Origin: [Mycobacterium] crassicus
Lineage (GTDB): Bacteria; Actinomycetota; Actinomycetes; Mycobacteriales; Mycobacteriaceae
Assembly (NCBI RefSeq): GCF_020181615.1
Contig: NZ_CP084029.1
Coordinates: 310,001-374,000 of the forward strand
Length of the DNA: 64,000 nt
Direction of reading: 5' to 3'
A program made the position numbers and the translations under genes. Position 1 is the stretch's first letter. Every line of letters starts with the position of its first letter. Under the pieces are notes generated by a model. That model was given only the letters and a program-made list of their open reading frames with translations. It had not been told where the DNA came from and searched no databases. Below, piece after piece: positions 1 to 64,000 of this stretch.

Positions 1-95
1 CGGTGGCCGCCGGCGACCTGAAGCAGGAGGCGATCGACGCCTCGCTGGCGCGGGTGGCCGCGGTCAAGTTGCCAGGTACCCACTGCCGCGGGTGA
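1..95 (+). CDS. C-terminal end of an upstream gene, probably lpqI-like
   Basis: Only the last 30 codons are present (reading frame from base 3, TGA at 93-95). The visible peptide begins VAAGDLKQEAID, continues with a short helix (ASLARVAAVK) and ends LPGTHCRG. A tail of this kind (an alternating acidic/aliphatic helix ending the protein) fits the C-terminus of family 3 glycosidases such as NagZ/LpqI. In M. tuberculosis lpqI lies directly before the TetR gene that follows here. The assignment therefore rests mainly on synteny; the catalytic part is outside the window. Confidence 0.45.
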   Translation, partial: VAAGDLKQEAIDASLARVAAVKLPGTHCRG

Positions 96-119
96 TCCCG
101 CCGCGGCGGCACACACAAG

Positions 120-133
120 TTACTCTTCGGTAA
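120..133. promoter_or_regulatory. TTAC-N6-GTAA operator overlapping a -10 box
   Basis: The sequence is TTAC TCTTCG GTAA. The right half overlaps TAAGAT (131-136), a good mycobacterial -10 hexamer, about 35 bp before the TetR start. The same inverted repeat occurs at 3039-3052 and 8295-8308, so it is the likely site of the adjacent TetR protein acting as an autorepressor. The operator role is inferred. Confidence 0.6.
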
Positions 134-171
134 GATCGGGCCCGCAGGGCTCGCGGAAGGACCTCGTAGCA

Positions 172-771
172 ATGGCAGCTGGCAGCAAGCGGTTACCGCG
201 TGCCGTCCGCGAGCAGCAGATGCTCGACGCCGCCGTGCAGATGTTCTCGATCAACGGTTACCACGAGACCTCGATGGACTCGATCGCCGCAGCCGCGCAG
301 ATCTCCAAGCCGATGCTGTATCTGTACTACGGCTCCAAGGAAGAGCTGTTCGGGGCGTGTCTGGACCGCGAACTGCGCCGCTTCGTTGAGACGGTGCGCA
401 CCGGCATCGACTTTCAGCAGCCCCCGAAAGACCTGCTGGGCAACACGATCCGGTCATTCCTGCGCTACATCGATGCCAACCGGGCGTCGTGGATCGTGAT
501 GTACACCCAGGCCACCAGTTCGCAGGCGTTCGCCCACACCGTGCGTGAGGGCCGCGAGCGAATCATCGAGCTGGTCGGCCGGCTGTTGCGGGCCGGCACC
601 CGCAACCCCGAACCGGGCGTCGACTTCGACATGATGGCCGTCGCACTGGTGGGCGCCGGCGAGGCGATCGCCAGCCGGGTCAGCACCGGCGACACCGACG
701 TCGACGAGGCGAGTGAGCTGATGATCAACCTGTTCTGGCGTGGCCTCAAAAGTGCCCCCGGCGGCCCCTAG
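172..771 (+). CDS. TetR-family regulator (Rv0238-like)
   Basis: A 199-residue regulator with an N-terminal TetR DNA-binding domain at about residues 14-60; the recognition helix region reads ISKPMLYLYYGSKEEL. The rest is the helical ligand-binding and dimerisation domain. It corresponds by position to Rv0238, between lpqI and htdX. The vapBC24 pair that I recall at this place in M. tuberculosis is absent, and the stop abuts the convergent htdX stop. An inverted repeat TTAC-N6-GTAA lies over its own -10 region and again before fabG4/fadA2 and fadE5. I infer that it represses itself and the neighbouring lipid genes, with a fatty acyl-CoA type ligand as the likely inducer. Confidence 0.85.
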   Translation: MAAGSKRLPRAVREQQMLDAAVQMFSINGYHETSMDSIAAAAQISKPMLYLYYGSKEELFGACLDRELRRFVETVRTGIDFQQPPKDLLGNTIRSFLRYIDANRASWIVMYTQATSSQAFAHTVREGRERIIELVGRLLRAGTRNPEPGVDFDMMAVALVGAGEAIASRVSTGDTDVDEASELMINLFWRGLKSAPGGP

Positions 772-1614
772 CTACAGCGGCCGCACCGTGCCCGTCAGGT
801 ACGGGTAGCCCTTGGCGACGTTGCGCAGCGCCAGATCCCAACCGCCCGCGGCCTTCTCCACGTACAGCCCGGGGCTGGCCGGCAGCAGCATCGGCTTTCC
901 GAACCGCACCGAGTAATCCACCGCGTCCGGCAGCGCGCCCTCGATGTTCGCCAGCACCGCTGCCGCGGAGAACATCCCGTGGGCGATCACCGTCGGGAAG
1001 CCGAACAGCTTGGCGCCGATCGAGCTGGTGTGGATCGGGTTGTGGTCGCCGCCCGCCGACGCGTAGCGCCGGATCTGGCCGGGGGTCACCCGCAGCACCG
1101 CGTTCGGCGGGCCCAGCTTGGGCTGCTTGGCCGGCGGTGGCTTCGGCTCGTCGGACAGGCTGGTGCGCTGCTGGTGCAGGAACGTCGTCACCTGGTGCCA
1201 TGCCGCGTCGTTGCCGACGTTGATGTCGGTGACGATGTCGACCAGCAGGCCCTTGCGGTGCTCGCGCAGGTTCGCCGCGTGCACGCTGACGCCGACGGTG
1301 TCGGTGACCGCGATCGGCCGGTACTGGGTGATCCGGTTCTCGGTGTGCACCGAACCCATTGCGGCGAAGGGGAAGTCGAACCCGGTCACCAGCGACATCA
1401 CCGTCGGGAAGGTCAGCGCGAACGGATAGGTCAGCGGCACCTGATCCCCGAACTGCAGCCCCGTGACCGAGGCGTACTCGGCGACGTGGCCGGGGTCGAT
1501 CGCCAGCTCGTCGACCCGCAGCTTGCGGTCCGGCAGGGTGCCGGCGCGCGGAACGAACGGCAGCGCTCCGGCGACCGCGCGCAACATGTTCTGCCACCCA
1601 CTCGGTTGCGTCAT
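772..1614 (-). CDS. htdX: 3-hydroxyacyl-thioester dehydratase HtdX
   Basis: A 280-residue double hot-dog hydratase, the same length as M. tuberculosis HtdX (Rv0241c). It dehydrates (R)-3-hydroxyacyl-CoA or -ACP to trans-2-enoyl thioesters. The hydratase-2 active-site motif GGDHNPIH is present (Asp190, His195), followed by FGFPTVIAHGM. ATG at 1614 is chosen because it matches the known N-terminus MTQPSG; it lies two bases after the fabG4 stop. An in-frame GTG at 1620 overlaps that stop. The tight spacing indicates an operon fabG4-htdX giving consecutive ketoreduction and dehydration steps, on the strand opposite the thiolase fadA2. Confidence 0.95.
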   Translation of the reverse strand: MTQPSGWQNMLRAVAGALPFVPRAGTLPDRKLRVDELAIDPGHVAEYASVTGLQFGDQVPLTYPFALTFPTVMSLVTGFDFPFAAMGSVHTENRITQYRPIAVTDTVGVSVHAANLREHRKGLLVDIVTDINVGNDAAWHQVTTFLHQQRTSLSDEPKPPPAKQPKLGPPNAVLRVTPGQIRRYASAGGDHNPIHTSSIGAKLFGFPTVIAHGMFSAAAVLANIEGALPDAVDYSVRFGKPMLLPASPGLYVEKAAGGWDLALRNVAKGYPYLTGTVRPL

Positions 1615-1616
1615 CG

Positions 1617-2981
1617 TCACGCCCCCAGCATGGCCTGGCCGCAGACCCGGATCGTGTTGCCGGTGACGGCATTCGACGCCGGGCCGGCGAAGTAGGCGAT
1701 CAGTTCGGCGACGTCGACGGGCTGGCCGCCCTGGAACAGCGAGTTCAGCCGGCGGCCGACCTCGCGGGTGGCCAGCGGAATGGCCGCGGTCATGTCGGTC
1801 TCGATGAACCCGGGGGCCACCGCGTTGATCGTGATGTCCTTGGCGGCCAGCACGGGCGCCAGCGCGTCGGTCAGCCCGATCATGCCGGCCTTGGTGGCCG
1901 CGTAATTGGTCTGGCCGCGGTTGCCGGCGATCCCGGCCATCGACGACAGGCCGATCACCCGGCCGCCCGCACCGATGCTGCCATTGGCCACCAGTCCCTC
2001 GGTAAGACGTTGCGGCGCAAGCAGATTGACCGCCAGCACCGAGTTCCACCGGGCGTCGTCCATGTTGGCCAGCAGCTTGTCGCGGGTGATGCCGGCGTTG
2101 TTGACCAGCACGTCGGCCTTGCCCCCGTGGTGCTCGGCGAGGTGCGCGGTGATCTGATCCACCGCGTCGTCGGCGGTCACGTCCAGGGCCAGGGCGGTGC
2201 CGCCCACCCGGGCGGCCGTCTTCTCCAGCGCCTCGGCGGCCTGCGGCACGTCGATCGCCACCACCTTGGCGCCGTCGCGGGCGAACACCTCGGCGATGGT
2301 GGCTCCGATGCCGCGCGCGGCGCCGGTGATGATGGCGACCTTGCCGTCCAGCGGCCGATCCCAGTCGGCGGGCGCGGTGGAGTCATCGGCGCCCACGTAG
2401 AACACCTGGCCGTCGACGTAGGCCGACCGAGCCGACAGGATGAACCGCAGGGTCGATTCCAGGCCGGTGGCGCCGGGCTTGGCCTTCGGGGACAGGTACA
2501 CCAGCTGCACGGTGGCGCCGCGCTGCAGTTCCTTACCCAGCGACCGGGTGAAGCCCTCCAGTGCGCGCTGGGCGATCCGCTCGTCGACGCTGTCGGTCAG
2601 GTCCGGGGTGGTGCCGACGACCACGAGCCGGCCGCAGCGGCCGACGTTGCGCAGCAGCGGGGTGAAGAACTCGTGCAGTGCGGTGAGCCCGGACGGCGAG
2701 GTGATGCCGGTGGCGTCGAAGACCAGCCCGCCGAACGAGTCGGCCCACCGGCCGCCCAGGTTGTCGCCGACCACCTGATAGTCGTCGGCCAGCGCGGCGC
2801 GCAGCGGCTCGGCCACCCGGCCGGTGCCGCCGATCAGCAGGGGACCGGCCAGCGCCGGTTCGCCGACCCGGTAGCGGCGCAGCGTCTCGGCTTGGGGAAC
2901 GCCGAGTTGCTTGGCCAGGAACGACCCGGGTGCGGAGTTGACGATCTGGGACAACAGGTCCGAGGGGACTTTGGGGGCCAC
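1617..2981 (-). CDS. fabG4: 3-oxoacyl thioester reductase FabG4
   Basis: At 454 residues this is the long, high-molecular-weight FabG type, like FabG4 (Rv0242c). It has an N-terminal flavodoxin-like domain (about 1-205) and a C-terminal SDR domain. The SDR part shows the cofactor motif [20 protein letters not shown] and the catalytic Ser/Tyr/Lys set (SSMAG, then YAATKAG). It reduces 3-ketoacyl-CoA using NADH. Translation starts at GTG 2981 with an AAGG-type site upstream. It shares a divergent promoter region with fadA2, which carries two inverted-repeat operators at 3038-3068, and it is followed by htdX. Confidence 0.95.
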
Positions 2982-3037
2982 TTAGCTGCCTTCCATCTGG
3001 GTGCGTGCCTGGTGCAGGCCACGGTGTCGACAACGAA

Positions 3038-3068
3038 CTTACTCCAGAGTAAGAATACTGGGTAGTAT
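3038..3068. promoter_or_regulatory. Double operator in the fabG4/fadA2 divergent promoter
   Basis: Two adjacent inverted repeats lie here: CTTACTCCAGAGTAAG (3038-3053, containing TTAC-N6-GTAA) and ATACTGGGTAGTAT (3055-3068, ATAC-N6-GTAT). Their centres are 16 bp apart. The second contains TAGTAT, a possible -10 for fadA2, and the opposite strand has TATTCT as a possible -10 for fabG4. Binding here would shut off both directions. Confidence 0.65.
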
Positions 3069-3121
3069 CACCCCGACCGTCCCCGACAATGTGGGGCGCC
3101 CGACCACCAGACGGAGAGATC

Positions 3122-4468
3122 GTGGCATCTGGACCTGCTGCTAAGCCCACACCCGCCGGCACCGGCGAGCGACGCCGCGTCGCCGTCCTCGGTGGCAACC
3201 GCATCCCGTTCGCCCGCTCCGACGGCGCCTACGCGAGCGCGTCGAACCAGGACATGTTCACCGCCGCACTGGGCGGCCTGGTGGACCGGTTCGGCCTGGC
3301 CGGCGAGAAGCTGGACGCGGTCATCGGCGGAGCGGTGCTCAAGCACAGCCGGGACTTCAACCTGATCCGCGAATCCGTGCTCGGCTCGGCCCTGTCGCCC
3401 TACACGCAGGCCTTCGACCTGCAGCAGGCCTGCGGCACGGGCCTGCAGGCGGCGATCTGCGCCGCCGACGGGATTGCCGCCGGCCGCTATGAGGTCGCGG
3501 CCGCGGGCGGGGTGGACACCACCTCCGACGCGCCGCTGGCGGTCGGCAACGAACTGCGCCGCACCCTGCTCGCGCTGCGCCGGGCCAAGACCAACATGCA
3601 GCGCCTCAAGCTGGCCGGGAAACTGCCGGCGGCCCTGGGCGTGGAGATCCCGGCCAATAAGGAAACACGGACCGGCCTGTCGATGGGCGAGCACCAGGCC
3701 ATCACCACCAAGCAGATGGGCATCAAGCGGGTCGACCAGGACGAGTTGGCCGCGGCCAGCCACCGCAACATGGCCGCCGCCTACGACCGCGGCTTCTTCG
3801 ACGACCTGATCACTCCGTTCCAGGGGCTCTATCGCGACGACAACCTGCGGCCCAGCTCCAGCCCGGAGAAGCTGGCCACCCTGCGGCCGGTGTTCGGGGC
3901 GAAGGCCGGTGACGCCACCATGACCGCGGGTAACTCCACCCCGCTCACCGATGGTGCGTCGGTGGCACTGCTGGCCAGCGAGGAGTGGGCGGCCGCGCAC
4001 AAGCTGACACCGTTGGCCTACTTCGTCGACGCCGAGACCGCCGCGGTCGACTACGTCAACGGCGCCGACGGGCTGCTGATGGCCCCCACCTACGCGGTGC
4101 CGCGGCTGCTGGCCCGCAACGGTCTGACCCTGCAGGACTTCGACTTCTACGAGATCCACGAGGCATTCGCCTCGACGGTGCTGTGCCACCTGGCGGCGTG
4201 GGAGTCGCAGGAGTACTGCAAGGAGCGGCTGGGGCTGGACGCGGCGCTGGGCGCCATCGACCGGTCCAAGCTCAACGTCAACGGCTCCTCGCTGGCTTCG
4301 GGGCACCCGTTCGCGGCCACCGGTGGCCGGATCGTGGCGCAGGCCGCCAAGCAGATCGCCGAGGCCAAGGAGGCCAAGAAGGGTGCGGCGAAGAACAAGC
4401 CGGTGCGCGCGCTGATCTCGATCTGTGCCGCCGGCGGGCAGGGCGTCGCCGCCATCCTGGAGGGCTAG
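3122..4468 (+). CDS. fadA2: Acetyl-CoA acyltransferase (thiolase) FadA2
   Basis: A 448-residue thiolase matching FadA2 (Rv0243). The acylation cysteine is in QQACGTG (about Cys104), the catalytic His in YEIHEAFAS, and the deprotonating Cys in ICAAGGQG near the C-terminus. It cleaves 3-ketoacyl-CoA in beta-oxidation or runs the reverse condensation. GTG 3122 is chosen because GGAGAGA precedes it at proper spacing; an ATG at 3089 would give a longer N-terminus with no ribosome site. It is divergent from fabG4-htdX, so the three enzymes probably form one ketoacyl/hydroxyacyl module under the shared operators. Confidence 0.95.
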   Translation: MASGPAAKPTPAGTGERRRVAVLGGNRIPFARSDGAYASASNQDMFTAALGGLVDRFGLAGEKLDAVIGGAVLKHSRDFNLIRESVLGSALSPYTQAFDLQQACGTGLQAAICAADGIAAGRYEVAAAGGVDTTSDAPLAVGNELRRTLLALRRAKTNMQRLKLAGKLPAALGVEIPANKETRTGLSMGEHQAITTKQMGIKRVDQDELAAASHRNMAAAYDRGFFDDLITPFQGLYRDDNLRPSSSPEKLATLRPVFGAKAGDATMTAGNSTPLTDGASVALLASEEWAAAHKLTPLAYFVDAETAAVDYVNGADGLLMAPTYAVPRLLARNGLTLQDFDFYEIHEAFASTVLCHLAAWESQEYCKERLGLDAALGAIDRSKLNVNGSSLASGHPFAATGGRIVAQAAKQIAEAKEAKKGAAKNKPVRALISICAAGGQGVAAILEG

Positions 4469-4583
4469 CCTCGGCCGAGCGGCGATATGTTTGCCGTCCG
4501 CCGCCGGCGGGTAGACGACGTCCCGTGGTCTGCTCCGTGTCGTCGCACGCCCCCGGTGGCGACGCGGGGCAACCTGGTTTTCG

Positions 4584-4616
4584 CCCGCCGTTGAACTGAG
4601 GGGATTCAGCGGCGGG
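4584..4616. terminator. Hairpin between fadA2 and the PfpI remnant
   Basis: A 12-bp stem (CCCGCCGTTGAA against TTCAGCGGCGGG, one G-U pair) with a 9-nt loop. It overlaps the stop of the convergent PfpI remnant and lies about 115 bp after fadA2. There is no U tract, which is common in mycobacteria. It could end transcription from both sides. Confidence 0.45.
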
Positions 4617-5273
4617 TTCGGGCGGCGCCGATCGCGGTGTCCCACAACAGCAGTGTTGCCGCCTTCAACTGCGTCGGCTTCGCCAGATCCCGGGCCATCA
4701 GTGCGGTGGCGGTCGCCTTGGTCTTCATCGACGCCTTCGACATGTGGCCGGAGTCGAACGGCGGCTGCGGGTCGTACTCCGGCCGGCCAGCCACAGCCCC
4801 AGGTCGATACCGGCGGAGACTCCCGCGCCGGTGACGATGTCGCCCTCGTGCACGATCCGTTCATCGCCGACCGGGGTGGCGCCGAACGCCTTGAGAGCGG
4901 GCAGCGCCATCCAGTGCGAGGTGGCCCGCTTGCCGGTCAGCAGCCCGGCGGCGCCCAGCACGACCGACCCCGAGCACACCGACGTGGTCCAGGTCGCCGT
5001 CCGATGGGTCCGCCGCACCCACTCCAGCAGTTTCTCGTCACGGGCATGCTCGACGGTCGTCATACCGCCCGGCACCAGAATCACGTCGGGTGACGGTGTC
5101 TCGTCGAACGAATGGGTTGCCCCGACGACCAGGACCCCGGAGTCGGCGGTGATAGGTCCGGGTTCGTGCCACACGAAACGGACCTGGGCGTCCGGCAGCC
5201 AGCGCAGCACCTCGTAGGGGCCGATGAAGTCCAGTGCGGTGAAGCCGGGGTAGAGCACGATCGCGATCTGCAT
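4606..5273 (-). pseudogene. Broken DJ-1/PfpI-family gene (deletion with frameshift)
   Basis: The first frame starts at 5273 (MQIAIVLYPGFTALDF) and shows a DJ-1/PfpI fold with the nucleophile-elbow region TTSVCSGSVVLGAAGL. It runs to IDLGLWLAG, then leaves frame into an Arg/Ser-rich tail and stops at 4725. The family's usual C-terminus (EYDPQPPFDSGHMSKA onward) is present in another frame, from about 4793 to the TGA at 4606-4608. Compared with intact relatives about 15 residues are missing at the junction, where GGCCGG is repeated. I read this as a small deletion that also shifted the frame. The gene lies 18 bp after a GlxA-type regulator on the same strand and was probably co-transcribed with it. 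Confidence 0.75.
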
Positions 5274-5291
5274 GATGTGGCCTTTCAGGTC

Positions 5292-6260
5292 TCAGGCGAA
5301 GGTTTTGCGGTAGTGGTCGGGTGAGATGCCGAGCCGGCGGACGAAGGTGCGGCGCAGGGTTTCTGCGGTGCCGAAGCCGCAGCGGCCGGCGATGGCCACG
5401 ACGGTGTCGTCGGTTTCCTCGAGTTGCCGGCGTGCGGCCTCGGTGCGTACCCGCTCGACGTAGGCGCCCGGCGCGATGCCGACCTCGTCGGTGAAGACTC
5501 GGGTGAAGTGCCGCGGACTCATCGAAGCGTGGGCGGCCAGGTCGGGAATGCGGTGCGCCCCACCGGGTTGCGCTTCGATGTGATCCTGCACATCGCGGAT
5601 CGGTCTGCGACGGGCACGTGGCAGCCAGACCGGGGCGGCGAACTGGGTCTGTCCGCCGGGCCGGCGCAGGTACAGCACCAGCCAGCGGGCCACGGTCTGT
5701 GCCAGCTCGGTGCCGTGATCCTCCTCGACCAACGCCAGCGCCAGATCGATTCCGGACGTGACACCGGCTGCGGTCCACACCGATTCCGAGCTGCGCAGGA
5801 AGATCGGCTCCGGGTCGACGTCGATCGCCGGGAACTCGCGCGCCAGGGCGTCGGCGAACGCCCAGTGGGTGGTGGCGCGGCACCCGTCGAGCAACCCCGC
5901 CGATGCTGCCAGGAAAGCCCCGGTGCACACGCTGATCACCCGTCGGGTGTGTGCCGCGGCGGTACGGATCCAGGCCAGGGTCGCCGGGTCGGCGCGGGCC
6001 GCGTCGACACCGATGCCGCCGGGCAGCACCACCGCGTCGACGGCGTCGGTGGGGTCGGGCAGCGCGATGGTCGCCAGAGTCGGGCCGCTGCTGGTGGCGA
6101 TCGGCCGGCCGTCGGTGCTCGCCACGGTGATCTCGTAGCCGTCCTCAGCGCGGCCCGCACCGAGCAGCGCCAACGACGCCCCGGCGAACACCTCCGAGGG
6201 CCCGAAGACGTCCAGCGACTGGACGCCCGGATAGCCGAGGATGACGACCTTGCGTGTCAT
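5292..6260 (-). CDS. GlxA-type AraC-family transcriptional activator
   Basis: A 322-residue protein with an N-terminal DJ-1/PfpI-like sensor domain (about 1-170; VCTGAFLAASAGLLDG holds the elbow Cys) and a C-terminal AraC double helix-turn-helix (about 220-320; MSPRHFTRVF and RRTFVRRLGISPDHYRKTF). This is the GlxA/FtrA architecture. The gene is absent from the corresponding place in M. tuberculosis, so the pair with the PfpI-like remnant downstream is an insertion between fadA2 and fadE5. A 16-bp palindrome 27 bp before the start is a likely autoregulatory site. Its original target was presumably the neighbouring PfpI-like enzyme, which is now broken. Confidence 0.85.
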   Translation of the reverse strand: MTRKVVILGYPGVQSLDVFGPSEVFAGASLALLGAGRAEDGYEITVASTDGRPIATSSGPTLATIALPDPTDAVDAVVLPGGIGVDAARADPATLAWIRTAAAHTRRVISVCTGAFLAASAGLLDGCRATTHWAFADALAREFPAIDVDPEPIFLRSSESVWTAAGVTSGIDLALALVEEDHGTELAQTVARWLVLYLRRPGGQTQFAAPVWLPRARRRPIRDVQDHIEAQPGGAHRIPDLAAHASMSPRHFTRVFTDEVGIAPGAYVERVRTEAARRQLEETDDTVVAIAGRCGFGTAETLRRTFVRRLGISPDHYRKTFA

Positions 6261-6286
6261 GCCATCAGTGTCGGCCGCCCGGCCCT

Positions 6287-6302
6287 ATGGCGTCTACGCC
6301 AT
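6287..6302. promoter_or_regulatory. Palindrome before the GlxA-type gene
   Basis: ATGGCGT-CT-ACGCCAT, two perfect 7-bp arms, lies 27 bp upstream of the start at 6260. It is a candidate binding site for the adjacent AraC-type regulator. The role is inferred from position and symmetry. Confidence 0.5.
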
Positions 6303-6357
6303 GCATCCCACCAATCAGGACAAGCCAGGGGTTCGCCGGGCCTGGCCGGGAAGTGCA

Positions 6358-6390
6358 GCAGGCCCCCAAGGGGTCTCCCCGGGGGCCTGC
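6358..6390 (-). terminator. Terminator after fadE5
   Basis: A perfect 10-bp stem (GCAGGCCCCC against GGGGGCCTGC) whose loop holds a second GGGG/CCCC stem. It begins 20 bp past the fadE5 stop. It lacks a U tract, as many mycobacterial terminators do, and separates fadE5 from the GlxA-type gene on the same strand. Confidence 0.75.
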
Positions 6391-6409
6391 GCAGTCCTGA
6401 TGCGGCGGT

Positions 6410-8245
6410 TTAGAACGCCGCTTCGTCGAGCTCCATGATCTCGTTGTCGATCGCTTCCAGCACCTGGCGGGTGCTGGTCAGCAGCGGCAGGAAGTTCTTC
6501 GCGAAGAAGGACGCCACCGCGATCTTGCCCTCGTAGAAGGACCGGTCGGCACCCGTGGCGCCGGCGTCCAGGGCCTCCACGGCGACCGCGGCCTGGCGGG
6601 CCAGCAGCCAGCCGATCACCAGGTCGCCGACGCTCATCAGGAAGCGCACCGAGCCCAGCCCCACCTTGTAGATGCTGGAGATGTCCTCCTGCGCGGCCAT
6701 CAGGTAGCCGGTCAGCGTCGCGGCCATGCCCTGCACGTCGGCCAGCGCGGTGGCCAGCAGCTCACGCTCCGCCTTCAGCCGACCGTTGCCGGTCTCGTTC
6801 TTGATGAACGTCTCGATCTCACCGGCGACGTGGCCCAGCGCGGCGCCCTTGTCACGGATGATCTTGCGGAAGAAGAAGTCCTGCGCCTGAATCGCGGTGG
6901 TGCCCTCGTAGAGCGAGTCGATCTTGGCGTCGCGGATGTACTGCTCGATCGGGTAGTCCTGCAGGAAGCCCGAACCGCCCAGGGTCTGCAGGCTCTCGGT
7001 GAGCTTGGCGTAGGCCTGCTCGGAGCCGACACCCTTGACGATCGGCAGCATCAGGTCGTTGATCCGGACCGCCAGGTCGGCGTCCACGCCGTGCAGCGCC
7101 TCGGCGACCGCCGCGTCCTGGTAGCTGGCGGTGTAGATGTACAGCGCCCGCAGACCCTCGGCGTAGGCCTTCTGAGTCATCAGCGACCGGCGGACGTCCG
7201 GGTGGTGCGTGATGGTCACCCGCGGCGCGGCCTTGTCGGTCATCTGGGTCAGGTCGGCGCCCTGCACGCGCTCCTTGGCGTACTCCAGGGCGTTGAGGTA
7301 ACCGGTGGACAGGGTGGCGATGGCCTTGGTGCCCACCATCATCCGGGCCTGCTCGATCACGTCGAACATCTGCGCGATGCCGTTGTGCACCTCGCCCACC
7401 AGCCAGCCCTTGGCCGGCACACCGTGCTGGCCGAAGGTGAGCTCACAGGTGGCCGAGACCTTCAGGCCCATCTTGTGCTCGACATTGGTGACGAAGGCGC
7501 CGTTGCGCTCACCGAGTTCACCGGTTTCGAAGTCGAACAGGAACTTCGGCACGAAGAACAGCGACAGGCCCTTGGTGCCCGGCTTGGCGCCCTCGGGGCG
7601 GGCCAGCACCAGGTGGAAGATGTTCTCGAACAGGTCGTCGGAGTCCGCCGAGGTGATGAATCGCTTCACACCGTCGATGTGCCAGGAGCCGTCCTCCTGC
7701 TGGACGGCCTTGGTGCGGCCGGCGCCCACGTCCGAGCCGGCGTCCGGCTCGGTGAGCACCATGGTCGAGCCCCAGCCGCGCTCGGCGGCGATGATGGCCC
7801 ACTTCTTCTGCTCTTCGGTGGCGACGTGGTAGAAGATGTTGGCGAATCCGGCGCCGCCGGCGTACATCCATACCGCCGGGTTGGCGCCCAGGATGTGCTC
7901 GTGCAGCGCCCACATCAGCGCCTTGGGCATGGCCACCCCACCGAGTTCCTCGGCGATGCCGACCCGCTCCCAGCCGCCTTCGAGGGTGGCGCGCACCGAC
8001 TTCTTGAAGGACTCGGGCAGTGTCACCGTGTGGGTGGCGGGGTCGAACACCGGCGGGTTGCGGTCACCGTCGACGAACGAGTCAGCAATCGGGCCCTCGG
8101 CCAGCCGGACCATCTCGCCGAGCATCTCGCGCGCGGTGTCGATGTCGAGGTCGGCGTACTCGCCCTGACCGAAGACCTTGTCCAGGCCGAACACCTCGAA
8201 CAGGTTGAATACCTGGTCACGGACATTGCTCTTGTAGTGGCTCAC
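6410..8245 (-). CDS. fadE5: Acyl-CoA dehydrogenase FadE5
   Basis: A 611-residue acyl-CoA dehydrogenase, the same length and nearly the same sequence as FadE5 (Rv0244c) as I recall it. It oxidises acyl-CoA to trans-2-enoyl-CoA with FAD. Visible landmarks are [19 protein letters not shown] in the FAD/substrate region and [16 protein letters not shown] at the catalytic and C-terminal FAD region. The start is GTG 8245 ([10 protein letters not shown] follows), preceded by GAGGAGG; in-frame ATGs further upstream have no support. An operator TTAC-N6-GTAA 50 bp upstream links it to the fabG4/fadA2 control region, and a strong hairpin follows the stop. Confidence 0.96.
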
Positions 8246-8294
8246 TACTTCCTCCTCATGGAATGCCACCTGCGGTTGGGTACTCAGGCTTAAG

Positions 8295-8308
8295 TTACCC
8301 ACCAGTAA
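8295..8308. promoter_or_regulatory. TTAC-N6-GTAA operator before fadE5
   Basis: GTTAC-CCACCA-GTAAC. Read on the minus strand its edge overlaps TAACTT, a possible -10 for fadE5. It is the third exact copy of the motif seen at 120-133 and 3039-3052. Confidence 0.6.
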
Positions 8309-8378
8309 CGTGACCTGAAATATACCCCCTGAAGCCCACAGTGCAAGCCAGTGTGAGCTACATGTCATAAGCTAAGTA

Positions 8379-8392
8379 ACCAACCGGTTGGT
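8379..8392. promoter_or_regulatory. Perfect palindrome between fadE5 and the flavin reductase
   Basis: ACCAACCGGTTGGT, a 14-bp perfect palindrome of the kind bound by TetR-family regulators. It does not match the TTAC-N6-GTAA motif, so a second regulator is likely. A related half-site pair (CAACC-N4-GGTTG) precedes fadE6 at 47675-47688. Confidence 0.5.
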
Positions 8393-8479
8393 CTCGGCCC
8401 GGATGAGTCCCGCGTCACAGTCGATCCGTCGCCCTTCCACCGCGGCGGGTAGGGTTCAGGAGCGACCTGACCCGACTAG

Positions 8480-8992
<513 letters not shown>

Positions 8993-9000
8993 CGGGCCGG

Positions 9001-9557
9001 CTAGAACGGCGGTGGGTCGTCGTTGCCGGCCCCGTGTGTCACCTGGGGGAACCAGGTGGCTTGCCAGTTCGTCTGCCTGATGGCCAGCGCACCATCTGCG
9101 CCGCCAATTGGCCATCGACCACGGCCAGCACCTCACGGTCGGTGATCAAACCGGTGCGGTACACGATCGTCTGAAACAGTCGAATGTCGATATCGCCGGC
9201 CTTGAACACTTCGGCCACGCGCGGCAACTCCTCGCGCATCGCCCGCGCATACCGCAATCGGCTCGCTGCCAGCCCTTGGCTGATCCGCAACGCCGCGGCA
9301 ACCTCAGCGGCCACCGCCGTCTCGGTATCGACCGCCCACTGCTCGGTCTCGCCGCACCGGCTCAACCGCAGCGCGAACAACTCCCCGATCGCCACCAGAT
9401 GCGCCGCCGCAGCCCGATTCTCCGCCCGCGCCGCCCCGCGGATCCGATCCACCAGCGCCGCCGACTCCGGCGTCGTCGACGGATAACGCCGCTGAAAGTA
9501 CTCGTTGAACCGCGCGATCACCTCCGGCGGCGAACCTCCGGACCGTGAATCGAACAT
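9001..9557 (-). pseudogene. 13E12-family (DUF222) remnant with internal deletion
   Basis: From ATG 9557 the frame encodes about 155 residues of the DUF222/13E12 N-terminal domain (SGGSPPEVIARFNEYFQRRY to VVDGQLAAQMVRWP) and then reads out of frame to a stop at 9039. A second frame from about 9080 to TAG 9001-9003 encodes WQATWFPQVTHGAGNDDPPPF. That resembles the usual family C-terminus ending DDPPPF. The middle, including the HNH-type part of the roughly 450-residue family, is missing. I interpret this as an internal deletion fusing both ends out of frame. It is not present at this locus in M. tuberculosis. Confidence 0.75.
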
Positions 9558-9565
9558 ACGTGCGA
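9550..9565 (-). promoter_or_regulatory. SOS-like (LexA) box at the 13E12 remnant start
   Basis: TCGAAC-ATAC-GTGCGA differs at one position from the mycobacterial SOS box TCGAAC-N4-GTTCGA. On the minus strand it includes the start codon (ATGTTCGA). Several M. tuberculosis 13E12 genes are LexA-controlled through a box in this position. Confidence 0.55.
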
Positions 9566-9669
9566 TATTACTTGGACCCTCCGACAGGTGCTGCCGGATT
9601 CGGGGCACCCGCGTCGGGCCGGTCTCGCCGAAGATGCGATCGCCCGCGCAGATGTGTTGCTATGGGCGG

Positions 9670-10539
9670 ATGGCGACCCTGCGTAATGATCCCGCGCCGT
9701 TGCGGTCCACGGCCGAGACACTGGTGGCCGAGGCGGCCGAATTCGTCCGGCGCCGCCGTGCCGAGGTGTTCGGCGCGCACGCCGCCGGGGCGGCCCCCGA
9801 CCTGGTCCAGACGAAAAGCAGCCCGACCGATCCGGTGACCGTGGTCGACACCGAGACCGAGGGCTTCATCCGCGACCGGCTGACCCGATTGCGTCCCGGC
9901 GACGCGGTGCTGGGTGAAGAGGGCGGCGGTTCCGGCGATGTCTCCGGCAGTGAACCCGATGCCGTGACCTGGGTGGTCGACCCGATCGACGGCACGGTCA
10001 ACTTCATGTACGACGTCCCGGCCTATGCGGTCTCGGTGGCGGCGCAGGTCGGCGGGGTGTCGGTGGCCGGCGCGGTGGCGGACGTGGTCGGTGACCGGAT
10101 CTACTCGGCCGGTCTCGGGCTGGGTGCCCACGTGCGGGACCGGCAGGGAGTCGCGACGCTGCGCTGCACCGACGTCACCGAAGTGTCGCTGGCCCTGCTG
10201 GGCACCGGCTTCGGCTATTCGCCCCGGCGCCGGGCGGCGCAGGCGGCGCTGTTGGCCCGGTTGCTGCCGATGGTCCGTGATGTACGCCGGATCGGGTCGG
10301 CGGCCCTGGATCTGTGCATGGTCGCGGCCGGTCGGCTGGACGCGTACTACGAGCACGGCACCAAGCCATGGGACTACGCGGCCGGAGCGCTGATCGCGGC
10401 CGAGGCGGGCGCGCGGGTGATGCTGCCCGGCCCGCAGATCGACAGCGGCGAGGTGATCGTCGCGGCGGCACCGGGTATCGCCGACGAATTCATCACAATC
10501 CTGCGGCGCGAGGGCGGCGCTGCCGCTATTGCGCAGTAG
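9670..10539 (+). CDS. suhB: SuhB-like inositol-1-monophosphatase
   Basis: A 289-residue inositol monophosphatase family enzyme, very similar to M. tuberculosis SuhB (Rv2701c, 290 residues) as I recall it. Metal-site motifs are visible: GEEGG, WVVDPIDGTVNFMYD and WDYAAGALIAAEAGA. It would hydrolyse inositol 1-phosphate to inositol for phosphatidylinositol and mycothiol synthesis. The start is ATG 9670; upstream ATGs at about 9652 and 9664 are less like the family. The location is unusual because SuhB is encoded far away in M. tuberculosis, so this is either a relocated gene or a paralogue. Its 3' end is 7 bp from the convergent sdhB stop. Confidence 0.85.
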   Translation: MATLRNDPAPLRSTAETLVAEAAEFVRRRRAEVFGAHAAGAAPDLVQTKSSPTDPVTVVDTETEGFIRDRLTRLRPGDAVLGEEGGGSGDVSGSEPDAVTWVVDPIDGTVNFMYDVPAYAVSVAAQVGGVSVAGAVADVVGDRIYSAGLGLGAHVRDRQGVATLRCTDVTEVSLALLGTGFGYSPRRRAAQAALLARLLPMVRDVRRIGSAALDLCMVAAGRLDAYYEHGTKPWDYAAGALIAAEAGARVMLPGPQIDSGEVIVAAAPGIADEFITILRREGGAAAIAQ

Positions 10540-10546
10540 CCGAGCG

Positions 10547-11302
10547 TCAGTCGGACTTGCGGCGGAAGATCTTTCGGCCGGCCCAGGCGATCGGGTCGTA
10601 GCGGTGACCGGCGACGCGCTCCTTCATCGGGATGATGGCGTTGTCGGTGATCTTGATGCCTTCGGGGCAGACCTCGGTGCAGCACTTGGTGATGTTGCAC
10701 AGGCCCAATCCCGCTTCGTCCTGGGCGAAGTCACGCCGGTCGGCGGTGTCCAGCGGGTGCATGTCCAACTCGGCCAGCCGGATGAACATCCGCGGCCCGG
10801 AGAACCGTGACTTGTTCTCCTCATGGTCACGGATGACGTGGCAGACGTTCTGGCACAGGAAGCATTCGATGCACTTGCGGAACTCCTGCGAGCGCTCCAC
10901 ATCCACCTGCTGCATCCGGTACTCGCCGGGCTTGAGCCCCTCCGGCGGCTTGAATGCCGGCATCTCGCGGGCCTTCTCGTAGTTGTACGACACGTCGGTG
11001 ACCAGGTCCCGAATCACCGGGAAGGTGCGCACCGGGGTGACCGTGATGGTCTGGCCCGGTTCGAACATCGACATCCGCGTCATGCACAGCAGTCGCGGGA
11101 AGCCGTTGATCTCGGCCGAGCACGAACCGCACTTGCCGGCCTTGCAGTTCCAGCGCACCGCCAGATCCGGGGTCTGGGTGGCCTGCAACCGGTGGATGAC
11201 GTCGAGCACCACTTCGCCCTCGTTGACCTCGACGGTGAAGTCCTGCAGTCCGCCGCCGTCGGGGTCGCCTCGCCAGACGCGCATGTGCACGCTGTTTGTC
11301 AT
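10547..11302 (-). CDS. sdhB: Succinate dehydrogenase 1 iron-sulfur subunit (Rv0247c-like)
   Basis: A 251-residue SdhB/FrdB-type subunit. The [2Fe-2S] plant-ferredoxin motif is in WNCKAGKCGSCSAEI; the [4Fe-4S]/[3Fe-4S] ligands are in CIECFLCQNVCHV and CNITKCCTEVCPEGI. It passes electrons from the flavoprotein to the membrane anchor and menaquinone. It is the last gene of the unit Rv0249c-Rv0248c-Rv0247c-like; its ATG overlaps the sdhA stop by 4 bases (ATGA), indicating coupled translation. This is the Sdh1 complex, distinct from the canonical sdhCDAB locus located elsewhere in mycobacteria. Confidence 0.95.
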   Translation of the reverse strand: MTNSVHMRVWRGDPDGGGLQDFTVEVNEGEVVLDVIHRLQATQTPDLAVRWNCKAGKCGSCSAEINGFPRLLCMTRMSMFEPGQTITVTPVRTFPVIRDLVTDVSYNYEKAREMPAFKPPEGLKPGEYRMQQVDVERSQEFRKCIECFLCQNVCHVIRDHEENKSRFSGPRMFIRLAELDMHPLDTADRRDFAQDEAGLGLCNITKCCTEVCPEGIKITDNAIIPMKERVAGHRYDPIAWAGRKIFRRKSD

Positions 11303-13230
11303 CTCCCACTCCGTCCCGGGTGTTGCGCCAGCTCTTCGTCGGTGTAGTACTTGCCGAGCTCGGAGATCTCGAACAGCTCCAGCAGGTCCTCGCGCATCCC
11401 CGGCTGCGCCTCCGGGGTGATCGTGATGTCGAAAATGCCTGCCGGCTTCCCCTGATCAGAGACCCGGCAGACCAGCAGGGTCTTGCGCCAGCCCGAGTCC
11501 ATGCCCGGGTGGTCGTCGCGGGTGTGCCCGCCCCGGCTCTCGGTGCGTTGCAATGCGGCTTTGGCCACGCATTCGCTGACCAGCAGCATGTTTCGCAGGT
11601 CGATGGCCAGGTTCCAGCCCGGGTTGTACTGCCGGCCGCCGTCGACGGCCAGGGCGGTGAACCGGGCTTTGAACTCCTCGAGGCGGGCCAGGGCCTGTTC
11701 CAGCTCGCCGGCGTTGCGGATGATGCCGACCAGGTCGTTCATCGACTGCTGGAGATCGGCATGCAGCGTGTACGGGTTCTCCGGTGCGCGGCCACCGGCC
11801 GGAGCGTTGAACGGTGCCAGCGCCAACTCGGCTGCGGCCTCCAGTGCCGCCGGTGTCACCGCCGGCCGACGGTCCAGCCGCCGTACGTATTCCGCGGCGC
11901 CCAGGCCGGCGCGCCGACCGAAGACCAGCAGATCCGACAGGGAGTTGCCGCCCAGCCGGTTGGACCCGTGCATCCCGCCGGCGCATTCACCGGCGGCGAA
12001 CAGGCCGGGAACCCCCGCTGCCGCACTGTCCGGGTCGACCTCGATGCCGCCCATCACGTAATGGCAGGTGGGGCCGACTTCCATTGCGTCCTTGGTGATG
12101 TCGACCTCGGCGAGCTGCATGAACTGGTGATACATCGAGGGCAGTCGGCGCTTGATCTCCTCCGGCGTGAGCCGAGAGGCGATGTCGAGGAACACCCCGC
12201 CGTGCGGCGAACCGCGTCCGGCCTTGACTTCGGAGTTGATGGCGCGGGCCACCTCGTCACGGGGCAACAGGTCCGGGGTGCGCCGCGCCGAGTCGTTGTC
12301 CTTGAGCCACTGGTCGGCCTCTTGCTCGGTCTCGGCGTACTGGCCCTTGAACACCGGCGGAATGTAGTTGAACATGAACCGGGTTCCGTCGGAGTTCTTG
12401 AGCACCCCGCCGTCACCGCGCACGCCCTCGGTGACCAGAATCCCCTTCACGCTGGGCGGCCACACCATCCCGGTCGGGTGGAACTGGACGAACTCCATGT
12501 TGATCAGCGTCGCTCCGGCCCGCAGCGCCAACGCGTGCCCGTCGCCGGTGTACTCCCAGGAATTCGAGGTCACCTTGAAGGACTTGCCGATGCCGCCGGT
12601 GGCCAACACCACCGCCGCCGCCTCGAACAACACGAACTTGCCGGTCTCGCGCCAGTAGCCGAACGCGCCCGAAATAGCGCCGGTGGCATCATCTTTGAGC
12701 AGTTCGGTGATGGTGCACTCGTGGAAGATCTTGATCCGGGCCTCGTAGTCACCGAACTCGGCGAAGTCGTCCTGTTGCAGCGACACCACCTTCTGCTGCA
12801 GGGTGCGGATCATCTCCAGGCCGGTTCGGTCGCCGACGTGCGCCAGTCGCGGATAGGTGTGTCCGCCGAAGTTGCGCTGGTTGATCTTCCCGTCTTTGGT
12901 GCGGTCGAACAGCGCGCCGTAGGTCTCCAGCTCCCAGACCCGCTCCGGCGCCTCCCGGGCGTGCAGCTCGGCCATCCGCCAGTTGTTGAGGAACTTGCCG
13001 CCGCGCATCGTGTCGCCGAAGTGCACTTGCCAGTTGTCTTTGTCGTTGACGTTGCCCATCGACGCCGCGCAGCCGCCCTCGGCCATCACGGTGTGCGCCT
13101 TGCCGAACAGCGACTTGCACACCACCGCCACGCTCATGCCCTGCTGGCGGGCTTCGATGACCGCGCGCAGGCCCGCGCCGCCGGCACCGATCACGACCAC
13201 GTCGTAGGAGTGCCGTTCGACTTCAACCAT
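11299..13230 (-). CDS. sdhA: Succinate dehydrogenase 1 flavoprotein subunit (Rv0248c-like)
   Basis: A 643-residue flavoprotein of the SdhA/FrdA family. The N-terminal FAD motif VVVIGAGGAGLRAVIEAR is followed by KAHTVMAEGG, whose His46 is the expected covalent flavin ligand. Substrate-site elements include FVQFHPTGM, HYVMGGIEVD and HGSNRLGGNSLSDLLVFGRRAG. The start is ATG 13230 (MVEVERHSYD), matching the family length; earlier in-frame codons belong to the upstream gene in another frame. It oxidises succinate to fumarate at the cytoplasmic face of the membrane. The downstream sdhB start overlaps its stop. Confidence 0.95.
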   Translation of the reverse strand: MVEVERHSYDVVVIGAGGAGLRAVIEARQQGMSVAVVCKSLFGKAHTVMAEGGCAASMGNVNDKDNWQVHFGDTMRGGKFLNNWRMAELHAREAPERVWELETYGALFDRTKDGKINQRNFGGHTYPRLAHVGDRTGLEMIRTLQQKVVSLQQDDFAEFGDYEARIKIFHECTITELLKDDATGAISGAFGYWRETGKFVLFEAAAVVLATGGIGKSFKVTSNSWEYTGDGHALALRAGATLINMEFVQFHPTGMVWPPSVKGILVTEGVRGDGGVLKNSDGTRFMFNYIPPVFKGQYAETEQEADQWLKDNDSARRTPDLLPRDEVARAINSEVKAGRGSPHGGVFLDIASRLTPEEIKRRLPSMYHQFMQLAEVDITKDAMEVGPTCHYVMGGIEVDPDSAAAGVPGLFAAGECAGGMHGSNRLGGNSLSDLLVFGRRAGLGAAEYVRRLDRRPAVTPAALEAAAELALAPFNAPAGGRAPENPYTLHADLQQSMNDLVGIIRNAGELEQALARLEEFKARFTALAVDGGRQYNPGWNLAIDLRNMLLVSECVAKAALQRTESRGGHTRDDHPGMDSGWRKTLLVCRVSDQGKPAGIFDITITPEAQPGMREDLLELFEISELGKYYTDEELAQHPGRSGR

Positions 13231-13264
13231 GAATTCTCGCTTACCCTTCGTGTGATTGCGGCAC

Positions 13265-14095
13265 TCAGCCGATGAATCGGAAGTCGGTGATGACGCCGCT
13301 GGAGACCATCCAGATGTAGAAGTCGGTGAACGCCAGTGTGCCCAGCGTGATCCAGGCGAACTGCATATGCCGGCCGTTGAACCAGCCGATCTTCGTCCAG
13401 AGCCAGTACCGGATCGGGTGCTTGGAGAAGTGATTGAGGCGCCCGCCGAACACGTGCCGGCACGAATGGCAGCCGCCGGTATAGGCCCACAGCATCGCCA
13501 CGTTGGTGAACAGGACGATGTTGCCCACTCCGAACCCGAAACCGCCCGGGCCGGTGTCGGAGTGCAGTGCTGCGATCGCGTCGTAGGTATTGAGCACGGC
13601 CAACGCGAAGGCGGCATAGAAGAAGTAGCGGTGGCCGTTCTGCATGATCAGCGGGAATCGCGTCTCGCCGGTGTAGTGGGCCCGCGGCTCGGGGACGGCG
13701 CACGCCGTCGGTGACTGCCAGTAGGCCCGGTAGTAGGCCTTCCGGTAGTAGTAGCAGGTGAGCCGGAAGCAGAGTAGGAACGGCAATACCAATGCGCCCA
13801 ACGGAATCCACCGGGGGAACTCCGGCAGCCAGACGCCGAGGTGGCTGGCGCCGGGCACGCACGATGCGCTGATGCACGGTGAATAGAACGGCGTCAGGTA
13901 GTGGTACTGGTCAACCCAGTAGCCGCTGCCCCAGAACGAACGGACCGTGGCGTAGACGATGAACAGGTTCAGGCCGAGGTTGACCCGAAGCGGTGACAGC
14001 CACCACCGGTCGGTGCGTAGGGTGCGGTTCGCGATCCGCGCCCGAGTCGCCGAGAAGACTCCGGTGCCAGGCCGGTTCACGGCGGGTGCGCTCAT
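13265..14095 (-). CDS. Succinate dehydrogenase 1 membrane anchor (Rv0249c-like)
   Basis: A 276-residue integral membrane protein, like Rv0249c (273 residues). About five hydrophobic segments are visible, for example LNLFIVYATV, LGALVLPFLLCF, YFFYAAFALAVL, VGNIVLFTNVAMLWA and ITLGTLAFTDFYIWM. His-rich loops (GGCHSCRH and NHFSKHPIRYW) are candidates for heme or quinone sites. It anchors the Sdh1 flavoprotein and iron-sulfur subunits and is the first of the three Sdh genes. The start at ATG 14095 (MSAPAVN) is chosen over upstream codons. It is the least conserved subunit, and the heme type cannot be told from sequence. Confidence 0.88.
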   Translation of the reverse strand: MSAPAVNRPGTGVFSATRARIANRTLRTDRWWLSPLRVNLGLNLFIVYATVRSFWGSGYWVDQYHYLTPFYSPCISASCVPGASHLGVWLPEFPRWIPLGALVLPFLLCFRLTCYYYRKAYYRAYWQSPTACAVPEPRAHYTGETRFPLIMQNGHRYFFYAAFALAVLNTYDAIAALHSDTGPGGFGFGVGNIVLFTNVAMLWAYTGGCHSCRHVFGGRLNHFSKHPIRYWLWTKIGWFNGRHMQFAWITLGTLAFTDFYIWMVSSGVITDFRFIG

Positions 14096-14161
14096 CTGGT
14101 GGGGTTCCCTTCGGCTGGATTCGTCGGAGGGCGCCCCCATGCAGGCAGCACCCGGTGTGGG

Positions 14162-14458
14162 TCAGTACCTGCCCTGGCCGCCGACGCCCTCGTCGTCGAC
14201 GTCGCGCCAGAATTCGTTGTCGTATTCGGTGTCGGGGATGGCGATCTTCTCCTGGGCGCGCTCAGCGGCCCAGCGCTCCAAGTCGAGTTCCCCGGCGTCG
14301 GATTCCAGAAGCTGGACATCGGTGAGGATGCGCTCAGCGTCCATTTCGATGCGGCGCATTCCGGGAATGTCGCCGAACCGGGTCTTCAGCCCCAGCACGC
14401 AGCGCCGCAGGTCGCCGATTAGGGCGTGTAGTTCGGCGAGTTCGGTAGTGCTCGACAC
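14162..14458 (-). CDS. Conserved hypothetical protein (Rv0250c-like)
   Basis: A 98-residue acidic soluble protein matching Rv0250c (97 residues), with the strongly conserved end KIAIPDTEYDNEFWRDVDDE. The N-terminal half is a predicted helix pair (LAELHALIGDLRRCV and RIEMDAERILTDVQLL). GTG 14458 is chosen because GAGGAGG precedes it. It lies just upstream of the Sdh1 genes on the same strand and is probably co-transcribed, so a role with that complex (assembly or an accessory subunit) is possible but not shown. No catalytic motif is recognisable. Confidence 0.85.
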   Translation of the reverse strand: MSSTTELAELHALIGDLRRCVLGLKTRFGDIPGMRRIEMDAERILTDVQLLESDAGELDLERWAAERAQEKIAIPDTEYDNEFWRDVDDEGVGGQGRY

Positions 14459-14565
14459 CGGACCTCCTCGGGTGTTACGGATCACAGTACGTACACCCGA
14501 TGCTAGTCACATCAAGAACCGAGCGTGAGACAGGTCACGTTGTTCGCAGTTGTGTTGAGGGTGCG

Positions 14566-14600
14566 AAAAACCCCCGACACACGGTGTGTGCGGGGGTTTT
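14566..14600. terminator. Bidirectional terminator between hsp20 and the Sdh1 operon
   Basis: A long stem (AAAACCCCCG...CGGGGGTTTT with an inner ACACAC/GTGTGT stem and one bulge) flanked by A/T runs on both strands. It ends hsp20 transcription on the minus strand 24 bp after its stop with a good U tract. Confidence 0.85.
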
Positions 14601-14623
14601 CCGGGTTATCGGCCGGGTTCGGC

Positions 14624-15070
14624 CTACTTGGCGATGGTGATGCGTTGCGGCTGGCTGCCCGCGTGGACGCCGGCCACCCGAACCGTCAGCACGCCGGCGT
14701 CATAGGACGCCGAGATGGCGTCGCCGGTGACGCGCGCGGGAACCGTGAACGACCGGCGGAAGGAGCCGTAGCGCACCTCGCGCAGCGTGCGGTTGGCATC
14801 GGTGGGGTCGGTCTCGGCGTGCTCATCCCGGCGTTCGCCGCGGATGACCAGACGTCCGGCGTCGAGCTCGACGGTCACGTCGTTGTCGACGTCGACGCCC
14901 GGCAGTTCCAGTCGGACTACCGCGTCATCGCCGTCCTTGGTGATCTCGGCGGCCGGGCGCCAACCGCTCGGGGTGGGGGTCTGCCAGTCGCTGGCCGTGG
15001 CCGGGCTGAAGAAATCCCGTACCCAGCGGTCGGTGTCGAACGGGCGGGGCCGGAGGGTCAGGGTGCTCAT
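14624..15070 (-). CDS. hsp: Small heat-shock protein Hsp20 (Acr2-like, Rv0251c)
   Basis: A 148-residue alpha-crystallin-domain chaperone, syntenic with Rv0251c (Acr2/HrpA). The domain covers about residues 38-140: AEITKDGDDAVVRLELPGVD, the strand GRLVIRGERRDE, and VPARVTGDAISASYDAGVLTV containing the family A-x-Y-x-x-G-V-L signature. It holds unfolding proteins as ATP-independent oligomers during heat or oxidative stress. About 60 bp upstream lies a HAIR-type inverted repeat (15132-15152), the target of repressor HspR, as known for acr2. A strong terminator follows the gene. GAGGAGACACCC precedes the ATG at 15070. Confidence 0.93.
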   Translation of the reverse strand: MSTLTLRPRPFDTDRWVRDFFSPATASDWQTPTPSGWRPAAEITKDGDDAVVRLELPGVDVDNDVTVELDAGRLVIRGERRDEHAETDPTDANRTLREVRYGSFRRSFTVPARVTGDAISASYDAGVLTVRVAGVHAGSQPQRITIAK

Positions 15071-15131
15071 GGGTGTCTCCTCGGATGAGTGTTGCGTGCC
15101 GGTCGGGTAACCGGCCCGTCATTGGAGAGAA

Positions 15132-15152
15132 CTTGAGTCGAGGGCGCTAAAG
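15132..15152 (-). promoter_or_regulatory. HspR-type HAIR element for hsp20
   Basis: CTTGAGT-N7-GCTAAAG: the left arm is exact and the right arm matches 5 of 7 positions of the HAIR consensus CTTGAGT-N7-ACTCAAG. It lies 62 bp upstream of hsp20, as expected for HspR repression of acr2. Confidence 0.6.
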
Positions 15153-15172
15153 TTCCGAATCGTGTTCGCCCT

Positions 15173-15205
15173 GGGTGAACGGCCCCTACCGGGGTGAACG
15201 GCCCC
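15173..15205. repeat. Direct repeat GGGTGAACGGCCCC x2
   Basis: The 14-mer occurs at 15173-15186 and 15192-15205 (19-bp period) in the hsp20/nirB intergenic region. It may be a tandem operator; I cannot assign a regulator. Confidence 0.6.
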
Positions 15206-15241
15206 ACACTCGCGGGGTGCGATGAACGAACTCACAGCGAC

Positions 15242-15268
15242 GTGAGTACACCGTCACACGCTTGTAAC
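15242..15268 (+). promoter_or_regulatory. GlnR-type box before nirB
   Basis: Three half-sites are spaced 11 bp apart: GTGAG, GTCAC and GTAAC, each separated by 6 bp. The last two fit the GlnR pattern GTnAC-N6-G(T/A)AAC. Measured from the probable start of transcription at 15313 the box is centred near -52, a normal activator position. An overlapping inverted repeat ACTCAC-N6-GTGAGT lies at 15230-15247. Confidence 0.6.
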
Positions 15269-15274
15269 GTATGG

Positions 15275-15293
15275 CGATATTGCCGCAATATCG
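15275..15293 (+). promoter_or_regulatory. 19-bp palindrome before nirB
   Basis: CGATATTGC-C-GCAATATCG has perfect 9-bp arms and lies between the GlnR-type box and the -10 (TAACCT at 15300-15305). Candidate ligands are the NnaR-type regulator encoded just beyond nirD, or a nitrite/NO sensor. Confidence 0.55.
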
Positions 15294-15299
15294 GGTTTC

Positions 15300-15312
15300 T
15301 AACCTCGTGCGC
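15300..15312 (+). promoter_or_regulatory. Leaderless -10 for nirB
   Basis: TAACCT lies 7 nt before ATG 15313 with no ribosome site in between. This is the arrangement of leaderless mycobacterial transcripts and supports the start chosen for nirB. Confidence 0.5.
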
Positions 15313-17880
15313 ATGGCCCCCATCGAAACGCCCCGCTCTGTACGCGATCTCGTCGTGGTCGGGCACGGCATGGTGGGCCACCGATTCGTGAAGGCGTTGC
15401 GCGGCCGGGCCGGCAGCGGACGTTGGCGGGTCACGGTGCTCGCCGAGGAATGCGACCCCGCCTACGACCGGGTCGGCCTGACCTCTTACACCGACGGCTG
15501 GGACCGGTCCCGGTTGGCGCTGCCGGGCAACGACTACTCCGACGACGACCACGTCCGGCTGCTGCTGAGCACCCGGGTCACCGAAATCGACCGCGCCGGC
15601 AAGGCGGTGGTGGCCGCCGACGGTCAGCGCTACGGCTACGACACCCTGGTGCTGTCCACCGGGTCGCGCGCCTTCGTGCCGCCGGTTCCCGGCCACGACC
15701 TGCCCGGTTGCCACGTCTACCGAACCCTGGACGACCTGGACGGTATCCGGGCCGACGTCCAGTGCATGCTCGAAGCCGGCGAAACCCGGGCCGGCGTGGT
15801 GATCGGCGGCGGACTACTGGGACTGGAAGCTGCCAACGCGTTGCGCAACTCCGGGATCGAGCCGCACATCGTCGAAATGGCGCCACGCCTGATGCCCCAG
15901 CAACTCGACGACGCGGGCGGTTTCCTGCTCGGCCGGATCATCGCCGACCTGGGTATCGCCCTGCACATCGGTGTCGGCACTAAGTCGATCGAGCGGCGCA
16001 CCCACGAGTTCGGGTCGCCCACTCTGGCCGTGCGACTCTCCGACGACACCGTGATCGACGCCGGCCTGGTGATCTTCGCCGCCGGGGTGCGCCCGCGCGA
16101 CGAACTCGCGCGCGAGGCCGGGCTGGCGATCGCCGAGCGCGGCGGCGTACTCACCGACTTCTCCTGCGTCACCAGTGACCCCGCCGTGTATGCGATCGGT
16201 GAGGTGGCTGCCATCGAGGGTGTCTGCTACGGGTTGGTCGGTCCGGGCTACACCAGTGCCGAGGTGGTCGCCGACCGGTTGCTCGAGGGTGAAGCCGAGT
16301 TCGGCGAGGCCGACATGTCCACCAAGCTCAAGCTGCTCGGCGTCGACGTGGCCAGCTTCGGCGACGCGATGGGAGCGACCGAGAACTCGCTGTCGGTCGT
16401 GGTCAACGACCCGGTGAAGCGCACCTACGCCAAGCTGGTGCTCTCCGATGACGCCAAGACCCTGCTCGGCGGCATCCTCGTCGGCGACGCCGCCTCCTAC
16501 GGTGTGCTGCGTCCGCTGGTCGGTGCCGAGCTGCCCGGCGATCCGCTGGACCTGATCGCTCCGGCCGGCTCCGGTGCCGGCAAGACCTCGCTGGGGATCA
16601 GTGCGCTGCCCGCGGCGGCGCAGATCTGCTCCTGCAACAACGTCAGCAAGGGCGACATCGTCGAGGCCATCGCGAACGGATGCCACGATGTGCAGGCCCT
16701 GAAGGACTGCACCAAAGCCGGAACATCGTGCGGCTCTTGCATTCCGCTACTCAAGGATCTGCTGATCGCCGAGGGGGTGGAGCAGTCCAAAGCACTGTGC
16801 GAGCACTTCACTCAGTCGCGGGCCGAACTCTTCCAGATCATTCAGGTCACCGGGATCCGCACCTTCTCCGAGCTGCTGGAGCGCTTCGGCACCGGACACG
16901 GCTGCGACATCTGCAAGCCGACCATCGCCTCGATCCTGGCCTCGACCGGATCCGAGCACATCCTGGAGGGCGAACAGGCCGGACTGCAGGACTCCAACGA
17001 CCACTTCCTGGCCAACATCCAGCGCAACGGCAGCTACTCGGTGGTTCCTCGGGTGCCTGGGGGAGAGATCAAGCCCGAGCACCTGATCCTGATCGGGCAG
17101 ATCGCCCAGGAGTTCGGTCTCTACACCAAGATCACCGGTGGCCAGCGCATCGACATGTTCGGCGCCCGGGTGGATCAGTTGCCCGCGATCTGGCGCAAGC
17201 TGGTCGACGCCGGCATGGAATCCGGTCAGGCATACGGTAAGTCGTTGCGCACGGTGAAGAGCTGCGTGGGCAGCGACTGGTGCCGGTACGGGCAGCAGGA
17301 CTCGGTGAAGATGGCCGTCGACCTGGAGCTGCGCTACCGCGGCCTGCGTGCGCCGCACAAGATCAAGATGGGGGTGTCCGGCTGCGCCCGGGAGTGCGCC
17401 GAGGCGCGCGCCAAGGACGTCGGCGTCATCGCCACCGAGATCGGCTGGAACCTCTACGTCGGCGGCAACGGCGGTATGAGCCCCAAGCACGCCCAGTTGC
17501 TGGCCAGCGACATCGACACCGAGACGGTGTTCCGCTACATCGACCGGTTCCTGATGTTCTACATCCGCACCGCCGACCGCCTGCAGCGCACCGCGCCGTG
17601 GCTCGAGTCGATCGAGGGCGGTCTGGACCACGTCCGGCAGGTCGTCTGCGAGGACTCCTTGGGACTCGCCTCCGAGTTCGAAGAGGCGATGGCCCGGCAC
17701 GTCGACAACTACACCGACGAATGGAAGGGAGTGCTCGACGACCCGGAGAAGCTGTCGCGCTTCGTGTCGTTCGTCAATGCCCCCGACGCCGAAGACCCCA
17801 CCGTCGCCTTCACCGAGCGCGACGGCCGCAAGATCCCGTTGCCAGTCCCGGTACTGCACTCATCCAAGGAGGAATCATGA
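15313..17880 (+). CDS. nirB: Assimilatory nitrite reductase large subunit NirB
   Basis: An 855-residue NADH-dependent siroheme nitrite reductase, close to the 853 of M. tuberculosis NirB. The order is: FAD/NAD(P)-binding oxidoreductase (about 1-310; VVVGHGMVGHRF, VVIGGGLLGLEAANAL), BFD-like [2Fe-2S] domain (CSCNNVSKGD...CGSCIPLL), then sulfite/nitrite reductase domains with the [4Fe-4S]-siroheme cysteines in SCVGSDWCRYG and VSGCARECAEAR. It reduces nitrite to ammonium for assimilation. ATG 15313 is preferred to ATG 15271 because of family length and a leaderless -10; the earlier ATG would place a palindromic operator inside the coding region. Its stop overlaps the nirD start. Confidence 0.96.
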   Translation: MAPIETPRSVRDLVVVGHGMVGHRFVKALRGRAGSGRWRVTVLAEECDPAYDRVGLTSYTDGWDRSRLALPGNDYSDDDHVRLLLSTRVTEIDRAGKAVVAADGQRYGYDTLVLSTGSRAFVPPVPGHDLPGCHVYRTLDDLDGIRADVQCMLEAGETRAGVVIGGGLLGLEAANALRNSGIEPHIVEMAPRLMPQQLDDAGGFLLGRIIADLGIALHIGVGTKSIERRTHEFGSPTLAVRLSDDTVIDAGLVIFAAGVRPRDELAREAGLAIAERGGVLTDFSCVTSDPAVYAIGEVAAIEGVCYGLVGPGYTSAEVVADRLLEGEAEFGEADMSTKLKLLGVDVASFGDAMGATENSLSVVVNDPVKRTYAKLVLSDDAKTLLGGILVGDAASYGVLRPLVGAELPGDPLDLIAPAGSGAGKTSLGISALPAAAQICSCNNVSKGDIVEAIANGCHDVQALKDCTKAGTSCGSCIPLLKDLLIAEGVEQSKALCEHFTQSRAELFQIIQVTGIRTFSELLERFGTGHGCDICKPTIASILASTGSEHILEGEQAGLQDSNDHFLANIQRNGSYSVVPRVPGGEIKPEHLILIGQIAQEFGLYTKITGGQRIDMFGARVDQLPAIWRKLVDAGMESGQAYGKSLRTVKSCVGSDWCRYGQQDSVKMAVDLELRYRGLRAPHKIKMGVSGCARECAEARAKDVGVIATEIGWNLYVGGNGGMSPKHAQLLASDIDTETVFRYIDRFLMFYIRTADRLQRTAPWLESIEGGLDHVRQVVCEDSLGLASEFEEAMARHVDNYTDEWKGVLDDPEKLSRFVSFVNAPDAEDPTVAFTERDGRKIPLPVPVLHSSKEES

Positions 17881-18251
17881 TTGCCACCACCAACATCGAG
17901 TCCTGGACCACCGCCTGCAGTTACGACCGCCTGATTCCCGGTCTCGGTGTGGGAGTGCTGCTGGACAACGGCGCGCAGGCCGCGTTGTTCCGCCTCGACG
18001 ACGGTTCGGTGCACGCGATCTGCAACGTCGACCCGTTCTCTCGCGCGGCCGTGATGTCCCGCGGGATCGTCGGTGACCGCGGCGGCCGGATGACCGTTGC
18101 CTCACCGCTGAAGAAGCAGGTCTTCGCGTTCGACGACGGGACCTGCCTGGACGACCCGCGGTTCTCGGTTCGGGTTTACCCCACCCGGATCACTCCTGAG
18201 GGCGACGTCCAGGTCGGGCGCATCGCCGCCGACCGGGCTGCCGTCGCCTAA
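17877..18251 (+). CDS. nirD: Nitrite reductase small subunit NirD
   Basis: A 124-residue Rieske-like fold subunit matching NirD (Rv0253). Conserved stretches are GVGVLLDNGAQAALFRLDDG, CNVDPFSRAAVMSRGIVGDR and CLDDPRFSVRVYP. As in other NirD proteins the [2Fe-2S] ligand set of true Rieske proteins is missing. AAGGAGG precedes the ATG, which overlaps the nirB stop (ATGA), so the subunits are translationally coupled. Its stop overlaps the convergent NnaR gene by 4 bp. The cobU-cobQ1-PPE2 genes that follow nirD in M. tuberculosis are absent. Confidence 0.95.
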   Translation: MIATTNIESWTTACSYDRLIPGLGVGVLLDNGAQAALFRLDDGSVHAICNVDPFSRAAVMSRGIVGDRGGRMTVASPLKKQVFAFDDGTCLDDPRFSVRVYPTRITPEGDVQVGRIAADRAAVA

Positions 18252-19384
18252 CCCTCCTGGTCTACCGCCAGCCGGTAGCCGCGTTTGACCACCGTGGCGA
18301 CAATATTCTTGTCGCCCAGTGCGGTTCGGAGTCGTAGCACCGAGGTCTCCACCGCGTGGGTGCTTTTGCCGTTGCCGGGCAGTGCCTCGAGCAGGTCGTC
18401 GCGGGAGACGACCTGGCCGGGATGGTGGGCCAGGGTCCGAAGGGTTGCCATCCCGGCAGGCGAGACCGGCTTGACCACCCCGTCGACCATCACGCAACTG
18501 CTCAGGATCTCGATCCGGTGGCCGGCGGCGTGAACGATGTCGGTGCGCAGCCGAGGCAATTCGTCGATGATATGGCGGGCCAACGCCCCCAAGCGCATTC
18601 GCCGCGGCGACGACGTGGGTACGCCCAAGCACTCCAGCGGACGGGCGGTCACCGGGCCTACGCACATCGCGTGCACGTCGGATCGCAGTGCGCCGAGCAG
18701 CGCATCGGAGAGGCCGAGCGCGGCAGCACGCGTCAGCGTCGCCATCACCGCGGCCGCCGAGGTGAAGCTGACGGCGTCGAACTGCCGCTGGGCGATCTGG
18801 GCGGTCAGTTGGTCGAACTCCCCGCCAGGCCCCGCCGCCTGCCATCGGTAGACCCGGATGGGCACTACATCGGCGCCCGCCGCCCGAAGCCGGTCGAGCA
18901 GTTCGGGTTCCGGATCCCAACCGTCGGTGGAGCCGTGCAGCTGAACTGCGATCCGGTGGCCTGCTACACCGGACTCCAGCAGGTATTCGAGTGTCGCGGC
19001 GGACGACTCGGATTCCGGGGACCACTCCTCGGGTAGTCCGGCGGCGCGCAATGCGCCGACCGCCTTCGGTCCACGGGCCACGACGCGGGCGGTGGACAAC
19101 GCCTTGGTGAGCTCGTCCGCGAGGCCCCAGCCCTCTGCGGCCGCGATCCAGCCGCGGAAGCCGATCCCGGTCAGTGCGACCAGGATGTCAGGCGGCTCGG
19201 CGATCAGTGCCGCAGTGCGCTGGTGCAGTTCGTCGTCGTCGGTCAAATCGACCATGGTGATCGCCGGGGTGGCGCGGACGGTGGCGCCATGGCGTTCCAG
19301 CAGTGCGCAAAGCTCATCGGCGCGGCGCGCGGATGTCACCGCGACTCGGTAGCCGCTAAGCGGTGCCTGGTCTAGACCTCGCAT
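18248..19384 (-). CDS. nnaR: HemD-like regulator NnaR (Rv0260c-like)
   Basis: A 378-residue protein that joins a uroporphyrinogen-III synthase (HemD)-like domain (about 1-265) to a C-terminal winged helix of the OmpR type (about 280-375; STHAVETSVLRLRTALGDK and VATVVKRGYRLAV). This architecture is Rv0260c, and in M. smegmatis the orthologue NnaR works with GlnR to activate nitrate/nitrite genes. It lies 35 bp after a narK gene on the same strand, so transporter and regulator form one unit, and it faces nirBD. A second winged-helix copy without the HemD part lies at 22053-22361. The HemD part probably senses a cofactor or metabolite rather than catalysing. Confidence 0.88.
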   Translation of the reverse strand: MRGLDQAPLSGYRVAVTSARRADELCALLERHGATVRATPAITMVDLTDDDELHQRTAALIAEPPDILVALTGIGFRGWIAAAEGWGLADELTKALSTARVVARGPKAVGALRAAGLPEEWSPESESSAATLEYLLESGVAGHRIAVQLHGSTDGWDPEPELLDRLRAAGADVVPIRVYRWQAAGPGGEFDQLTAQIAQRQFDAVSFTSAAAVMATLTRAAALGLSDALLGALRSDVHAMCVGPVTARPLECLGVPTSSPRRMRLGALARHIIDELPRLRTDIVHAAGHRIEILSSCVMVDGVVKPVSPAGMATLRTLAHHPGQVVSRDDLLEALPGNGKSTHAVETSVLRLRTALGDKNIVATVVKRGYRLAVDQEG

Positions 19385-19419
19385 GTATCTGCCTCCGGCG
19401 CAGCGGGTTTCGGGCGACC

Positions 19420-20811
19420 TTAGGCCGAGGCCAGCGCCGCCCGGGCCGGGAGTGGGATGAGCAGGGGGCGACGGACGTACCGCAGCCAGGTCAATACCGC
19501 AGCGCCGACGTAGCCCACCAGAAAGATCCAGATCGCCGTGGTGGCCGATCCACTGGTCAGATATGACTGCCGCAGTGCCAGATTGATACCGACACCGCCG
19601 AACGCGCCGATTGCACCGGCGAACCCGATCAACGCACCGGACATCGCTCGTGACCAGTTCCGGCGGGCGCTCTCGCCCAGGCCCAGGGCGTGGCTGTGGG
19701 CCTCGAAGACCGACGGGATCATCTTGTACACCGATCCGTTGCCGATTCCGGACATGATGAACAGCGCGACGAATCCGATTACGTAGCCGACCATGGTGGC
19801 GCCGGCGGTGGGACCGCTGTGATGGTCGTCGAGGGTGCTGACACCGGCCAGCAGCCCCGAAGCCGCGAACATCCCGCCGAAGGCTGCCAGCGTGACCCGG
19901 CCGCCGCCGATCCGGTCGGCGATCCGTCCGCCGAAGATCCGGGCCACCGAGCCCAGAAGCGGTCCCAGAAACGCGATTTGAGCAGCGTGCAGTGAGGCCT
20001 GTGCGGCGCTCTGCCCGCCACCCACGAAGCTGAGCTGCAGGACCTGGCCGAAGGCGAACGAGAACCCGATGAATGAGCCGAAGGTTGCGATGTACAGCAG
20101 TGCGATGATCCAGGTGTCAATCTCGGAGATGATCGAGCGCATCGCGGTCAGGTCGGCCCGGTGCTTCTCCAGGTTGTCCATGAACAGGGCCGCGCCCAGC
20201 CCGGTGGCCGCGAGGAACACCAGATAGATGGCGCATACCCAGTGGGGTTGCCGATTGCCGGCGGTCGCCAGCACTGCCAACCCGACCAGCTGGATCAGCG
20301 GTACTCCGAGGTTGCCGCCGCCGGCATTGACCGCCAGTGCCCAACCTTTGAGGCGGTGCGGGTAGAAGGCGTTGACGTTGGTCATCGACGCTGCGAAGTT
20401 GCCACCGCCGAAACCGGTCAGCAGCGCGCACAGCAGATACGGCCACAGCGGTAGGCCCGGGTGAGCCAGCAGGCCCATGATCGCCACGGTCGGGATCAAC
20501 AGGATCAGCGCGGAGAAGACCGTCCAGTTCCGGCCGCCGAACGCCGCGGTGGCTAGCGAGTACGGGATGCGCAGCGCGCCGCCGGCAAGGGTGGCGGTGG
20601 CCGCGAGGAGGAATTTGTCGCCGGCGGTGAAGCCGTATACGGATTCGGGCATGAACAGCACCATCACCGACCAGATCGCCCAGATCGAGAAGCCGACATG
20701 TTCGGCAACGGTCGACCAGATGAGATTGCGTCGGGCGACCTTGTCATTACCGGCCGCCCAGGCCACGGTGTCTTCGGGATCCCAATCAGCGATGACGTGT
20801 GAACGAGGCAT
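19420..20811 (-). CDS. narK3: Nitrate/nitrite transporter NarK, copy 1 (NarK3-like)
   Basis: A 463-residue major facilitator with about 12 membrane segments. The nitrate-signature motifs are present: GFGGGNFAASMTNVNAFYP in the fifth helix and GIGNGSVYKMIPSVFEA in the eleventh. The sequence is close to M. tuberculosis NarK3 (Rv0261c), including the N-terminal DWDPEDTVAW. It imports nitrate or nitrite, or exchanges them, at the cytoplasmic membrane. The nnaR gene follows after 35 bp. A second, clearly diverged narK is 1.6 kb further on, suggesting duplication of the narK-nnaR pair. Confidence 0.92.
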   Translation of the reverse strand: MPRSHVIADWDPEDTVAWAAGNDKVARRNLIWSTVAEHVGFSIWAIWSVMVLFMPESVYGFTAGDKFLLAATATLAGGALRIPYSLATAAFGGRNWTVFSALILLIPTVAIMGLLAHPGLPLWPYLLCALLTGFGGGNFAASMTNVNAFYPHRLKGWALAVNAGGGNLGVPLIQLVGLAVLATAGNRQPHWVCAIYLVFLAATGLGAALFMDNLEKHRADLTAMRSIISEIDTWIIALLYIATFGSFIGFSFAFGQVLQLSFVGGGQSAAQASLHAAQIAFLGPLLGSVARIFGGRIADRIGGGRVTLAAFGGMFAASGLLAGVSTLDDHHSGPTAGATMVGYVIGFVALFIMSGIGNGSVYKMIPSVFEAHSHALGLGESARRNWSRAMSGALIGFAGAIGAFGGVGINLALRQSYLTSGSATTAIWIFLVGYVGAAVLTWLRYVRRPLLIPLPARAALASA

Positions 20812-20941
20812 GTGGTCACAGTAGGAACGTTTCGTTACCAGAACGCTCCACCCGATGACCCGCCGGTGAACTTGTGCTCACGGGGTTGCGGGCCGGGTGT
20901 GAGAATCACCGGACACGTCCGGCAAAACCGCGTTGTACGTG

Positions 20942-20961
20942 CTGAATTTGAATGAATTCAG
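20942..20961. promoter_or_regulatory. Inverted repeat before the cupin gene
   Basis: CTGAATT-N6-AATTCAG, perfect 7-bp arms, lies 70 bp upstream of the cupin start and 130 bp upstream of narK copy 1 on the opposite strand. It could be an operator for either gene. Confidence 0.45.
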
Positions 20962-21030
20962 CCCTGATGGAGCTGGCCGCGGCGGTAGGCTCACATTCGT
21001 CCCCGTAACCCCCACTGACGGAGTCGGTAG

Positions 21031-21366
21031 ATGAAGAAATTCTCCCTGACAGCCCTGGCCCGCGATCAACTAGACCGTGCGGGTACGGAATCCAGCGGAC
21101 GCAGTGCCACCACGGTGGTCGGGGGCCACGAATGCGTGTTGCGGCAGACCGTAATCGCGTTGCGGGAAGGGCAGACCCTCGACGACCACGACAACTCCGC
21201 GGACGATGCGACACTGTATGTGCTCGGCGGCCGGATCAAGTTGACATCGGGAGAGGACTCTTGGATCGGCCGAACCGGTGACCTGTTGGTGATACCCGCT
21301 GCGGTGCATGCGGTCAGCGCTCTCGAGGACGCCACCCTGTTACTCACCGTCGCGAAAAAACCCTGA
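21031..21366 (+). CDS. Small cupin-domain protein
   Basis: A 111-residue single-domain cupin. The barrel runs from about residue 30 to the end: DDHDNSADDATLYVLGGRIKL, then SWIGRTGDLLVIPAAVHAVSALEDATLL. The usual His-x-His metal motif is partly changed (DDHDN) but VHAV remains, so metal binding is uncertain. A GGAG sits 8 bases before the ATG. It diverges from narK copy 1, and its 3' end overlaps the convergent cbiX gene by 27 bp. A sensor or small-molecule-binding role in nitrogen or tetrapyrrole metabolism would suit the neighbourhood but is only a guess. Confidence 0.75.
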   Translation: MKKFSLTALARDQLDRAGTESSGRSATTVVGGHECVLRQTVIALREGQTLDDHDNSADDATLYVLGGRIKLTSGEDSWIGRTGDLLVIPAAVHAVSALEDATLLLTVAKKP

Positions 21367-22056
21367 CCGCAACGGGATCCGTGTCTGGGCCGTGAAGAAC
21401 CGGTCGGCGATGATCCGGGCGATACCGGGGTGGGAGCCCAACGGCTCGGTGACCAGATCCGCTCCGGAATCATGCAGCCGTCGCTGAAACAGTCCGTCGG
21501 CCAGAAGATAAGAGGCGACCGCCACCCGGCCTGCGCCACGGATGCGTAGGGCGGCCACCGCCTCAGCGACAGTGGGACCACCGATCGCGGCGAACGCCAC
21601 CTCGACGTGGGCGCCGAGCCGCCCCGACAGCACTTGTGCGGCCCGGCTCAGATCGGCGCGGGCGGACGGATCCGAGGAGCCGGCCGCCGCCAGGACCACC
21701 GAGTCTCCGGGATGCCAACCTGATTCGGCCAGTCGAGCGGCGAGCACCGCGGCGATGTCCGGATCGGGACCCAGGGCCGGGGTCATTGTGACGTCCGGGT
21801 GCCCGCTGGCGGCGACATGCGTGGGCAGGTCCACGCCGACGTGGTATCCACGGGCCAGGAACGCCGGGACGAGGATCGCCGGACGCCCGGTGCCGGCCTC
21901 CGCGGCAAGGAGTTCCATCGGAGTGGGGCCCAGCACGTCGACAAAGGCCACTCGCACCGGCTGAGCCAGCAGCGTACCGACCCGTTCGGCGAGTTCGCCG
22001 ATCATCAGGACGCCCTCGGGCCGACGGGTGCCGTGCGCGACCAGGATGGGGATCAT
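21340..22056 (-). CDS. CbiX/SirB-type sirohydrochlorin chelatase (Rv0259c-like)
   Basis: A 238-residue chelatase with two CbiX domains. The catalytic His is in PILVAHGTR (His8) and a second conserved His in FLARGYHVGVDLP; the second half repeats the fold (VVLAAAGSSDPSARADL). It inserts Fe (or Co) into sirohydrochlorin, giving siroheme for NirB. The ATG at 22056 overlaps the stop of the small winged-helix gene (ATGA). In M. tuberculosis Rv0259c likewise follows Rv0260c, so this operon keeps the ancestral order narK-regulator-cbiX, but with a shortened regulator. Confidence 0.88.
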   Translation of the reverse strand: MIPILVAHGTRRPEGVLMIGELAERVGTLLAQPVRVAFVDVLGPTPMELLAAEAGTGRPAILVPAFLARGYHVGVDLPTHVAASGHPDVTMTPALGPDPDIAAVLAARLAESGWHPGDSVVLAAAGSSDPSARADLSRAAQVLSGRLGAHVEVAFAAIGGPTVAEAVAALRIRGAGRVAVASYLLADGLFQRRLHDSGADLVTEPLGSHPGIARIIADRFFTAQTRIPLRSGFFRDGE

Positions 22057-22361
22057 GCCGCCCCCGGCTGCTCGTCGACCGCCAATCGGTATCCCCGTTT
22101 GATCACGGTGGCGACGATCTCCCTGTCGCCCAAAGCCGTTCGAAGACGCAGGACCGCACTGTCCACCGCGTGCTTGTTGCTGCCCTGTCCCGGCAGGGCC
22201 TGCAGCAGCGCATCGCGGGCCACCACGAAGCCTGGCCGGTGCGCCAGCACACGCAGCGTGGCCAGGCCGGCCGGGGAGACCGGTTTGACCATTCCGTCGA
22301 CCAGAACGCATCCGTCCTTGATCTCGATCAGGTGACCGGCGGCGTGAACGGCAGTGCTCAT
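22053..22361 (-). CDS. Stand-alone winged-helix domain, truncated NnaR copy
   Basis: A 102-residue protein that is only the C-terminal DNA-binding part of an NnaR-type regulator. It aligns from VHAAGHLIEIKDGCVLVDG to VATVIKRGYRLAVDE with residues about 283-375 of the complete regulator at 18248-19384. The HemD-like sensor domain is absent, yet the frame is open, begins with its own ATG and ends in a 4-base overlap with cbiX. It may be a relic, or a free DNA-binding domain that competes with or modulates NnaR at the nitrate genes. No clear ribosome site precedes it. Confidence 0.75.
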   Translation of the reverse strand: MSTAVHAAGHLIEIKDGCVLVDGMVKPVSPAGLATLRVLAHRPGFVVARDALLQALPGQGSNKHAVDSAVLRLRTALGDREIVATVIKRGYRLAVDEQPGAA

Positions 22362-22436
22362 GTATCAGGTTTAACGGCAGTGGGTTTCCGCTGTGTTACC
22401 GAACGATTTCCAGTCAGTTGCCTGGTTGCCGTTCGA

Positions 22437-23843
22437 TCACACCAGGGCGGTCTCGTTGTCACGTGATGCCCGTGAACCCGGGGTGGCCGGCATCCGCGGC
22501 GGACGGCGAAGGTACATGACCCAGGTCAATACGGCTGCGGCGCAATAGGTTGCCAAGAAGATCCAGAAGGCCGGTGTCTCGGTTCCGGTGCTGGCGTAGG
22601 CCTGCCGCAACGTCAGGTTGATGGCCACCCCGCCGAGTGCGCCGACCGCGGTGGCGAATCCGATCAACGCGCCGGAATGTGAACGCGCCCAATGCCGCCG
22701 CTCGGCTTCGCTGAGGTCCAGCGACCGGCTGCGGGCCTCGAAGATCGAGGGGATCATCTTGAGCACCGATCCGTTGCCCATGCCGGCCAGGATGAACAGC
22801 GCGATGAATCCGACGACGTAGAGCACGATGTTGATCGTCGTCACCGAGCCCGGGTGGTGGTCGTCGATCGTGCTGGTGATGGCGAGCATCCCGGCGGCCA
22901 AGATCATTCCGAGGAAGACCAGAAAGGTGATCCGACTGCCCCCGCGCCGATCGGCCACCCGGCCGCCGTAGATCCGGGCCAGGGCGCCCAGCAGCGGCCC
23001 CAGGAACGCGATCCTGGCCGCATACAGCGACGCCTGGGCTGCGCTGTGGCCGGTCTCTTCGAAGGTGACGTGCAGCACCTGCGCGAAGGCGAAGGCGAAG
23101 CCGATGAACGAGCCGAAGGCGGCGCAGTACAGCGCGGCGATGATCCAGCTGTCCGCGACCGACAGGATCGAGCGGATGCCCCCCACCTCTTCCATCCCGT
23201 GATCGAGGTTGTCCATGCGCAGGGCGGCGCCGATGCCGACGATCGCCAGCAGCACCAGGTAGATGGCACAGACCAGATATGGCTTGGTGTTCCCGACGGT
23301 GGCCAGCACCAGCAGGCCGACCAATTGGATGGCCGCCACCCCGAGGTTGCCGATGCCGCCGCACAGGCCCAACGCACCGCCCTTGAGGCGCTGGGGGTAG
23401 AAGGCGTCGACGTTGGCCAGCGACGCGGCGTAGTTACCGCCCCCCAGGCCGGTCAGAGCCGCGCAGACCAGGTACATCCACATCGGCTGACCGGGGTTGA
23501 CCAGCAGCAGCAGGGTGCCGATGGTGGGGACCAGCAGGATCAGCGAGGAGAACATCGCCCAGTTGCGGCCGCCGAACTTCGCGGTGGCCGACACGTAGGG
23601 CACTCGAACGCCCGCGCCGACCAGAGTGGCGACCGCCGCCAACAGCAGCTTGTCGCCCGGCTTGATGCCGTAGACCGCCTCGGGCATGAACAGCACCACG
23701 ACCGACCACAGCGACCAGATGGAGAACGCGACATGCATGGTGGCCGTCGACCAGATGAGGTTGCGGCGTGCGATGGCCTTGTTGCCACCCTCCCAGGCTG
23801 CGCAGTCCTCGGGATCGAAATCAGTGATGTGCGTGTGCGTCAT
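22437..23843 (-). CDS. Nitrate/nitrite transporter NarK, copy 2
   Basis: A 468-residue NarK-type major facilitator, visibly homologous over its whole length to copy 1 (by eye somewhat over half identical). It carries the same signatures GLGGGNYAASLANVDAFYP and GMGNGSVLKMIPSIFEA. GAGGAG precedes the ATG at 23843 (MTHTHITDFDPED). It heads a unit with the short winged-helix gene and cbiX. Two transporters may split nitrate uptake and nitrite handling, or may respond to different signals. The substrate preference cannot be told from sequence. Confidence 0.9.
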   Translation of the reverse strand: MTHTHITDFDPEDCAAWEGGNKAIARRNLIWSTATMHVAFSIWSLWSVVVLFMPEAVYGIKPGDKLLLAAVATLVGAGVRVPYVSATAKFGGRNWAMFSSLILLVPTIGTLLLLVNPGQPMWMYLVCAALTGLGGGNYAASLANVDAFYPQRLKGGALGLCGGIGNLGVAAIQLVGLLVLATVGNTKPYLVCAIYLVLLAIVGIGAALRMDNLDHGMEEVGGIRSILSVADSWIIAALYCAAFGSFIGFAFAFAQVLHVTFEETGHSAAQASLYAARIAFLGPLLGALARIYGGRVADRRGGSRITFLVFLGMILAAGMLAITSTIDDHHPGSVTTINIVLYVVGFIALFILAGMGNGSVLKMIPSIFEARSRSLDLSEAERRHWARSHSGALIGFATAVGALGGVAINLTLRQAYASTGTETPAFWIFLATYCAAAVLTWVMYLRRPPRMPATPGSRASRDNETALV

Positions 23844-24000
23844 GAAGGTCTCCTCAAACTCTCGAGCCACCGCTGCGCGACGTCGCGTCCGGGTGGGACG
23901 ACGTGCGAACCTACCGACCTGATCTGGCAAGTCACGGTGCAGAAGCTGTAAATGCCTTGGAGCGGAGACCTTCTTGCATGTGCGTTAACCAGATCTTGTC

Positions 24001-24035
24001 AGCTGAGGCGGCCCGGAGTGCGGGCCGCCTCAGCT
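24001..24035 (-). terminator. Strong hairpin between sbtA and narK copy 2
   Basis: AGCTGAGGCGGCCCG and its perfect complement (15 bp) enclose GAGTG. It lies about 80 bp downstream of sbtA and 160 bp upstream of narK copy 2, separating two same-strand units. No U tract follows. Confidence 0.7.
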
Positions 24036-24112
24036 AATAGGTTTACGCGCAGCAGATTTCGCCAGTGTTATCGACGAATTGCTGAGGAGTTGCTGACGAT
24101 TACAATGCGCTG

Positions 24113-25336
24113 TCAGTTGACTGGTAACCAGCCGTTGATGGCTTCGGTGATCTGGAGATACAGCGGGATCCCGATCGTCACGTTGTAAGAGAACGTGAGT
24201 CCCAGCGACGACGCGAGAGGCACCGTCGGGCTGGCCTCGGGAATCGCTATGCGCTGCACCGCTGGCACGGCGATATACGATGCCGCCCCGCACAAGACGG
24301 CGAACAGCACGTAGCTGCCCGTCTCGAAATGTGTTCCGGTGATCTGGGCGTAGGTGTGGATGATGAAAATCCCCATCACCGCAAAAAGATTCGGCGCCAG
24401 CAGACCGAACGCGATCAGTCCACGGCCCGCGGCCCGAAGGTCCTTGAGCTTGCGGGAGGCCGTCATGCCCATCTCGAGCAGGAACAGACACAGCATCCCT
24501 TGGAAGGCAGTCACGAAGACGTGGTCGCCGTCTGCGATGACGCTGGCACCCTGCAGGCGGCTGATGAAGCCGATCAGGATCCCGCCGAACAGCAGGTACA
24601 GCCCCGGGTTCAGCAGCACCTCGCGCAGCAGCGCTCCGCTGACCTTCGGCGCGGGAGCCGGAACCGGGTTCTCACCGATCAGCTCGGGGTGTTCGAGCTT
24701 CTCCAGCGACAGCTCGACTTCCTCTTCGACCTCCAGCTCGTGCCGGGTGTGCGGGTGCGGAGAGCTCGACTGTGCCGCGGCCACGAGTTTGACGGCCACC
24801 TTCGGGTTGTACCCGGGCTCGCCGGGCATGTTGCCCAGCGAGTCCATGCCGCGCTCGCGCATCCGCGCCACCAGCAGGAGTGCCACGATGCAGCCCGGGA
24901 TCTCCATGACCGCCAGCATCACCGGCATGTAGGCGTCGAACGCGATGTCCAGCGTGACCAGCACGCCCAGACACGTCGCGAATGTTCCGGCCGAATCGGA
25001 TCCGTAATAGCCGGCCACGGTGGCTCGGTCGACTCGGCGTAATCGCGTCATGCGGGTGAGCAGCCCGTAGGCGATGAATCCGATGGTCAAGTTGGTGAAG
25101 AAGCCCAGCACGATGAAGCCCAGGACGGTGCCGATGCTCTTTCCGTCGATGGTCGCGAGTTCCTCGCCACCGCGCCATCCGATCGCCAGCAGCAGGTACA
25201 GCGTCAGACCCTGATACAGCACGTAGGGGAACTCGAACTGAACCTTCAGCAGGGGAATCAGAAACCCCAGGTAGAAGAAGAGCAGTAGGGGCTTGAAGAG
25301 ATTATGGGTGAAGTTGTGCCAGAACTCGTGAAGCAT
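24113..25336 (-). CDS. SbtA-type sodium-dependent bicarbonate transporter
   Basis: A 407-residue membrane protein of the SbtA family (DUF897), first known as the cyanobacterial Na+/HCO3- symporter. About ten hydrophobic segments are arranged as two halves around a charged cytoplasmic loop (about residues 170-235) containing the acidic stretch ELEVEEEVELSLEKLEHPEL. The conserved glycine/serine stretch YYGSDSAGTFATCLGVL lies in the first half. GGGAG precedes ATG 25336; a TTG at 25375 is less likely. No SbtB-type PII partner is seen nearby. Bicarbonate uptake could feed carboxylases or pH control; the substrate is inferred from family only. Confidence 0.82.
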   Translation of the reverse strand: MLHEFWHNFTHNLFKPLLLFFYLGFLIPLLKVQFEFPYVLYQGLTLYLLLAIGWRGGEELATIDGKSIGTVLGFIVLGFFTNLTIGFIAYGLLTRMTRLRRVDRATVAGYYGSDSAGTFATCLGVLVTLDIAFDAYMPVMLAVMEIPGCIVALLLVARMRERGMDSLGNMPGEPGYNPKVAVKLVAAAQSSSPHPHTRHELEVEEEVELSLEKLEHPELIGENPVPAPAPKVSGALLREVLLNPGLYLLFGGILIGFISRLQGASVIADGDHVFVTAFQGMLCLFLLEMGMTASRKLKDLRAAGRGLIAFGLLAPNLFAVMGIFIIHTYAQITGTHFETGSYVLFAVLCGAASYIAVPAVQRIAIPEASPTVPLASSLGLTFSYNVTIGIPLYLQITEAINGWLPVN

Positions 25337-25356
25337 GAGATCTCCCGTGTCGGTGT

Positions 25357-25397
25357 CCGGAGCCGCGCCAGACAATTCCGGAGCGGCGCCAGACTAT
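25357..25397. repeat. 21-bp tandem repeat upstream of sbtA
   Basis: Two near-identical units CCGGAGC(C/G)GCGCCAGAC(A/T)AT start at 25357 and 25378, exactly 21 bp apart (two helix turns). They lie 20 bp before the sbtA start and would suit a dimeric or tandem-binding regulator. Confidence 0.6.
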
Positions 25398-25473
25398 GCG
25401 GTGTGGCTGACTCAGGGCTCGTCTGGAAACTGCGTATTTGCTGTGAGGTCTGCGATTGGAGGAAACTCCCCCA

Positions 25474-26028
<555 letters not shown>

Positions 26029-26925
26029 CTACCAGCTCAAGTGGCCGGCGGCGTGCTGGCGCGGCCGCGACCAGTGCATCCGCACCGTCTGCCCGGGCCG
26101 CACCTGGGCCAGTAGGTCGATGTCCGCCTCGACCACCACGCCGACCACCGGGTAGGCGCCGGTCACCGGGTGATCCGGACCCAGGATGATCGGCATGCCA
26201 TTCGGCGGAATCTGGATCGCACCGCGGTCGGCGCCCTCGGCGGGCAGCTGACGGTCGGGCCAACGGTATTCCAGGGGCATTCCGACCAGGCGCATCCCGG
26301 CCCGGTCGCTGTGGTTGGTCACCAGCCAGTTGGTGCGCACCATGATGTCCGGATCGACGAACCAGTCGTCGCGGGGTCCGGGGCTCACCCGCAGTTCCAC
26401 CACATCGTCGGGGATCGTCGCCACCGGCGCCTGGTCGAGTTCCGGGTAGTCGCCGGTCGGTTCCCCGATGTGCAGCACATCGCCCTGCTGCAACGGTGCC
26501 GGTCCGATCGCGGCAAGCACGTCGTAACTGCGCGAACCCAGTACCGGCGTGACCTCGATGCCGCCGCGAACCCCCAGATAGGTTCGTAGTCCCGACCGGG
26601 GAGTGCCCAGCGAGATCGTCTGCCCGTCATGGACACGCTGAATACTGTTGGTGCCGAAGGTGACTCCGTTGACGCTGGGGTCGGTGTCGGCTCCGGTGAC
26701 GGCGATGTCGATGTCGCCGCCGCGGACCCGTGCGGAGAATCCGCCGAACGCCACCTCGATGGTGGCCCGATCATCGGGGTTGGCCAACAGCCGGTTGGCC
26801 AGGGTGTGTGACCCACGGTCGGCGGCCCCGGACCGGGTGACGCCGAGATGGCCCAGGCCGGCCCGCCCCAGGTCCTCGACCAGGGCCAGCGGGCCGGTGC
26901 GCAGGACCTCCAAGGTGGTGGTCAT
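26029..26925 (-). CDS. pxpC: 5-oxoprolinase subunit PxpC (KipA-like, Rv0263c)
   Basis: A 298-residue biotin-dependent carboxyltransferase-type protein (KipA/PxpC, AHS2 domain). Typical elements are [44 protein letters not shown] and the C-terminal [16 protein letters not shown]. With PxpB and PxpA it forms the prokaryotic 5-oxoprolinase; KipA was first described as an antagonist of the Bacillus kinase inhibitor KipI. AGGAGG precedes ATG 26925. The PxpB gene is 32 bp upstream, but no PxpA (LamB/YcsF) gene is in the window. Confidence 0.9.
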
Positions 26926-26957
26926 CGTCGTCCTCCTGATCTCACGTCTCGGCGCCG

Positions 26958-27617
26958 TCAGACGGCCCGGAATTGCACGGACAGGCCCGGTGTCAGCAAC
27001 GCCGGTTCGGGCCGGTCCAGATCCCAGAGCACCGCTTCGGTGCGCCCGATCAACTGCCAGCCACCTGGCCACTGCCTCGGATAGATGCCGCTGAATTGGC
27101 CGGCCAATGCCACCGAACCGGCCGGGACGGCGGTTCGCAGGTCCGCCCGGCGCGGTACCTCCAGCCGCGGATCACCCCCTAACAGGTAGGCGAAACCCGG
27201 TGTGGATCCACCGAATCCGACCCGCCAGGGCGCCGCGGTGTGCGCGTTGATCACCTGGGCGACGGTCAGGCCGGTGCGTTCGGCGACCTCGCTGAGGTCC
27301 GGGCCGTCGTAGATGACGTCGATCACCACGTCGGCGGCGCCACCGTGCGCTGCGGTCTCGATCGAGTCCGGGTCTACATGTTGGCTGGCCAGTCGGCGGC
27401 GCACCGCTGCCTGATACTGGGGCGCGGCCAACTTCACCAGCACCGTGTGTGACGCCGGGACGATGTCGATCACCCCGGGCAGCGCGGCCGCACCCAGGGC
27501 CGCCGTCCATGCCAGCACCTCGGTGGTGCGGTCGAACTGCAGCAGCAGCGCGCAGTCGCCGTAGTCGAGGATCGTGCTGGTCTTCGTGAGATCCGTGTAG
27601 TCCAATGCCGCGCTCAT
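26958..27617 (-). CDS. pxpB: 5-oxoprolinase subunit PxpB (KipI-like, Rv0264c)
   Basis: A 219-residue KipI/PxpB protein (AHS1 domain). Landmarks are [14 protein letters not shown] near the start and the signature [20 protein letters not shown], followed by [15 protein letters not shown] and the C-terminal PGLSVQF. It pairs with PxpC just downstream to make the kinase/hydrolase core of the PxpABC 5-oxoprolinase. It stands between the iron/heme-binding lipoprotein and pxpC, all on one strand with short gaps, and the eukaryotic-type oxoprolinase OplA is two genes upstream. Confidence 0.9.
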
Positions 27618-27703
27618 GACCCGACCGTAGCCCCCTGAGGTGATCTAGGCCACAATTAACCTGCGATGCCAGAGCGCCCTTACCAAACGCGCAGAGTTCG
27701 GTC

Positions 27704-28651
27704 TTACCCGACGATCCCGGCGATCAGCCCGGGTAGCTGTTCGGCCACCAGCGGGTAGCTCAGCGGGGAGGCGAACGCGATCGCGCCGGCCAGATCCTTG
27801 CTGGTGAACACGCTGCGCGACGTGAACGGGGCCACGGCCGGGTCGGCCAGCAGCGCCTCGCGTTCGTCATCGCTCTCGGTGGTCCAGATCAGGACATCAG
27901 CTCCGCCCAGTGTGGACCCGATCCGGTCGCGGTCGACCACCGCCGGGGCGTCGGCGACGGTCAGCCCCAGTTGGGTGAGGAACTCGGTACGCCAGCCGGT
28001 GGTGGCGGTGATATTGCCTCGGTCGAGGCGGCCCGCCAGCAGCAGTGCCTCCTTCCCCTTGAACCCCGGGCGCGCGGTGGCCACGTCGGCGAACTTGGTG
28101 CCGACGCCGTCGATGAGCGACTGCATCTGTGCGGCCTGGTGCACCGCTTTACCGATGGCGGCGGCCTGAATCTTCCAGGGTTCGAAGAAGGCGTCGCGGC
28201 CCGTCTGCGGCACGGTCGGTGCGATCGCCGACAGCTGCTGATAGGTGTCGGCGTCCACCCCGGCGTTCGTCGCGACGATCAGATCCGGCTTGAGTTCGGC
28301 GATCCGGGAGACGGCGATCCCGTTGTCCAAGTCCAACACCGTGGGCTCGGCGTTACCGAGGCGCTGCTGCGCCCAGGGCCACACCGCGAACGGCTCGTCA
28401 CCGAACCAGGCCGTGACACCGATCGGCACCACGCCCAGAGCGAGCAGGTCGTCCTGCCCGGTGTAGCCCGCGCAGACGACCCGCTTGGGCGGTTCGGGAA
28501 CGGTCGTCTCACCGAAGCGGTGCGTGATGGTGACGGGGCCCGGGTTCTGCCCGTCGTCGTGCTCGCCGGATGAACATCCCGCCAGCAAAGCTGCGGCTCC
28601 GGTAGCGCCGCAGATGCCGAAGAACCTACGCCGGCTCCAGTGGTCCCCCAT
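27704..28651 (-). CDS. fecB2: Iron/heme ABC-type substrate-binding lipoprotein (FecB2-like, Rv0265c)
   Basis: A 315-residue periplasmic-binding protein of the ferric-siderophore class. The signal sequence has RRRFFG (twin-arginine-like) and ends in the lipobox LLAGC (Cys26), so it is an exported lipoprotein. The mature part contains PKRVVCAGYTGQDDLLALG and ELKPDLIVATNAGVD, typical of FecB/FepB. The position matches Rv0265c, which has been linked to heme or iron binding. No permease or ATPase is adjacent. Why an iron/heme receptor sits inside an oxoprolinase unit (20 bp after oplA) is unexplained. Confidence 0.88.
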   Translation of the reverse strand: MGDHWSRRRFFGICGATGAAALLAGCSSGEHDDGQNPGPVTITHRFGETTVPEPPKRVVCAGYTGQDDLLALGVVPIGVTAWFGDEPFAVWPWAQQRLGNAEPTVLDLDNGIAVSRIAELKPDLIVATNAGVDADTYQQLSAIAPTVPQTGRDAFFEPWKIQAAAIGKAVHQAAQMQSLIDGVGTKFADVATARPGFKGKEALLLAGRLDRGNITATTGWRTEFLTQLGLTVADAPAVVDRDRIGSTLGGADVLIWTTESDDEREALLADPAVAPFTSRSVFTSKDLAGAIAFASPLSYPLVAEQLPGLIAGIVG

Positions 28652-28671
28652 CGCGTGAGATTAACCGGAGT

Positions 28672-31600
28672 TCAGCGGGGTTGGCCATACCCGCCGCCGC
28701 CCGGCGTCTCGATCTCCAGCACGTCGCCGGGGGCGAGTTCGGTCGAGGCGCACCCGGCCAATTCGGTCACGCTGCCATCGGCGCGCCGCACCCGGTTGTG
28801 CCCGAGTGCCCCGGGGGATCCGCCGGCCATGCCGTAGGGGGCCACATTTCGATGCCCCGACAGCACACTGACGGTCATCGGCTCGAGGAACTCGATCCGT
28901 CGGAGTCCGCCGTCGCCGCCGTGCCACCGGCCGGAACCACCGCTGCCGTGCCGGATTGCATACTCGCGCAACAACACCGGAAAACGCATCTCCAATATCT
29001 CGGGATCGGTGAGCCGCGAGTTGGTCATGTGGGTCTGCACCACCGAGGCTCCGTCGAAACCGTCGCCGGCGCCGGACCCCGAACCGAGCGTCTCGTAGTA
29101 CTGGTGGCCGGAGTTGCCGAACGTGACGTTGTTCATCGTCCCGGAGCCCTCGGCCTGCACGCGCAGTGCCGCCAGCAGCGCCCCGGTGATCGCCTGGGAG
29201 GTCTCGACGTTGCCGGCCACCACGGCGGCCGGGTGATGCGGCGCCAGCATGGTCCGGTCCGGGATGGTGATGTGCAGCGGTCGCAGGCAACCGTCGTTGA
29301 TCGGGATATCGTCGACCACCAGGGTGCGGAACACGTAGAGCACCGCGGCGGTGACCACCGACGACGGCGCGTTGAAGTTCGTCGCCAGCTGCGCCGACGT
29401 TCCGTCGAAGGCGATGGTGGCCGAGCGTGCGGCCCGGTCGATGCTCACCCGCACCGCGATCGTGGCACCGGAATCCATCTCGTAGCGGTATTCGCCGTCA
29501 CCGAGGGAGTCGATGACACGGCGAACCGCCTCCTCGGCGTTGTCCTGGACGTGGCGCATGTAGGCCTGCACGACATCGAGCCCGAAGTGGGAGATCATCG
29601 CGCGGATCTCGTCGATCCCCTTCTGGTTGGCGGCGATCTGGGCGCGCAGGTCGGCGAGATTGGTCTCGGGGCTGCGTGAGGCGAACCGCGCCCCGGTGAG
29701 CAGCGATCGGGTCGGTTCCTCGCGGAACTGTCCGTCGTCGACCAGCAGCCAGTTGTCGAACAGGACGCCTTCCTCTTCGACGGTTCGGCTGTCGGCGGGC
29801 ATGGAACCGGGTGTGGTTCCGCCGATCTCGGCGTGGTGGCCGCGGGACGCCACGAAGAACAGCACCGAGTCGCCGGGGCTCGCGGTGTCGGGGTAGACCG
29901 GAGTGACGACGGTGATGTCCGGCAGGTGGGTGCCGCCGTGGTAGGGGTCGTTGACCGCGTAGACCTGGCCGGGCCGCATCTGCCCGGCGCGCCGGTGCAG
30001 CACCTCCTTGACGGTCGCGCCCATCGAGCCCAGGTGCACCGGGATGTGCGGCGCGTTGGCTACCAGGTTGCCCTCCGAGTCGAACAGGGCGCAGGAGAAG
30101 TCCAGCCGCTCACGGATGTTCACCGATTGGGCGGTGGCCTCCAGTCGGGTGCCCATCTGCTCGGCTATCGACATGAACAGGTTGTTGAAGATCTCCAGCA
30201 GCACCGGATCGGCTGCGGTCCGGGCGTCATCCGGGGCGGTCGCGGCGGTTCGTCGTAGCACCAGCTGTCCGTCGGTGGTCAGGCCGGCCTGCCAGCCGTC
30301 GTCGACGACGGTGGTGGCGTTGTCCTCGGCGATGATCGCCGGGCCGGTCACGATGTCGCCGGCGGTGATGGACTCCCGCCGGCGCAGCGGCGCGTCACGC
30401 CAGGCGCCGCCGGTGTACAGCCGGACGACTTCGGCCACCGGAACGTCGGTGCGGGTGGGCTCGAGCTGTCCCAAGTCGGGCTGCTCGGTAAGACCGGTCG
30501 CCTCGACCACCACCGCTTCGGCGATCAGCGGACGGTCCATCAGGAACGAGTACATGCTGCGGTGGATGCCCTCGAATGCCTCCGTCATCTGCGCCACGTC
30601 GCCGAATTCGACCGGAATCGAGGTGTCGGTGCCCTCGTAACGCAGGTGGACCCGTCGCACCGCCCGCATCCGATCGGCCGGAATATCTTGGGCGGCAAGA
30701 TCAGCGCGAGCCTGGAGTTCCAGGGCATCGGCGGCGTCGCGCAGCCCGGGGAGGGCGGCGGAGGCCAGCCGGGTCTCCACCGACCGCTCCAGCATCACCG
30801 TGGTGTCGGCCAACCCGATGCCCAGGGCGGACAGCACACCGGCCATCGGCGGTACCAGCACCGTGCGGATGCCGAGTTCGTCGGCGACCGCGCACGCGTG
30901 CTGTCCGCCGGCGCCGCCGAAGGTGGTCAGCGCGTACCGGGTGATGTCGTGTCCCTTGGCCACCGAGATCTTCTTGACGGCGTTGGCCATGTTCGCCACC
31001 GCGATACGCAGAAACCCCTCGGCGACCTGTTCGGGGTCGCGGTCATCGCCGGTGCCCGAACGGATCTCGGCGGCCAGATCGGCGAAGGACCGTCTGACCA
31101 CGGCCGCATCGAGCGGTTGGTCGCCGGCCGGTCCGAACACCGCGGGAAAATGTGCCGGCTGGATGCGCCCGAGCATCACGTTGGCGTCGGTGACGGTCAG
31201 CGGCCCGCCGCGCCGGTAACAGGCCGGTCCCGGATCGGCGCCCGCGGACTCCGGGCCCACCCGGTATCGGCTGCCGTCGAAGTGCAGGATCGATCCGCCG
31301 CCGGCGGCGACGGTGTGGATGTGCAGCATCGGCGACCGCAGCCGTACCCCGGCAACCTCGGTGGTGAAAACCCGCTCGTAGCCGGAGGAGGCACTGAAAT
31401 GTGAGACGTCGGTGGAGGTTCCGCCCATGTCGAAGCCGATCACCGAATCGATGCCGGCCAGTGCCGACATGCGCACCATTCCGACGATCCCGCCGGCGGG
31501 CCCGGACAGGATCGCATCCTTGCCGCGGAAGTGGTCGGCGGCGGCCAGCCCGCCATTGGACTGCATGAACATCAGCCGCACGCCGCTCAGCTGGTCGGCC

Positions 31601-32277
31601 ACCTGCGCGACGTAGCGGCGCAGCACCGGCGACAGGTAGGCGTCGACGACCGTGGTGTCGCCGCGCGGCACCAGCTTCGGCAATGGGCTGACCTCGTACG
31701 ACAGCGAGATCTGGGTGAATCCGGCCTGCTGGGCCAGGGCACCGATCGCGCGTTCGTGCGCCGGATTGCGATAGCTGTGCAGACACACCACCGCAACCGC
31801 ACGAACGCCGTCGGCGTGGGCGGCGCGCAACTGTGCGCCCAGGAGCTCCAGATCCGGTGCGCGCAGCACGGTGCCGTCGGCGCTGACCCGTTCGTCGACC
31901 TCGACGACGCGGTCGTAGAGCTGTTCGGGCAGCACGATGTGGCGGTCGAAGATGCGCGGCCGGTTCTGGTAGGCGATGCGGAGTGCGTCACCGAACCCGC
32001 GGGTGATGACCAGCAGGGTGCGTTCCCCGGCGCGTTCCAGCAGGGCGTTGGTGGCCACCGTCGTACCCATCCGCACCGCCTCGATCAGGTCGGTGGGAAT
32101 CGGGTCGGCGGCGGTCATGCCCAGCAGGGCGCGGATGCCGGCCACCGCCGCGTCCGGGTACTGGGAGGGGTTCTCCGAGAGCAGCTTGTGGGTGACCAGG
32201 CGACCATCGGGCCGCTTCGCCACGATGTCGGTGAAGGTGCCGCCCCGGTCGATCCAGAACTGCCACTTAGCCGACAC
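28672..32277 (-). CDS. oplA: ATP-dependent 5-oxoprolinase OplA
   Basis: A 1201-residue enzyme fusing hydantoinase A (about 1-680) and hydantoinase B (about 690-1195) domains, like Rv0266c and eukaryotic 5-oxoprolinase. Visible motifs include [13 protein letters not shown] at the N-terminus, [33 protein letters not shown], and in the B part [18 protein letters not shown]. It cleaves 5-oxo-L-proline to glutamate with ATP. The B-domain end TPGGGGYG is intact. It heads the unit oplA-fecB2-pxpB-pxpC-aac. The two-domain regulator gene lies just upstream, 3 bp from its start on the same strand. Confidence 0.93.
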
Positions 32278-32280
32278 GGG

Positions 32281-33183
32281 TCACATTCTGCCGCCGAGCG
32301 GCCAGGGTGGGAAAGGTGGTGCGGATCGGCGTCGGTCCGTGAGCAGGGATATCGCGAAGTCGGCGTAGGTGCGTGCGGTTTCCTCGGGTGTGGTGGGGCC
32401 GGCGGCGTTGAACCACTGCGGCAGCGACGTGCACATCGTGGCGATGGCACGTCCGGCGATCCGGCGGTCTTCGACGCCGATGTTGTCCTCTCGCGCCGCA
32501 CGGGTGATGGCGGCATCCAGGATGTGCTGCAGTTGATTTCGTGAGTCGGCGATACGCTGCCGATTCGCCGGGGTGAGGCTGCGCATCTCGCTGGCTCCGA
32601 TGAATGCCAGCTTCTGGCGGTGAGTGTGGAACAACGCCAAGGCTTCAACGATGAGCCGTACCTCCTGCAGGCCGGTCCGGGCATCGTTGCGGGCGGCGTT
32701 GACCCGCCAGTGCAGCTCACTCATGGTCAGGTCCAGCGACGCGACCAGCAACGCCTGCTTGTCGGGGTAGTGGTGGTAGATGCCGGGAACGCTCATGCCC
32801 GCCCGTGCGGCCAGATCCCGCATGGTGCTGCCGTGGTAGCCGGTTTCGACGAAGGCATCGATAGCAGCGCTCAACACCCCGTCCAGATCATGGGGCGGAA
32901 ACGACCGCCAGTCGCGGCGCGGAGCTCTCTCGTTTTCGGTGCCGGGGTACTGCGGGCCGACGGCAGGCACCGGGGCCGGGCCCGCCAGGATCTGGGCCGG
33001 CGTCACGCCCAGTACCTGGGCGCACTCCCGCAGGCGGGTGACCGAGATGCCGGTCTTGCCGTTCTCGATGGCACTCACCGTGGCCGCGCTCACCCGCAGG
33101 GATTGCGCCAACTCGCGGACCGTCAAACCCCGGGCCCGGCGGGCGGCGCGGATCGCGCTGCCGCACTCGGGTGATCCCGTCAT
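32281..33183 (-). CDS. Regulator fusing an XRE and a TetR DNA-binding domain
   Basis: A 300-residue protein with two DNA-binding domains. The first is an XRE/Cro helix-turn-helix (about 10-63: IRAARRARGLTVRELAQSL, then ATVSAIENGK). After a Pro-rich linker comes a complete TetR protein (helix-turn-helix about 100-150: DAFVETGYHGSTMRDLAARA, then GIYHHYPDKQALL) with its helical ligand domain to the end. ATG 33183 is chosen because GGGGAGGTG precedes it. It is divergent from the acyl-CoA dehydrogenase cluster, and the 156-bp intergenic region holds two different inverted repeats, suggesting one operator per domain. The stop is 3 bp from oplA, so oplA may share its transcript. Confidence 0.85.
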   Translation of the reverse strand: MTGSPECGSAIRAARRARGLTVRELAQSLRVSAATVSAIENGKTGISVTRLRECAQVLGVTPAQILAGPAPVPAVGPQYPGTENERAPRRDWRSFPPHDLDGVLSAAIDAFVETGYHGSTMRDLAARAGMSVPGIYHHYPDKQALLVASLDLTMSELHWRVNAARNDARTGLQEVRLIVEALALFHTHRQKLAFIGASEMRSLTPANRQRIADSRNQLQHILDAAITRAAREDNIGVEDRRIAGRAIATMCTSLPQWFNAAGPTTPEETARTYADFAISLLTDRRRSAPPFPPWPLGGRM

Positions 33184-33199
33184 GTTCACCTCCCCTGAT

Positions 33200-33216
33200 G
33201 TTCAGAAGTACTGAAC
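33200..33216. promoter_or_regulatory. Inverted repeat A at the XRE-TetR gene promoter
   Basis: GTTCAG-N5-CTGAAC, perfect 6-bp arms, lies 17 bp before the regulator start. It is a candidate site for the XRE domain or for autoregulation. Confidence 0.5.
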
Positions 33217-33295
33217 TATAGCGTGATCGAAAATGCCGCGACAAAGTCCGATTTTGACGGGATATAGGTGACTATGCCACAGTCCGTAGTGTTCG

Positions 33296-33311
33296 GACCG
33301 AGTGATCGGTC
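33296..33311. promoter_or_regulatory. Inverted repeat B at the fadE-cluster promoter
   Basis: GACCGA-GTGA-TCGGTC, perfect 6-bp arms, lies 28 bp before the acyl-CoA dehydrogenase start. Its form resembles TetR operators, so it may be the target of the TetR half of the divergent regulator. Confidence 0.5.
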
Positions 33312-33339
33312 GGTCAGCTGAGTGTGGTGATGGGGTGAC

Positions 33340-34551
33340 ATGGCGATCGAGTTGAGCTACTCGCCGGAGGTGTTGGCGCTCGTCGAGAAGACGCGGGCGT
33401 TCATTGAGGAAGTGGTGCTGCCGGTCGAGGACCGCTACGGCGGGGATATCGCAGCCGCGGGCGGCGACACCATGGTCAGGGAACTGCAGGCGGCGGCACG
33501 CCAAGCGGGTGTGTTCGCACCGCACGCTCCTGTCGAGTACGGCGGGCTGGGATTGAACATGTCCGACCGGGCGCCGGTGTTCGAGGCAGCCGGCTACTCC
33601 CTGTTCGGCCCGTCCGCGGTGAACATCGCCGCACCCGATGAGGGCAACGTGCATATGTTGGCGGAGGTGGCCAGCCCTGAGCAGAAGGCCCGCTACCTCG
33701 CGCCACTGGCGGCCGGTGACGTGCGGTCCGCGTTCGCGATGACCGAACCTGCGCCGGGCGCGGGTTCGGATCCCGCTGCGCTGACGACCAGGGCGCAGCG
33801 CCGGTCCGGGGAGTGGTACATCACCGGCCACAAGTGGTACATCACCGGTGCCGACGGCGCCGGGTTCTTCATCGTCATGGCCCGGACCTCCGGGGACGCC
33901 GGTCAGCGCGGCGGTGCCACGATGTTCCTGGTCCCCGCCGACACCGCGGGCCTGACTGTCGGCCGACACATCCCGACCCTGGACCGTTCCATGGTGGGCG
34001 GCCACTGTGAGGTGCACTTCGAGGACGTTCGGGTTCCCGACGAAGCCGTGCTCGGCGAGGTGGACCGCGGCTTCGAGTACGCCCAGGTTCGGCTGGGGCC
34101 CGCCCGCATGACACATGTGATGCGCTGGCTCGGCGCGGCACGTCGCGGTCACGACACCGCACTCGACCACATCGTGCAGCGTCAGGCATTCGGATCGGCG
34201 CTCGGTGATCTGGGCATGATCCAGAACATGGTGGCCGACAACGAAATCGACATCGCCGCAACCCGGGCGCTGCTGGTGCGGGCCTGCTGGGAACTGGATC
34301 AGGGCTCTGGCGCCGGCGACGCGACGTCGATCGCCAAGACGTTCGCCGCCGAGGCGATCTTCCGCATCGTCGACCGCAGCGTGCAGATGTGCGGTGGGCT
34401 CGGTGTCACCGAGGACCTGCCGCCTGCGCGGCTCTCCCGCGAGGTGCGTCCGTTCCGGGTGTACGACGGCCCTTCGGAGGTGCACCGTTGGGCTATCGCC
34501 AAGCGGCGGGTCGGGGCGGCCCGGCGCGCGCTGAGGGACGCCCAGCGGTGA
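33340..34551 (+). CDS. Acyl-CoA dehydrogenase, partner of the kinase-like gene
   Basis: A 403-residue acyl-CoA dehydrogenase. FAD/substrate motifs are FAMTEPAPGAGSDPAAL and WYITGADGAGFFIVMAR; the C-terminal part has MCGGLGVTEDLPPARL and YDGPSEVHRWAIAKR. It opens a plus-strand cluster, and its stop overlaps the start of an APH-fold kinase gene. In animals these two activities are fused in ACAD10/ACAD11, which handle 4-hydroxyacyl-CoA by phosphorylation and elimination. A similar split pair here suggests the same chemistry on a hydroxylated acyl-CoA. The cluster is absent from this place in M. tuberculosis. Confidence 0.85.
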   Translation: MAIELSYSPEVLALVEKTRAFIEEVVLPVEDRYGGDIAAAGGDTMVRELQAAARQAGVFAPHAPVEYGGLGLNMSDRAPVFEAAGYSLFGPSAVNIAAPDEGNVHMLAEVASPEQKARYLAPLAAGDVRSAFAMTEPAPGAGSDPAALTTRAQRRSGEWYITGHKWYITGADGAGFFIVMARTSGDAGQRGGATMFLVPADTAGLTVGRHIPTLDRSMVGGHCEVHFEDVRVPDEAVLGEVDRGFEYAQVRLGPARMTHVMRWLGAARRGHDTALDHIVQRQAFGSALGDLGMIQNMVADNEIDIAATRALLVRACWELDQGSGAGDATSIAKTFAAEAIFRIVDRSVQMCGGLGVTEDLPPARLSREVRPFRVYDGPSEVHRWAIAKRRVGAARRALRDAQR

Positions 34552-35573
34552 CGAATGACGCTCTGGATCCGGCCGCCCTGCGGCGCTACCTCATCGCCAA
34601 CGACGTTCCGGTTCAAGGTGAACTCGCGGTCGAACTGATCGCCGGTGGCCGGTCGAATCTGACCTTCAAGGTCAGCGACGAGTCGTCGGCGTGGGTCGTT
34701 CGTCGACCACCGCTCGGCGGCCTCACCCCGTCGGCCCATGATGTGGGCCGCGAGTTCGTCGTCACCGAAAAGCTCTACGGCACCGGTGTTCCGATCGCGC
34801 GACCCGTGGCGCTCGACGTCGACGGCACGGTCTGCGGTGCACCGTTGACGGTGACGGAGTTTGTGACGGGCCGGGTCTATCGGCACAAGGACGATCTGGA
34901 CGCCGTGTCGGACGAGGAGCTGGCAGCCAACGCCTCGTCGCTGGTTCGGGTGCTGGTGGACCTGCATGCGGTCGACTACCGTGCGGTCGGGCTCGAATCC
35001 TTCGGCAGGCCGGACGGATTCCTGGAACGCCAGGTGCGACTGTGGGCCCGCCAATGGGAACTGGTCAAGACGCGCGGGGCCGATGACGCGCTGTCCGAGG
35101 ACGTCACGAAGCTGGCCGCGGCACTCGCCGAGGCCATCCCGCGGACATCGCGACCCTCGGTGGTGCACGGCGACTTCCGCATCGACAACACCATCTGCGA
35201 TCCCGAGCGGGCCGACGTCATCCGGGCCGTTGTGGACTGGGAGCTTTCAACACTGGGCGACCCGCTCACCGATATCGCCCTGATGTGTGTCTACCGGTCA
35301 CCGGCCTTCGACCTGGTGTTCGGCCACCCCGCCGCGTGGACCAGTCCACGCCTGCCGTCGGCCGACACCCTGGCCGAGCAGTACGCCCGGCTGTCCGGCC
35401 GCGACCTGAGCGACTGGAACTTCTACCTGGCGCTGGCGAACTTCAAAATCGGGGTGATCGCCGAGGGAATCACCCACCGGGCACAGCATGGTGCCAAAGA
35501 CGTGCAGAATGCCGGTGAAGCCGCACAAGCTGCGCCGGAGTTCATCGCTGCGGCGCGAAATGCGTTGAAGTGA
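34548..35573 (+). CDS. APH/ACAD10-11-like phosphotransferase
   Basis: A 341-residue kinase-fold protein of the aminoglycoside/choline phosphotransferase superfamily. Catalytic motifs are intact: RPSVVHGDFRIDNTICDPE (Brenner loop with catalytic Asp and Asn) and VVDWELSTLGDPLTDIALM (metal-binding Asp). A nucleotide-loop-like ELIAGGRSNLTFKV is near the start. GTG 34548 overlaps the dehydrogenase stop (GTGA), so both are translated together. By analogy with ACAD11 I infer that it phosphorylates a hydroxyacyl-CoA rather than an antibiotic. The frame is open further upstream, but only inside the dehydrogenase gene. Confidence 0.85.
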   Translation: MTNDALDPAALRRYLIANDVPVQGELAVELIAGGRSNLTFKVSDESSAWVVRRPPLGGLTPSAHDVGREFVVTEKLYGTGVPIARPVALDVDGTVCGAPLTVTEFVTGRVYRHKDDLDAVSDEELAANASSLVRVLVDLHAVDYRAVGLESFGRPDGFLERQVRLWARQWELVKTRGADDALSEDVTKLAAALAEAIPRTSRPSVVHGDFRIDNTICDPERADVIRAVVDWELSTLGDPLTDIALMCVYRSPAFDLVFGHPAAWTSPRLPSADTLAEQYARLSGRDLSDWNFYLALANFKIGVIAEGITHRAQHGAKDVQNAGEAAQAAPEFIAAARNALK

Positions 35574-35601
35574 CTGTGAAAGATCGAGAAGGGTGAGTCG
35601 G

Positions 35602-36363
35602 GTGAGCGTACTGGACAAGTTCCGTATGGACGACAGGGTCGTCGTGGTGACCGGGGCCTCCTCGGGCCTCGGCGTGTATTTCGCCCGGGCCTTCGCCGAG
35701 GTCGGCGCGGACGTCGTGCTGGCGGCGCGGCGGGTGGAGAAGCTCGAGCAGGCGGCCGAGCTCGTCACCGCTGCCGGACGCGCAGCCCTGTCGGTGGCGA
35801 CCGATGTCGCCGACCCGGCGGCGGCGGCCAGAATGGTCGAGGCCGCGATGGAGCGATTCGGTCGGGTCGATGTCTTGATCAACAACGCCGGGATCGGAAC
35901 GGCGCACCCTGCCACCCGGGAAACCCCCGAGCAGTTCCGGGAGGTGATCGACGTCAACCTCAACGGGGCCTACTGGGCGGCGCAGGCCTGCGGACGGGTG
36001 ATGCGGCCGGGCTCGTCGATCGTCAACATCTCCAGTGTCCTGGGCCTGACCACGGCCGGGCTGCCGCAGGCGGCGTACGCCGCCAGCAAGGCCGGACTGA
36101 TCGGGCTGACCCGCGACCTGGCCCAGCAGTGGGGGAGCCGAAAAGGTATTCGGGTCAATGCGATCGCGCCCGGCTTCTTCGCCTCGGAGATGACCGATCA
36201 GTACCGCCCGGGCTACCTGGACAGCGTCGCTCACCGCATCGTGTTGGGCCGAATGGGAGACCCGGAAGACCTCGCAGCCTCGGTCCTGTGGCTTGCTTCG
36301 GATGCCGGCGGGTATGTCACCGGGCAGACCATCGCGGTCGACGGCGGCTTCACGATCAACTAA
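35602..36363 (+). CDS. Short-chain dehydrogenase/reductase
   Basis: A 253-residue classical SDR. It has the cofactor motif VVVVTGASSGLGVYFARAF, VDVLINNAGIGTA, the catalytic Ser in NISSVLG and YAASKAGLIGL (Tyr/Lys), and the C-terminal DGGFTIN. Arg residues after the second beta strand (LAARRVEKL) suggest NADP(H) preference. GTG 35602 is preferred because AGAAGG lies 9 bases before it; GTG 35593 would have no spacing. It is 28 bp after the kinase gene in the same cluster and would oxidise or reduce a hydroxy/keto group of the pathway intermediate. Confidence 0.85.
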   Translation: MSVLDKFRMDDRVVVVTGASSGLGVYFARAFAEVGADVVLAARRVEKLEQAAELVTAAGRAALSVATDVADPAAAARMVEAAMERFGRVDVLINNAGIGTAHPATRETPEQFREVIDVNLNGAYWAAQACGRVMRPGSSIVNISSVLGLTTAGLPQAAYAASKAGLIGLTRDLAQQWGSRKGIRVNAIAPGFFASEMTDQYRPGYLDSVAHRIVLGRMGDPEDLAASVLWLASDAGGYVTGQTIAVDGGFTIN

Positions 36364-36701
36364 CCGGTGGTGTCGGAGAATCGGATGGGGTCCTCCGGCC
36401 GGCCGTAGTGTGCGTACCGCGCTTCCTCTTTCGTCTCATCGTCGTATCCGCTGAACTGCACCGAGAGCTCTTCGGCGAACAGCAACAGTTGTGGCGACTT
36501 GAGGATCTGCGGGTCGTCGATGTCGAAGACCCGTGGCGGTGCCTCGTCGAGCGACCGCTGCAGGCGGGCCAGCACGGCCTCCTGGCCCGGACGCACGGGT
36601 TGCAGGGCAGCGCTCACGCCGGCCGGCTCCACCCTGGCGAGCTCGGGTCCTTCCTGGCGAGTCTCGTTGTTGAAGTCCCGGACAACCAAGTAGAAGGTCA
36701 C
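36360..36701 (-). CDS. Hypothetical acidic protein
   Basis: I do not recognise this 113-residue protein. It begins MTFYLVVRDFNNETRQEGPE and has an acidic, proline-containing middle (DEAPPRVFDIDDPQILKSP) and a polar end. There is no signal peptide or membrane segment. Its stop overlaps the SDR stop by 4 bp, and its start is 44 bp from the divergent PucR-type gene. Codon usage looks like its neighbours, with a clear third-position GC pattern, and the frame fills the gap between two genes exactly. It is therefore probably real. Confidence 0.55.
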   Translation of the reverse strand: MTFYLVVRDFNNETRQEGPELARVEPAGVSAALQPVRPGQEAVLARLQRSLDEAPPRVFDIDDPQILKSPQLLLFAEELSVQFSGYDDETKEEARYAHYGRPEDPIRFSDTTG

Positions 36702-36733
36702 CGTGGCGAGGGTACTGCGTGTTGGATCCGCGC

Positions 36734-36745
36734 TAGCCTCGGCTG
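36734..36745 (+). promoter_or_regulatory. Leaderless -10 for the PucR-type gene
   Basis: TAGCCT followed by six bases and then ATG 36746. This is the spacing of leaderless mycobacterial promoters and supports the start chosen for the gene. Confidence 0.45.
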
Positions 36746-37831
36746 ATGGATCCCGAGCCGATCCGGCTGTCCCAGCTGGATTCCGGTGCCGCTGCGGTGC
36801 TGCGGCTCGTCGCGTATTTCGACGCGCTGGTGGAGTCGAGCGCCGATGCCGAGACGATCATCCGGTCGGCCGAGTCGGTCGCGCAATGCCCGCTCTCGGT
36901 GCAGTGGGTCTCGGCGACCGAGCCGGAGGTCCGGCTGGAGCGCGCAGGCTGCCCGCGCCAGCCGCTCGATGATGTCCTCCTGGACCGGGTGCGCCACGCG
37001 CTGCGGATGGCGGCGTCGCGGGCGGGAGCAACCGTCCGGTTGGGTGATCCCGCGTTGTTGGAACTGGTGTTGTCCGACAACGAATTACCCGCGGAGCGGG
37101 CACGCGCGATCCGGCTGTTGGGTCTCGATGAGTCTCGCGAGGTCCGGGTGCTGGCGGTGTCGGCGGGTTCCCCTGCCGAGGCGCTGCGCGTCGTCGTGCG
37201 CGAACTGGGTGACCAACCGGTGCGTTCGGTCACGATCGGCGCGGACACGGCGCTGCTGTGTTACAGCTCCGAGGACGCCCGGACACTGTCGGACCGGCTG
37301 GATGCGGCGATCATCGCGGCCTTTCCGCCACCGCTGCCGGCTCAGGTGGGCCGCGGGCCCTGGGTCGGGATCGGCGCCAAGACCACCGTGTTCGGGGCGG
37401 CGATGTCCTGGCAGCAGGCGCAGCGGGGGCTGCGGTTCGCTTCGTCCACCCACTACGGACGCCGGGCGGTCGCCTACGAACGGCTGAGTGTCCTGGAGTT
37501 GCTCGCCGACCTGCCGCTCGAGCAGGTGCTGCGGAACCACGACGTGGCGCGGATCAACGCGATCGCGGCGACACCGGCCGGTGCGCACGATGTCGACACC
37601 ACCGAAGCGTTCTGCGTGCTCGGTTCGCTGCGTCGCACCGCCACCCAGCTGCACCTGCATCACAGCACGGTGGCGGCGCGCATCGCCCACGTCGAGGCGG
37701 CGATGGGCTGGGATCTGGCCGACCCCGTCGATCGGTTCACGGCGACTCTGGTGCTCTTCGTACGGCGCATCGCGCTGTCCTCGGCCGAGCTCACCAGCGG
37801 CGAACCGACAAGCGTCGGGCGAATCCGATGA
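36746..37831 (+). CDS. PucR/CdaR-type transcriptional regulator
   Basis: A 361-residue regulator with the C-terminal PucR helix-turn-helix (about 295-345: TEAFCVLGSLRRTATQLHLH, then HSTVAARIAHVEAAMGWDL). The middle resembles the GGDEF-like domain found in CdaR proteins (VGIGAKTTVFGAAMSWQQAQ). The N-terminal 100 residues are a possible sensor without recognisable motif. It lies within the inserted catabolic cluster, between the SDR and the NTF2-like/CoA-ligase/oxygenase genes, and probably activates one of the two halves in response to a pathway substrate. An inverted repeat just downstream (37871-37890) precedes the next unit. Confidence 0.8.
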   Translation: MDPEPIRLSQLDSGAAAVLRLVAYFDALVESSADAETIIRSAESVAQCPLSVQWVSATEPEVRLERAGCPRQPLDDVLLDRVRHALRMAASRAGATVRLGDPALLELVLSDNELPAERARAIRLLGLDESREVRVLAVSAGSPAEALRVVVRELGDQPVRSVTIGADTALLCYSSEDARTLSDRLDAAIIAAFPPPLPAQVGRGPWVGIGAKTTVFGAAMSWQQAQRGLRFASSTHYGRRAVAYERLSVLELLADLPLEQVLRNHDVARINAIAATPAGAHDVDTTEAFCVLGSLRRTATQLHLHHSTVAARIAHVEAAMGWDLADPVDRFTATLVLFVRRIALSSAELTSGEPTSVGRIR

Positions 37832-37870
37832 TCCAGCAGACATGTGGCGGATGACCGGGTTAGCTCATGC

Positions 37871-37890
37871 GATCAGGATGATCCCTGATC
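37871..37890. promoter_or_regulatory. Inverted repeat before the NTF2-like/fadD/Rieske unit
   Basis: GATCAGG-N6-CCTGATC, perfect 7-bp arms, lies 32 bp before the GTG at 37922. It is a good candidate operator for the PucR-type protein encoded immediately upstream. Confidence 0.5.
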
Positions 37891-37921
37891 CCTTGCAACC
37901 CACTACGAGGAGTTCGCAAAC

Positions 37922-38485
37922 GTGGCCGTCATCGACCCCAGCCGGACCTGGGCCCCCTTGGAGAAGCGGTTGGCCGAAACCACCGATGAGCGGCACCGGG
38001 CCGCGCTCGAAGTGGTGATCGAGCACATGAAGGGCGAGGCTGCGCCCGACCTCGACCGGGTGATGGGGACGCTGAGCCCCGAGCCGGACTACCACTTCTG
38101 GATGGGCGGTCAGGACTTCGGTCCGAAGACCACCGAGGGAGTGCGCACCTATTACACGAACTTCATGGCGACCCGAACCGGAGTGTTGGAGTTCGCGATC
38201 GACCGGCTGGCCGTCGACGGCGACTGCGTGGTGACCGAGGGAGATATGAAACAGCTGTACCCGGGCGCCCTGGCCACCGCCATTCTCGGGGTGGAAGTCG
38301 ACGATCCGGACGCCGACTACTTGGTGGTGTATCGGCAGGTGCTGCTGTGGCCGCTCGATTCCGCCGGCAAGATCATCGGTGAGGATTCCTACTTCGCCGG
38401 CGTGCGCAGCGTGACCCCGGTGGCCCGCGAGGATCTTCCGCAGCAGTACATCGATCTCGTCCACGCGCCCGCGGCGAATGCGTAG
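37922..38485 (+). CDS. NTF2/SnoaL-like protein
   Basis: A 187-residue protein that looks like the NTF2/SnoaL fold: an N-terminal helix (EKRLAETTDERHRAALEVVI), then alternating strands with DYHFWMGGQDFGPKTTEGV, YYTNFMATRTG and VVTEGDMKQLYPG. Such proteins are often isomerases, cyclases or hydratases of polycyclic or steroid substrates, or accessory proteins to oxygenases. GAGGAG precedes GTG 37922. It overlaps the following CoA ligase by 8 bp and belongs with the ligase and a KshA-like oxygenase, so a ring-containing substrate is plausible. No specific function can be assigned. Confidence 0.7.
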   Translation: MAVIDPSRTWAPLEKRLAETTDERHRAALEVVIEHMKGEAAPDLDRVMGTLSPEPDYHFWMGGQDFGPKTTEGVRTYYTNFMATRTGVLEFAIDRLAVDGDCVVTEGDMKQLYPGALATAILGVEVDDPDADYLVVYRQVLLWPLDSAGKIIGEDSYFAGVRSVTPVAREDLPQQYIDLVHAPAANA

Positions 38486-40148
38486 CGATATCGCGGGCCT
38501 GCTGCTCGACCGCCTCGGCGACCGGCATCCGGGACTGCGTACCCGACAACAGGACTGGACCTGGGATGAGGTGGTTCGGGAATCGGCCGCGCGCGCCGCG
38601 TTGGCGTCGGCGTTGCGCCGGGACGGGCCGTTTCACATCGGTGTGCTGCTCGACAACGTGCCCGATTTCGTGTTCTGGCTCGGCGCCGGCGCGTTGGCGG
38701 GCGGGGTCATCGTCGGGATCAACCCGACCCGCGGTGATGCCGAGATGGCCGCGGAGATCCGCCACGCGGACTGCCAGCTGATCATCACCGACACCGCCGG
38801 ATCACACCGGCTTCGCGGCCTGGACCACGGACTGGACCCCGAGCGCGTACTGGTGATCGACGAGCCCGGCTACGCCGCCCGGGTCGACGAACACCGGGTG
38901 GAGCCGGCCGCCGCCGCGGGCGTGGGCCCCGAGTCACTGCTGCTGTTGTTGTTCACCTCCGGCACCACCGGCGCCTCCAAGGCGGTCAAGTGCAGCCAGG
39001 GGCGGCTGGTGCGGATCGCCGAGGCGGCCACCACCAAATTCGGTCATGCGCGCTCCGACATCGACTACTGCTGCATGCCGCTGTTCCACGGCAACGCGAT
39101 CATGGCGCTGTGGGCGCCCGCGCTGGCCAACGGAGCCACCATCTGCCTGACACCGAAGTTCTCCGCATCGCAGTTTCTGCCCGACGTGCGCTACTTCGGC
39201 GCGACGTTCTTCACCTACGTGGGCAAGGCGCTGGGCTACCTGATGGCCACCGCCGAACAACTCGATGACGCCGATAACGCCTTGGTCCGCGGCTTCGGTA
39301 CCGAGGCGTCGCCGCAGGATCAGGCGGAGTTCCTCCGCCGGTTCGGCGCCGTGCTGCACGAGGGATACGGGTCCAGCGAAGGCGGCAACGCCGCGATACC
39401 CGACCCGGCGGCACCGCCTGGAGCACTGGGCCGCCCGGCGCACGCGGGCATCGCCATCGTCGACCCGCAGACCCGGGCCGAGTGCGCCACCGCGATCCTC
39501 GACGAGCACGGCAGGGTGTCCAACGCCGACGATGCGGTCGGCGAGATCGTCGACAGGACCGGGGCCCGCGACTTCGAGGGCTACTACAAGAACGACACGG
39601 CGGACTCGGAAAAGATCCGCGACGGCTGGTACTGGACCGGCGACCTCGGCTACCGCGACGCGGCCGGCTTTCTGTACTTCGCCGGCCGCCGGGGCGACTG
39701 GATCCGGGTCGACGGCGAGAACACCTCCGCGCTGACCATCGAACAGGTGTTGCGCCGGCATCCGCTGATCATCAGTTCAGGCGTGTACGCGGTGCCGGAT
39801 CCCCGCTCCGGCGACCAGGTGATGGGGGCGGTCGAGGTCGCCGACCCCGACAGCTTCGACGCGGCAGCCTTCGCCGGGTACCTGGCCGCCCAGCCCGACT
39901 TGGGCCGCAAGGGTTTCCCGCGATTTCTGCGGATCTCGGCCGGCCTGCCGGTCACCGGCTCGAACAAGGTGCTCAAACGCGAACTGCAGGCGCAGCGGTG
40001 GCACACCGACGAACCGGTATACCGCTGGGTCGGGCGGGGTACCCCCGAGTACATCCGCATGACCGACGACGACAAGCGTTTGCTGGACGCCGAATTCACC
40101 TCCTACGGCCGGCAAAGCTACCTGCGAGGCGAAGGGTGGAGACGATGA
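38478..40148 (+). CDS. Acyl-CoA synthetase / AMP-dependent ligase
   Basis: A 556-residue adenylate-forming ligase. Signature motifs are LLFTSGTTGASKAVKCSQG (phosphate loop), LHEGYGSSEGGNA, WYWTGDLGYRD and the C-terminal lysine motif TGSNKVLKRELQAQ. It resembles mycobacterial FadD enzymes (FadD17 group), which activate fatty or steroid-derived acids to acyl-CoA through an acyl-AMP. It overlaps the NTF2-like gene by 8 bp, and its stop overlaps the oxygenase start by 4 bp. The substrate is unknown; the KshA-like neighbour hints at a cyclic or terpenoid acid. Confidence 0.88.
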   Translation: MRSDIAGLLLDRLGDRHPGLRTRQQDWTWDEVVRESAARAALASALRRDGPFHIGVLLDNVPDFVFWLGAGALAGGVIVGINPTRGDAEMAAEIRHADCQLIITDTAGSHRLRGLDHGLDPERVLVIDEPGYAARVDEHRVEPAAAAGVGPESLLLLLFTSGTTGASKAVKCSQGRLVRIAEAATTKFGHARSDIDYCCMPLFHGNAIMALWAPALANGATICLTPKFSASQFLPDVRYFGATFFTYVGKALGYLMATAEQLDDADNALVRGFGTEASPQDQAEFLRRFGAVLHEGYGSSEGGNAAIPDPAAPPGALGRPAHAGIAIVDPQTRAECATAILDEHGRVSNADDAVGEIVDRTGARDFEGYYKNDTADSEKIRDGWYWTGDLGYRDAAGFLYFAGRRGDWIRVDGENTSALTIEQVLRRHPLIISSGVYAVPDPRSGDQVMGAVEVADPDSFDAAAFAGYLAAQPDLGRKGFPRFLRISAGLPVTGSNKVLKRELQAQRWHTDEPVYRWVGRGTPEYIRMTDDDKRLLDAEFTSYGRQSYLRGEGWRR

Positions 40149-41278
40149 GTGACTGCGCGATCCGGGAGCTGGACCACGGCACTCCCCGGACCCGGTACGC
40201 CCGGGGATGGCACTGTCTGGGGCTGGCCGAGACCTTCCGAGACGGCAAACCGCACGGCATCAACGCTTTTGGAACCCGGCTGGTGGCATTCGCCGACTCC
40301 GACGGTGCCGTGCACGTGCTGGACGGCTACTGCCGGCACATGGGCGCCGACCTGTCCCGGGGCACGGTCAAGGGCGACACCCTGGCCTGCCCGTTCCATG
40401 ACTGGCGTTGGCAGGGCTCGACCGGCCGGTGTGCCATGGTGCCCTACGCCAAACGGGCGCCGCGGATGGCGCGTACCCGGCGGTGGCCCACCTGCGAGGT
40501 CAACGGTCAACTGCTGATGTGGCACGACCCGGAGGGCTCGACGCCACCTCCGGAACTGACCCCGCCCCAGATCGAGGGAATGGACGCCGGCAGATGGTCG
40601 CCGTGGCAATGGGATTCGGTCCTGATCGAAGGCTCCAACTGCCGAGAGATCATCGACAACATCGTCGACATGGCGCACTTCTTCTACATCCACCACTCGT
40701 ATCCGACCTACTTCAAGAACGTCATCGAAGGCAGCTGCGCCAGCCAGTTCATGGAGAGCAAGGTCCGCCCCGATTCCCCGGGCGCCGACAAACTGTGGGA
40801 GGGCACCTATCTGCGCTCCGAGGCGACCTACTTCGGGCCGGCCTACATGATCAACTGGTTGCACAATGACCTCGCGCCGGGCTTCACCGCTGAGATCGCG
40901 CTGATCAACTGCCACTACCCGGTCACGCAGAACTCCTTCATGCTGCAGTGGGGTGTCGCGGTCCAGCAGATGCCGAACCTGCCGGCCGAGAAGGCCACCA
41001 AGCTGGCTGCGGCGATGAGCCGCTCGTTCGGTGCGGGATTCCTCGAGGACGTCGAGATCTGGAAGCACAAGGCGCCCGTCGAAAACCCCTTGCTCACCGA
41101 CGACGACGGCCCGGTGTACCAGCTGCGCCGCTGGTACGAGCAGTTCTACGTCGACGCCGCCGACGTCACCCCCGACATGACCGACCGGTTCGAGGTGGAG
41201 GTCGACACCACCCACGCGTTCAGCCACTGGGAGAAGGAAGTCGAGGCGAACCTGGCCGCCGGCATCACCGTGCCCTGA
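40145..41278 (+). CDS. KshA-like Rieske oxygenase
   Basis: A 377-residue Rieske non-heme iron oxygenase. The [2Fe-2S] ligands are CRH (Cys63, His65) and CPFH (Cys82, His85); the mononuclear iron site is DMAHFFYIHH (Asp175, His178, His183). The catalytic half (SYFGPxxMINWLHN-like and NCHYPVTQNSFMLQWGV) closely resembles 3-ketosteroid 9-alpha-hydroxylase KshA, including QLRRWYEQFYVDAADV. It needs an external reductase such as KshB, which is not in the window. The ATG overlaps the ligase stop (ATGA). KshA paralogues differ in substrate, so a steroid, bile acid or terpenoid substrate is an inference. Confidence 0.88.
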   Translation: MSDCAIRELDHGTPRTRYARGWHCLGLAETFRDGKPHGINAFGTRLVAFADSDGAVHVLDGYCRHMGADLSRGTVKGDTLACPFHDWRWQGSTGRCAMVPYAKRAPRMARTRRWPTCEVNGQLLMWHDPEGSTPPPELTPPQIEGMDAGRWSPWQWDSVLIEGSNCREIIDNIVDMAHFFYIHHSYPTYFKNVIEGSCASQFMESKVRPDSPGADKLWEGTYLRSEATYFGPAYMINWLHNDLAPGFTAEIALINCHYPVTQNSFMLQWGVAVQQMPNLPAEKATKLAAAMSRSFGAGFLEDVEIWKHKAPVENPLLTDDDGPVYQLRRWYEQFYVDAADVTPDMTDRFEVEVDTTHAFSHWEKEVEANLAAGITVP

Positions 41279-41285
41279 TCGCGGA

Positions 41286-42524
41286 TCAGCTTCCCTTCCG
41301 GCCCCACGGGCTGTAGTCGGCGATCAGCTCTTCCTGGGGTGGGCGGTGCGACTCCGGGACATGCTGCAGGTTGATCCGGACCCGGTACCAGATCGAACTC
41401 GGACCGCGCATGCCGTCGAGCAGCACATCCTCCGGCGCCAGCTGTTTCGCCGCCGCGGCGTTCCGTTCCCGCCAGATGTCCAGGGCAGCCACCGCCTCGT
41501 CACGGGTCTTGGTGCGGGCGATCTCGATCAACGGCAGCGGTGACGTGCGCCGGCCGTCGACGCTCTTGCGCGCGCCGGGTGGCGCCTTCTCGGCCGGGCC
41601 CTGCTCCTCGGCCAGTTCCAGCAGCGACTCCAACCCGCCGGCTCTCCCCTTTTCCTCGTGCAGGCCTTCCCAGGGATCGCCGATCCGCGCGAAGCGGTCC
41701 GGCACCGTGTCCAGCGTGAACGACGCCGGGTCCACGTCGGCGACCTCGTCCCAGAACAGCGGCGTCGACACCCGGGCGTCACCAGTGGCCCGCACCGAGT
41801 ACGCCGAGGCGACCGTGCGGTCCTTGGCGTTCTGATTGAAGTCCACGAAGACGCCGTGCCGCTCTTCTTTCCACCACCGGCTGGTCGCCAACTGCGGTGC
41901 GCGCCGCTCGATCTCGCGGGCCACCGCCTGTGCCGCCAGCCGCACCTGGCCGAACTCCCACTGCGGTGCGATCCGCGCGTAGACGTGCATACCTCGCGAG
42001 CCCGACGTCTTCGGCCACGCCGTCAGCCCGTGATCGGCCAGCACTTCGCGGGCCAGCAGGGTCACCTCGACGATCTCCGGCCAGCCGACGCCCGGCATCG
42101 GATCGAGGTCGACCCGCAGCTCGTCGGGATGGTCGAGGTCGCCGGCGAGCACCGGGTGCGGGTTGAGATCCACACACCCCAGGTTGATCACCCAGGCCAA
42201 CCCGGCCGCGTCGTCGACGACGACCTCCTGCGCCGACCGGCCGGACGCATAGCGCAGCTCCGCGACCGACACCCAGTCCGGGCGGTTGGCCGGTGCCCGC
42301 TTCTGGAAGACGGCTTCGGCGTCGATGCCGTCGACGAAGCGTTTGAGGATCATCGGCCGCCCCGCGACGCCGCGCAACGCACCGTCGGCCACCGACAGGT
42401 AATACCGAATCAGGTCCAGTTTGCTGCGTGGTGCGGCACCGTCGCGGCCGGGGAACACCACCCTGTCCGGGTGGGTGACTACCACCCGTCGTCCCGCCAC
42501 CTCCAGCGACAACCCGCCGGCCAT
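41286..42524 (-). CDS. LigD-type polymerase domain protein (Rv0269c-like)
   Basis: A 412-residue archaeo-eukaryotic primase-type polymerase like the PolDom of LigD, matching Rv0269c. Catalytic motifs are visible: ELRVDLDPMPGVGW (metal-binding Asp-x-Asp), KTSGSRGMHVYARI (nucleotide-binding His) and VFVDFNQNAKDRTVASAYSV (third Asp). It may add ribonucleotides in end joining or gap repair. ATG 42524 gives the family start; ATG 42533 is equally open and neither has a ribosome site. It converges with the oxygenase gene and is divergent from fadD2 by 67 bp, as in M. tuberculosis. Confidence 0.9.
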   Translation of the reverse strand: MAGGLSLEVAGRRVVVTHPDRVVFPGRDGAAPRSKLDLIRYYLSVADGALRGVAGRPMILKRFVDGIDAEAVFQKRAPANRPDWVSVAELRYASGRSAQEVVVDDAAGLAWVINLGCVDLNPHPVLAGDLDHPDELRVDLDPMPGVGWPEIVEVTLLAREVLADHGLTAWPKTSGSRGMHVYARIAPQWEFGQVRLAAQAVAREIERRAPQLATSRWWKEERHGVFVDFNQNAKDRTVASAYSVRATGDARVSTPLFWDEVADVDPASFTLDTVPDRFARIGDPWEGLHEEKGRAGGLESLLELAEEQGPAEKAPPGARKSVDGRRTSPLPLIEIARTKTRDEAVAALDIWRERNAAAAKQLAPEDVLLDGMRGPSSIWYRVRINLQHVPESHRPPQEELIADYSPWGRKGS

Positions 42525-42591
42525 GACCGACATGTTAGCCAGAGGGCGAATCCGCTGCCCGACGGCGACCTGCGTCACATAAGGTTGTGCC

Positions 42592-44277
42592 ATGGCTAAG
42601 CTCATTGACCTGCCCAGCCAGGCAGCTACCAGGCTCGGGGGATACCTCGATCGCGGTAGCGCCGAGCTGCATTACCTGCGCAAGATCATCGAGTCCGGTG
42701 TCCTGAAGCTGGAGTCGCCGCGGGTCCTGGCGAGCGCACTGGCCGACGGAGCGCGCTGGGGCGAGCTGGGGATGATTCCGGCGCTCAACGCCCGCCGTAA
42801 CCCGAACGGACTCGCCGTCATCGACGACGACGGCAGCATCACGTTCAAGGAGCTCGACGACGCCGCCAATGCGGTGGCCAACGGCTTGATCGCAATGGGT
42901 GTGCGCGGCGGCGACGGGGTGGCGATTCTGGCGCGGAACCACCGCTGGTTCGTGATCGCCAACTACGGCTGCGCCCGGGTCGGCGCCCGGCTGATCCTGC
43001 TCAACAGCGAATTCTCCGGCCCCCAGATCAAGGACGTCTCCGAACGCGAAGGCGCCAAACTGATCATCTACGACGACGAGTACACCGCCGCGGTCGCGCA
43101 GGCCGACCCGCCGCTGGGCAAACTGCGGGCGCTGGGGGTCAACCCCGACGCTGCGGATTCCTCCGGCGACAACCCGCCGGCGAGCACCGACGAGACGCTG
43201 GCGCAGCTGATCGCCCGCAGCAGCAAGGCGCCGGCGCCGAAGGTCACCAAACACGCGTCGATCATCATCCTGACGTCCGGCACCACCGGCACTCCCAAGG
43301 GAGCCAACCGCAACACCCCGCCCACCCTGGCTCCGATCGGCGGAATCCTGTCGCACGTCCCGTTCCGCGCCGGTGAGGTGACCTCGCTGCCGTCGCCGAT
43401 GTTCCACGCGTTGGGCTACCTGCACGGCACCTTGGCGATGTTCTTCGGCTCCACGCTGGTGTTGCGCCGCCGATTCAAGCCGGCCACCGTGCTCGAGGAC
43501 CTGGAAAAGCACAAGGTGACGGGGATGGTCGTCGTCCCGGTCATGCTGTCGCGGATCCTGGACCAGCTGGAGAAGACCGACTCCAAGCCCGACCTGTCCA
43601 ATCTGCGGATCGTGTTCGTCTCCGGGTCGCAGCTCGGCGCCGAACTGGCGACGCGGGCGATGAAGGACCTGGGGCCGGTCATCTACAACATGTACGGCTC
43701 GACCGAGGTTGCGTTCGCGACCATCGCCGGGCCGGCTGACCTGCAGTACAACCCGGCGACGGTGGGACCGGTCGTCAAGGGCGTCAAGGTCCGCATCCTC
43801 GACGACAACGGCTACGAGGTGCCACAGGGCCAGATCGGCCGGATCTTCGTCGGCAACTTCTTCCCGTTCGAGGGCTACACCGGTGGAGGCGGCAAGCAGA
43901 TCATCGACGGGCTGCTGTCATCCGGCGACGTCGGCTACTTCGACGACCGCGGTCTGCTCTATGTGTCCGGCCGCGACGACGAGATGATCGTCTCCGGCGG
44001 TGAGAACGTGTTCCCCGCCGAGGTCGAGGATCTGATCAGCGGGCACCCCGACGTGATCGAAGCGACCGCATTGGGTGTCGAGGACAAGGAGTGGGGTGCG
44101 CGGCTGCGGGCCTTCGTGGTGCGCAAGGAAGGCTCCAGCGTCGACGAGGACACCATCAAGGTCTACGTGAAGGAGCACCTGGCGCGTTACAAGGTGCCGC
44201 GCGAGGTGGTCTTCCTCGACGAGTTGCCCCGCAACCCCACCGGCAAGATCCTCAAGCGCGAGTTGCGGGAGATGTAG
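42592..44277 (+). CDS. fadD2: Acyl-CoA synthetase FadD2
   Basis: A 561-residue acyl-CoA ligase nearly collinear with FadD2 (Rv0270, 560 residues). Motifs: IIILTSGTTGTPKGANR (phosphate loop), NMYGSTEVAFATIAGP, SSGDVGYFDDRGLLYVSGRD, MIVSGGENVFPAEVEDLI and the lysine motif NPTGKILKREL. It activates fatty acids for beta-oxidation or lipid synthesis. It stands alone on the plus strand between the polymerase gene and a convergent DoxD/DoxA gene. Confidence 0.95.
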   Translation: MAKLIDLPSQAATRLGGYLDRGSAELHYLRKIIESGVLKLESPRVLASALADGARWGELGMIPALNARRNPNGLAVIDDDGSITFKELDDAANAVANGLIAMGVRGGDGVAILARNHRWFVIANYGCARVGARLILLNSEFSGPQIKDVSEREGAKLIIYDDEYTAAVAQADPPLGKLRALGVNPDAADSSGDNPPASTDETLAQLIARSSKAPAPKVTKHASIIILTSGTTGTPKGANRNTPPTLAPIGGILSHVPFRAGEVTSLPSPMFHALGYLHGTLAMFFGSTLVLRRRFKPATVLEDLEKHKVTGMVVVPVMLSRILDQLEKTDSKPDLSNLRIVFVSGSQLGAELATRAMKDLGPVIYNMYGSTEVAFATIAGPADLQYNPATVGPVVKGVKVRILDDNGYEVPQGQIGRIFVGNFFPFEGYTGGGGKQIIDGLLSSGDVGYFDDRGLLYVSGRDDEMIVSGGENVFPAEVEDLISGHPDVIEATALGVEDKEWGARLRAFVVRKEGSSVDEDTIKVYVKEHLARYKVPREVVFLDELPRNPTGKILKRELREM

Positions 44278-44303
44278 CCGCTCCTCCGAGTGCGGGGGGA
44301 GCC

Positions 44304-45344
44304 TCAGGAAACGGTTGCGATCGCCTGTTTCCAGGTGGCGCCGCTGATATCGGTGAGGACGAGCGTGTAGGTGTGTGCGGCGTCCCACTGCGTCGACCCG
44401 GTGTCGATGGTCAGCTGCGCCTTGGCGCCCAACGGGACGATCAGGCTGTGTGCGCCGGGTTTGACCTTGGCCACGTAGCGGTTGGCGATCCCCGCTTCGG
44501 GAAGCCGGCTGAGCTGGGCGCCGTCCAGCTGTACGACGGTGTCGCCGGTGGTGTCGTCGAGGACGCTGACGCCGATCAGGAACGAACCGTAGACGTCTGC
44601 TCCTTCGGTCCGGTACAGCTGGAATTGCAGGCTGTCGCCCGCGACCCGGGCATCGGTGAGCTCGATCTCCGGTGCGACCGACTTGTTGTGCAGCGGGCCG
44701 TAGACCCCGCCGTGGAAATGCTGGTTGGTGAACAATGCCAACGCCAGGATGACCAGCGAGCCGGTGAGCACCGCCGGGGCCTTGACGGTGACTTCGCCGG
44801 ACGCCAGCCAGTTGAGCCGGGTTCGCTGTGCGAGCCGCGGGTATCTCGCGGAAAGGAGATGATCCACCGAATAGCGTCCGCCGCCGCTCAAAAACAGCAT
44901 GAATCCGCTGGCCACACCCAGGATGCCGATCTGCCACTCGTCGAGGCAGGTGGTGCCGAGCCAGCCGGCGCTGAGCAGGATGCCGAACGCCAATCCCAGC
45001 ACGGCCAGGCTCATGACCCGGGTGAACAGTCCGACGATCACGCAGATCCCGACGATGCCCTCCACGATGGTGAACACCGTCATCGCCGCGGCGAGCAGGC
45101 CCGGATGGGTCAGCAGGTGCTCGATGATCGGGCCGATGCCGAGCGCGTTCGGGAGAAAGTGGTTGAACTTCTCACCGATGTAGCCGGGCACGTTCGGGTC
45201 CAATTTGTCGTCGATACCGACGCGCCGCCAGAACGCGGAGAAATATGTCCATCCGATGACCAGCCGAACCGGCAGTGCGAACAGTGCGGCGGTGGCGAAA
45301 TGGTGTCCGGTGGTCTGAGTTCTCTCAACGGTGTCAGCGGTCAC
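44304..45344 (-). CDS. DoxD-DoxA fusion, TQO-like membrane protein
   Basis: A 346-residue protein. The N-terminal half has about four to five membrane segments of the DoxX/DoxD type (ALPVRLVIGWTYFSAFWRR; AAAMTVFTIVEGIVGICVIV; LAVLGLAFGILLSAGW), followed by a last segment (GSLVILALALFTNQHF). The C-terminal 150 residues form a DoxA-like beta domain outside the membrane. In Acidianus DoxD and DoxA are the two subunits of thiosulfate:quinone oxidoreductase. GTG 45344 is chosen because GGGAGGGG precedes it. It is not in the equivalent M. tuberculosis interval. A redox role with quinone is inferred; the substrate is unknown. Confidence 0.82.
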   Translation of the reverse strand: MTADTVERTQTTGHHFATAALFALPVRLVIGWTYFSAFWRRVGIDDKLDPNVPGYIGEKFNHFLPNALGIGPIIEHLLTHPGLLAAAMTVFTIVEGIVGICVIVGLFTRVMSLAVLGLAFGILLSAGWLGTTCLDEWQIGILGVASGFMLFLSGGGRYSVDHLLSARYPRLAQRTRLNWLASGEVTVKAPAVLTGSLVILALALFTNQHFHGGVYGPLHNKSVAPEIELTDARVAGDSLQFQLYRTEGADVYGSFLIGVSVLDDTTGDTVVQLDGAQLSRLPEAGIANRYVAKVKPGAHSLIVPLGAKAQLTIDTGSTQWDAAHTYTLVLTDISGATWKQAIATVS

Positions 45345-45430
45345 GTGGGCCCCTCCCGAGTGTGGGTGTTCGTTCACCAGAACACCATCTCGCGTCCGAA
45401 ACCGCACACTCGGCGCCATCGAGAGCGGGC

Positions 45431-47638
45431 CTACGGGTCGCGGGGCAGACCCAGCAGGCGCTCGGCGATGATGTTGAGCTGCACCTCCGACGTGCCGCCG
45501 TAAATGGTGGTGGCGCGGCTCATCAACAGGTACTCGGCCCACTTGCCGGGCAGCTGCTCACGGTCGCCGATCGCGGCGTCACCGGCGAAGGTGGCCACCC
45601 CGAACTCGGCGTAGCCCTGCCCGGTGCGCATCGACAGCAGCTTGGACACCGCTGCCGCCGGCATCGGGTCCTTGCCGGCCAGGGTCAGCAGCGTGGAGCG
45701 CAGATTGAGCAGCTTGGCGGCGTGGCCCTCGGCGATCAACTGGCCCGCCCGGCGCTGTTCGCCCTGGTCGAACCGGCCGTCGCGGATGAACTCCACGAAG
45801 CCGTCCAGGCTGGCCAGGAACGGCATCTCGGACCCGCCGATGGACACCCGCTCGGCCGTCAGCGTGTTGCGGCTGACCTCCCAGCCCCGGTTGACCTCGC
45901 CGAGCACCAACTCATCGGGGACGAACACGTCGTCGATGTAGACGGTGTTGAACATGGCCCCGCCGGTGAGTTCACGCAGCGGACTGACCGTCACGCCTTC
46001 GGCCTTCATGTCCAGCAAGAAGTACGTGATGCCATCATGTTTGGGCGCGGTGGAGTCGGTTCGCGCCAACAGCGCTCCCCAGGAGGAGAACTGTGCGGCC
46101 GACGTCCAGATCTTCTGACCGCTGATCCGCCAGCCACCATCGACCTTGGTCGCCTTGGTGGTCAGGCTGGCCAGGTCTGAACCAGCGCCGGGCTCGGAAA
46201 ACAGTTGGCACCAGATCATTTCGCCGCGGAACGTGGGCGGCAGGAATCGCTGCTTCTGCTCGTCGGTGCCGAACGCCACGATGGATGGGATCAGCCACGC
46301 GGCGATACCCATGGCCTGGCGCCGCACCCGGCCGGCGGTGAACTCCTGCTCGATGATGATCTGTTCGATCGGCTCGGCTGCCCGACCCCACGGCTTCGGC
46401 AGGTAGGGCAGCACCCAGCCGCCCTCGGCGATCGCGACCGTGCGCTCGTCGTGCGGCATGGCCTTGAGTGCGGCGACTTCGGCGCTGATCTCGGCGCGCA
46501 ACTTCTCGGTGTCGGGGTCCAGGTCGATGTCGATCTTGCGCATCCCGCCGGCGACGGCGGTGTCGACGACTCGCTGGGGGTGCTCGGCGCGAGAGCCGAA
46601 CGAGGCGGCGAGGATCAGCGCCCGCCGGTAGTACACACCCGCGTCGTGCTCCCAGGTGAAGCCGATCCCGCCGTGGACCTGGATGCAGTCCTGGGTGCAG
46701 TGCTGCGCTGCCGCGGGCGCCAGGGTGGCCGCGACGGACGTCGCGAACTGCACCGTGGAACCGGCAGCGTCCCAACCGTTTTCCCCGTCGCCCGAGGCCT
46801 CATCGATCGCCCGGGCGGCGTCCCACACCGCGGCGGTGGCTCGCTCGGTGACGGCGATCATCTCCGCGCACTTGTGCTTGATGGCCTGGAACTGGCCGAT
46901 CGGCCGGCCGAACTGCTCGCGGATCTTGGCGTAGTCCGCGGCGGTGTCGGTGGCCCACCGGGCCACGCCGACCGCTTCGGCGGACAGCAGGGTCGAGATC
47001 AGCGCATGGGCCTGCAGCGGGCTGAGGTTGCTCAGCACCGCCGTGTTGTCGACTTCGACACCGTTGGCCCGCACGTGGGCGATCGGGCGCAACGGGTCCA
47101 CGCTGGCGACCGGCTCGATCTCGAGTTGGTCGGCGCGCAGCATCACCCATGCCTCGCCGCTGTCGGTGGCCACGGGCAACACCAGCAGCGCCGCCTGGGC
47201 GGCTGCCACGACGGCCCGGGCCTCCCCGTCGATCACCAGCCCTGAACCGTTGGCGGTGGCGGTCAGACCCGGGTTGAGCGTGACAGTGGCGATCACCTCA
47301 CCGCCGGCCAGGCCCGTCAGCTCGGCGGCCGTGGGGTCGTTCGCGGCGATCAGCGCGCTGGCGATAGCCGACGGCACAAACGGACCGGGCACCGCGCCGT
47401 AGCCGAACTCGGCCAGTACTACCGCCAGCTCCAGGATCCCGAAGCCCTGCCCGCCGACCTTCTCGGGGAGGTGCACACCGGCCAGGCCCTGCTCCGCGGC
47501 GGCCTGCCAGTACGGCGGCGGATTCTGGATGGGGGTGTCCATCGCCGCGTGCAGCAGCTCGGAGGGCACCGCCCGTGCCAGCAGGGACCGCACCGAATCG
47601 GCCAGGTCCTGATGCTCAGAGGTGATCGCTATCGGCAT
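45431..47638 (-). CDS. fadE6: Double-module acyl-CoA dehydrogenase FadE6
   Basis: A 735-residue protein with two acyl-CoA dehydrogenase modules in tandem, like FadE6 (Rv0271c). The first (about 1-365) has a weak active-site region (FTWEHDAGVYYRRALIL). The second (about 370-735) shows the full set: QLFSEPGAGSDLASLTTKA, SGQKIWTSAAQF and YGGTSEVQLNIIAERLLGLP. Probably only the second module is catalytic, or the two modules dimerise as in the FadE heterotetramers. ATG 47638 starts MPIAITSEHQ. A TetR-like inverted repeat lies 37 bp upstream. A hydroxyacid dehydrogenase gene ends 33 bp before it on the same strand. Confidence 0.93.
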   Translation of the reverse strand: MPIAITSEHQDLADSVRSLLARAVPSELLHAAMDTPIQNPPPYWQAAAEQGLAGVHLPEKVGGQGFGILELAVVLAEFGYGAVPGPFVPSAIASALIAANDPTAAELTGLAGGEVIATVTLNPGLTATANGSGLVIDGEARAVVAAAQAALLVLPVATDSGEAWVMLRADQLEIEPVASVDPLRPIAHVRANGVEVDNTAVLSNLSPLQAHALISTLLSAEAVGVARWATDTAADYAKIREQFGRPIGQFQAIKHKCAEMIAVTERATAAVWDAARAIDEASGDGENGWDAAGSTVQFATSVAATLAPAAAQHCTQDCIQVHGGIGFTWEHDAGVYYRRALILAASFGSRAEHPQRVVDTAVAGGMRKIDIDLDPDTEKLRAEISAEVAALKAMPHDERTVAIAEGGWVLPYLPKPWGRAAEPIEQIIIEQEFTAGRVRRQAMGIAAWLIPSIVAFGTDEQKQRFLPPTFRGEMIWCQLFSEPGAGSDLASLTTKATKVDGGWRISGQKIWTSAAQFSSWGALLARTDSTAPKHDGITYFLLDMKAEGVTVSPLRELTGGAMFNTVYIDDVFVPDELVLGEVNRGWEVSRNTLTAERVSIGGSEMPFLASLDGFVEFIRDGRFDQGEQRRAGQLIAEGHAAKLLNLRSTLLTLAGKDPMPAAAVSKLLSMRTGQGYAEFGVATFAGDAAIGDREQLPGKWAEYLLMSRATTIYGGTSEVQLNIIAERLLGLPRDP

Positions 47639-47670
47639 TGCTGCGCCTTTCGGTTGTGCGTGTGGCCAAT

Positions 47671-48627
47671 CTAACAACCAGTCGGTTGATTAACGACGTG
47701 GGTCAGGGGTTGCCCATCGCGCAGCCGCCGGCAGTTGTCGACAGCAGCGGTCAGATAGCGCCGCATGGTGTCGGCGGTGTACCAGCTGACGTGCGGGGTC
47801 AGCACCACGTTGTCCAACCCGAGCAGCGGGTTGTCGGCGGGCACCGGCTCGTCGGCGAACACGTCGAGACCCGCGCCGGCCAGCCGGCCGTTGCCCAGTG
47901 CCTCGATCAGCGCCGATTCGACGACGACGCCGCCGCGCGCGGTGTTGACCAGTACGGCGCCCGGCTTCATCCGCGCCAGCGCGGCGCGGTCGATCAAGCC
48001 CTCGGTCGCCTTGGTCAACGGCACATGCAGCGACACGACGTCGGATTCGGCCAGCAGCTCCGGCAGCGGGCGCCAGCCGGGCCGTCCGTCATCGCGGGTG
48101 CTGGTGTGCAGAACGCCGGCCCCCATGGCGGCGACCATGCCCTCCACCCGCTGAGCGACGCTGCCGTAGCCGACCAGCCCCACCGTGCAGCCGCCGATAT
48201 CGCGGCAGTGCTCGCCCAGATCGGGATCGGTGGGCCACCCGCGTGCCTGCCGGGTCGCGCGATCCAGCGGCAGCAGCCGGCGCAACACCGCGAGCATCAA
48301 CAGGACGGCGCCCTCGGCGACCGACGCGGCGTTGGCCCCGGGCATGTTGGCCACCGCGATCCCGCGCTGCGTCGCGGTGTCGACGTCGATGGTGTTGATT
48401 CCGACGCCGAACTTCTGCACCAGCCGCAGTCGCGGACCGTTGCGCAGATCATCGCCGGACAGTGGCCGCAGCACATGCCAGAGCACCTCGGCCTCGGCCA
48501 GTTCCCGGCTGAAGGTGATGTCGTCATCGGCTGGGCACCACCGGATGTCCAACCAATCCGATTCGGGCGCGACGAATTCGCTGACCTTGATGCCGGGAAC
48601 GAAGTGGGCCAGGACTCTCACCGCCAT
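47671..48627 (-). CDS. D-2-hydroxyacid dehydrogenase family protein
   Basis: A 318-residue NAD-dependent D-isomer-specific 2-hydroxyacid dehydrogenase. The Rossmann motif is GLVGYGSVAQRVEGM; catalytic residues are Arg in KFGVGINTID, Glu in DVFADEP and His in TPHVSWYTADTMRR. It interconverts a 2-hydroxyacid and a 2-ketoacid (glyoxylate/phosphoglycerate type); the substrate is not determined. ATG 48627 overlaps the end of the upstream hydrolase by 10 bp, indicating an operon hydrolase-dehydrogenase-fadE6. The gene is absent between Rv0272c and fadE6 in M. tuberculosis, so it was gained here or lost there. Confidence 0.88.
   Translation of the reverse strand: MAVRVLAHFVPGIKVSEFVAPESDWLDIRWCPADDDITFSRELAEAEVLWHVLRPLSGDDLRNGPRLRLVQKFGVGINTIDVDTATQRGIAVANMPGANAASVAEGAVLLMLAVLRRLLPLDRATRQARGWPTDPDLGEHCRDIGGCTVGLVGYGSVAQRVEGMVAAMGAGVLHTSTRDDGRPGWRPLPELLAESDVVSLHVPLTKATEGLIDRAALARMKPGAVLVNTARGGVVVESALIEALGNGRLAGAGLDVFADEPVPADNPLLGLDNVVLTPHVSWYTADTMRRYLTAAVDNCRRLRDGQPLTHVVNQPTGC
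47675..47688. promoter_or_regulatory. Inverted repeat between the dehydrogenase end and fadE6
   Basis: CAACC-N4-GGTTG, 37 bp before the fadE6 start and inside the last codons of the upstream gene. The half-sites resemble the palindrome at 8379-8392, suggesting an extra promoter and a TetR-type operator for fadE6. Confidence 0.45.
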
Positions 48628-49739
48628 CGTTGTCCGATCCACTCGGCGACGATGTCGGCCTGTTCGTCGCGGGCGCCCGGGGTGGCGAAGTAGTGATCGG
48701 TGTCGACGCTGTGCAGGGCCTTGTCGCCGGTGGCCAGCCCGTCGTAGATGAGCCGTGCATCGGACGGGAACACCCCGGTGTCGGCGTGGGCGTTGATCAC
48801 CAAGCCCGGCACGGTGATCCGCGCCAGGTGCGGCTCGGCGCGGGTCTGCGCGGTCCGTAGGCTCCACATCCCGAGCCAGTTGCTCAAGGTGGTGGCCGCG
48901 GCGATCCCCCGCGGGGACCGGTTGGCCTTCACCGGAGCCCCGGCATAACACATGTTGGGTATGCGGGTGGTGGGCTCCAGTGTCGGGTCGACCATGCGAG
49001 GGTCGGCCCAGGTTCGCATCACCGTGAACGGTCGGTCGGAAAACCCCGCGGCGCGAACACGTTTCAGCTCGGTTTCGGCCCAATTGGTGATGGCGTGGTT
49101 GCGGGCGACCTGGGCGGCCCGGTAGCGGTCGAGGAACTCGCGCGAGTAGGGCGGGCCGTTGTGCTCGGCGAAGAGATCGAGATCGGGGTCGGACGCGACC
49201 GGGTCGTTCTCGTCGACGACGGCACCGTCCATCCAGGCGGTCAACACGTCGGGGCGCCCCGGGTGGGCGGCGCTGGCGACATAGCCGTCGGCGGGCAGCA
49301 GGTCGGTGAGCCCGGTCGCCGGCCGCATGCCGGGCAGGGGTGTGACGTTCGGGTGAATCGCCTGCGACTGATAGGCCGCCATCAGCGACCCACCTCCGGA
49401 GTTTCCCAGCAGCACAACCGTTCTCACCCCGGCAACCTCGCGGAGCCATCGCACCCCGACGCCGATGTCGACCAGGGCGTGGTCGAGCAGGAAGCTGCTC
49501 TCGAAACCCCGGAATCGGGTGTTCCAGCCCAGGAAGCCGATCCCGCGGGCGGCCATGAAATCGGCGAGGTAGTGCTCGGAGAAGTCGATCTGGTAGTGGG
49601 TGGCGATCATGGCCACGTCCGGATTGTGGCCGGCGGCATGGTGATACAGGCCCTGGCACGGGTAGCCGCCGGCACCGGCGCGCTCCGCGGTCGGTGACGG
49701 CAGGCTGATGAACTCCCGGACGATCTCGCGCATGGTCAA
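48618..49739 (-). CDS. Alpha/beta hydrolase (Rv0272c-like)
   Basis: A 373-residue alpha/beta hydrolase similar in length and position to Rv0272c. The nucleophile elbow is VVLLGNSGGGSLMAAYQS; the acid lies near VINAHADTGVFPSDA and the His in DTDHYFATPGARDEQ. No signal peptide is visible, so it acts in the cytoplasm, probably on an ester or thioester. Its ATG overlaps the upstream TetR stop by 4 bp, so TetR, hydrolase, dehydrogenase and fadE6 may be one transcript controlled by the TetR operator at 50416-50437. Confidence 0.85.
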   Translation of the reverse strand: MTMREIVREFISLPSPTAERAGAGGYPCQGLYHHAAGHNPDVAMIATHYQIDFSEHYLADFMAARGIGFLGWNTRFRGFESSFLLDHALVDIGVGVRWLREVAGVRTVVLLGNSGGGSLMAAYQSQAIHPNVTPLPGMRPATGLTDLLPADGYVASAAHPGRPDVLTAWMDGAVVDENDPVASDPDLDLFAEHNGPPYSREFLDRYRAAQVARNHAITNWAETELKRVRAAGFSDRPFTVMRTWADPRMVDPTLEPTTRIPNMCYAGAPVKANRSPRGIAAATTLSNWLGMWSLRTAQTRAEPHLARITVPGLVINAHADTGVFPSDARLIYDGLATGDKALHSVDTDHYFATPGARDEQADIVAEWIGQRWR

Positions 49740-50377
49740 CAGTCCTCCTCGGCGTAGATGGCCCGATAGAACACGTTGGCCAGGGTGCGGATGCAGGCGG
49801 CGTCATCGACGGGCGCCCCGGACCGGGGTGCGGCCAGTTGGACGTAGCAGAACTGGTTGAGCATCGATACGATCGCCTCGGCCAGCAGTTCCGGGTCGTC
49901 ATCGACGCAGTGGCCATCGGTCTGGGCGCGCTTGATCATCTCGGTGATGAGGCCGATCGGTACCGCGCAGATCTCCGCCCAGTATTGAGCGAAGTCGTCG
50001 TTGACCATCGCCAGTTGAGAGACGCCGACTATCTCGGCCAGTCGGTTGCGCCAGGTGTGCCAATGCGCCGCGGTGGCCTGCTCGATCCGCTCCCGATTGG
50101 ACAGGCCGTGACGGACCGCCGCCGATGCCCGCTCACCGGCCTCGTCGCGGAACCGCAGCGCCCACTCGCGGACCATCGCCTCCTTGGACTCGTAATAGTT
50201 GTAGAACGAGGCGGCCGACCGTCCGGCCTCCGCGGTGATGTCGGCGATGGTGGCGGACAGGACCCCTTTGCGGGCGATCACGGTGCGTGCGGCCGCGTCG
50301 ATGGCGGCCTGGGTGCGTCTGCCCCGCTGGGTCGGCAACGGGTCGCGGTGCCCGGGTTGCTCGGAGGGTATCGGCAC
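49736..50377 (-). CDS. TetR-family regulator (Rv0273c-like)
   Basis: A TetR regulator of about 213 residues, comparable to Rv0273c. The helix-turn-helix is KGVLSATIADITAEAGRSAA followed by SFYNYYESKEAMV (about 35-75 from the chosen start). The rest is the helical ligand domain. No start has a convincing ribosome site; GTG 50377 gives a family-like length, and TTG 50413 is an alternative. It is divergent from the glyoxalase gene, and a perfect 8-bp-arm inverted repeat (50416-50437) lies between them, so it probably represses both directions. Confidence 0.85.
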   Translation of the reverse strand: MPIPSEQPGHRDPLPTQRGRRTQAAIDAAARTVIARKGVLSATIADITAEAGRSAASFYNYYESKEAMVREWALRFRDEAGERASAAVRHGLSNRERIEQATAAHWHTWRNRLAEIVGVSQLAMVNDDFAQYWAEICAVPIGLITEMIKRAQTDGHCVDDDPELLAEAIVSMLNQFCYVQLAAPRSGAPVDDAACIRTLANVFYRAIYAEEDC

Positions 50378-50415
50378 CGGATCTGGATTCCCGTCGCTGG
50401 AGGCATGGACCAAAG

Positions 50416-50437
50416 CTGAATCTGATGTTAGATTCAG
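50416..50437. promoter_or_regulatory. TetR operator between the Rv0273c- and Rv0274-like genes
   Basis: CTGAATCT-N6-AGATTCAG, perfect 8-bp arms, lies 28 bp before the glyoxalase start and just before the TetR gene. It is among the clearest operators in the window. Confidence 0.7.
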
Positions 50438-50464
50438 TTTCGCGTCTTGACCAGAGGAGCCGCA

Positions 50465-51040
50465 ATGATCAAGCCCCACGGGGTCAACCCCGAGTTCGAG
50501 TTCAGCGGGATCAACCACGTCGCGCTGGTCTGCTCGGACATGGCCAAGACGGTCGACTTCTACACCAACATCCTCGGGATGCCACTGGTCAAATCGCTGG
50601 ATCTGCCCGGGAACGGCGGGCAGCACTTCTTCTTCGATGCCGGCAACGGCGACTGCGTGGCGTTCTTCTGGTTCCCCGATGCTCCCGACCGGGTGCCGGG
50701 CATCTCGTCGCCGGCCGCCATTCCCGGCATCGGTGAGATCACCAGCGCCGTGAGCACGCTCAACCACCTGGCCTTCCACGTTCCGGCGGACAAGTTCGAC
50801 GCCTACCGGCAGCGACTGAAGGACAAGGGGGTGCGGGTGGGCCCGGTTCTCAACCATGACGACTCGAAGTGGCAGGCCAGCATGACCCTGCACGAGGGTG
50901 TATACGTCCGGTCGTTCTATTTCCAGGATCCCGACGGGATCACACTGGAATTCGCCTGTTGGACGAAGGAGTTCACCGGCGATGCGGAGCATGTCACGCC
51001 GAAGACCGCAGCCGACAGGACGGTCTCGGCCGTCACCTAG
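50465..51040 (+). CDS. Glyoxalase/VOC-family protein (Rv0274-like)
   Basis: A 191-residue vicinal-oxygen-chelate protein matching Rv0274. Two beta-alpha-beta-beta-beta units are visible: SGINHVALVCSDMAKTVDFY to FFFDAGNGDCVAFF, and STLNHLAFHVPADKFDAYRQ to YFQDPDGITLEFACW. His in INHVAL and NHLAFH and Glu in ITLEF are the usual metal ligands. It could be a dioxygenase, lyase or glyoxalase; the substrate is unknown. GAGGAG precedes the ATG. It is divergent from a TetR gene sharing an operator and converges with a second TetR gene, overlapping it by 4 bp. Confidence 0.88.
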   Translation: MIKPHGVNPEFEFSGINHVALVCSDMAKTVDFYTNILGMPLVKSLDLPGNGGQHFFFDAGNGDCVAFFWFPDAPDRVPGISSPAAIPGIGEITSAVSTLNHLAFHVPADKFDAYRQRLKDKGVRVGPVLNHDDSKWQASMTLHEGVYVRSFYFQDPDGITLEFACWTKEFTGDAEHVTPKTAADRTVSAVT

Positions 51041-51675
51041 TCGCGGTACAGGCTGGGGTCGCCGAGCTTTTCCAGCAACGCCGTCAACTGCTCGACCAGC
51101 CGGTCCGGTGCGGACCGCACCTCACCGTTGAGCCAGGCGCTGATCGCCTGGGCGACCCCGCCGACCACGAAGTGCCCGACGCACCTGATCCGGTCGCTGT
51201 CCGGAATGCGCAAGACACTGCCGGCGTGCTGACCGGACAGGATCGCCATCAGGGCGCTGGATTCCACGCGCTTGCGCACCACCACGGCGTTGCTCAGATG
51301 CGCGCCGAACAACAGCCGTCCGATCCGGGCGTCGCCGGCGACGGTCCGCACGATGGTGGCCATAGCCGTCCGGATCTGCTGACCGGGCGGCGCCGATTGC
51401 ATGGCCGACTGGGTTCCGGCGGCCAGGTCGCCGATGACGCCGTCGAAGACGGCGCTGATGAACTCGTCCTTGTCGGCGAAGTTCTCGTAGAAGTAACGGG
51501 CGGTCAGGCCGGCTTGCTGGCAGATGCCTCGTACGGTCACTTCGGCGATCTTCGGCACGTCGGCGCCGAGTAGGTCGAGGCCGGCCTCCAGTAATCGGGC
51601 GCGGCGCGAGGCCTGCCGGTCAGCGGCGTCCACCCCGCCGTAGGGGCGCGCGCCCGAGCCGTTGTCGGAGACCAT
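51037..51675 (-). CDS. TetR-family regulator (Rv0275c-like)
   Basis: A 212-residue TetR regulator. The DNA-binding domain includes VPKIAEVTVRGICQQAGLTA followed by RYFYENFADKDEF; the helical domain follows. ATG 51675 has GGGGGG upstream at useful spacing, and ATG 51684 is possible. It corresponds to Rv0275c and is divergent from the DUF2236 gene. The intergenic region contains a direct repeat TATCAG(G)AAACG, which may be its binding region. Its 3' end overlaps the glyoxalase stop. Confidence 0.85.
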   Translation of the reverse strand: MVSDNGSGARPYGGVDAADRQASRRARLLEAGLDLLGADVPKIAEVTVRGICQQAGLTARYFYENFADKDEFISAVFDGVIGDLAAGTQSAMQSAPPGQQIRTAMATIVRTVAGDARIGRLLFGAHLSNAVVVRKRVESSALMAILSGQHAGSVLRIPDSDRIRCVGHFVVGGVAQAISAWLNGEVRSAPDRLVEQLTALLEKLGDPSLYRD

Positions 51676-51712
51676 GCCCCCCATCTTGACATCGCGGAGG
51701 GACACAGACCAA

Positions 51713-51740
51713 TATCAGGAAACGCACGTTATCAGAAACG
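51713..51740. promoter_or_regulatory. Direct repeat between the Rv0275c- and Rv0276-like genes
   Basis: TATCAGGAAACG (51713-51724) and TATCAGAAACG (51730-51740) are spaced 17 bp apart, 10 bp before the DUF2236 start. This is a candidate operator for the divergent TetR gene. Confidence 0.4.
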
Positions 51741-51750
51741 GGGTGGGTGG

Positions 51751-52662
51751 GTGATGGCTGCCGACGTGGCGATGCAGCAGGTGGAGCGGCCCGTGGGCGC
51801 GCCGCCGGACCCACGGCGCCGCCGGGCTGCCAAGCAGCATCGCGGCGGTGATCTGTCCGACGGCATGTTCGGTCTGTCGCTGATGGCCGGCTCGGCGAAC
51901 GTGATCATGCAGTTGGCGCGTCCGGGCGTGGGCTACGGCGTAGTGGAGAGCACCGTCGACAGCGGCCGCGCCGACCTGCATCCGTTCAAGCGGGCCCGCA
52001 CCACGATCGGCTACCTGGCAGTGGTCGCGTTGGGCAGTGAGATCGAACAGCAGGCGTTCCGCAAGGCGGTCGACGGGTCCCACCGCCAGGTCCGCTCCGG
52101 CGCGGACAGCCCGGTGAAGTACAACGCCTTCGACCCGGAACTGCAGCTGTGGGTGGCGGCCTGCCTGTACAAGGGTTCAGTCGACCTCTACCGGATGTTC
52201 TACGGCGAGATGGACGACGACGAAGCCGACCGGCACTACCAGGAGGCCATGGCCTTCGGCACCACGTTGCAGATGCGCCCCGAGATGTGGCCGGCGGACC
52301 GGGACGCCTTCGACAAGTACTGGCAGGAGCAGCTCGACACCAACATCGGCATCGACGGTCCCGTCCAGAAGTACCTGTATGGAATCGCCGCGGTCCGGAT
52401 GCGCGGGGTGACGTTGCCCGGACCGCTGCACAAGCTGGTCGAGGCGCCGATGTTGTTCATCACCACCGGCTTTCTGCCGCAACGGTTTCGCGACGAGATG
52501 CGGCTGCCGTGGGATGCCGCCAAGCAGCGCCAGTTCGACGCGATGATCGCCGCCCTGCGGATGGTCAACAACCTCACCCCGGGACCGCTGCGGCGGTTTC
52601 CGTTCAACGCCTTGATGTGGGACATGCGGTGGCGGATGCGGACCGGGCGCCCGCTGGTGTGA
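51751..52662 (+). CDS. DUF2236 / MpaB-like oxygenase family protein (Rv0276-like)
   Basis: A 303-residue protein of the DUF2236 family (latex-clearing/MpaB-type heme proteins), like Rv0276. Conserved stretches: GLSLMAGSANVIMQLARPGV, a HPFKRARTTIGYLAVVALG region, and QLWVAACLYKGSVDLYRMF with the family W-V segment. GTG 51751 follows GGGTGGG; ATG 51754 is an alternative. No signal peptide is visible. Known relatives bind heme b and oxygenate lipophilic substrates, but the heme ligand cannot be assigned with certainty here. It is the last gene before the selenocysteine block. Confidence 0.82.
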   Translation: MMAADVAMQQVERPVGAPPDPRRRRAAKQHRGGDLSDGMFGLSLMAGSANVIMQLARPGVGYGVVESTVDSGRADLHPFKRARTTIGYLAVVALGSEIEQQAFRKAVDGSHRQVRSGADSPVKYNAFDPELQLWVAACLYKGSVDLYRMFYGEMDDDEADRHYQEAMAFGTTLQMRPEMWPADRDAFDKYWQEQLDTNIGIDGPVQKYLYGIAAVRMRGVTLPGPLHKLVEAPMLFITTGFLPQRFRDEMRLPWDAAKQRQFDAMIAALRMVNNLTPGPLRRFPFNALMWDMRWRMRTGRPLV

Positions 52663-52679
52663 GGTGCGGCGCTGATCGT

Positions 52680-54476
52680 TCAGCGCACCACTTCCCGCTG
52701 GACCGCATCGATGCGACGGGTCCAGCCGCGCGCGTCGAGGTACTCCAGCAGCGGGATCATCACCCGCCGAGTGGTGTTCAGGGCCTGGCGCGCCGCGCTC
52801 GCGGTGAACGGCTGATCCAGTCGGGCCAGCTCACGCATCGCCAGCGCCGGCGCGGTCGGCAGCAGCACCAGCCCGTCGCGCAGTCGCAGCAACCGGCCGG
52901 CCCGCTCGGCTGCGGCCAACTCGCGGATGCCCAGGCGCAGCTCGGCCAGATCGTCGGCCTCCGGGGCGTGGAACGGGGCCACCGCCAGCCGGCTTTCCAG
53001 TTCGGCTATCGCGGCTTCGGCCGGGCCCAGATCGGTACCGGCACCGGGCGGTCTGATCCTGCCGTCGTGCTGCTCCAGCCCGGCGTCGTGCACCAGTTCG
53101 TCGAGCATCGCAAGATCGGGCAGTGCCAGCAGATCGGTGGCCGCCCCCCGGGACATGCCGGCGGCCAACGGGTTTCGCTCCTGTAGCTCACGCACGGCGG
53201 ACTGCAACAGTTCTTGCCAGCCCCGGTACGTCGCATCGTGTACCCACCAGCCGTGGATCGCCTTCACCCCGGCCGGCGCGGGCGGGAGGTGGTATCCGAG
53301 TAGCCGCAGGTGCGCTTCGGGCACCGCGCCCCGGCGTTGCGCTTCGGCGAGCAGTCGGCCGGTCAGATCGGCCGGATCGGTGGAGGCCAGGGCGGCGGCA
53401 CGGCGGGCCGCGTCGCCACGGCGCCGTAGGTCAGGTGGGTCGGCGTCGAGCACCAACACCCCGCCCAGCACGCAGCGGGTACCGGGATCGCGCAGGACCA
53501 GGTGATCGGAGAATCCCAGCGGCAGGGGGTATTCCAGCGTGAGGCGGGCATGTTCGGCATCGAGGCGGCGCAGCCGGGCAGCCATGGCGGTGGTGCCGAC
53601 GTGGACGGTGAGGTGTTCAGGGGTGGCGGTGAGCGCGACGCCGGTATGGCGCCGGACGTCGACGACGGTGGTGGTGAGCCACTGGTCGGGGCGGACCAGC
53701 GCGCCACCGCGGCGTGCGTCTCCGGCGGAAATGCCCCGCAGGTTGACCGCCACCCGGGCCGTCGGCCCGATCGACGAACACGGCTCGCCGCAGCTCTGCA
53801 GCCCGCGGACCACCGCCGACCGGGCCGAGCCGTGCTCCAGCAGTTGTAGGTGGTCACCGACGGCCAGGGTCCCCGCGGTCAGGGTGCCGGTCACCACCGT
53901 CCCCGCCCCGGTGATGGTGAAGGCCCGGTCGACCCACAGCCGGAGCCGCCCGTCGGCGGGCGGACTCGGCGCCCCGGTCAGCACGTCGTCGAGAACGGCC
54001 CGCAGCGTGTCCAGTCCGGTCCCGTCGGCCGCCGACACGGTGACGATCGGTGCGTCACGCAGGCCGGTGCCCGCCAGTTCGGCCCGGACCTGATCCGATA
54101 CCTCGCCGACCCGCTCGGCGTCGGCCCGGTCGGATCGGGTGAGTGCCACCAAGCCGTGTGAAATCCCCAGGGCGGCAATGGCATCACGATGGTCTCCGGA
54201 CTGCGCCTGCCAGCCCTCATCGGCGGCGACCACGAAGCACACCACCGAGGCGGGCCCCAGCCCGGCCAGCGTGTTGGGCAGGAACCGTTCATGCCCCGGA
54301 ACGTCGACGAACGCCACCTGCCGCCCCGAGGGCAGGGCGGTCCAGGCGAACCCCAAGTCGATGGTGAGGCCGCGGCGGCGCTCTTCGGCCCACCGGTCGG
54401 GTTCCATACCGGTCAGTGCCCGCACCAGCGTGGATTTGCCGTGGTCGACGTGGCCGGCGGTGGCGACAGTGAACAT
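52680..54476 (-). CDS. selB: Selenocysteine-specific elongation factor SelB
   Basis: A 598-residue SelB, typical bacterial length. The N-terminal GTPase has FTVATAGHVDHGKSTLVRAL (P-loop), AFVDVPGHERFLPNTLAG (switch II) and the base-recognition motif VALTRSDRAD. EF-Tu-like domains 2 and 3 follow (about 175-345; ITGAGTVVTGTLTAGTLAVG). The last 250 residues are winged-helix repeats that bind the SECIS RNA. It brings Sec-tRNA to UGA codons next to a SECIS hairpin, here in fdhA. ATG 54476 is 13 bp after the selA stop. It is the last gene of the unit tRNA-Sec-selA-selB. Confidence 0.96.
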   Translation of the reverse strand: MFTVATAGHVDHGKSTLVRALTGMEPDRWAEERRRGLTIDLGFAWTALPSGRQVAFVDVPGHERFLPNTLAGLGPASVVCFVVAADEGWQAQSGDHRDAIAALGISHGLVALTRSDRADAERVGEVSDQVRAELAGTGLRDAPIVTVSAADGTGLDTLRAVLDDVLTGAPSPPADGRLRLWVDRAFTITGAGTVVTGTLTAGTLAVGDHLQLLEHGSARSAVVRGLQSCGEPCSSIGPTARVAVNLRGISAGDARRGGALVRPDQWLTTTVVDVRRHTGVALTATPEHLTVHVGTTAMAARLRRLDAEHARLTLEYPLPLGFSDHLVLRDPGTRCVLGGVLVLDADPPDLRRRGDAARRAAALASTDPADLTGRLLAEAQRRGAVPEAHLRLLGYHLPPAPAGVKAIHGWWVHDATYRGWQELLQSAVRELQERNPLAAGMSRGAATDLLALPDLAMLDELVHDAGLEQHDGRIRPPGAGTDLGPAEAAIAELESRLAVAPFHAPEADDLAELRLGIRELAAAERAGRLLRLRDGLVLLPTAPALAMRELARLDQPFTASAARQALNTTRRVMIPLLEYLDARGWTRRIDAVQREVVR

Positions 54477-54489
54477 GATCAGTACACGC

Positions 54490-55797
54490 TCACCCGATCC
54501 GGGCGAGGGCGGCCCGCACCGCGCCCAGCAGCCGCTCGTCGTCGGCCTCGGGCACACAGCGCAGATCGAGCAGGCAGGCTCCGTCGTGCACCCGGGGCAA
54601 CACCGCGGGATCGCCGGTGCGCAGTGGCGCGGCCACCGCCTCGGGCAGCCGGACCGCCCAGCCCGGCAGCGGAACTCCGGGGGCGCCGCCGCCTCCGACT
54701 CGGCCGTCGTGCGCGACGACGGTGGCGCCGATCGCGTCGGCCAGCCGGTCCGCGCGGGCGCGCAACCGCGCCGGGTCGGCATGCAGAGCCCGGGTCACCG
54801 GGGCGGCGGCGCCGGAGACGGTGGCCTCCAGGGCGGCGAGCGTGAGCTTGTCGGCTCGCACCGCCCGGGCCAACGGATGCCGGGCCAGCCGGGCCACGAT
54901 CTGGCTGCGGCCCAGCACCACGCCGGCCTGCGGCCCGCCGAGCAGCTTGTCGCCGCTGGCGGTGATCACGTCGGCACCGTCGGTCAGGGCGGTGGTCGCA
55001 TCGGGCTCGTCGGGCAGCAACGTATCGGGGGCCAGCAGTCCGCTGCCCAGGTCCGCTATCAGCGGTACGGCGTATTCGCTTGCCAGTGGCCGTAGTTCAC
55101 GCAGATTCACGGCGGCGGTGAACCCGTGCACGGCAAAATTGCTGGGATGCACCTTGAGGATGCAGCCGGTCTGCGGCCCGAGGGCTTCGGCGTAGTCACG
55201 CAGGTGGGTGCGGTTGGTGGTGCCCACCTCGCGCAGTGCCGCACCGGTGGAGGCGATCAGGTCCGGCAGCCGGAACCCGGCCCCGATCTCGATCAGCTCA
55301 CCACGGCTGACCACCACCTCCTTGCCCGCGGCCAGCGCGGTGGTGGCCAGCACCAGCGCCGCGGCACCGTTGTTGACCACCAGGGCGTCCTCGGCCGGCG
55401 GGCAGGCGGCCAGCAGTGCGGCGCGTGCCGCGATGCCGCGCGCCGACCGGGCGCCGGTGTCCAGGTCCAGCTCGACGTCGACGTAGCCGCTGGCTGCCAC
55501 CAGGGCCTCGATCGCGGTCGCCGACAACGGCGCCCGGCCCAGGTTGGTGTGCACCACCACCCCGGTGGCGTTGAGCACAGGCCGCAGCGTGGTCCCGGCG
55601 TGGGCCGGAAGAGTCTCCAACACAACGTTTGCGACCTGCTCGGGTGCCAGTTCGCCGCGGCGTGCCCGGTCCTGAGCGTCGCGCACCAGCCGGCGGACGA
55701 CATGCTCGCCGAGCCGGCTGCGGGCCGCCGCGACGCTGGGCAGCATCAGCAGTGCGTCGGTACGCGGAATGGCGCGGCGCGGGTCGACCTCGTTCAC
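54490..55797 (-). CDS. selA: L-seryl-tRNA(Sec) selenium transferase SelA
   Basis: A 435-residue PLP enzyme that converts Ser-tRNA(Sec) to Sec-tRNA(Sec) with selenophosphate. The cofactor lysine is in SGDKLLGGPQAGVVLG (Lys284); other family stretches are LNATGVVVHTNLGRAPLSA, VNNGAAALVLATTALA and REVGTTNRTHLRDY. GTG 55797 is chosen because GAGGAGG lies just before it. The open frame continues far upstream only because it runs through the tRNA and selD in antisense. The tRNA-Sec 3' end is 16 bp upstream, so both probably come from one transcript processed at the tRNA. Confidence 0.96.
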   Translation of the reverse strand: MNEVDPRRAIPRTDALLMLPSVAAARSRLGEHVVRRLVRDAQDRARRGELAPEQVANVVLETLPAHAGTTLRPVLNATGVVVHTNLGRAPLSATAIEALVAASGYVDVELDLDTGARSARGIAARAALLAACPPAEDALVVNNGAAALVLATTALAAGKEVVVSRGELIEIGAGFRLPDLIASTGAALREVGTTNRTHLRDYAEALGPQTGCILKVHPSNFAVHGFTAAVNLRELRPLASEYAVPLIADLGSGLLAPDTLLPDEPDATTALTDGADVITASGDKLLGGPQAGVVLGRSQIVARLARHPLARAVRADKLTLAALEATVSGAAAPVTRALHADPARLRARADRLADAIGATVVAHDGRVGGGGAPGVPLPGWAVRLPEAVAAPLRTGDPAVLPRVHDGACLLDLRCVPEADDERLLGAVRAALARIG

Positions 55798-55813
55798 TGC
55801 CCCTCCTCGAAGC

Positions 55814-55908
55814 TGGCGGAGGCGGACGGGAATCGAACCCGCCAGGCCGAGCTGCTCGGCCTCACCGGTTTTGAAGACCGGGGAGCCCACCAGGACCCAG
55901 ACACCTCC
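55814..55908 (-). tRNA. selC: tRNA-Sec (anticodon UCA)
   Basis: A 95-nt tRNA with encoded CCA. It begins GGAGGTGT and ends CCGCCTCC-G-CCA. The acceptor stem pairs for 7 of 8 positions, as in the extended SelC stem. The D stem has 6 pairs (GGGTCC/GGGCTC), the anticodon arm is CCGGT-CTTCAAA-ACCGG with UCA at 55872-55874, the long variable arm is GGCCGAG-CAG-CTCGGCC, and the T arm holds GGTTCGATTCC. These are the defining features of selenocysteine tRNA. It is transcribed with selA and is divergent from selD over 36 bp. Confidence 0.97.
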
Positions 55909-55931
55909 CTGCACCGAACACGACGCGGTGA

Positions 55932-55944
55932 CTAGCCTAAGCCG
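55932..55944. promoter_or_regulatory. Overlapping divergent -10 boxes for selD and tRNA-Sec
   Basis: TAGCCT (55933-55938, plus) stands 6 nt before the selD ATG, a leaderless arrangement. TAGGCT (55939-55934, minus) points toward the tRNA. The two hexamers share five base pairs, so the two promoters must compete for polymerase. Confidence 0.5.
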
Positions 55945-56934
55945 ATGGGTTCGGTGCAGGACACCCGATTGACCGGCTATGCGCACGGCGGCGGCTGCGC
56001 GTGCAAGATTCCGCCCGGTGAGCTGGAGGACGCAGTACGCGGCCTGACCGGCCAATCCGGGGACCGGGTGCTGGTCGGGCTCGACGACGGCGATGACGCC
56101 GCGGTCGTCCTGGTGCGCGATGACCTGGCGGTGTTGTCCACCGCGGACTTCTTCACCCCCGTCGTGGATGACGCCTACGACTGGGGGCGGATCGCGGCTG
56201 CCAACGCCCTGTCGGACATCTACGCGATGGGCGGAGACCCGGTGGTCGCCATCAACCTGGTCGGCTGGCCGCGCGAGACGCTGCCGCTGGAGCTGATGAC
56301 CGAGGTGCTGCGCGGCGGACTGGCGGTGGCCCAGCAGGCGGGCTGCCCGGTGATCGGCGGGCACTCCATCGATGATCCGGAACCGAAATACGGCATGGCG
56401 GTCACCGGGGTGGCCGATCCGAACCGCTTGCTGCGCAACGACGCCGCACTGGCCGGCCTGCCGCTGACGTTGACCAAGCCGATCGGGGTGGGGCTGCTCA
56501 ACAACCGGCACAAGCGCACCGGCGAGGTCTTCGACGAGGCGATCGCGACCATGGTCGGGCTGAACCGTGACGCCGCCCGGGCCGCGTTGTCGCAGGGGGT
56601 GCGGGCGGCTACCGACGTCACCGGGTTCGGTCTGCTCGGCCACCTCTACAAACTGTGCCGAGCCTCGCGGGTCGGCGCGGTGATCGACCGTGCGGCGGTG
56701 CCGGTCATCGAAGGCGCGCATGCGGCGCTGCGCGACGGCTTCGTATCCGGCGGCAGCCGCCGCAACCTGGACTGGGTTCGCCCGCACCTTCGTCCCGGGC
56801 CCGGGACAGGCGAGGACGACCTGCTGCTGCTGGCCGACGCGCAGACCTCTGGCGGTCTGCTGGTCGTCGGCGAGCTGCCCGGGTATCCGGTGATCGGGCA
56901 CACCGTGGCGGGTAGCGGAATCGAGGTGCGGTGA
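55945..56934 (+). CDS. selD: Selenophosphate synthetase SelD
   Basis: A 329-residue SelD that makes selenophosphate from selenide and ATP. The active-site loop HGGGCACKIPP has Cys18 and Lys21 (equivalent to E. coli Cys17/Lys20), so this SelD does not itself use selenocysteine. Further motifs are LSTADFFTPVVDDAYDWGRI, ANALSDIYAMGGDPV, GGHSIDDPEPKYG and ATDVTGFGLLGHLYKL. ATG 55945 lies 6 nt after a -10 hexamer, so the mRNA is probably leaderless. Its stop overlaps the start of a DUF2945 gene (GTGA). Confidence 0.97.
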   Translation: MGSVQDTRLTGYAHGGGCACKIPPGELEDAVRGLTGQSGDRVLVGLDDGDDAAVVLVRDDLAVLSTADFFTPVVDDAYDWGRIAAANALSDIYAMGGDPVVAINLVGWPRETLPLELMTEVLRGGLAVAQQAGCPVIGGHSIDDPEPKYGMAVTGVADPNRLLRNDAALAGLPLTLTKPIGVGLLNNRHKRTGEVFDEAIATMVGLNRDAARAALSQGVRAATDVTGFGLLGHLYKLCRASRVGAVIDRAAVPVIEGAHAALRDGFVSGGSRRNLDWVRPHLRPGPGTGEDDLLLLADAQTSGGLLVVGELPGYPVIGHTVAGSGIEVR

Positions 56935-57143
56935 GCGACTTCAATGTGGGCGACCACGTGCGGTGGAACTCCGAAGCCGGCTATGTGACCGGCCGGATCA
57001 CCAAGATCCACACCGCGGACACCGAATACAAGGGACATCGTCGGCACTGCAGCCCGGCTGACCCGCAGTACGAGATCAAAAGCGACAGAACCGATCACAT
57101 CGCCATGCACAAGGGATCGGCGTTGCACAGAATCGGTGGCTAG
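56931..57143 (+). CDS. DUF2945 small protein coupled to selD
   Basis: A 70-residue protein of the DUF2945 (hypervirulence-associated, TUDOR-like) family: FNVGDHVRWNSEAGYVTGRI, then KIHTADTEYKGHRRHCSPADP and YEIKSDRTDHIAMHKGSALHRI. Such small SH3/Tudor-like barrels are common in actinobacteria, with no established function. GTG 56931 overlaps the selD stop, so translation is coupled. No link to selenium is known; the coupling is the only hint. It converges with the formate dehydrogenase membrane-subunit gene after 13 bp. Confidence 0.8.
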   Translation: MSDFNVGDHVRWNSEAGYVTGRITKIHTADTEYKGHRRHCSPADPQYEIKSDRTDHIAMHKGSALHRIGG

Positions 57144-57156
57144 GGGCTGGCCCGCC

Positions 57157-58200
57157 TCACCCGGCCGTGGTGATCGAATCCCCGGTGATGCCCGCCGCAC
57201 GGCGGGCTGCCAGCCGGCGTTTCTGCGGCTCGATGGTGTACCGGGGGTCCTTGGCCGATTCGATGCCGGCCTCGAACACCCCGAACCGGGTCAGTGCCGA
57301 CGCGGCCAGCAAGGCCGTCCCCGACAACGCCGCCACCACGCGGTTCCGCCCGCCCAGCAGCGTCCCCACACCGCCGGCCACCGCCAGGCGTTCACTGGCG
57401 CGCAGCATCGCCCCGGCCCGGCCGTCATGCAGCGGCTCGGCGGCGATCGGGTCCATCCGCTGCTCCATGAGACGGGTGGCGAGCAGGTCACCGACCACCC
57501 CGAGCACCGCCAATCGCCGGGCCGGCCCGGCCTGGGCCACCGGCGTGGTGAGCATCGCCAGCCCGCCGGAGGCCAGGCTCGCCGAGCTGACGAACACGAA
57601 CGGCAGGTCGCGATGGGCACCGTGCCAGGTCGGGGTTGCGGTGTCGCCCAGCAACACGGCGGTATAGACGGCCAGCGGTGCCGCGAACACCGCGGCCTCC
57701 AAGCCGGCCGGCCCCTCGACGGCGCGCAGCACGCCGCGCAGTGGGCCCAGCGGCAGCCGTTCGCCGGTGAGCCGGTCGACCTCCGCGGCGGCGGCCACCC
57801 CGGCGCCGGTGCTGAAGGCCGAGAGGATCCACGATCCCAGGCTCATCGGGGAGGTGAGCTTGATGGTGCGCAGCATGTTGAAGAATCGCTCCGGGCGGCC
57901 GAGGTCGCTGATCAGGGCCGCAGCGCTGAGCATCACCGCCCCCAGTGCTGCGAGCCGGGCGTTGCGCCGCAACACCGGCCGGCCGGTCAGCTGCGCCCCG
58001 GCGGCCAGCAGCCCGGAGCCACCGGCGACGCCGCCGAGGAACAGATACGCCGCGATCTCATGCGACCACGGCGCGGGCTTGACCACCGGGCGTCCGTAGT
58101 AGGAGGTGAACTGCACATCGGGCACCATCGGCATTTCCCGGCCGCCGTCACCACCACCCCGGCGGCGGCGGCGCCGGCGGGGCTCGTGCGCAGTGCTCAC
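57157..58200 (-). CDS. NrfD/PsrC-type membrane subunit of formate dehydrogenase
   Basis: A 347-residue membrane protein of the NrfD/polysulfide reductase type. After a cytoplasmic Arg-rich start, eight or so hydrophobic segments follow, including the quinone-site region PWSHEIAAYLFLGGVAGGSG, AALGAVMLSAAALISDLGRPERF and MSLGSWILSAFSTGAGVAAAA. It transfers electrons from the ferredoxin subunit to menaquinone and replaces the cytochrome b subunit (FdnI) of the E. coli enzyme. GTG 58200 overlaps the fdhB stop by 4 bases. Because NrfD subunits have no heme, the link to quinone goes directly through the last Fe-S cluster. Confidence 0.88.
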   Translation of the reverse strand: MSTAHEPRRRRRRRGGGDGGREMPMVPDVQFTSYYGRPVVKPAPWSHEIAAYLFLGGVAGGSGLLAAGAQLTGRPVLRRNARLAALGAVMLSAAALISDLGRPERFFNMLRTIKLTSPMSLGSWILSAFSTGAGVAAAAEVDRLTGERLPLGPLRGVLRAVEGPAGLEAAVFAAPLAVYTAVLLGDTATPTWHGAHRDLPFVFVSSASLASGGLAMLTTPVAQAGPARRLAVLGVVGDLLATRLMEQRMDPIAAEPLHDGRAGAMLRASERLAVAGGVGTLLGGRNRVVAALSGTALLAASALTRFGVFEAGIESAKDPRYTIEPQKRRLAARRAAGITGDSITTAG

Positions 58201-59174
58201 CGGCGCCTCCCCAGAAATGCCACCGCCGCCGCACCGATCATCCCCGCGGCGGCCAGCGCCGACCGTTTGAACATCACCGGCAGGTCGGCGGTGCCCACCC
58301 GTGGGTCCGGCGGCAGGCCGTACACCTCCGGTTCGTCGAGCAGCAGGAAAATCGACCCGGTGCCGCCGACGCCGTCGTTCTCGTTGGCGCCGTAGAGCCG
58401 CGCCTCGGTCCGGCCCTCCGCATGCATGCGGGTCACCCGCTCACGCGCTTCGACGACCAGATCGTCGTGGTCGCCGAACTTGATCGACTCGGTCGGACAG
58501 GTTTTCGCGCAGGCCGGGACCTCATCGTCGACCAGTCGGTCGTAGCACATCGTGCACTTCTGGGCGATTCCCGTCTCGGCCACCCCGGGCTCGGCCCCCC
58601 GGGCCGACTTCGGCGCGGCCGTGCCGTCGGTGCGGCGCTCGATGACCCCGAACGGGCAGGCCGGCACGCAGTTGCCGCAGCCGTTGCAGATGTCGTCCTG
58701 CACCACCACTGTGCCGAATTCGGTGCGGAACAGCGAACCCGTCGGGCACACGTCCAGGCACCCGGCGTGCGTGCAGTGCTTGCAGACATCCGAGGCCATC
58801 AGCCAGCGGAACTGGTCGGTGTCGGGAGGGGTCAGATCCGGTGCCGCACCGGGCATCTTCGGCATGCCCAGGTCGATGAGTTGCCGTCCGCTCTCGCGTG
58901 CCGCAGCGATGGCGTCTTGGCCCTGCTCGATGAACGCCACATGCCGCCAGGTGTTGGCGCCCAGTGCGCCGGTGTTGTCGTACGACGACCCGAGCAGCTC
59001 CAGATCACCGTCGGCGGGGTTGTGGTTCCACTCCTTGCAGGCCACCTCGCAGGCCTTGCACCCGATACAGATCGAGGTGTCGGTCAAGAACCCCTTGCGC
59101 CGGTGGCGCTTTCCCGGCATCTCGGACCAGCCGGCGTCGGCAGCGGGGTCGGTCGGTCCGGACAGTTGGCCCAT
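58197..59174 (-). CDS. fdhB: Formate dehydrogenase iron-sulfur subunit
   Basis: A 325-residue ferredoxin subunit with four [4Fe-4S] cysteine sets: CIGCKACEVACKEWN, CKHCTHAGCLDVCP, CNGCGNCVPACPFG, and CTMCYDRL with CAKTCPTESI. Near the C-terminus is one hydrophobic helix (LAAAGMIGAAAVAFLG) ending RRR, as in the membrane-anchored FdnH/FdoH subunits. It carries electrons from the Mo/W-Sec site of FdhA to the NrfD subunit. ATG 59174 overlaps the fdhA stop (ATGA), and its own stop overlaps the membrane-subunit start, so the three genes are translationally coupled. Confidence 0.95.
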   Translation of the reverse strand: MGQLSGPTDPAADAGWSEMPGKRHRRKGFLTDTSICIGCKACEVACKEWNHNPADGDLELLGSSYDNTGALGANTWRHVAFIEQGQDAIAAARESGRQLIDLGMPKMPGAAPDLTPPDTDQFRWLMASDVCKHCTHAGCLDVCPTGSLFRTEFGTVVVQDDICNGCGNCVPACPFGVIERRTDGTAAPKSARGAEPGVAETGIAQKCTMCYDRLVDDEVPACAKTCPTESIKFGDHDDLVVEARERVTRMHAEGRTEARLYGANENDGVGGTGSIFLLLDEPEVYGLPPDPRVGTADLPVMFKRSALAAAGMIGAAAVAFLGRRR

Positions 59175-62100
59175 CAGTCCCGCCTTTCAGGATCGGTGTT
59201 GCCGGTCTCCGGCGTTGCACCGGAGCGGCTTTGGTACTCGGCGACCAGCCGCAACAACTCCTCGCCGTGCGGCCGCCGGCCCGGCTGGATGTCGCACGAG
59301 CCGGCCTTGGACTCCTGGATCTGCACGTTCGGGTCCAGTGTCACCCCGAGCAGATCGTTGGCGGCGTCGCCGCTGACCACCGCGTCGCCGCCCACCCCCC
59401 AGTGGTAGGGCAGGCCGATCTGGTGCACGGTGTGTCCGCCCACCACCAGCGGCGTCATCCGATCGGTCACCAGCACCCGTGCCTCGATCGCCGCGCGGGG
59501 CGAGATGATGGTGGCCCAGCCGTAGTTCTCCAGGCCCCGTTCGGCGGCCAGCGCCGGCGACACCTCGCAGAACATCTCCGGCTGCAGTTCGGCCAGGTAC
59601 GGCAACCAGCGGCTCATCCCGCCGGCGGTGTGGTGCTCGGTCAGCCGGTAGGTGGTGAACACGTACGGGTAGACGTCGGCGCCCGGCTCACCGGCGCTGG
59701 GCGCCGACAGGTTGTCCTTGCGGGGGAATGTGATTCGGGCCGGGTTGCGCTGCTGGGCGTGCAGCGCGTTGACGACGGGGGACTCCTGCGGTTCGTAATG
59801 CGTCGGCAGTGGTCCGTCGACGACGCCTTTCGGCGCGAACAGCCAGCCCTTCCCGTCAGGCTGCATCACGAACGGGTCGTCGCCGGCCAACCCCGCCGCG
59901 CCGCCGGTGCCCGGACCGGGTTGCGATCCCGGGGCACGGTCGATCACGAAGTCAGGCACGTCGTCGCCGACCCAGCGGCCCAACTCGGGGTCCCACCAGA
60001 TGTATTTCTTGCGCTCGCTCCACGGCTGTCCGGTCGGGTCGGCGGAGGCCCGGTTGTACAGGATCCGGCGGTCGGCCGGCCAGGCCCAGCCCCACTGCGA
60101 CTGGGTGCGGCCCGAACCGCCGTGGGGTGTCCGGCGGGCAGCCCGGTTGACCCCGTCGGCGTACACGCCGCTGTAGATCCAGCAGCCCGCGGCGGTGGAC
60201 CCGTCCGCACGCAGCTCGGTGAACCCCGACAGGCACCGGCCGGCATCGTCACCGGTCAGCTGGTGACCGTTGATCTCGGCCAGCACGAACTGCGGATCGG
60301 GATCGCCGTGCTCATCGACGGGATAGTCCCAGACCAGATCCAGCAGCGGCCGGTCCCGCGGGTCGGTGGACCCGGCCAGCTTGGCGCGGATCCGGTTGCC
60401 CAACTCGATGAAGAACTGCAATTCGCTGATGCAGTCGCCCGGCGGCTCGACGGCCTGGTGGCGCCACTGCAGCAGCCGTTGGGTCTGGGTGAACGTCCCC
60501 GCCTTCTCCACGTGGCTGGCCGCCGGCAGGAAGAACACCTCGGTGTCGATGTCTTGCGCGCGCAGTTCACCGGAGGCGATCTCCGGGCCGTCCTTCCACC
60601 AGGTGGCGGACTCGATCAGGTTGAGGTCGCGCACCACCAGCCACTTCAGGTGTGCCATTCCCAGGCGTTGCTGGCGCCCGTTGGCCGAGCCGACGGCCGG
60701 GTTCTGGCCGAGCAGGAAATACCCCTGTACTTCGCCGTCGAGCATCCCGGTCACGGTCTGATAGGTGCCGTGCGCCCCGGTCAGCCGGGGCAGATAGTCA
60801 TAGGCCCAGTCATTGTCGGCACGCGCGGTCTCGCCCCACCAGGCTTTGAGCAGGCTCACGGTGTAGGCGTCGGCGTCGGCCCAGAACCCCTTCTGCTGCT
60901 TGGGTGCCACCGCATCCAGATAGGCCGCCAGTGTGTCGTGCCTGCCGGCGCGCGGCATCGGCAGGTAGCCGGGCAGCATGTCGAACAGGGTCGGGATATC
61001 GGTCGAACCCTGGATGCTGGCGTGCCCGCGCAGGGCCATGATGCCGCCGCCCGGGCGGCCCACGTTGCCCAGCAGCAGCTGCAGGATCGCCGCGGTGCGG
61101 ATGTACTGGGCGCCCAGGGTGTGCTGGGTCCAACCCACCGCGTAGGCGAAGCAGGTGGTGCGCTCCCGCCCGGAATTGGCCGTCACCGCGGCGGCCAGAT
61201 AATCGAATGCGCTCCGGTCGATGCCGCACACGTCGCGCACCATCTCGGCCGTGTAGCGGGCGTAGTGCCGCTTGAGGATCTGGAACACCGTCCGTGGGTG
61301 CTGCAGGGTCGCATCGGTCACCGGGGTGCCCGACTCGTCTCGTTGATACGCCCAACTCGACGGGTCATAGCTCCCGGTGGCCGGGTCGAAACCGGAGAAC
61401 AGCCCACCCAGGTCCTCGGTGTCGCGGAAGTCCTCACCGACCAGCGTCGCGGCGTTGGTGTAGGCCAGGACGTAATCGTGGAACCACAGGTCTTCGGTGA
61501 GGATGTGGTTGATCAACGCGCCCAGCAGCACCACGTCGGACCCGGCCCGGATCGGAATGTGCTTGTCGCACACCGCCGACGTGCGGGTGAAGCGCGGGTC
61601 GACATGGATCACCACCGCGCCGCGGGCTTTGGCCTCAGCCACCCACTGAAAGCCCACCGGATGGCATTCGGCCATGTTCGAGCCCTGGATGACAATGCAG
61701 TCGGCATTGGCCATGTCTTGCAGAAATTGCGTCGCCCCACCGCGACCGAAGGAGGCTCCCAGACCGGGAACCGTGGCGGAGTGTCAAATACGAGCTTGGT
61801 TGTCGATCTGTATGACGCCGGCCGCGGTGAAGAGTTTCTTGATGACGTAGTTCTCTTCGTTGTCCAGCGTCGCCCCGCCCAGTGAGGCGATACCCATGGT
61901 GCGCCGCAACGGCCGGCCGTCGGCGTCACTGTCCTGCCAGGTGTTTCGCCGCGACTCGATGAACCGGTCGGCCACCATGTCGATCGCGGTGTCGAGTTCC
62001 AGCGGCTGCCAGTCCGTGGCCCGCGGGGCGCGGTAGAGCACGGTGATCTGCCGGCCCGGGGAGTTGACCAACTGCTCGCTGGCCGCACCCTTGGGGCACA

Positions 62101-62350
62101 ACCGCCCGCGGGAGATCGGCGAGTCCGGGTCACCCTCGATGCCCACGACCTTCTCGTCCTTGACGTAGACGCGCTGGCCGCAGCCGACCGCGCAGTACGG
62201 ACAGACGCTCTGCACCACCCGGTCGGCCGTCGCGGTCCGCGGCGTGGTCGCGCGGGTGTGCTCGGAGGTGACGGCCGGTCCCCGACCCAGTAGGTCACCG
62301 GTGCGCAATTGCCGGATCACCGGCCAGCCAAGGAACTTTCGCTCACTCAT
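59174..62350 (-). CDS. fdhA: Selenocysteine formate dehydrogenase, catalytic subunit (UGA read as Sec)
   Basis: Read with the in-frame UGA at 61786-61784 as selenocysteine this is a 1058-residue Mo/W-bis-MGD formate dehydrogenase. The N-terminal [4Fe-4S] ligands are Cys50, Cys53, Cys57 and Cys85 ([10 protein letters not shown]...RLCPKG). Sec189 lies in [19 protein letters not shown], the same context as E. coli FdnG (DNQARV-U-H); the next-downstream region [11 protein letters not shown] is also conserved. It oxidises formate to CO2. No twin-arginine signal is seen, unlike FdnG. A SECIS-like hairpin follows the UGA. TAGGCT lies 6 nt before ATG 62350, suggesting a leaderless message. Standard gene calling would give two pieces, 61784-62350 and 59174-61714. 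Confidence 0.95.
61754..61786 (-). promoter_or_regulatory. Sec UGA codon and SECIS hairpin in fdhA
   Basis: UGA is at 61786-61784. After 11 nt comes a 7-bp stem GGUUCCC/GGGAGCC (one G-U pair) closing the 5-nt loop GGUCU (hairpin 61772-61754). E. coli fdhF, as I recall it, has the same 11-nt spacing and an identical GGUCU apical motif, the part recognised by SelB. Confidence 0.9.
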
Positions 62351-62356
62351 CCTGCG

Positions 62357-62362
62357 AGCCTA
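62357..62362 (-). promoter_or_regulatory. -10 hexamer for fdhA
   Basis: TAGGCT (minus strand) is 6 nt before the fdhA ATG with no ribosome site between, as in leaderless mycobacterial genes. The hexamer is the same as that facing tRNA-Sec and nearly that of selD. Confidence 0.45.
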
Positions 62363-62439
62363 ACCGCGGCACACCATGTCGGCGAGTAGTTCAGGGCAAC
62401 CGGATTCACGGCCGCCGCACGACCAAGCATGATGGAGGC

Positions 62440-63267
62440 ATGGGTCGGGTCACACGCCGCAACGCCCTGCACCTTCGTGCCGGCGCGCAGACGCAACGCC
62501 TGGAAGCCCTTGCCGTCGAAGAACCGCTGGAGATCCGGGTCAACGGCGCCCCGCTCAGCGTCACCATGCGCACCCCCGGATCTGATGTCGAACTGACGCA
62601 AGGCTTTCTGCTCACCGAGGGAATTATTTCCGGGCGCGAGGACGTGCTGACGGCACGCTACTGCTGCGGAACCGCGGACGGTCAACCGCAGGACTACAAC
62701 GTGCTGGACGTGACGCTCGCCGGGCACGTACCGCGCCCCGATGTGGACCTGACGCGCAACTTCTACACGAGTTCGTCCTGCGGGGTGTGCGGCAAGTCGT
62801 CCCTGGAGGCGGTGCGCCTGGCCAGCCGGTACGGTCCCGCCGACGATCCGGTGCGGGTTGAGGCGGCGGCGTTGACGACCATGCCCGACCAACTGCGGGC
62901 CGCCCAGACCGTGTTCGCCCGCACCGGCGGCTTGCATGCGGCCGCGCTGTTCTCGGTAGGTGATGCGGCCTCGATGCTGGTTGTCCGGGAGGACGTCGGC
63001 AGGCACAACGCGGTCGACAAGGTGATCGGGTGGGCGCTCGAACACGACCGGGTTCCGCTGGCCGGGACCGTGCTGCTGGTCAGTGGGCGGGCGTCGTTCG
63101 AGTTGACCCAGAAGGCGGTGATGGCCGGGGTGCCGGTGCTGGCCGCGGTGTCGGCGCCGTCGTCGCTGGCTGTCGATCTGGCCGCCGAGGCCGGGCTGAC
63201 GCTCGTGGCGTTCCTTCGGGGGGACTCGATGAACGTGTACAGCAGACACGACCGCGTCATCGGATGA
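62440..63267 (+). CDS. fdhD: FdhD sulfurtransferase for formate dehydrogenase cofactor
   Basis: A 275-residue FdhD, which passes sulfur from a cysteine desulfurase to the molybdenum/tungsten cofactor of formate dehydrogenase, an essential activation step. The catalytic cysteines are in [11 protein letters not shown] (Cys114, Cys117); other family motifs are [51 protein letters not shown] and the C-terminal [14 protein letters not shown] precedes ATG 62440. It is divergent from fdhA across 89 bp. No fdhE is in the window. Confidence 0.95.
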
Positions 63268-63314
63268 TCTGCCGACTAATCTCCGCAGGAGCGGTCAGAA
63301 ACAGTAGATAAATC

Positions 63315-63342
63315 TTGCATTCTCGGAATCATGGATTAGTGT
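63315..63342 (+). promoter_or_regulatory. Promoter for the PGRS gene
   Basis: TTGCAT (63315-63320), a 16-bp spacer and TAGTGT (63337-63342) form a plausible sigma-A promoter about 45 bp before the ATG at 63391, which is preceded by GAGG. Confidence 0.45.
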
Positions 63343-63390
63343 GACGAGTCTGAGTAGACCCTGGCCGCAATCCCAAGAACGAGGTGCACG

Positions 63391-64000
63391 ATGGCTAGTC
63401 ACAGCAGGCGCGTGATCGGCGTCGGCGCCGCGGCGACCGCCTTCCTGGCGGCGGGGATGACGTCGATCGCCGCCCCGCCGGCGAACGCCGACCTGTGGGA
63501 CCGGATCTTCGACCCAATGGTGAACACCTTCGACGGCGGAGCGGGTGTGGACCCATTCGCCGACTTCACCGCCGGCAGCGCCGTCGCCCTCGACCCGACC
63601 GACTTCGGGCAGTCGATCAACGACGCGCTCCAGGCATGGCTGACCAGTGACTCCGGCGCGCAGCTGGCTGAAATGATCAACGCGCCGTTCGTCTACCTGT
63701 TCGGCCGCGACCTGGTCGGCAACGGCATTGACGGCTTCACCGAGGCCAACACCTCACTACTGGGCAGCACCGGGTTGTACGGCGACCTCGGCGACGGCGG
63801 CTTCCTGTTCGGCAACGGCGGGGCCGGGGCTGCCGGCGAGATCGGCGTGAACGGCGGCGCCGGTTGGGCGGGCGGTTCGGCCGGCATGTTCGGTGACGGC
63901 GGCGACGGCGGGGCCGGTACGGCCGGTGCCGCGGGTGGAGCGGGCGGCAACGGCGGAAGCATGTTCGGCAGCGGTGGCGATGGCGGCGACGGCGGTGCCA
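63391..64000 (+). CDS. PGRS-repeat protein with export signal, 5' part
   Basis: The frame is open from ATG 63391 (GAGGTG upstream) through the window end, 203 codons. Residues 1-34 are a signal sequence: SRRVIGVGAAATAFLAAGM with a probable cleavage after APPANA. About 90 residues of unique sequence follow (DLWDRIFDPMVNTFDGG; INAPFVYLFGRDLVGNGIDG). From LGDGGFLFGNGGAGAAG on the protein consists of Gly-Gly-Ala/Asn repeats as in PE_PGRS proteins. The linker resembles the one before PGRS domains, but there is no PE domain. The export signal suggests Sec or Tat export instead of type VII secretion. The C-terminus is outside the window. Confidence 0.85.
   Translation, partial: MASHSRRVIGVGAAATAFLAAGMTSIAAPPANADLWDRIFDPMVNTFDGGAGVDPFADFTAGSAVALDPTDFGQSINDALQAWLTSDSGAQLAEMINAPFVYLFGRDLVGNGIDGFTEANTSLLGSTGLYGDLGDGGFLFGNGGAGAAGEIGVNGGAGWAGGSAGMFGDGGDGGAGTAGAAGGAGGNGGSMFGSGGDGGDGGA

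Follow-up and report, generated by a model that had tools for sequence, protein, structure and literature searches.

A UGA-containing formate dehydrogenase gene with its sel genes in a mycobacterium and the probable exchange of sel cassettes beside the same operon

The window analysed here is a stretch of 64,000 nucleotides from [Mycobacterium] crassicus (contig NZ_CP084029.1, positions 310,001 to 374,000); its nearest named relatives belong to Mycolicibacter (94%), in agreement with the original prediction, which placed the DNA in a mycobacterium. The window encodes a formate dehydrogenase (FDH) whose alpha subunit gene, fdhA, contains an in-frame UGA, and the genes for tRNA-Sec, SelA, SelB, SelD, FdhB, FdhC and FdhD are all located within 10 kb of this codon (Table 1). 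The features by which a bacterial selenoprotein gene is recognized, namely an in-frame UGA at a conserved selenocysteine (Sec) site, a stem-loop 3' of it, and tRNA-Sec together with SelA, SelB and SelD, are all present. The SelD encoded in the window is presumably the Cys form, judging by its GGGCACK motif. The divergently oriented selD and tRNA-Sec genes are separated by just 36 bases (55909-55944). The gene content was compared across 81 loci, i.e., the window and the best 80 of 584 relatives, with distant relatives outside this sample: fdhB is present in 80 loci, fdhC in 77, selD in 76, tRNA-Sec in 75, selA in 74, selB in 70 and fdhD in 10, and the six loci that lack tRNA-Sec are short or cut. 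The window also includes the start of a Gly-rich protein with GGDGG repeats (63391-63999, running off the end), which we take to resemble the PGRS-type proteins of mycobacteria; a PHROGs search with this region gave no match.

Table 1. Features of the fdh-sel locus, with positions in the window
Feature	Position	Strand	Evidence
selB, Sec-specific elongation factor, C-terminal winged helix	52680..54476	-	TIGR00475 279 bits; PF09107
selA, Sec synthase, putative GTG start preceded by GAGGAGG	54490..55797	-	TIGR00474 425.2 bits
tRNA-Sec (tca anticodon)	55818..55908	-	RF01852 78.8 bits; ARAGORN 55814-55908
selD, selenophosphate synthetase	55945..56934	+	TIGR00476 383.2 bits
fdhC, NrfD-like membrane subunit	57157..58200	-	PF03916 61.8 bits
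fdhB, Fe-S beta subunit, hydrophobic C-terminal stretch (from translation)	58197..59174	-	TIGR01582 150.6 bits (below 334.7 cut-off); Pfam Fer4
fdhA, formate dehydrogenase alpha subunit, 1058 aa with predicted Sec	59174..62350	-	NF041513, TIGR01553, solved FDHs
SECIS hairpin, 7-bp stem, GGUCU loop, 11 nt past the UGA	61754..61772	-	7/7 pairs in 77/81 loci
UGA codon, predicted Sec at FdhA residue 189	61784..61786	-	TGA in 81/81 loci; aligns with the E. coli fdnG UGA
fdhD, formate dehydrogenase accessory sulfurtransferase	62440..63267	+	NF001943 368.3 bits

In the list of open reading frames of the window, fdhA is represented by two in-frame open pieces on the minus strand (61784-62350 and 59174-61714) separated by the single UGA. 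As originally proposed, with coordinates correct to the base, these pieces join without a frameshift, and reading the UGA as Sec (U) yields a frame of 1058 residues, with U at position 189, that is otherwise open to the true stop. The protein scores above the cut-offs of two NCBIfam models, NF041513, a full-length model covering the FDH family (1898.7 bits; cut-off 1400), and TIGR01553 (947.2 bits; cut-off 814.2). The original expectation that automated annotation would turn fdhA into a pseudogene or two ORFs is less well supported than the reading of the gene itself. The best solved relatives of FdhA are FDHs, including 1h0h (E 1.2e-222), Desulfovibrio-type chains named selenocysteine-containing and 1kqf of E. 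coli; the Desulfovibrio Sec-FDHs (1h0h, 8cm4 and others) are the best-scoring structures, align nearly end to end with FdhA and have their Sec site in the same column. The predicted match between the flanks of the UGA and the Sec site of E. coli FdnG holds as well, with Ile in place of Val (DNQARI-U-HSAT in the window, DNQARV-U-HGPT in fdnG), although the identity between the two proteins is 38%. In the E. coli complex to which FdnG belongs, FdhN, the gamma subunit is an FdnI-type cytochrome b and the alpha subunit carries a Tat signal. The complex encoded in the window differs from the FdhN type in its membrane subunit, which is not an FdnI-type cytochrome b, NrfD being the only Pfam match of FdhC. 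No RR-x-F/L-like (Tat-like) motif was seen in its FdhA, and a loose pattern for such a motif fired in 11 of the 81 loci when the sequence upstream of the start was included. Formally, an in-frame UGA is a stop codon, and fdhA could be taken for a pseudogene that results from a nonsense mutation or a sequencing error. However, the same UGA is found in all 81 loci, which come from several genera, the frame is otherwise open over 1058 codons, and the tRNA-Sec gene is only 5.9 kb away. Given the presence of the UGA throughout the sample, this explanation was rejected, its probability being negligible. The two other matches to molybdopterin oxidoreductases in the same genome contain no internal stop.

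Bacterial SECIS elements (bSECIS) are stem-loops that closely follow the UGA on its 3' side and carry a G in a small apical loop. The element claimed for fdhA is present, with the predicted spacer, stem and loop (GGUUCCC-GGUCU-GGGAGCC, 61772-61754; one of the seven pairs is U-G), and comparison by eye with the E. coli genes finds their loops at the same distance from the UGA, GGUCU in fdhF and AGUCU in fdnG. The 47-nt stretch of UGA and SECIS folds no better than shuffled sequences (z -0.33, not significant), and only the 19-nt hairpin, a segment picked because of the prior claim, is unusually stable (z -3.08). The proven element of E. coli fdnG, folded as a 61-nt stretch, scores only z -0.59 against shuffles, so that fold energy has little sensitivity as a test in this case. 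Of the 1482 TGA triplets that the two strands of the window contain, three, including that of fdhA, are followed at exactly +11 by seven pairs enclosing a 5-nt loop, which has the form xGU in two of the three; hence the hairpin alone is approximately a 1-in-500 event. The Rfam search of the window gave no SECIS match at the gathering score, and a covariance model of the fdhA SECIS, run on the whole genome, yielded one strong match (76.3 bits). The second-best match to this model (23.8 bits, E 0.136; G000:C1:1615123-1615194, plus strand) is probably due to chance, and no obvious second SECIS of the same kind was detected in the genome with the model, which elements of other kinds would escape. 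The case for a selenoprotein is carried by conservation and by the machinery, not by the hairpin alone.

A survey of 297 genomes of the genus, with tRNA-Sec counted above the family cut-off and FDH at E 1e-200 or better, identified tRNA-Sec in 134 genomes and FDH in 141; both are present in 134, FDH only in seven, tRNA-Sec only in none, and neither in 156 (the genomes are related, so a Fisher value for this co-occurrence is not a true probability). Codon 189 was read in the 81 loci and in 16 hand-picked stretches (nine with UGA and seven with Cys) which, of the 141 genomes with FDH, cover the seven FDH-only ones and a few others; one of the nine UGA stretches, L097, is identical to L011 at the protein level. 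Five of the FDH-only genomes (G004, G053, G093, G145 and G152) have TGC or TGT at this site and no hairpin, and no SelB was found in them, the best matches (E 1e-12 to 1e-25) scoring as other translational GTPases do. In two additional genomes (G197 and G138), a Cys paralog, also without the hairpin, is present in addition to a UGA copy. In the FDH tree, the seven Cys sequences form one side of a branch with support of 99. The remaining two FDH-only genomes are fragmented drafts, G086 (300 contigs) and G294 (630 contigs, 74% complete), where the respective loci, L097 and L096, retain a UGA-type fdhA and a selB (SelB identity of 70% and 48%) and tRNA-Sec does not score above the cut-off. From the sequence of the window alone, the UGA could be read by a near-cognate tRNA, e.g., one for Trp or Cys, instead of specifying Sec; against this, FDH is found without tRNA-Sec in only these seven genomes, with Cys codons and no SelB in five and UGA together with selB in the two drafts. 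The co-occurrence of tRNA-Sec with FDH, along with the Cys codons where both tRNA-Sec and SelB are absent, led us to reject such readthrough as scarcely credible. The proposal that fdhA is a selenoprotein gene is strongly backed by the UGA shared by all 81 loci, by tRNA-Sec that in the 297 genomes never occurs without FDH, and by the lack of the hairpin in the Cys versions and of SelB in all five Cys genomes devoid of tRNA-Sec. The Cys versions, which come from the same genus and lack the hairpin as well as, in those five genomes, SelB, offer a clean control, set up by nature, of what the SECIS does. UGA probably carries a double meaning in approximately 45% of the species sampled from the genus (134 of 297 with tRNA-Sec), and therefore fdhA annotations in these species should be joined rather than split. 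Another UGA-type fdhA (L101; G254, contig 14), in a genome that has tRNA-Sec, contains an extra in-frame stop in its later part and is possibly a decaying gene.

The hairpin retains six of the seven pairs in the four loci where pairing is incomplete, and its loop is GGUCU in 51 loci, AGUUU in 19 and AGUCU in 11. In a set of 36 of the 81 sequences (33 distinct), hand-chosen to cover the variants, 98.3% of the stem cells pair, compared to at most 71.0% when the stem is slid; covariation in the same set is weak, with both sides changed in one of the seven pairs and a score of 0.120 against 0.124 for shuffles, i.e., no gain. This weak covariation and the ordinary fold energy of the 47-nt stretch would fit a hairpin that is a by-product of protein-level conservation over an 11-residue stretch, with a different, true recoding signal. 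However, the position and shape of the hairpin are standard, the loops of the two E. coli genes are found at the same distance, and codons 194-196, which vary synonymously among the seven Cys genes, show no such variation in any of the 81 UGA genes, so that the by-product explanation appears very improbable, if somewhat less so than the two rejected above. Among the 81 UGA genes, codons 190-203 have the eighth lowest synonymous diversity of 982 codon windows, and among nine further mycobacterial UGA genes the second lowest of 990, compared to rank 730 of 929, i.e., unsuppressed, in the seven Cys genes; given that codon windows starting at codons 181-188 show synonymous change that is as low or lower, part of this constraint may not be due to the SECIS. 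Codon use is better evidence for the SECIS than either fold or covariation.

Considering the gene content, the UGA, the hairpin, and their observed conservation and joint presence or absence, fdhA is almost certainly a normal selenoprotein gene in which UGA 189 is decoded as Sec by SelA, SelB, SelD and tRNA-Sec, the product being part of FdhABC. By analogy with known bacterial systems, from which the decoding itself, the Mo or W metal and the direction of electron flow are taken, SelD would supply selenophosphate, SelA would convert Ser-tRNA-Sec to Sec-tRNA-Sec, and SelB, bound to the hairpin that follows the UGA, would bring Sec-tRNA-Sec to codon 189. Sec 189 is predicted to be the catalytic residue and a ligand of Mo or W in the membrane-linked FdhABC, and electrons from formate would pass through the Fe-S clusters of the complex to the NrfD-like membrane subunit.

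The remark in the original prediction that Sec decoding in mycobacteria is seldom described undersells the record. SelB is reported in M. avium and as absent from the other mycobacteria then known (PMC1780047, 2007), M. marinum is described as having a Sec-containing FDH (MMAR_5194/5195) linked to selA (MMAR_5190), both lost in M. ulcerans (PMC3434033, 2012), and a study that also gives a figure of 244 predicts tRNA-Sec for 103 mycobacteria (PMC9569102, 2022). Furthermore, M. avium paratuberculosis is listed beside FDH alpha in the results table of a method for the prediction of rare amino acids (PMC1242214). Judging by these descriptions, the M. marinum FDH, from a species different from that of the window, and that of M. 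avium paratuberculosis are likewise predicted mycobacterial Sec-FDHs. For M. smegmatis, a different selenoprotein has been proposed through a bSECIS search (PMC6039565), and the relevant passage of PMC5330540 does not name mycobacteria. According to one study, FdhA is, together with SelD, the most widespread bacterial selenoprotein, and conversion of Sec to Cys is typical of it, with a remnant SECIS in some cases (PMC1794560). No direct measurement of Sec in a mycobacterium was found among the literature matches listed, which covered few subscription papers. Because many relatives share the UGA, and Sec-FDH, SelB and tRNA-Sec of mycobacteria have been published before, the fdhA gene described here is an ordinary, conserved gene of a previously described kind. 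Actinomycetospora belongs to another actinobacterial family. For its Sec-FDHs, a 2020 paper reports selenite-dependent formate removal and identification of FdhA1 by proteomics, and lists the accession of the actinobacterial Sec-FdhA1 as 'n.a.'; by its description there, FDH1 of A. chiangmaiensis is similar to the system in the window, with an FdhA of 1078 aa containing Sec, and FdhB1, FdhC1, SelA and SelB listed under FDH1 (PMC7176365).

More interesting than the fdhA gene itself is the apparent exchange of the sel genes next to it. In 21 of the 81 loci (L015-L019, L021, L022, L024, L026, L028, L029, L031-L033, L035-L037, L039, L043, L044 and L072), the sel genes are located on the other side of fdhA (upstream), in the opposite orientation, and are divergent in sequence: SelA is 55-70% identical to that of the window (20 loci measured) and SelB 45-59% (16 loci), compared to about 80% for fdhA. 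Whole-genome searches for SelB (E 1e-60 or better) found exactly one, 48-53% identical to that of the window, in 17 of these 21 genomes and none in four; accordingly, no SelB close to that of the window was found elsewhere in those genomes. In the SelA tree, which includes 18 of the 21 loci (in the other three, SelA is missing or short), the two sorts of cassettes are split by a long, fully supported branch; the row of L026 in this tree is long and faulty, and the bootstrap had not settled. In the FDH tree built for this comparison, from which L089, L097 and L101 were left out, the 21 loci fall in two places and supported branches force two changes, suggesting that on at least two occasions the fdh operon became paired with the other sel cassette; the alternative is that both cassettes are ancestral and were differentially lost. 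The hairpins of the 21 loci are the same as that of the window or differ by one or two stem bases. It thus appears probable that two diverged mycobacterial sel cassettes (about 60% identity in SelA and 50% in SelB) have been exchanged at least twice beside the same fdh operon, and that two SelB lineages decode virtually the same SECIS; if so, nature would have carried out a swap experiment on the recognition of the SECIS by SelB. The SelA of one divergent cassette, that of L015, is 76-79% identical to the SelA of loci L112-L115, from four mycobacteria with a second FDH type, compared to 60% with that of the window.
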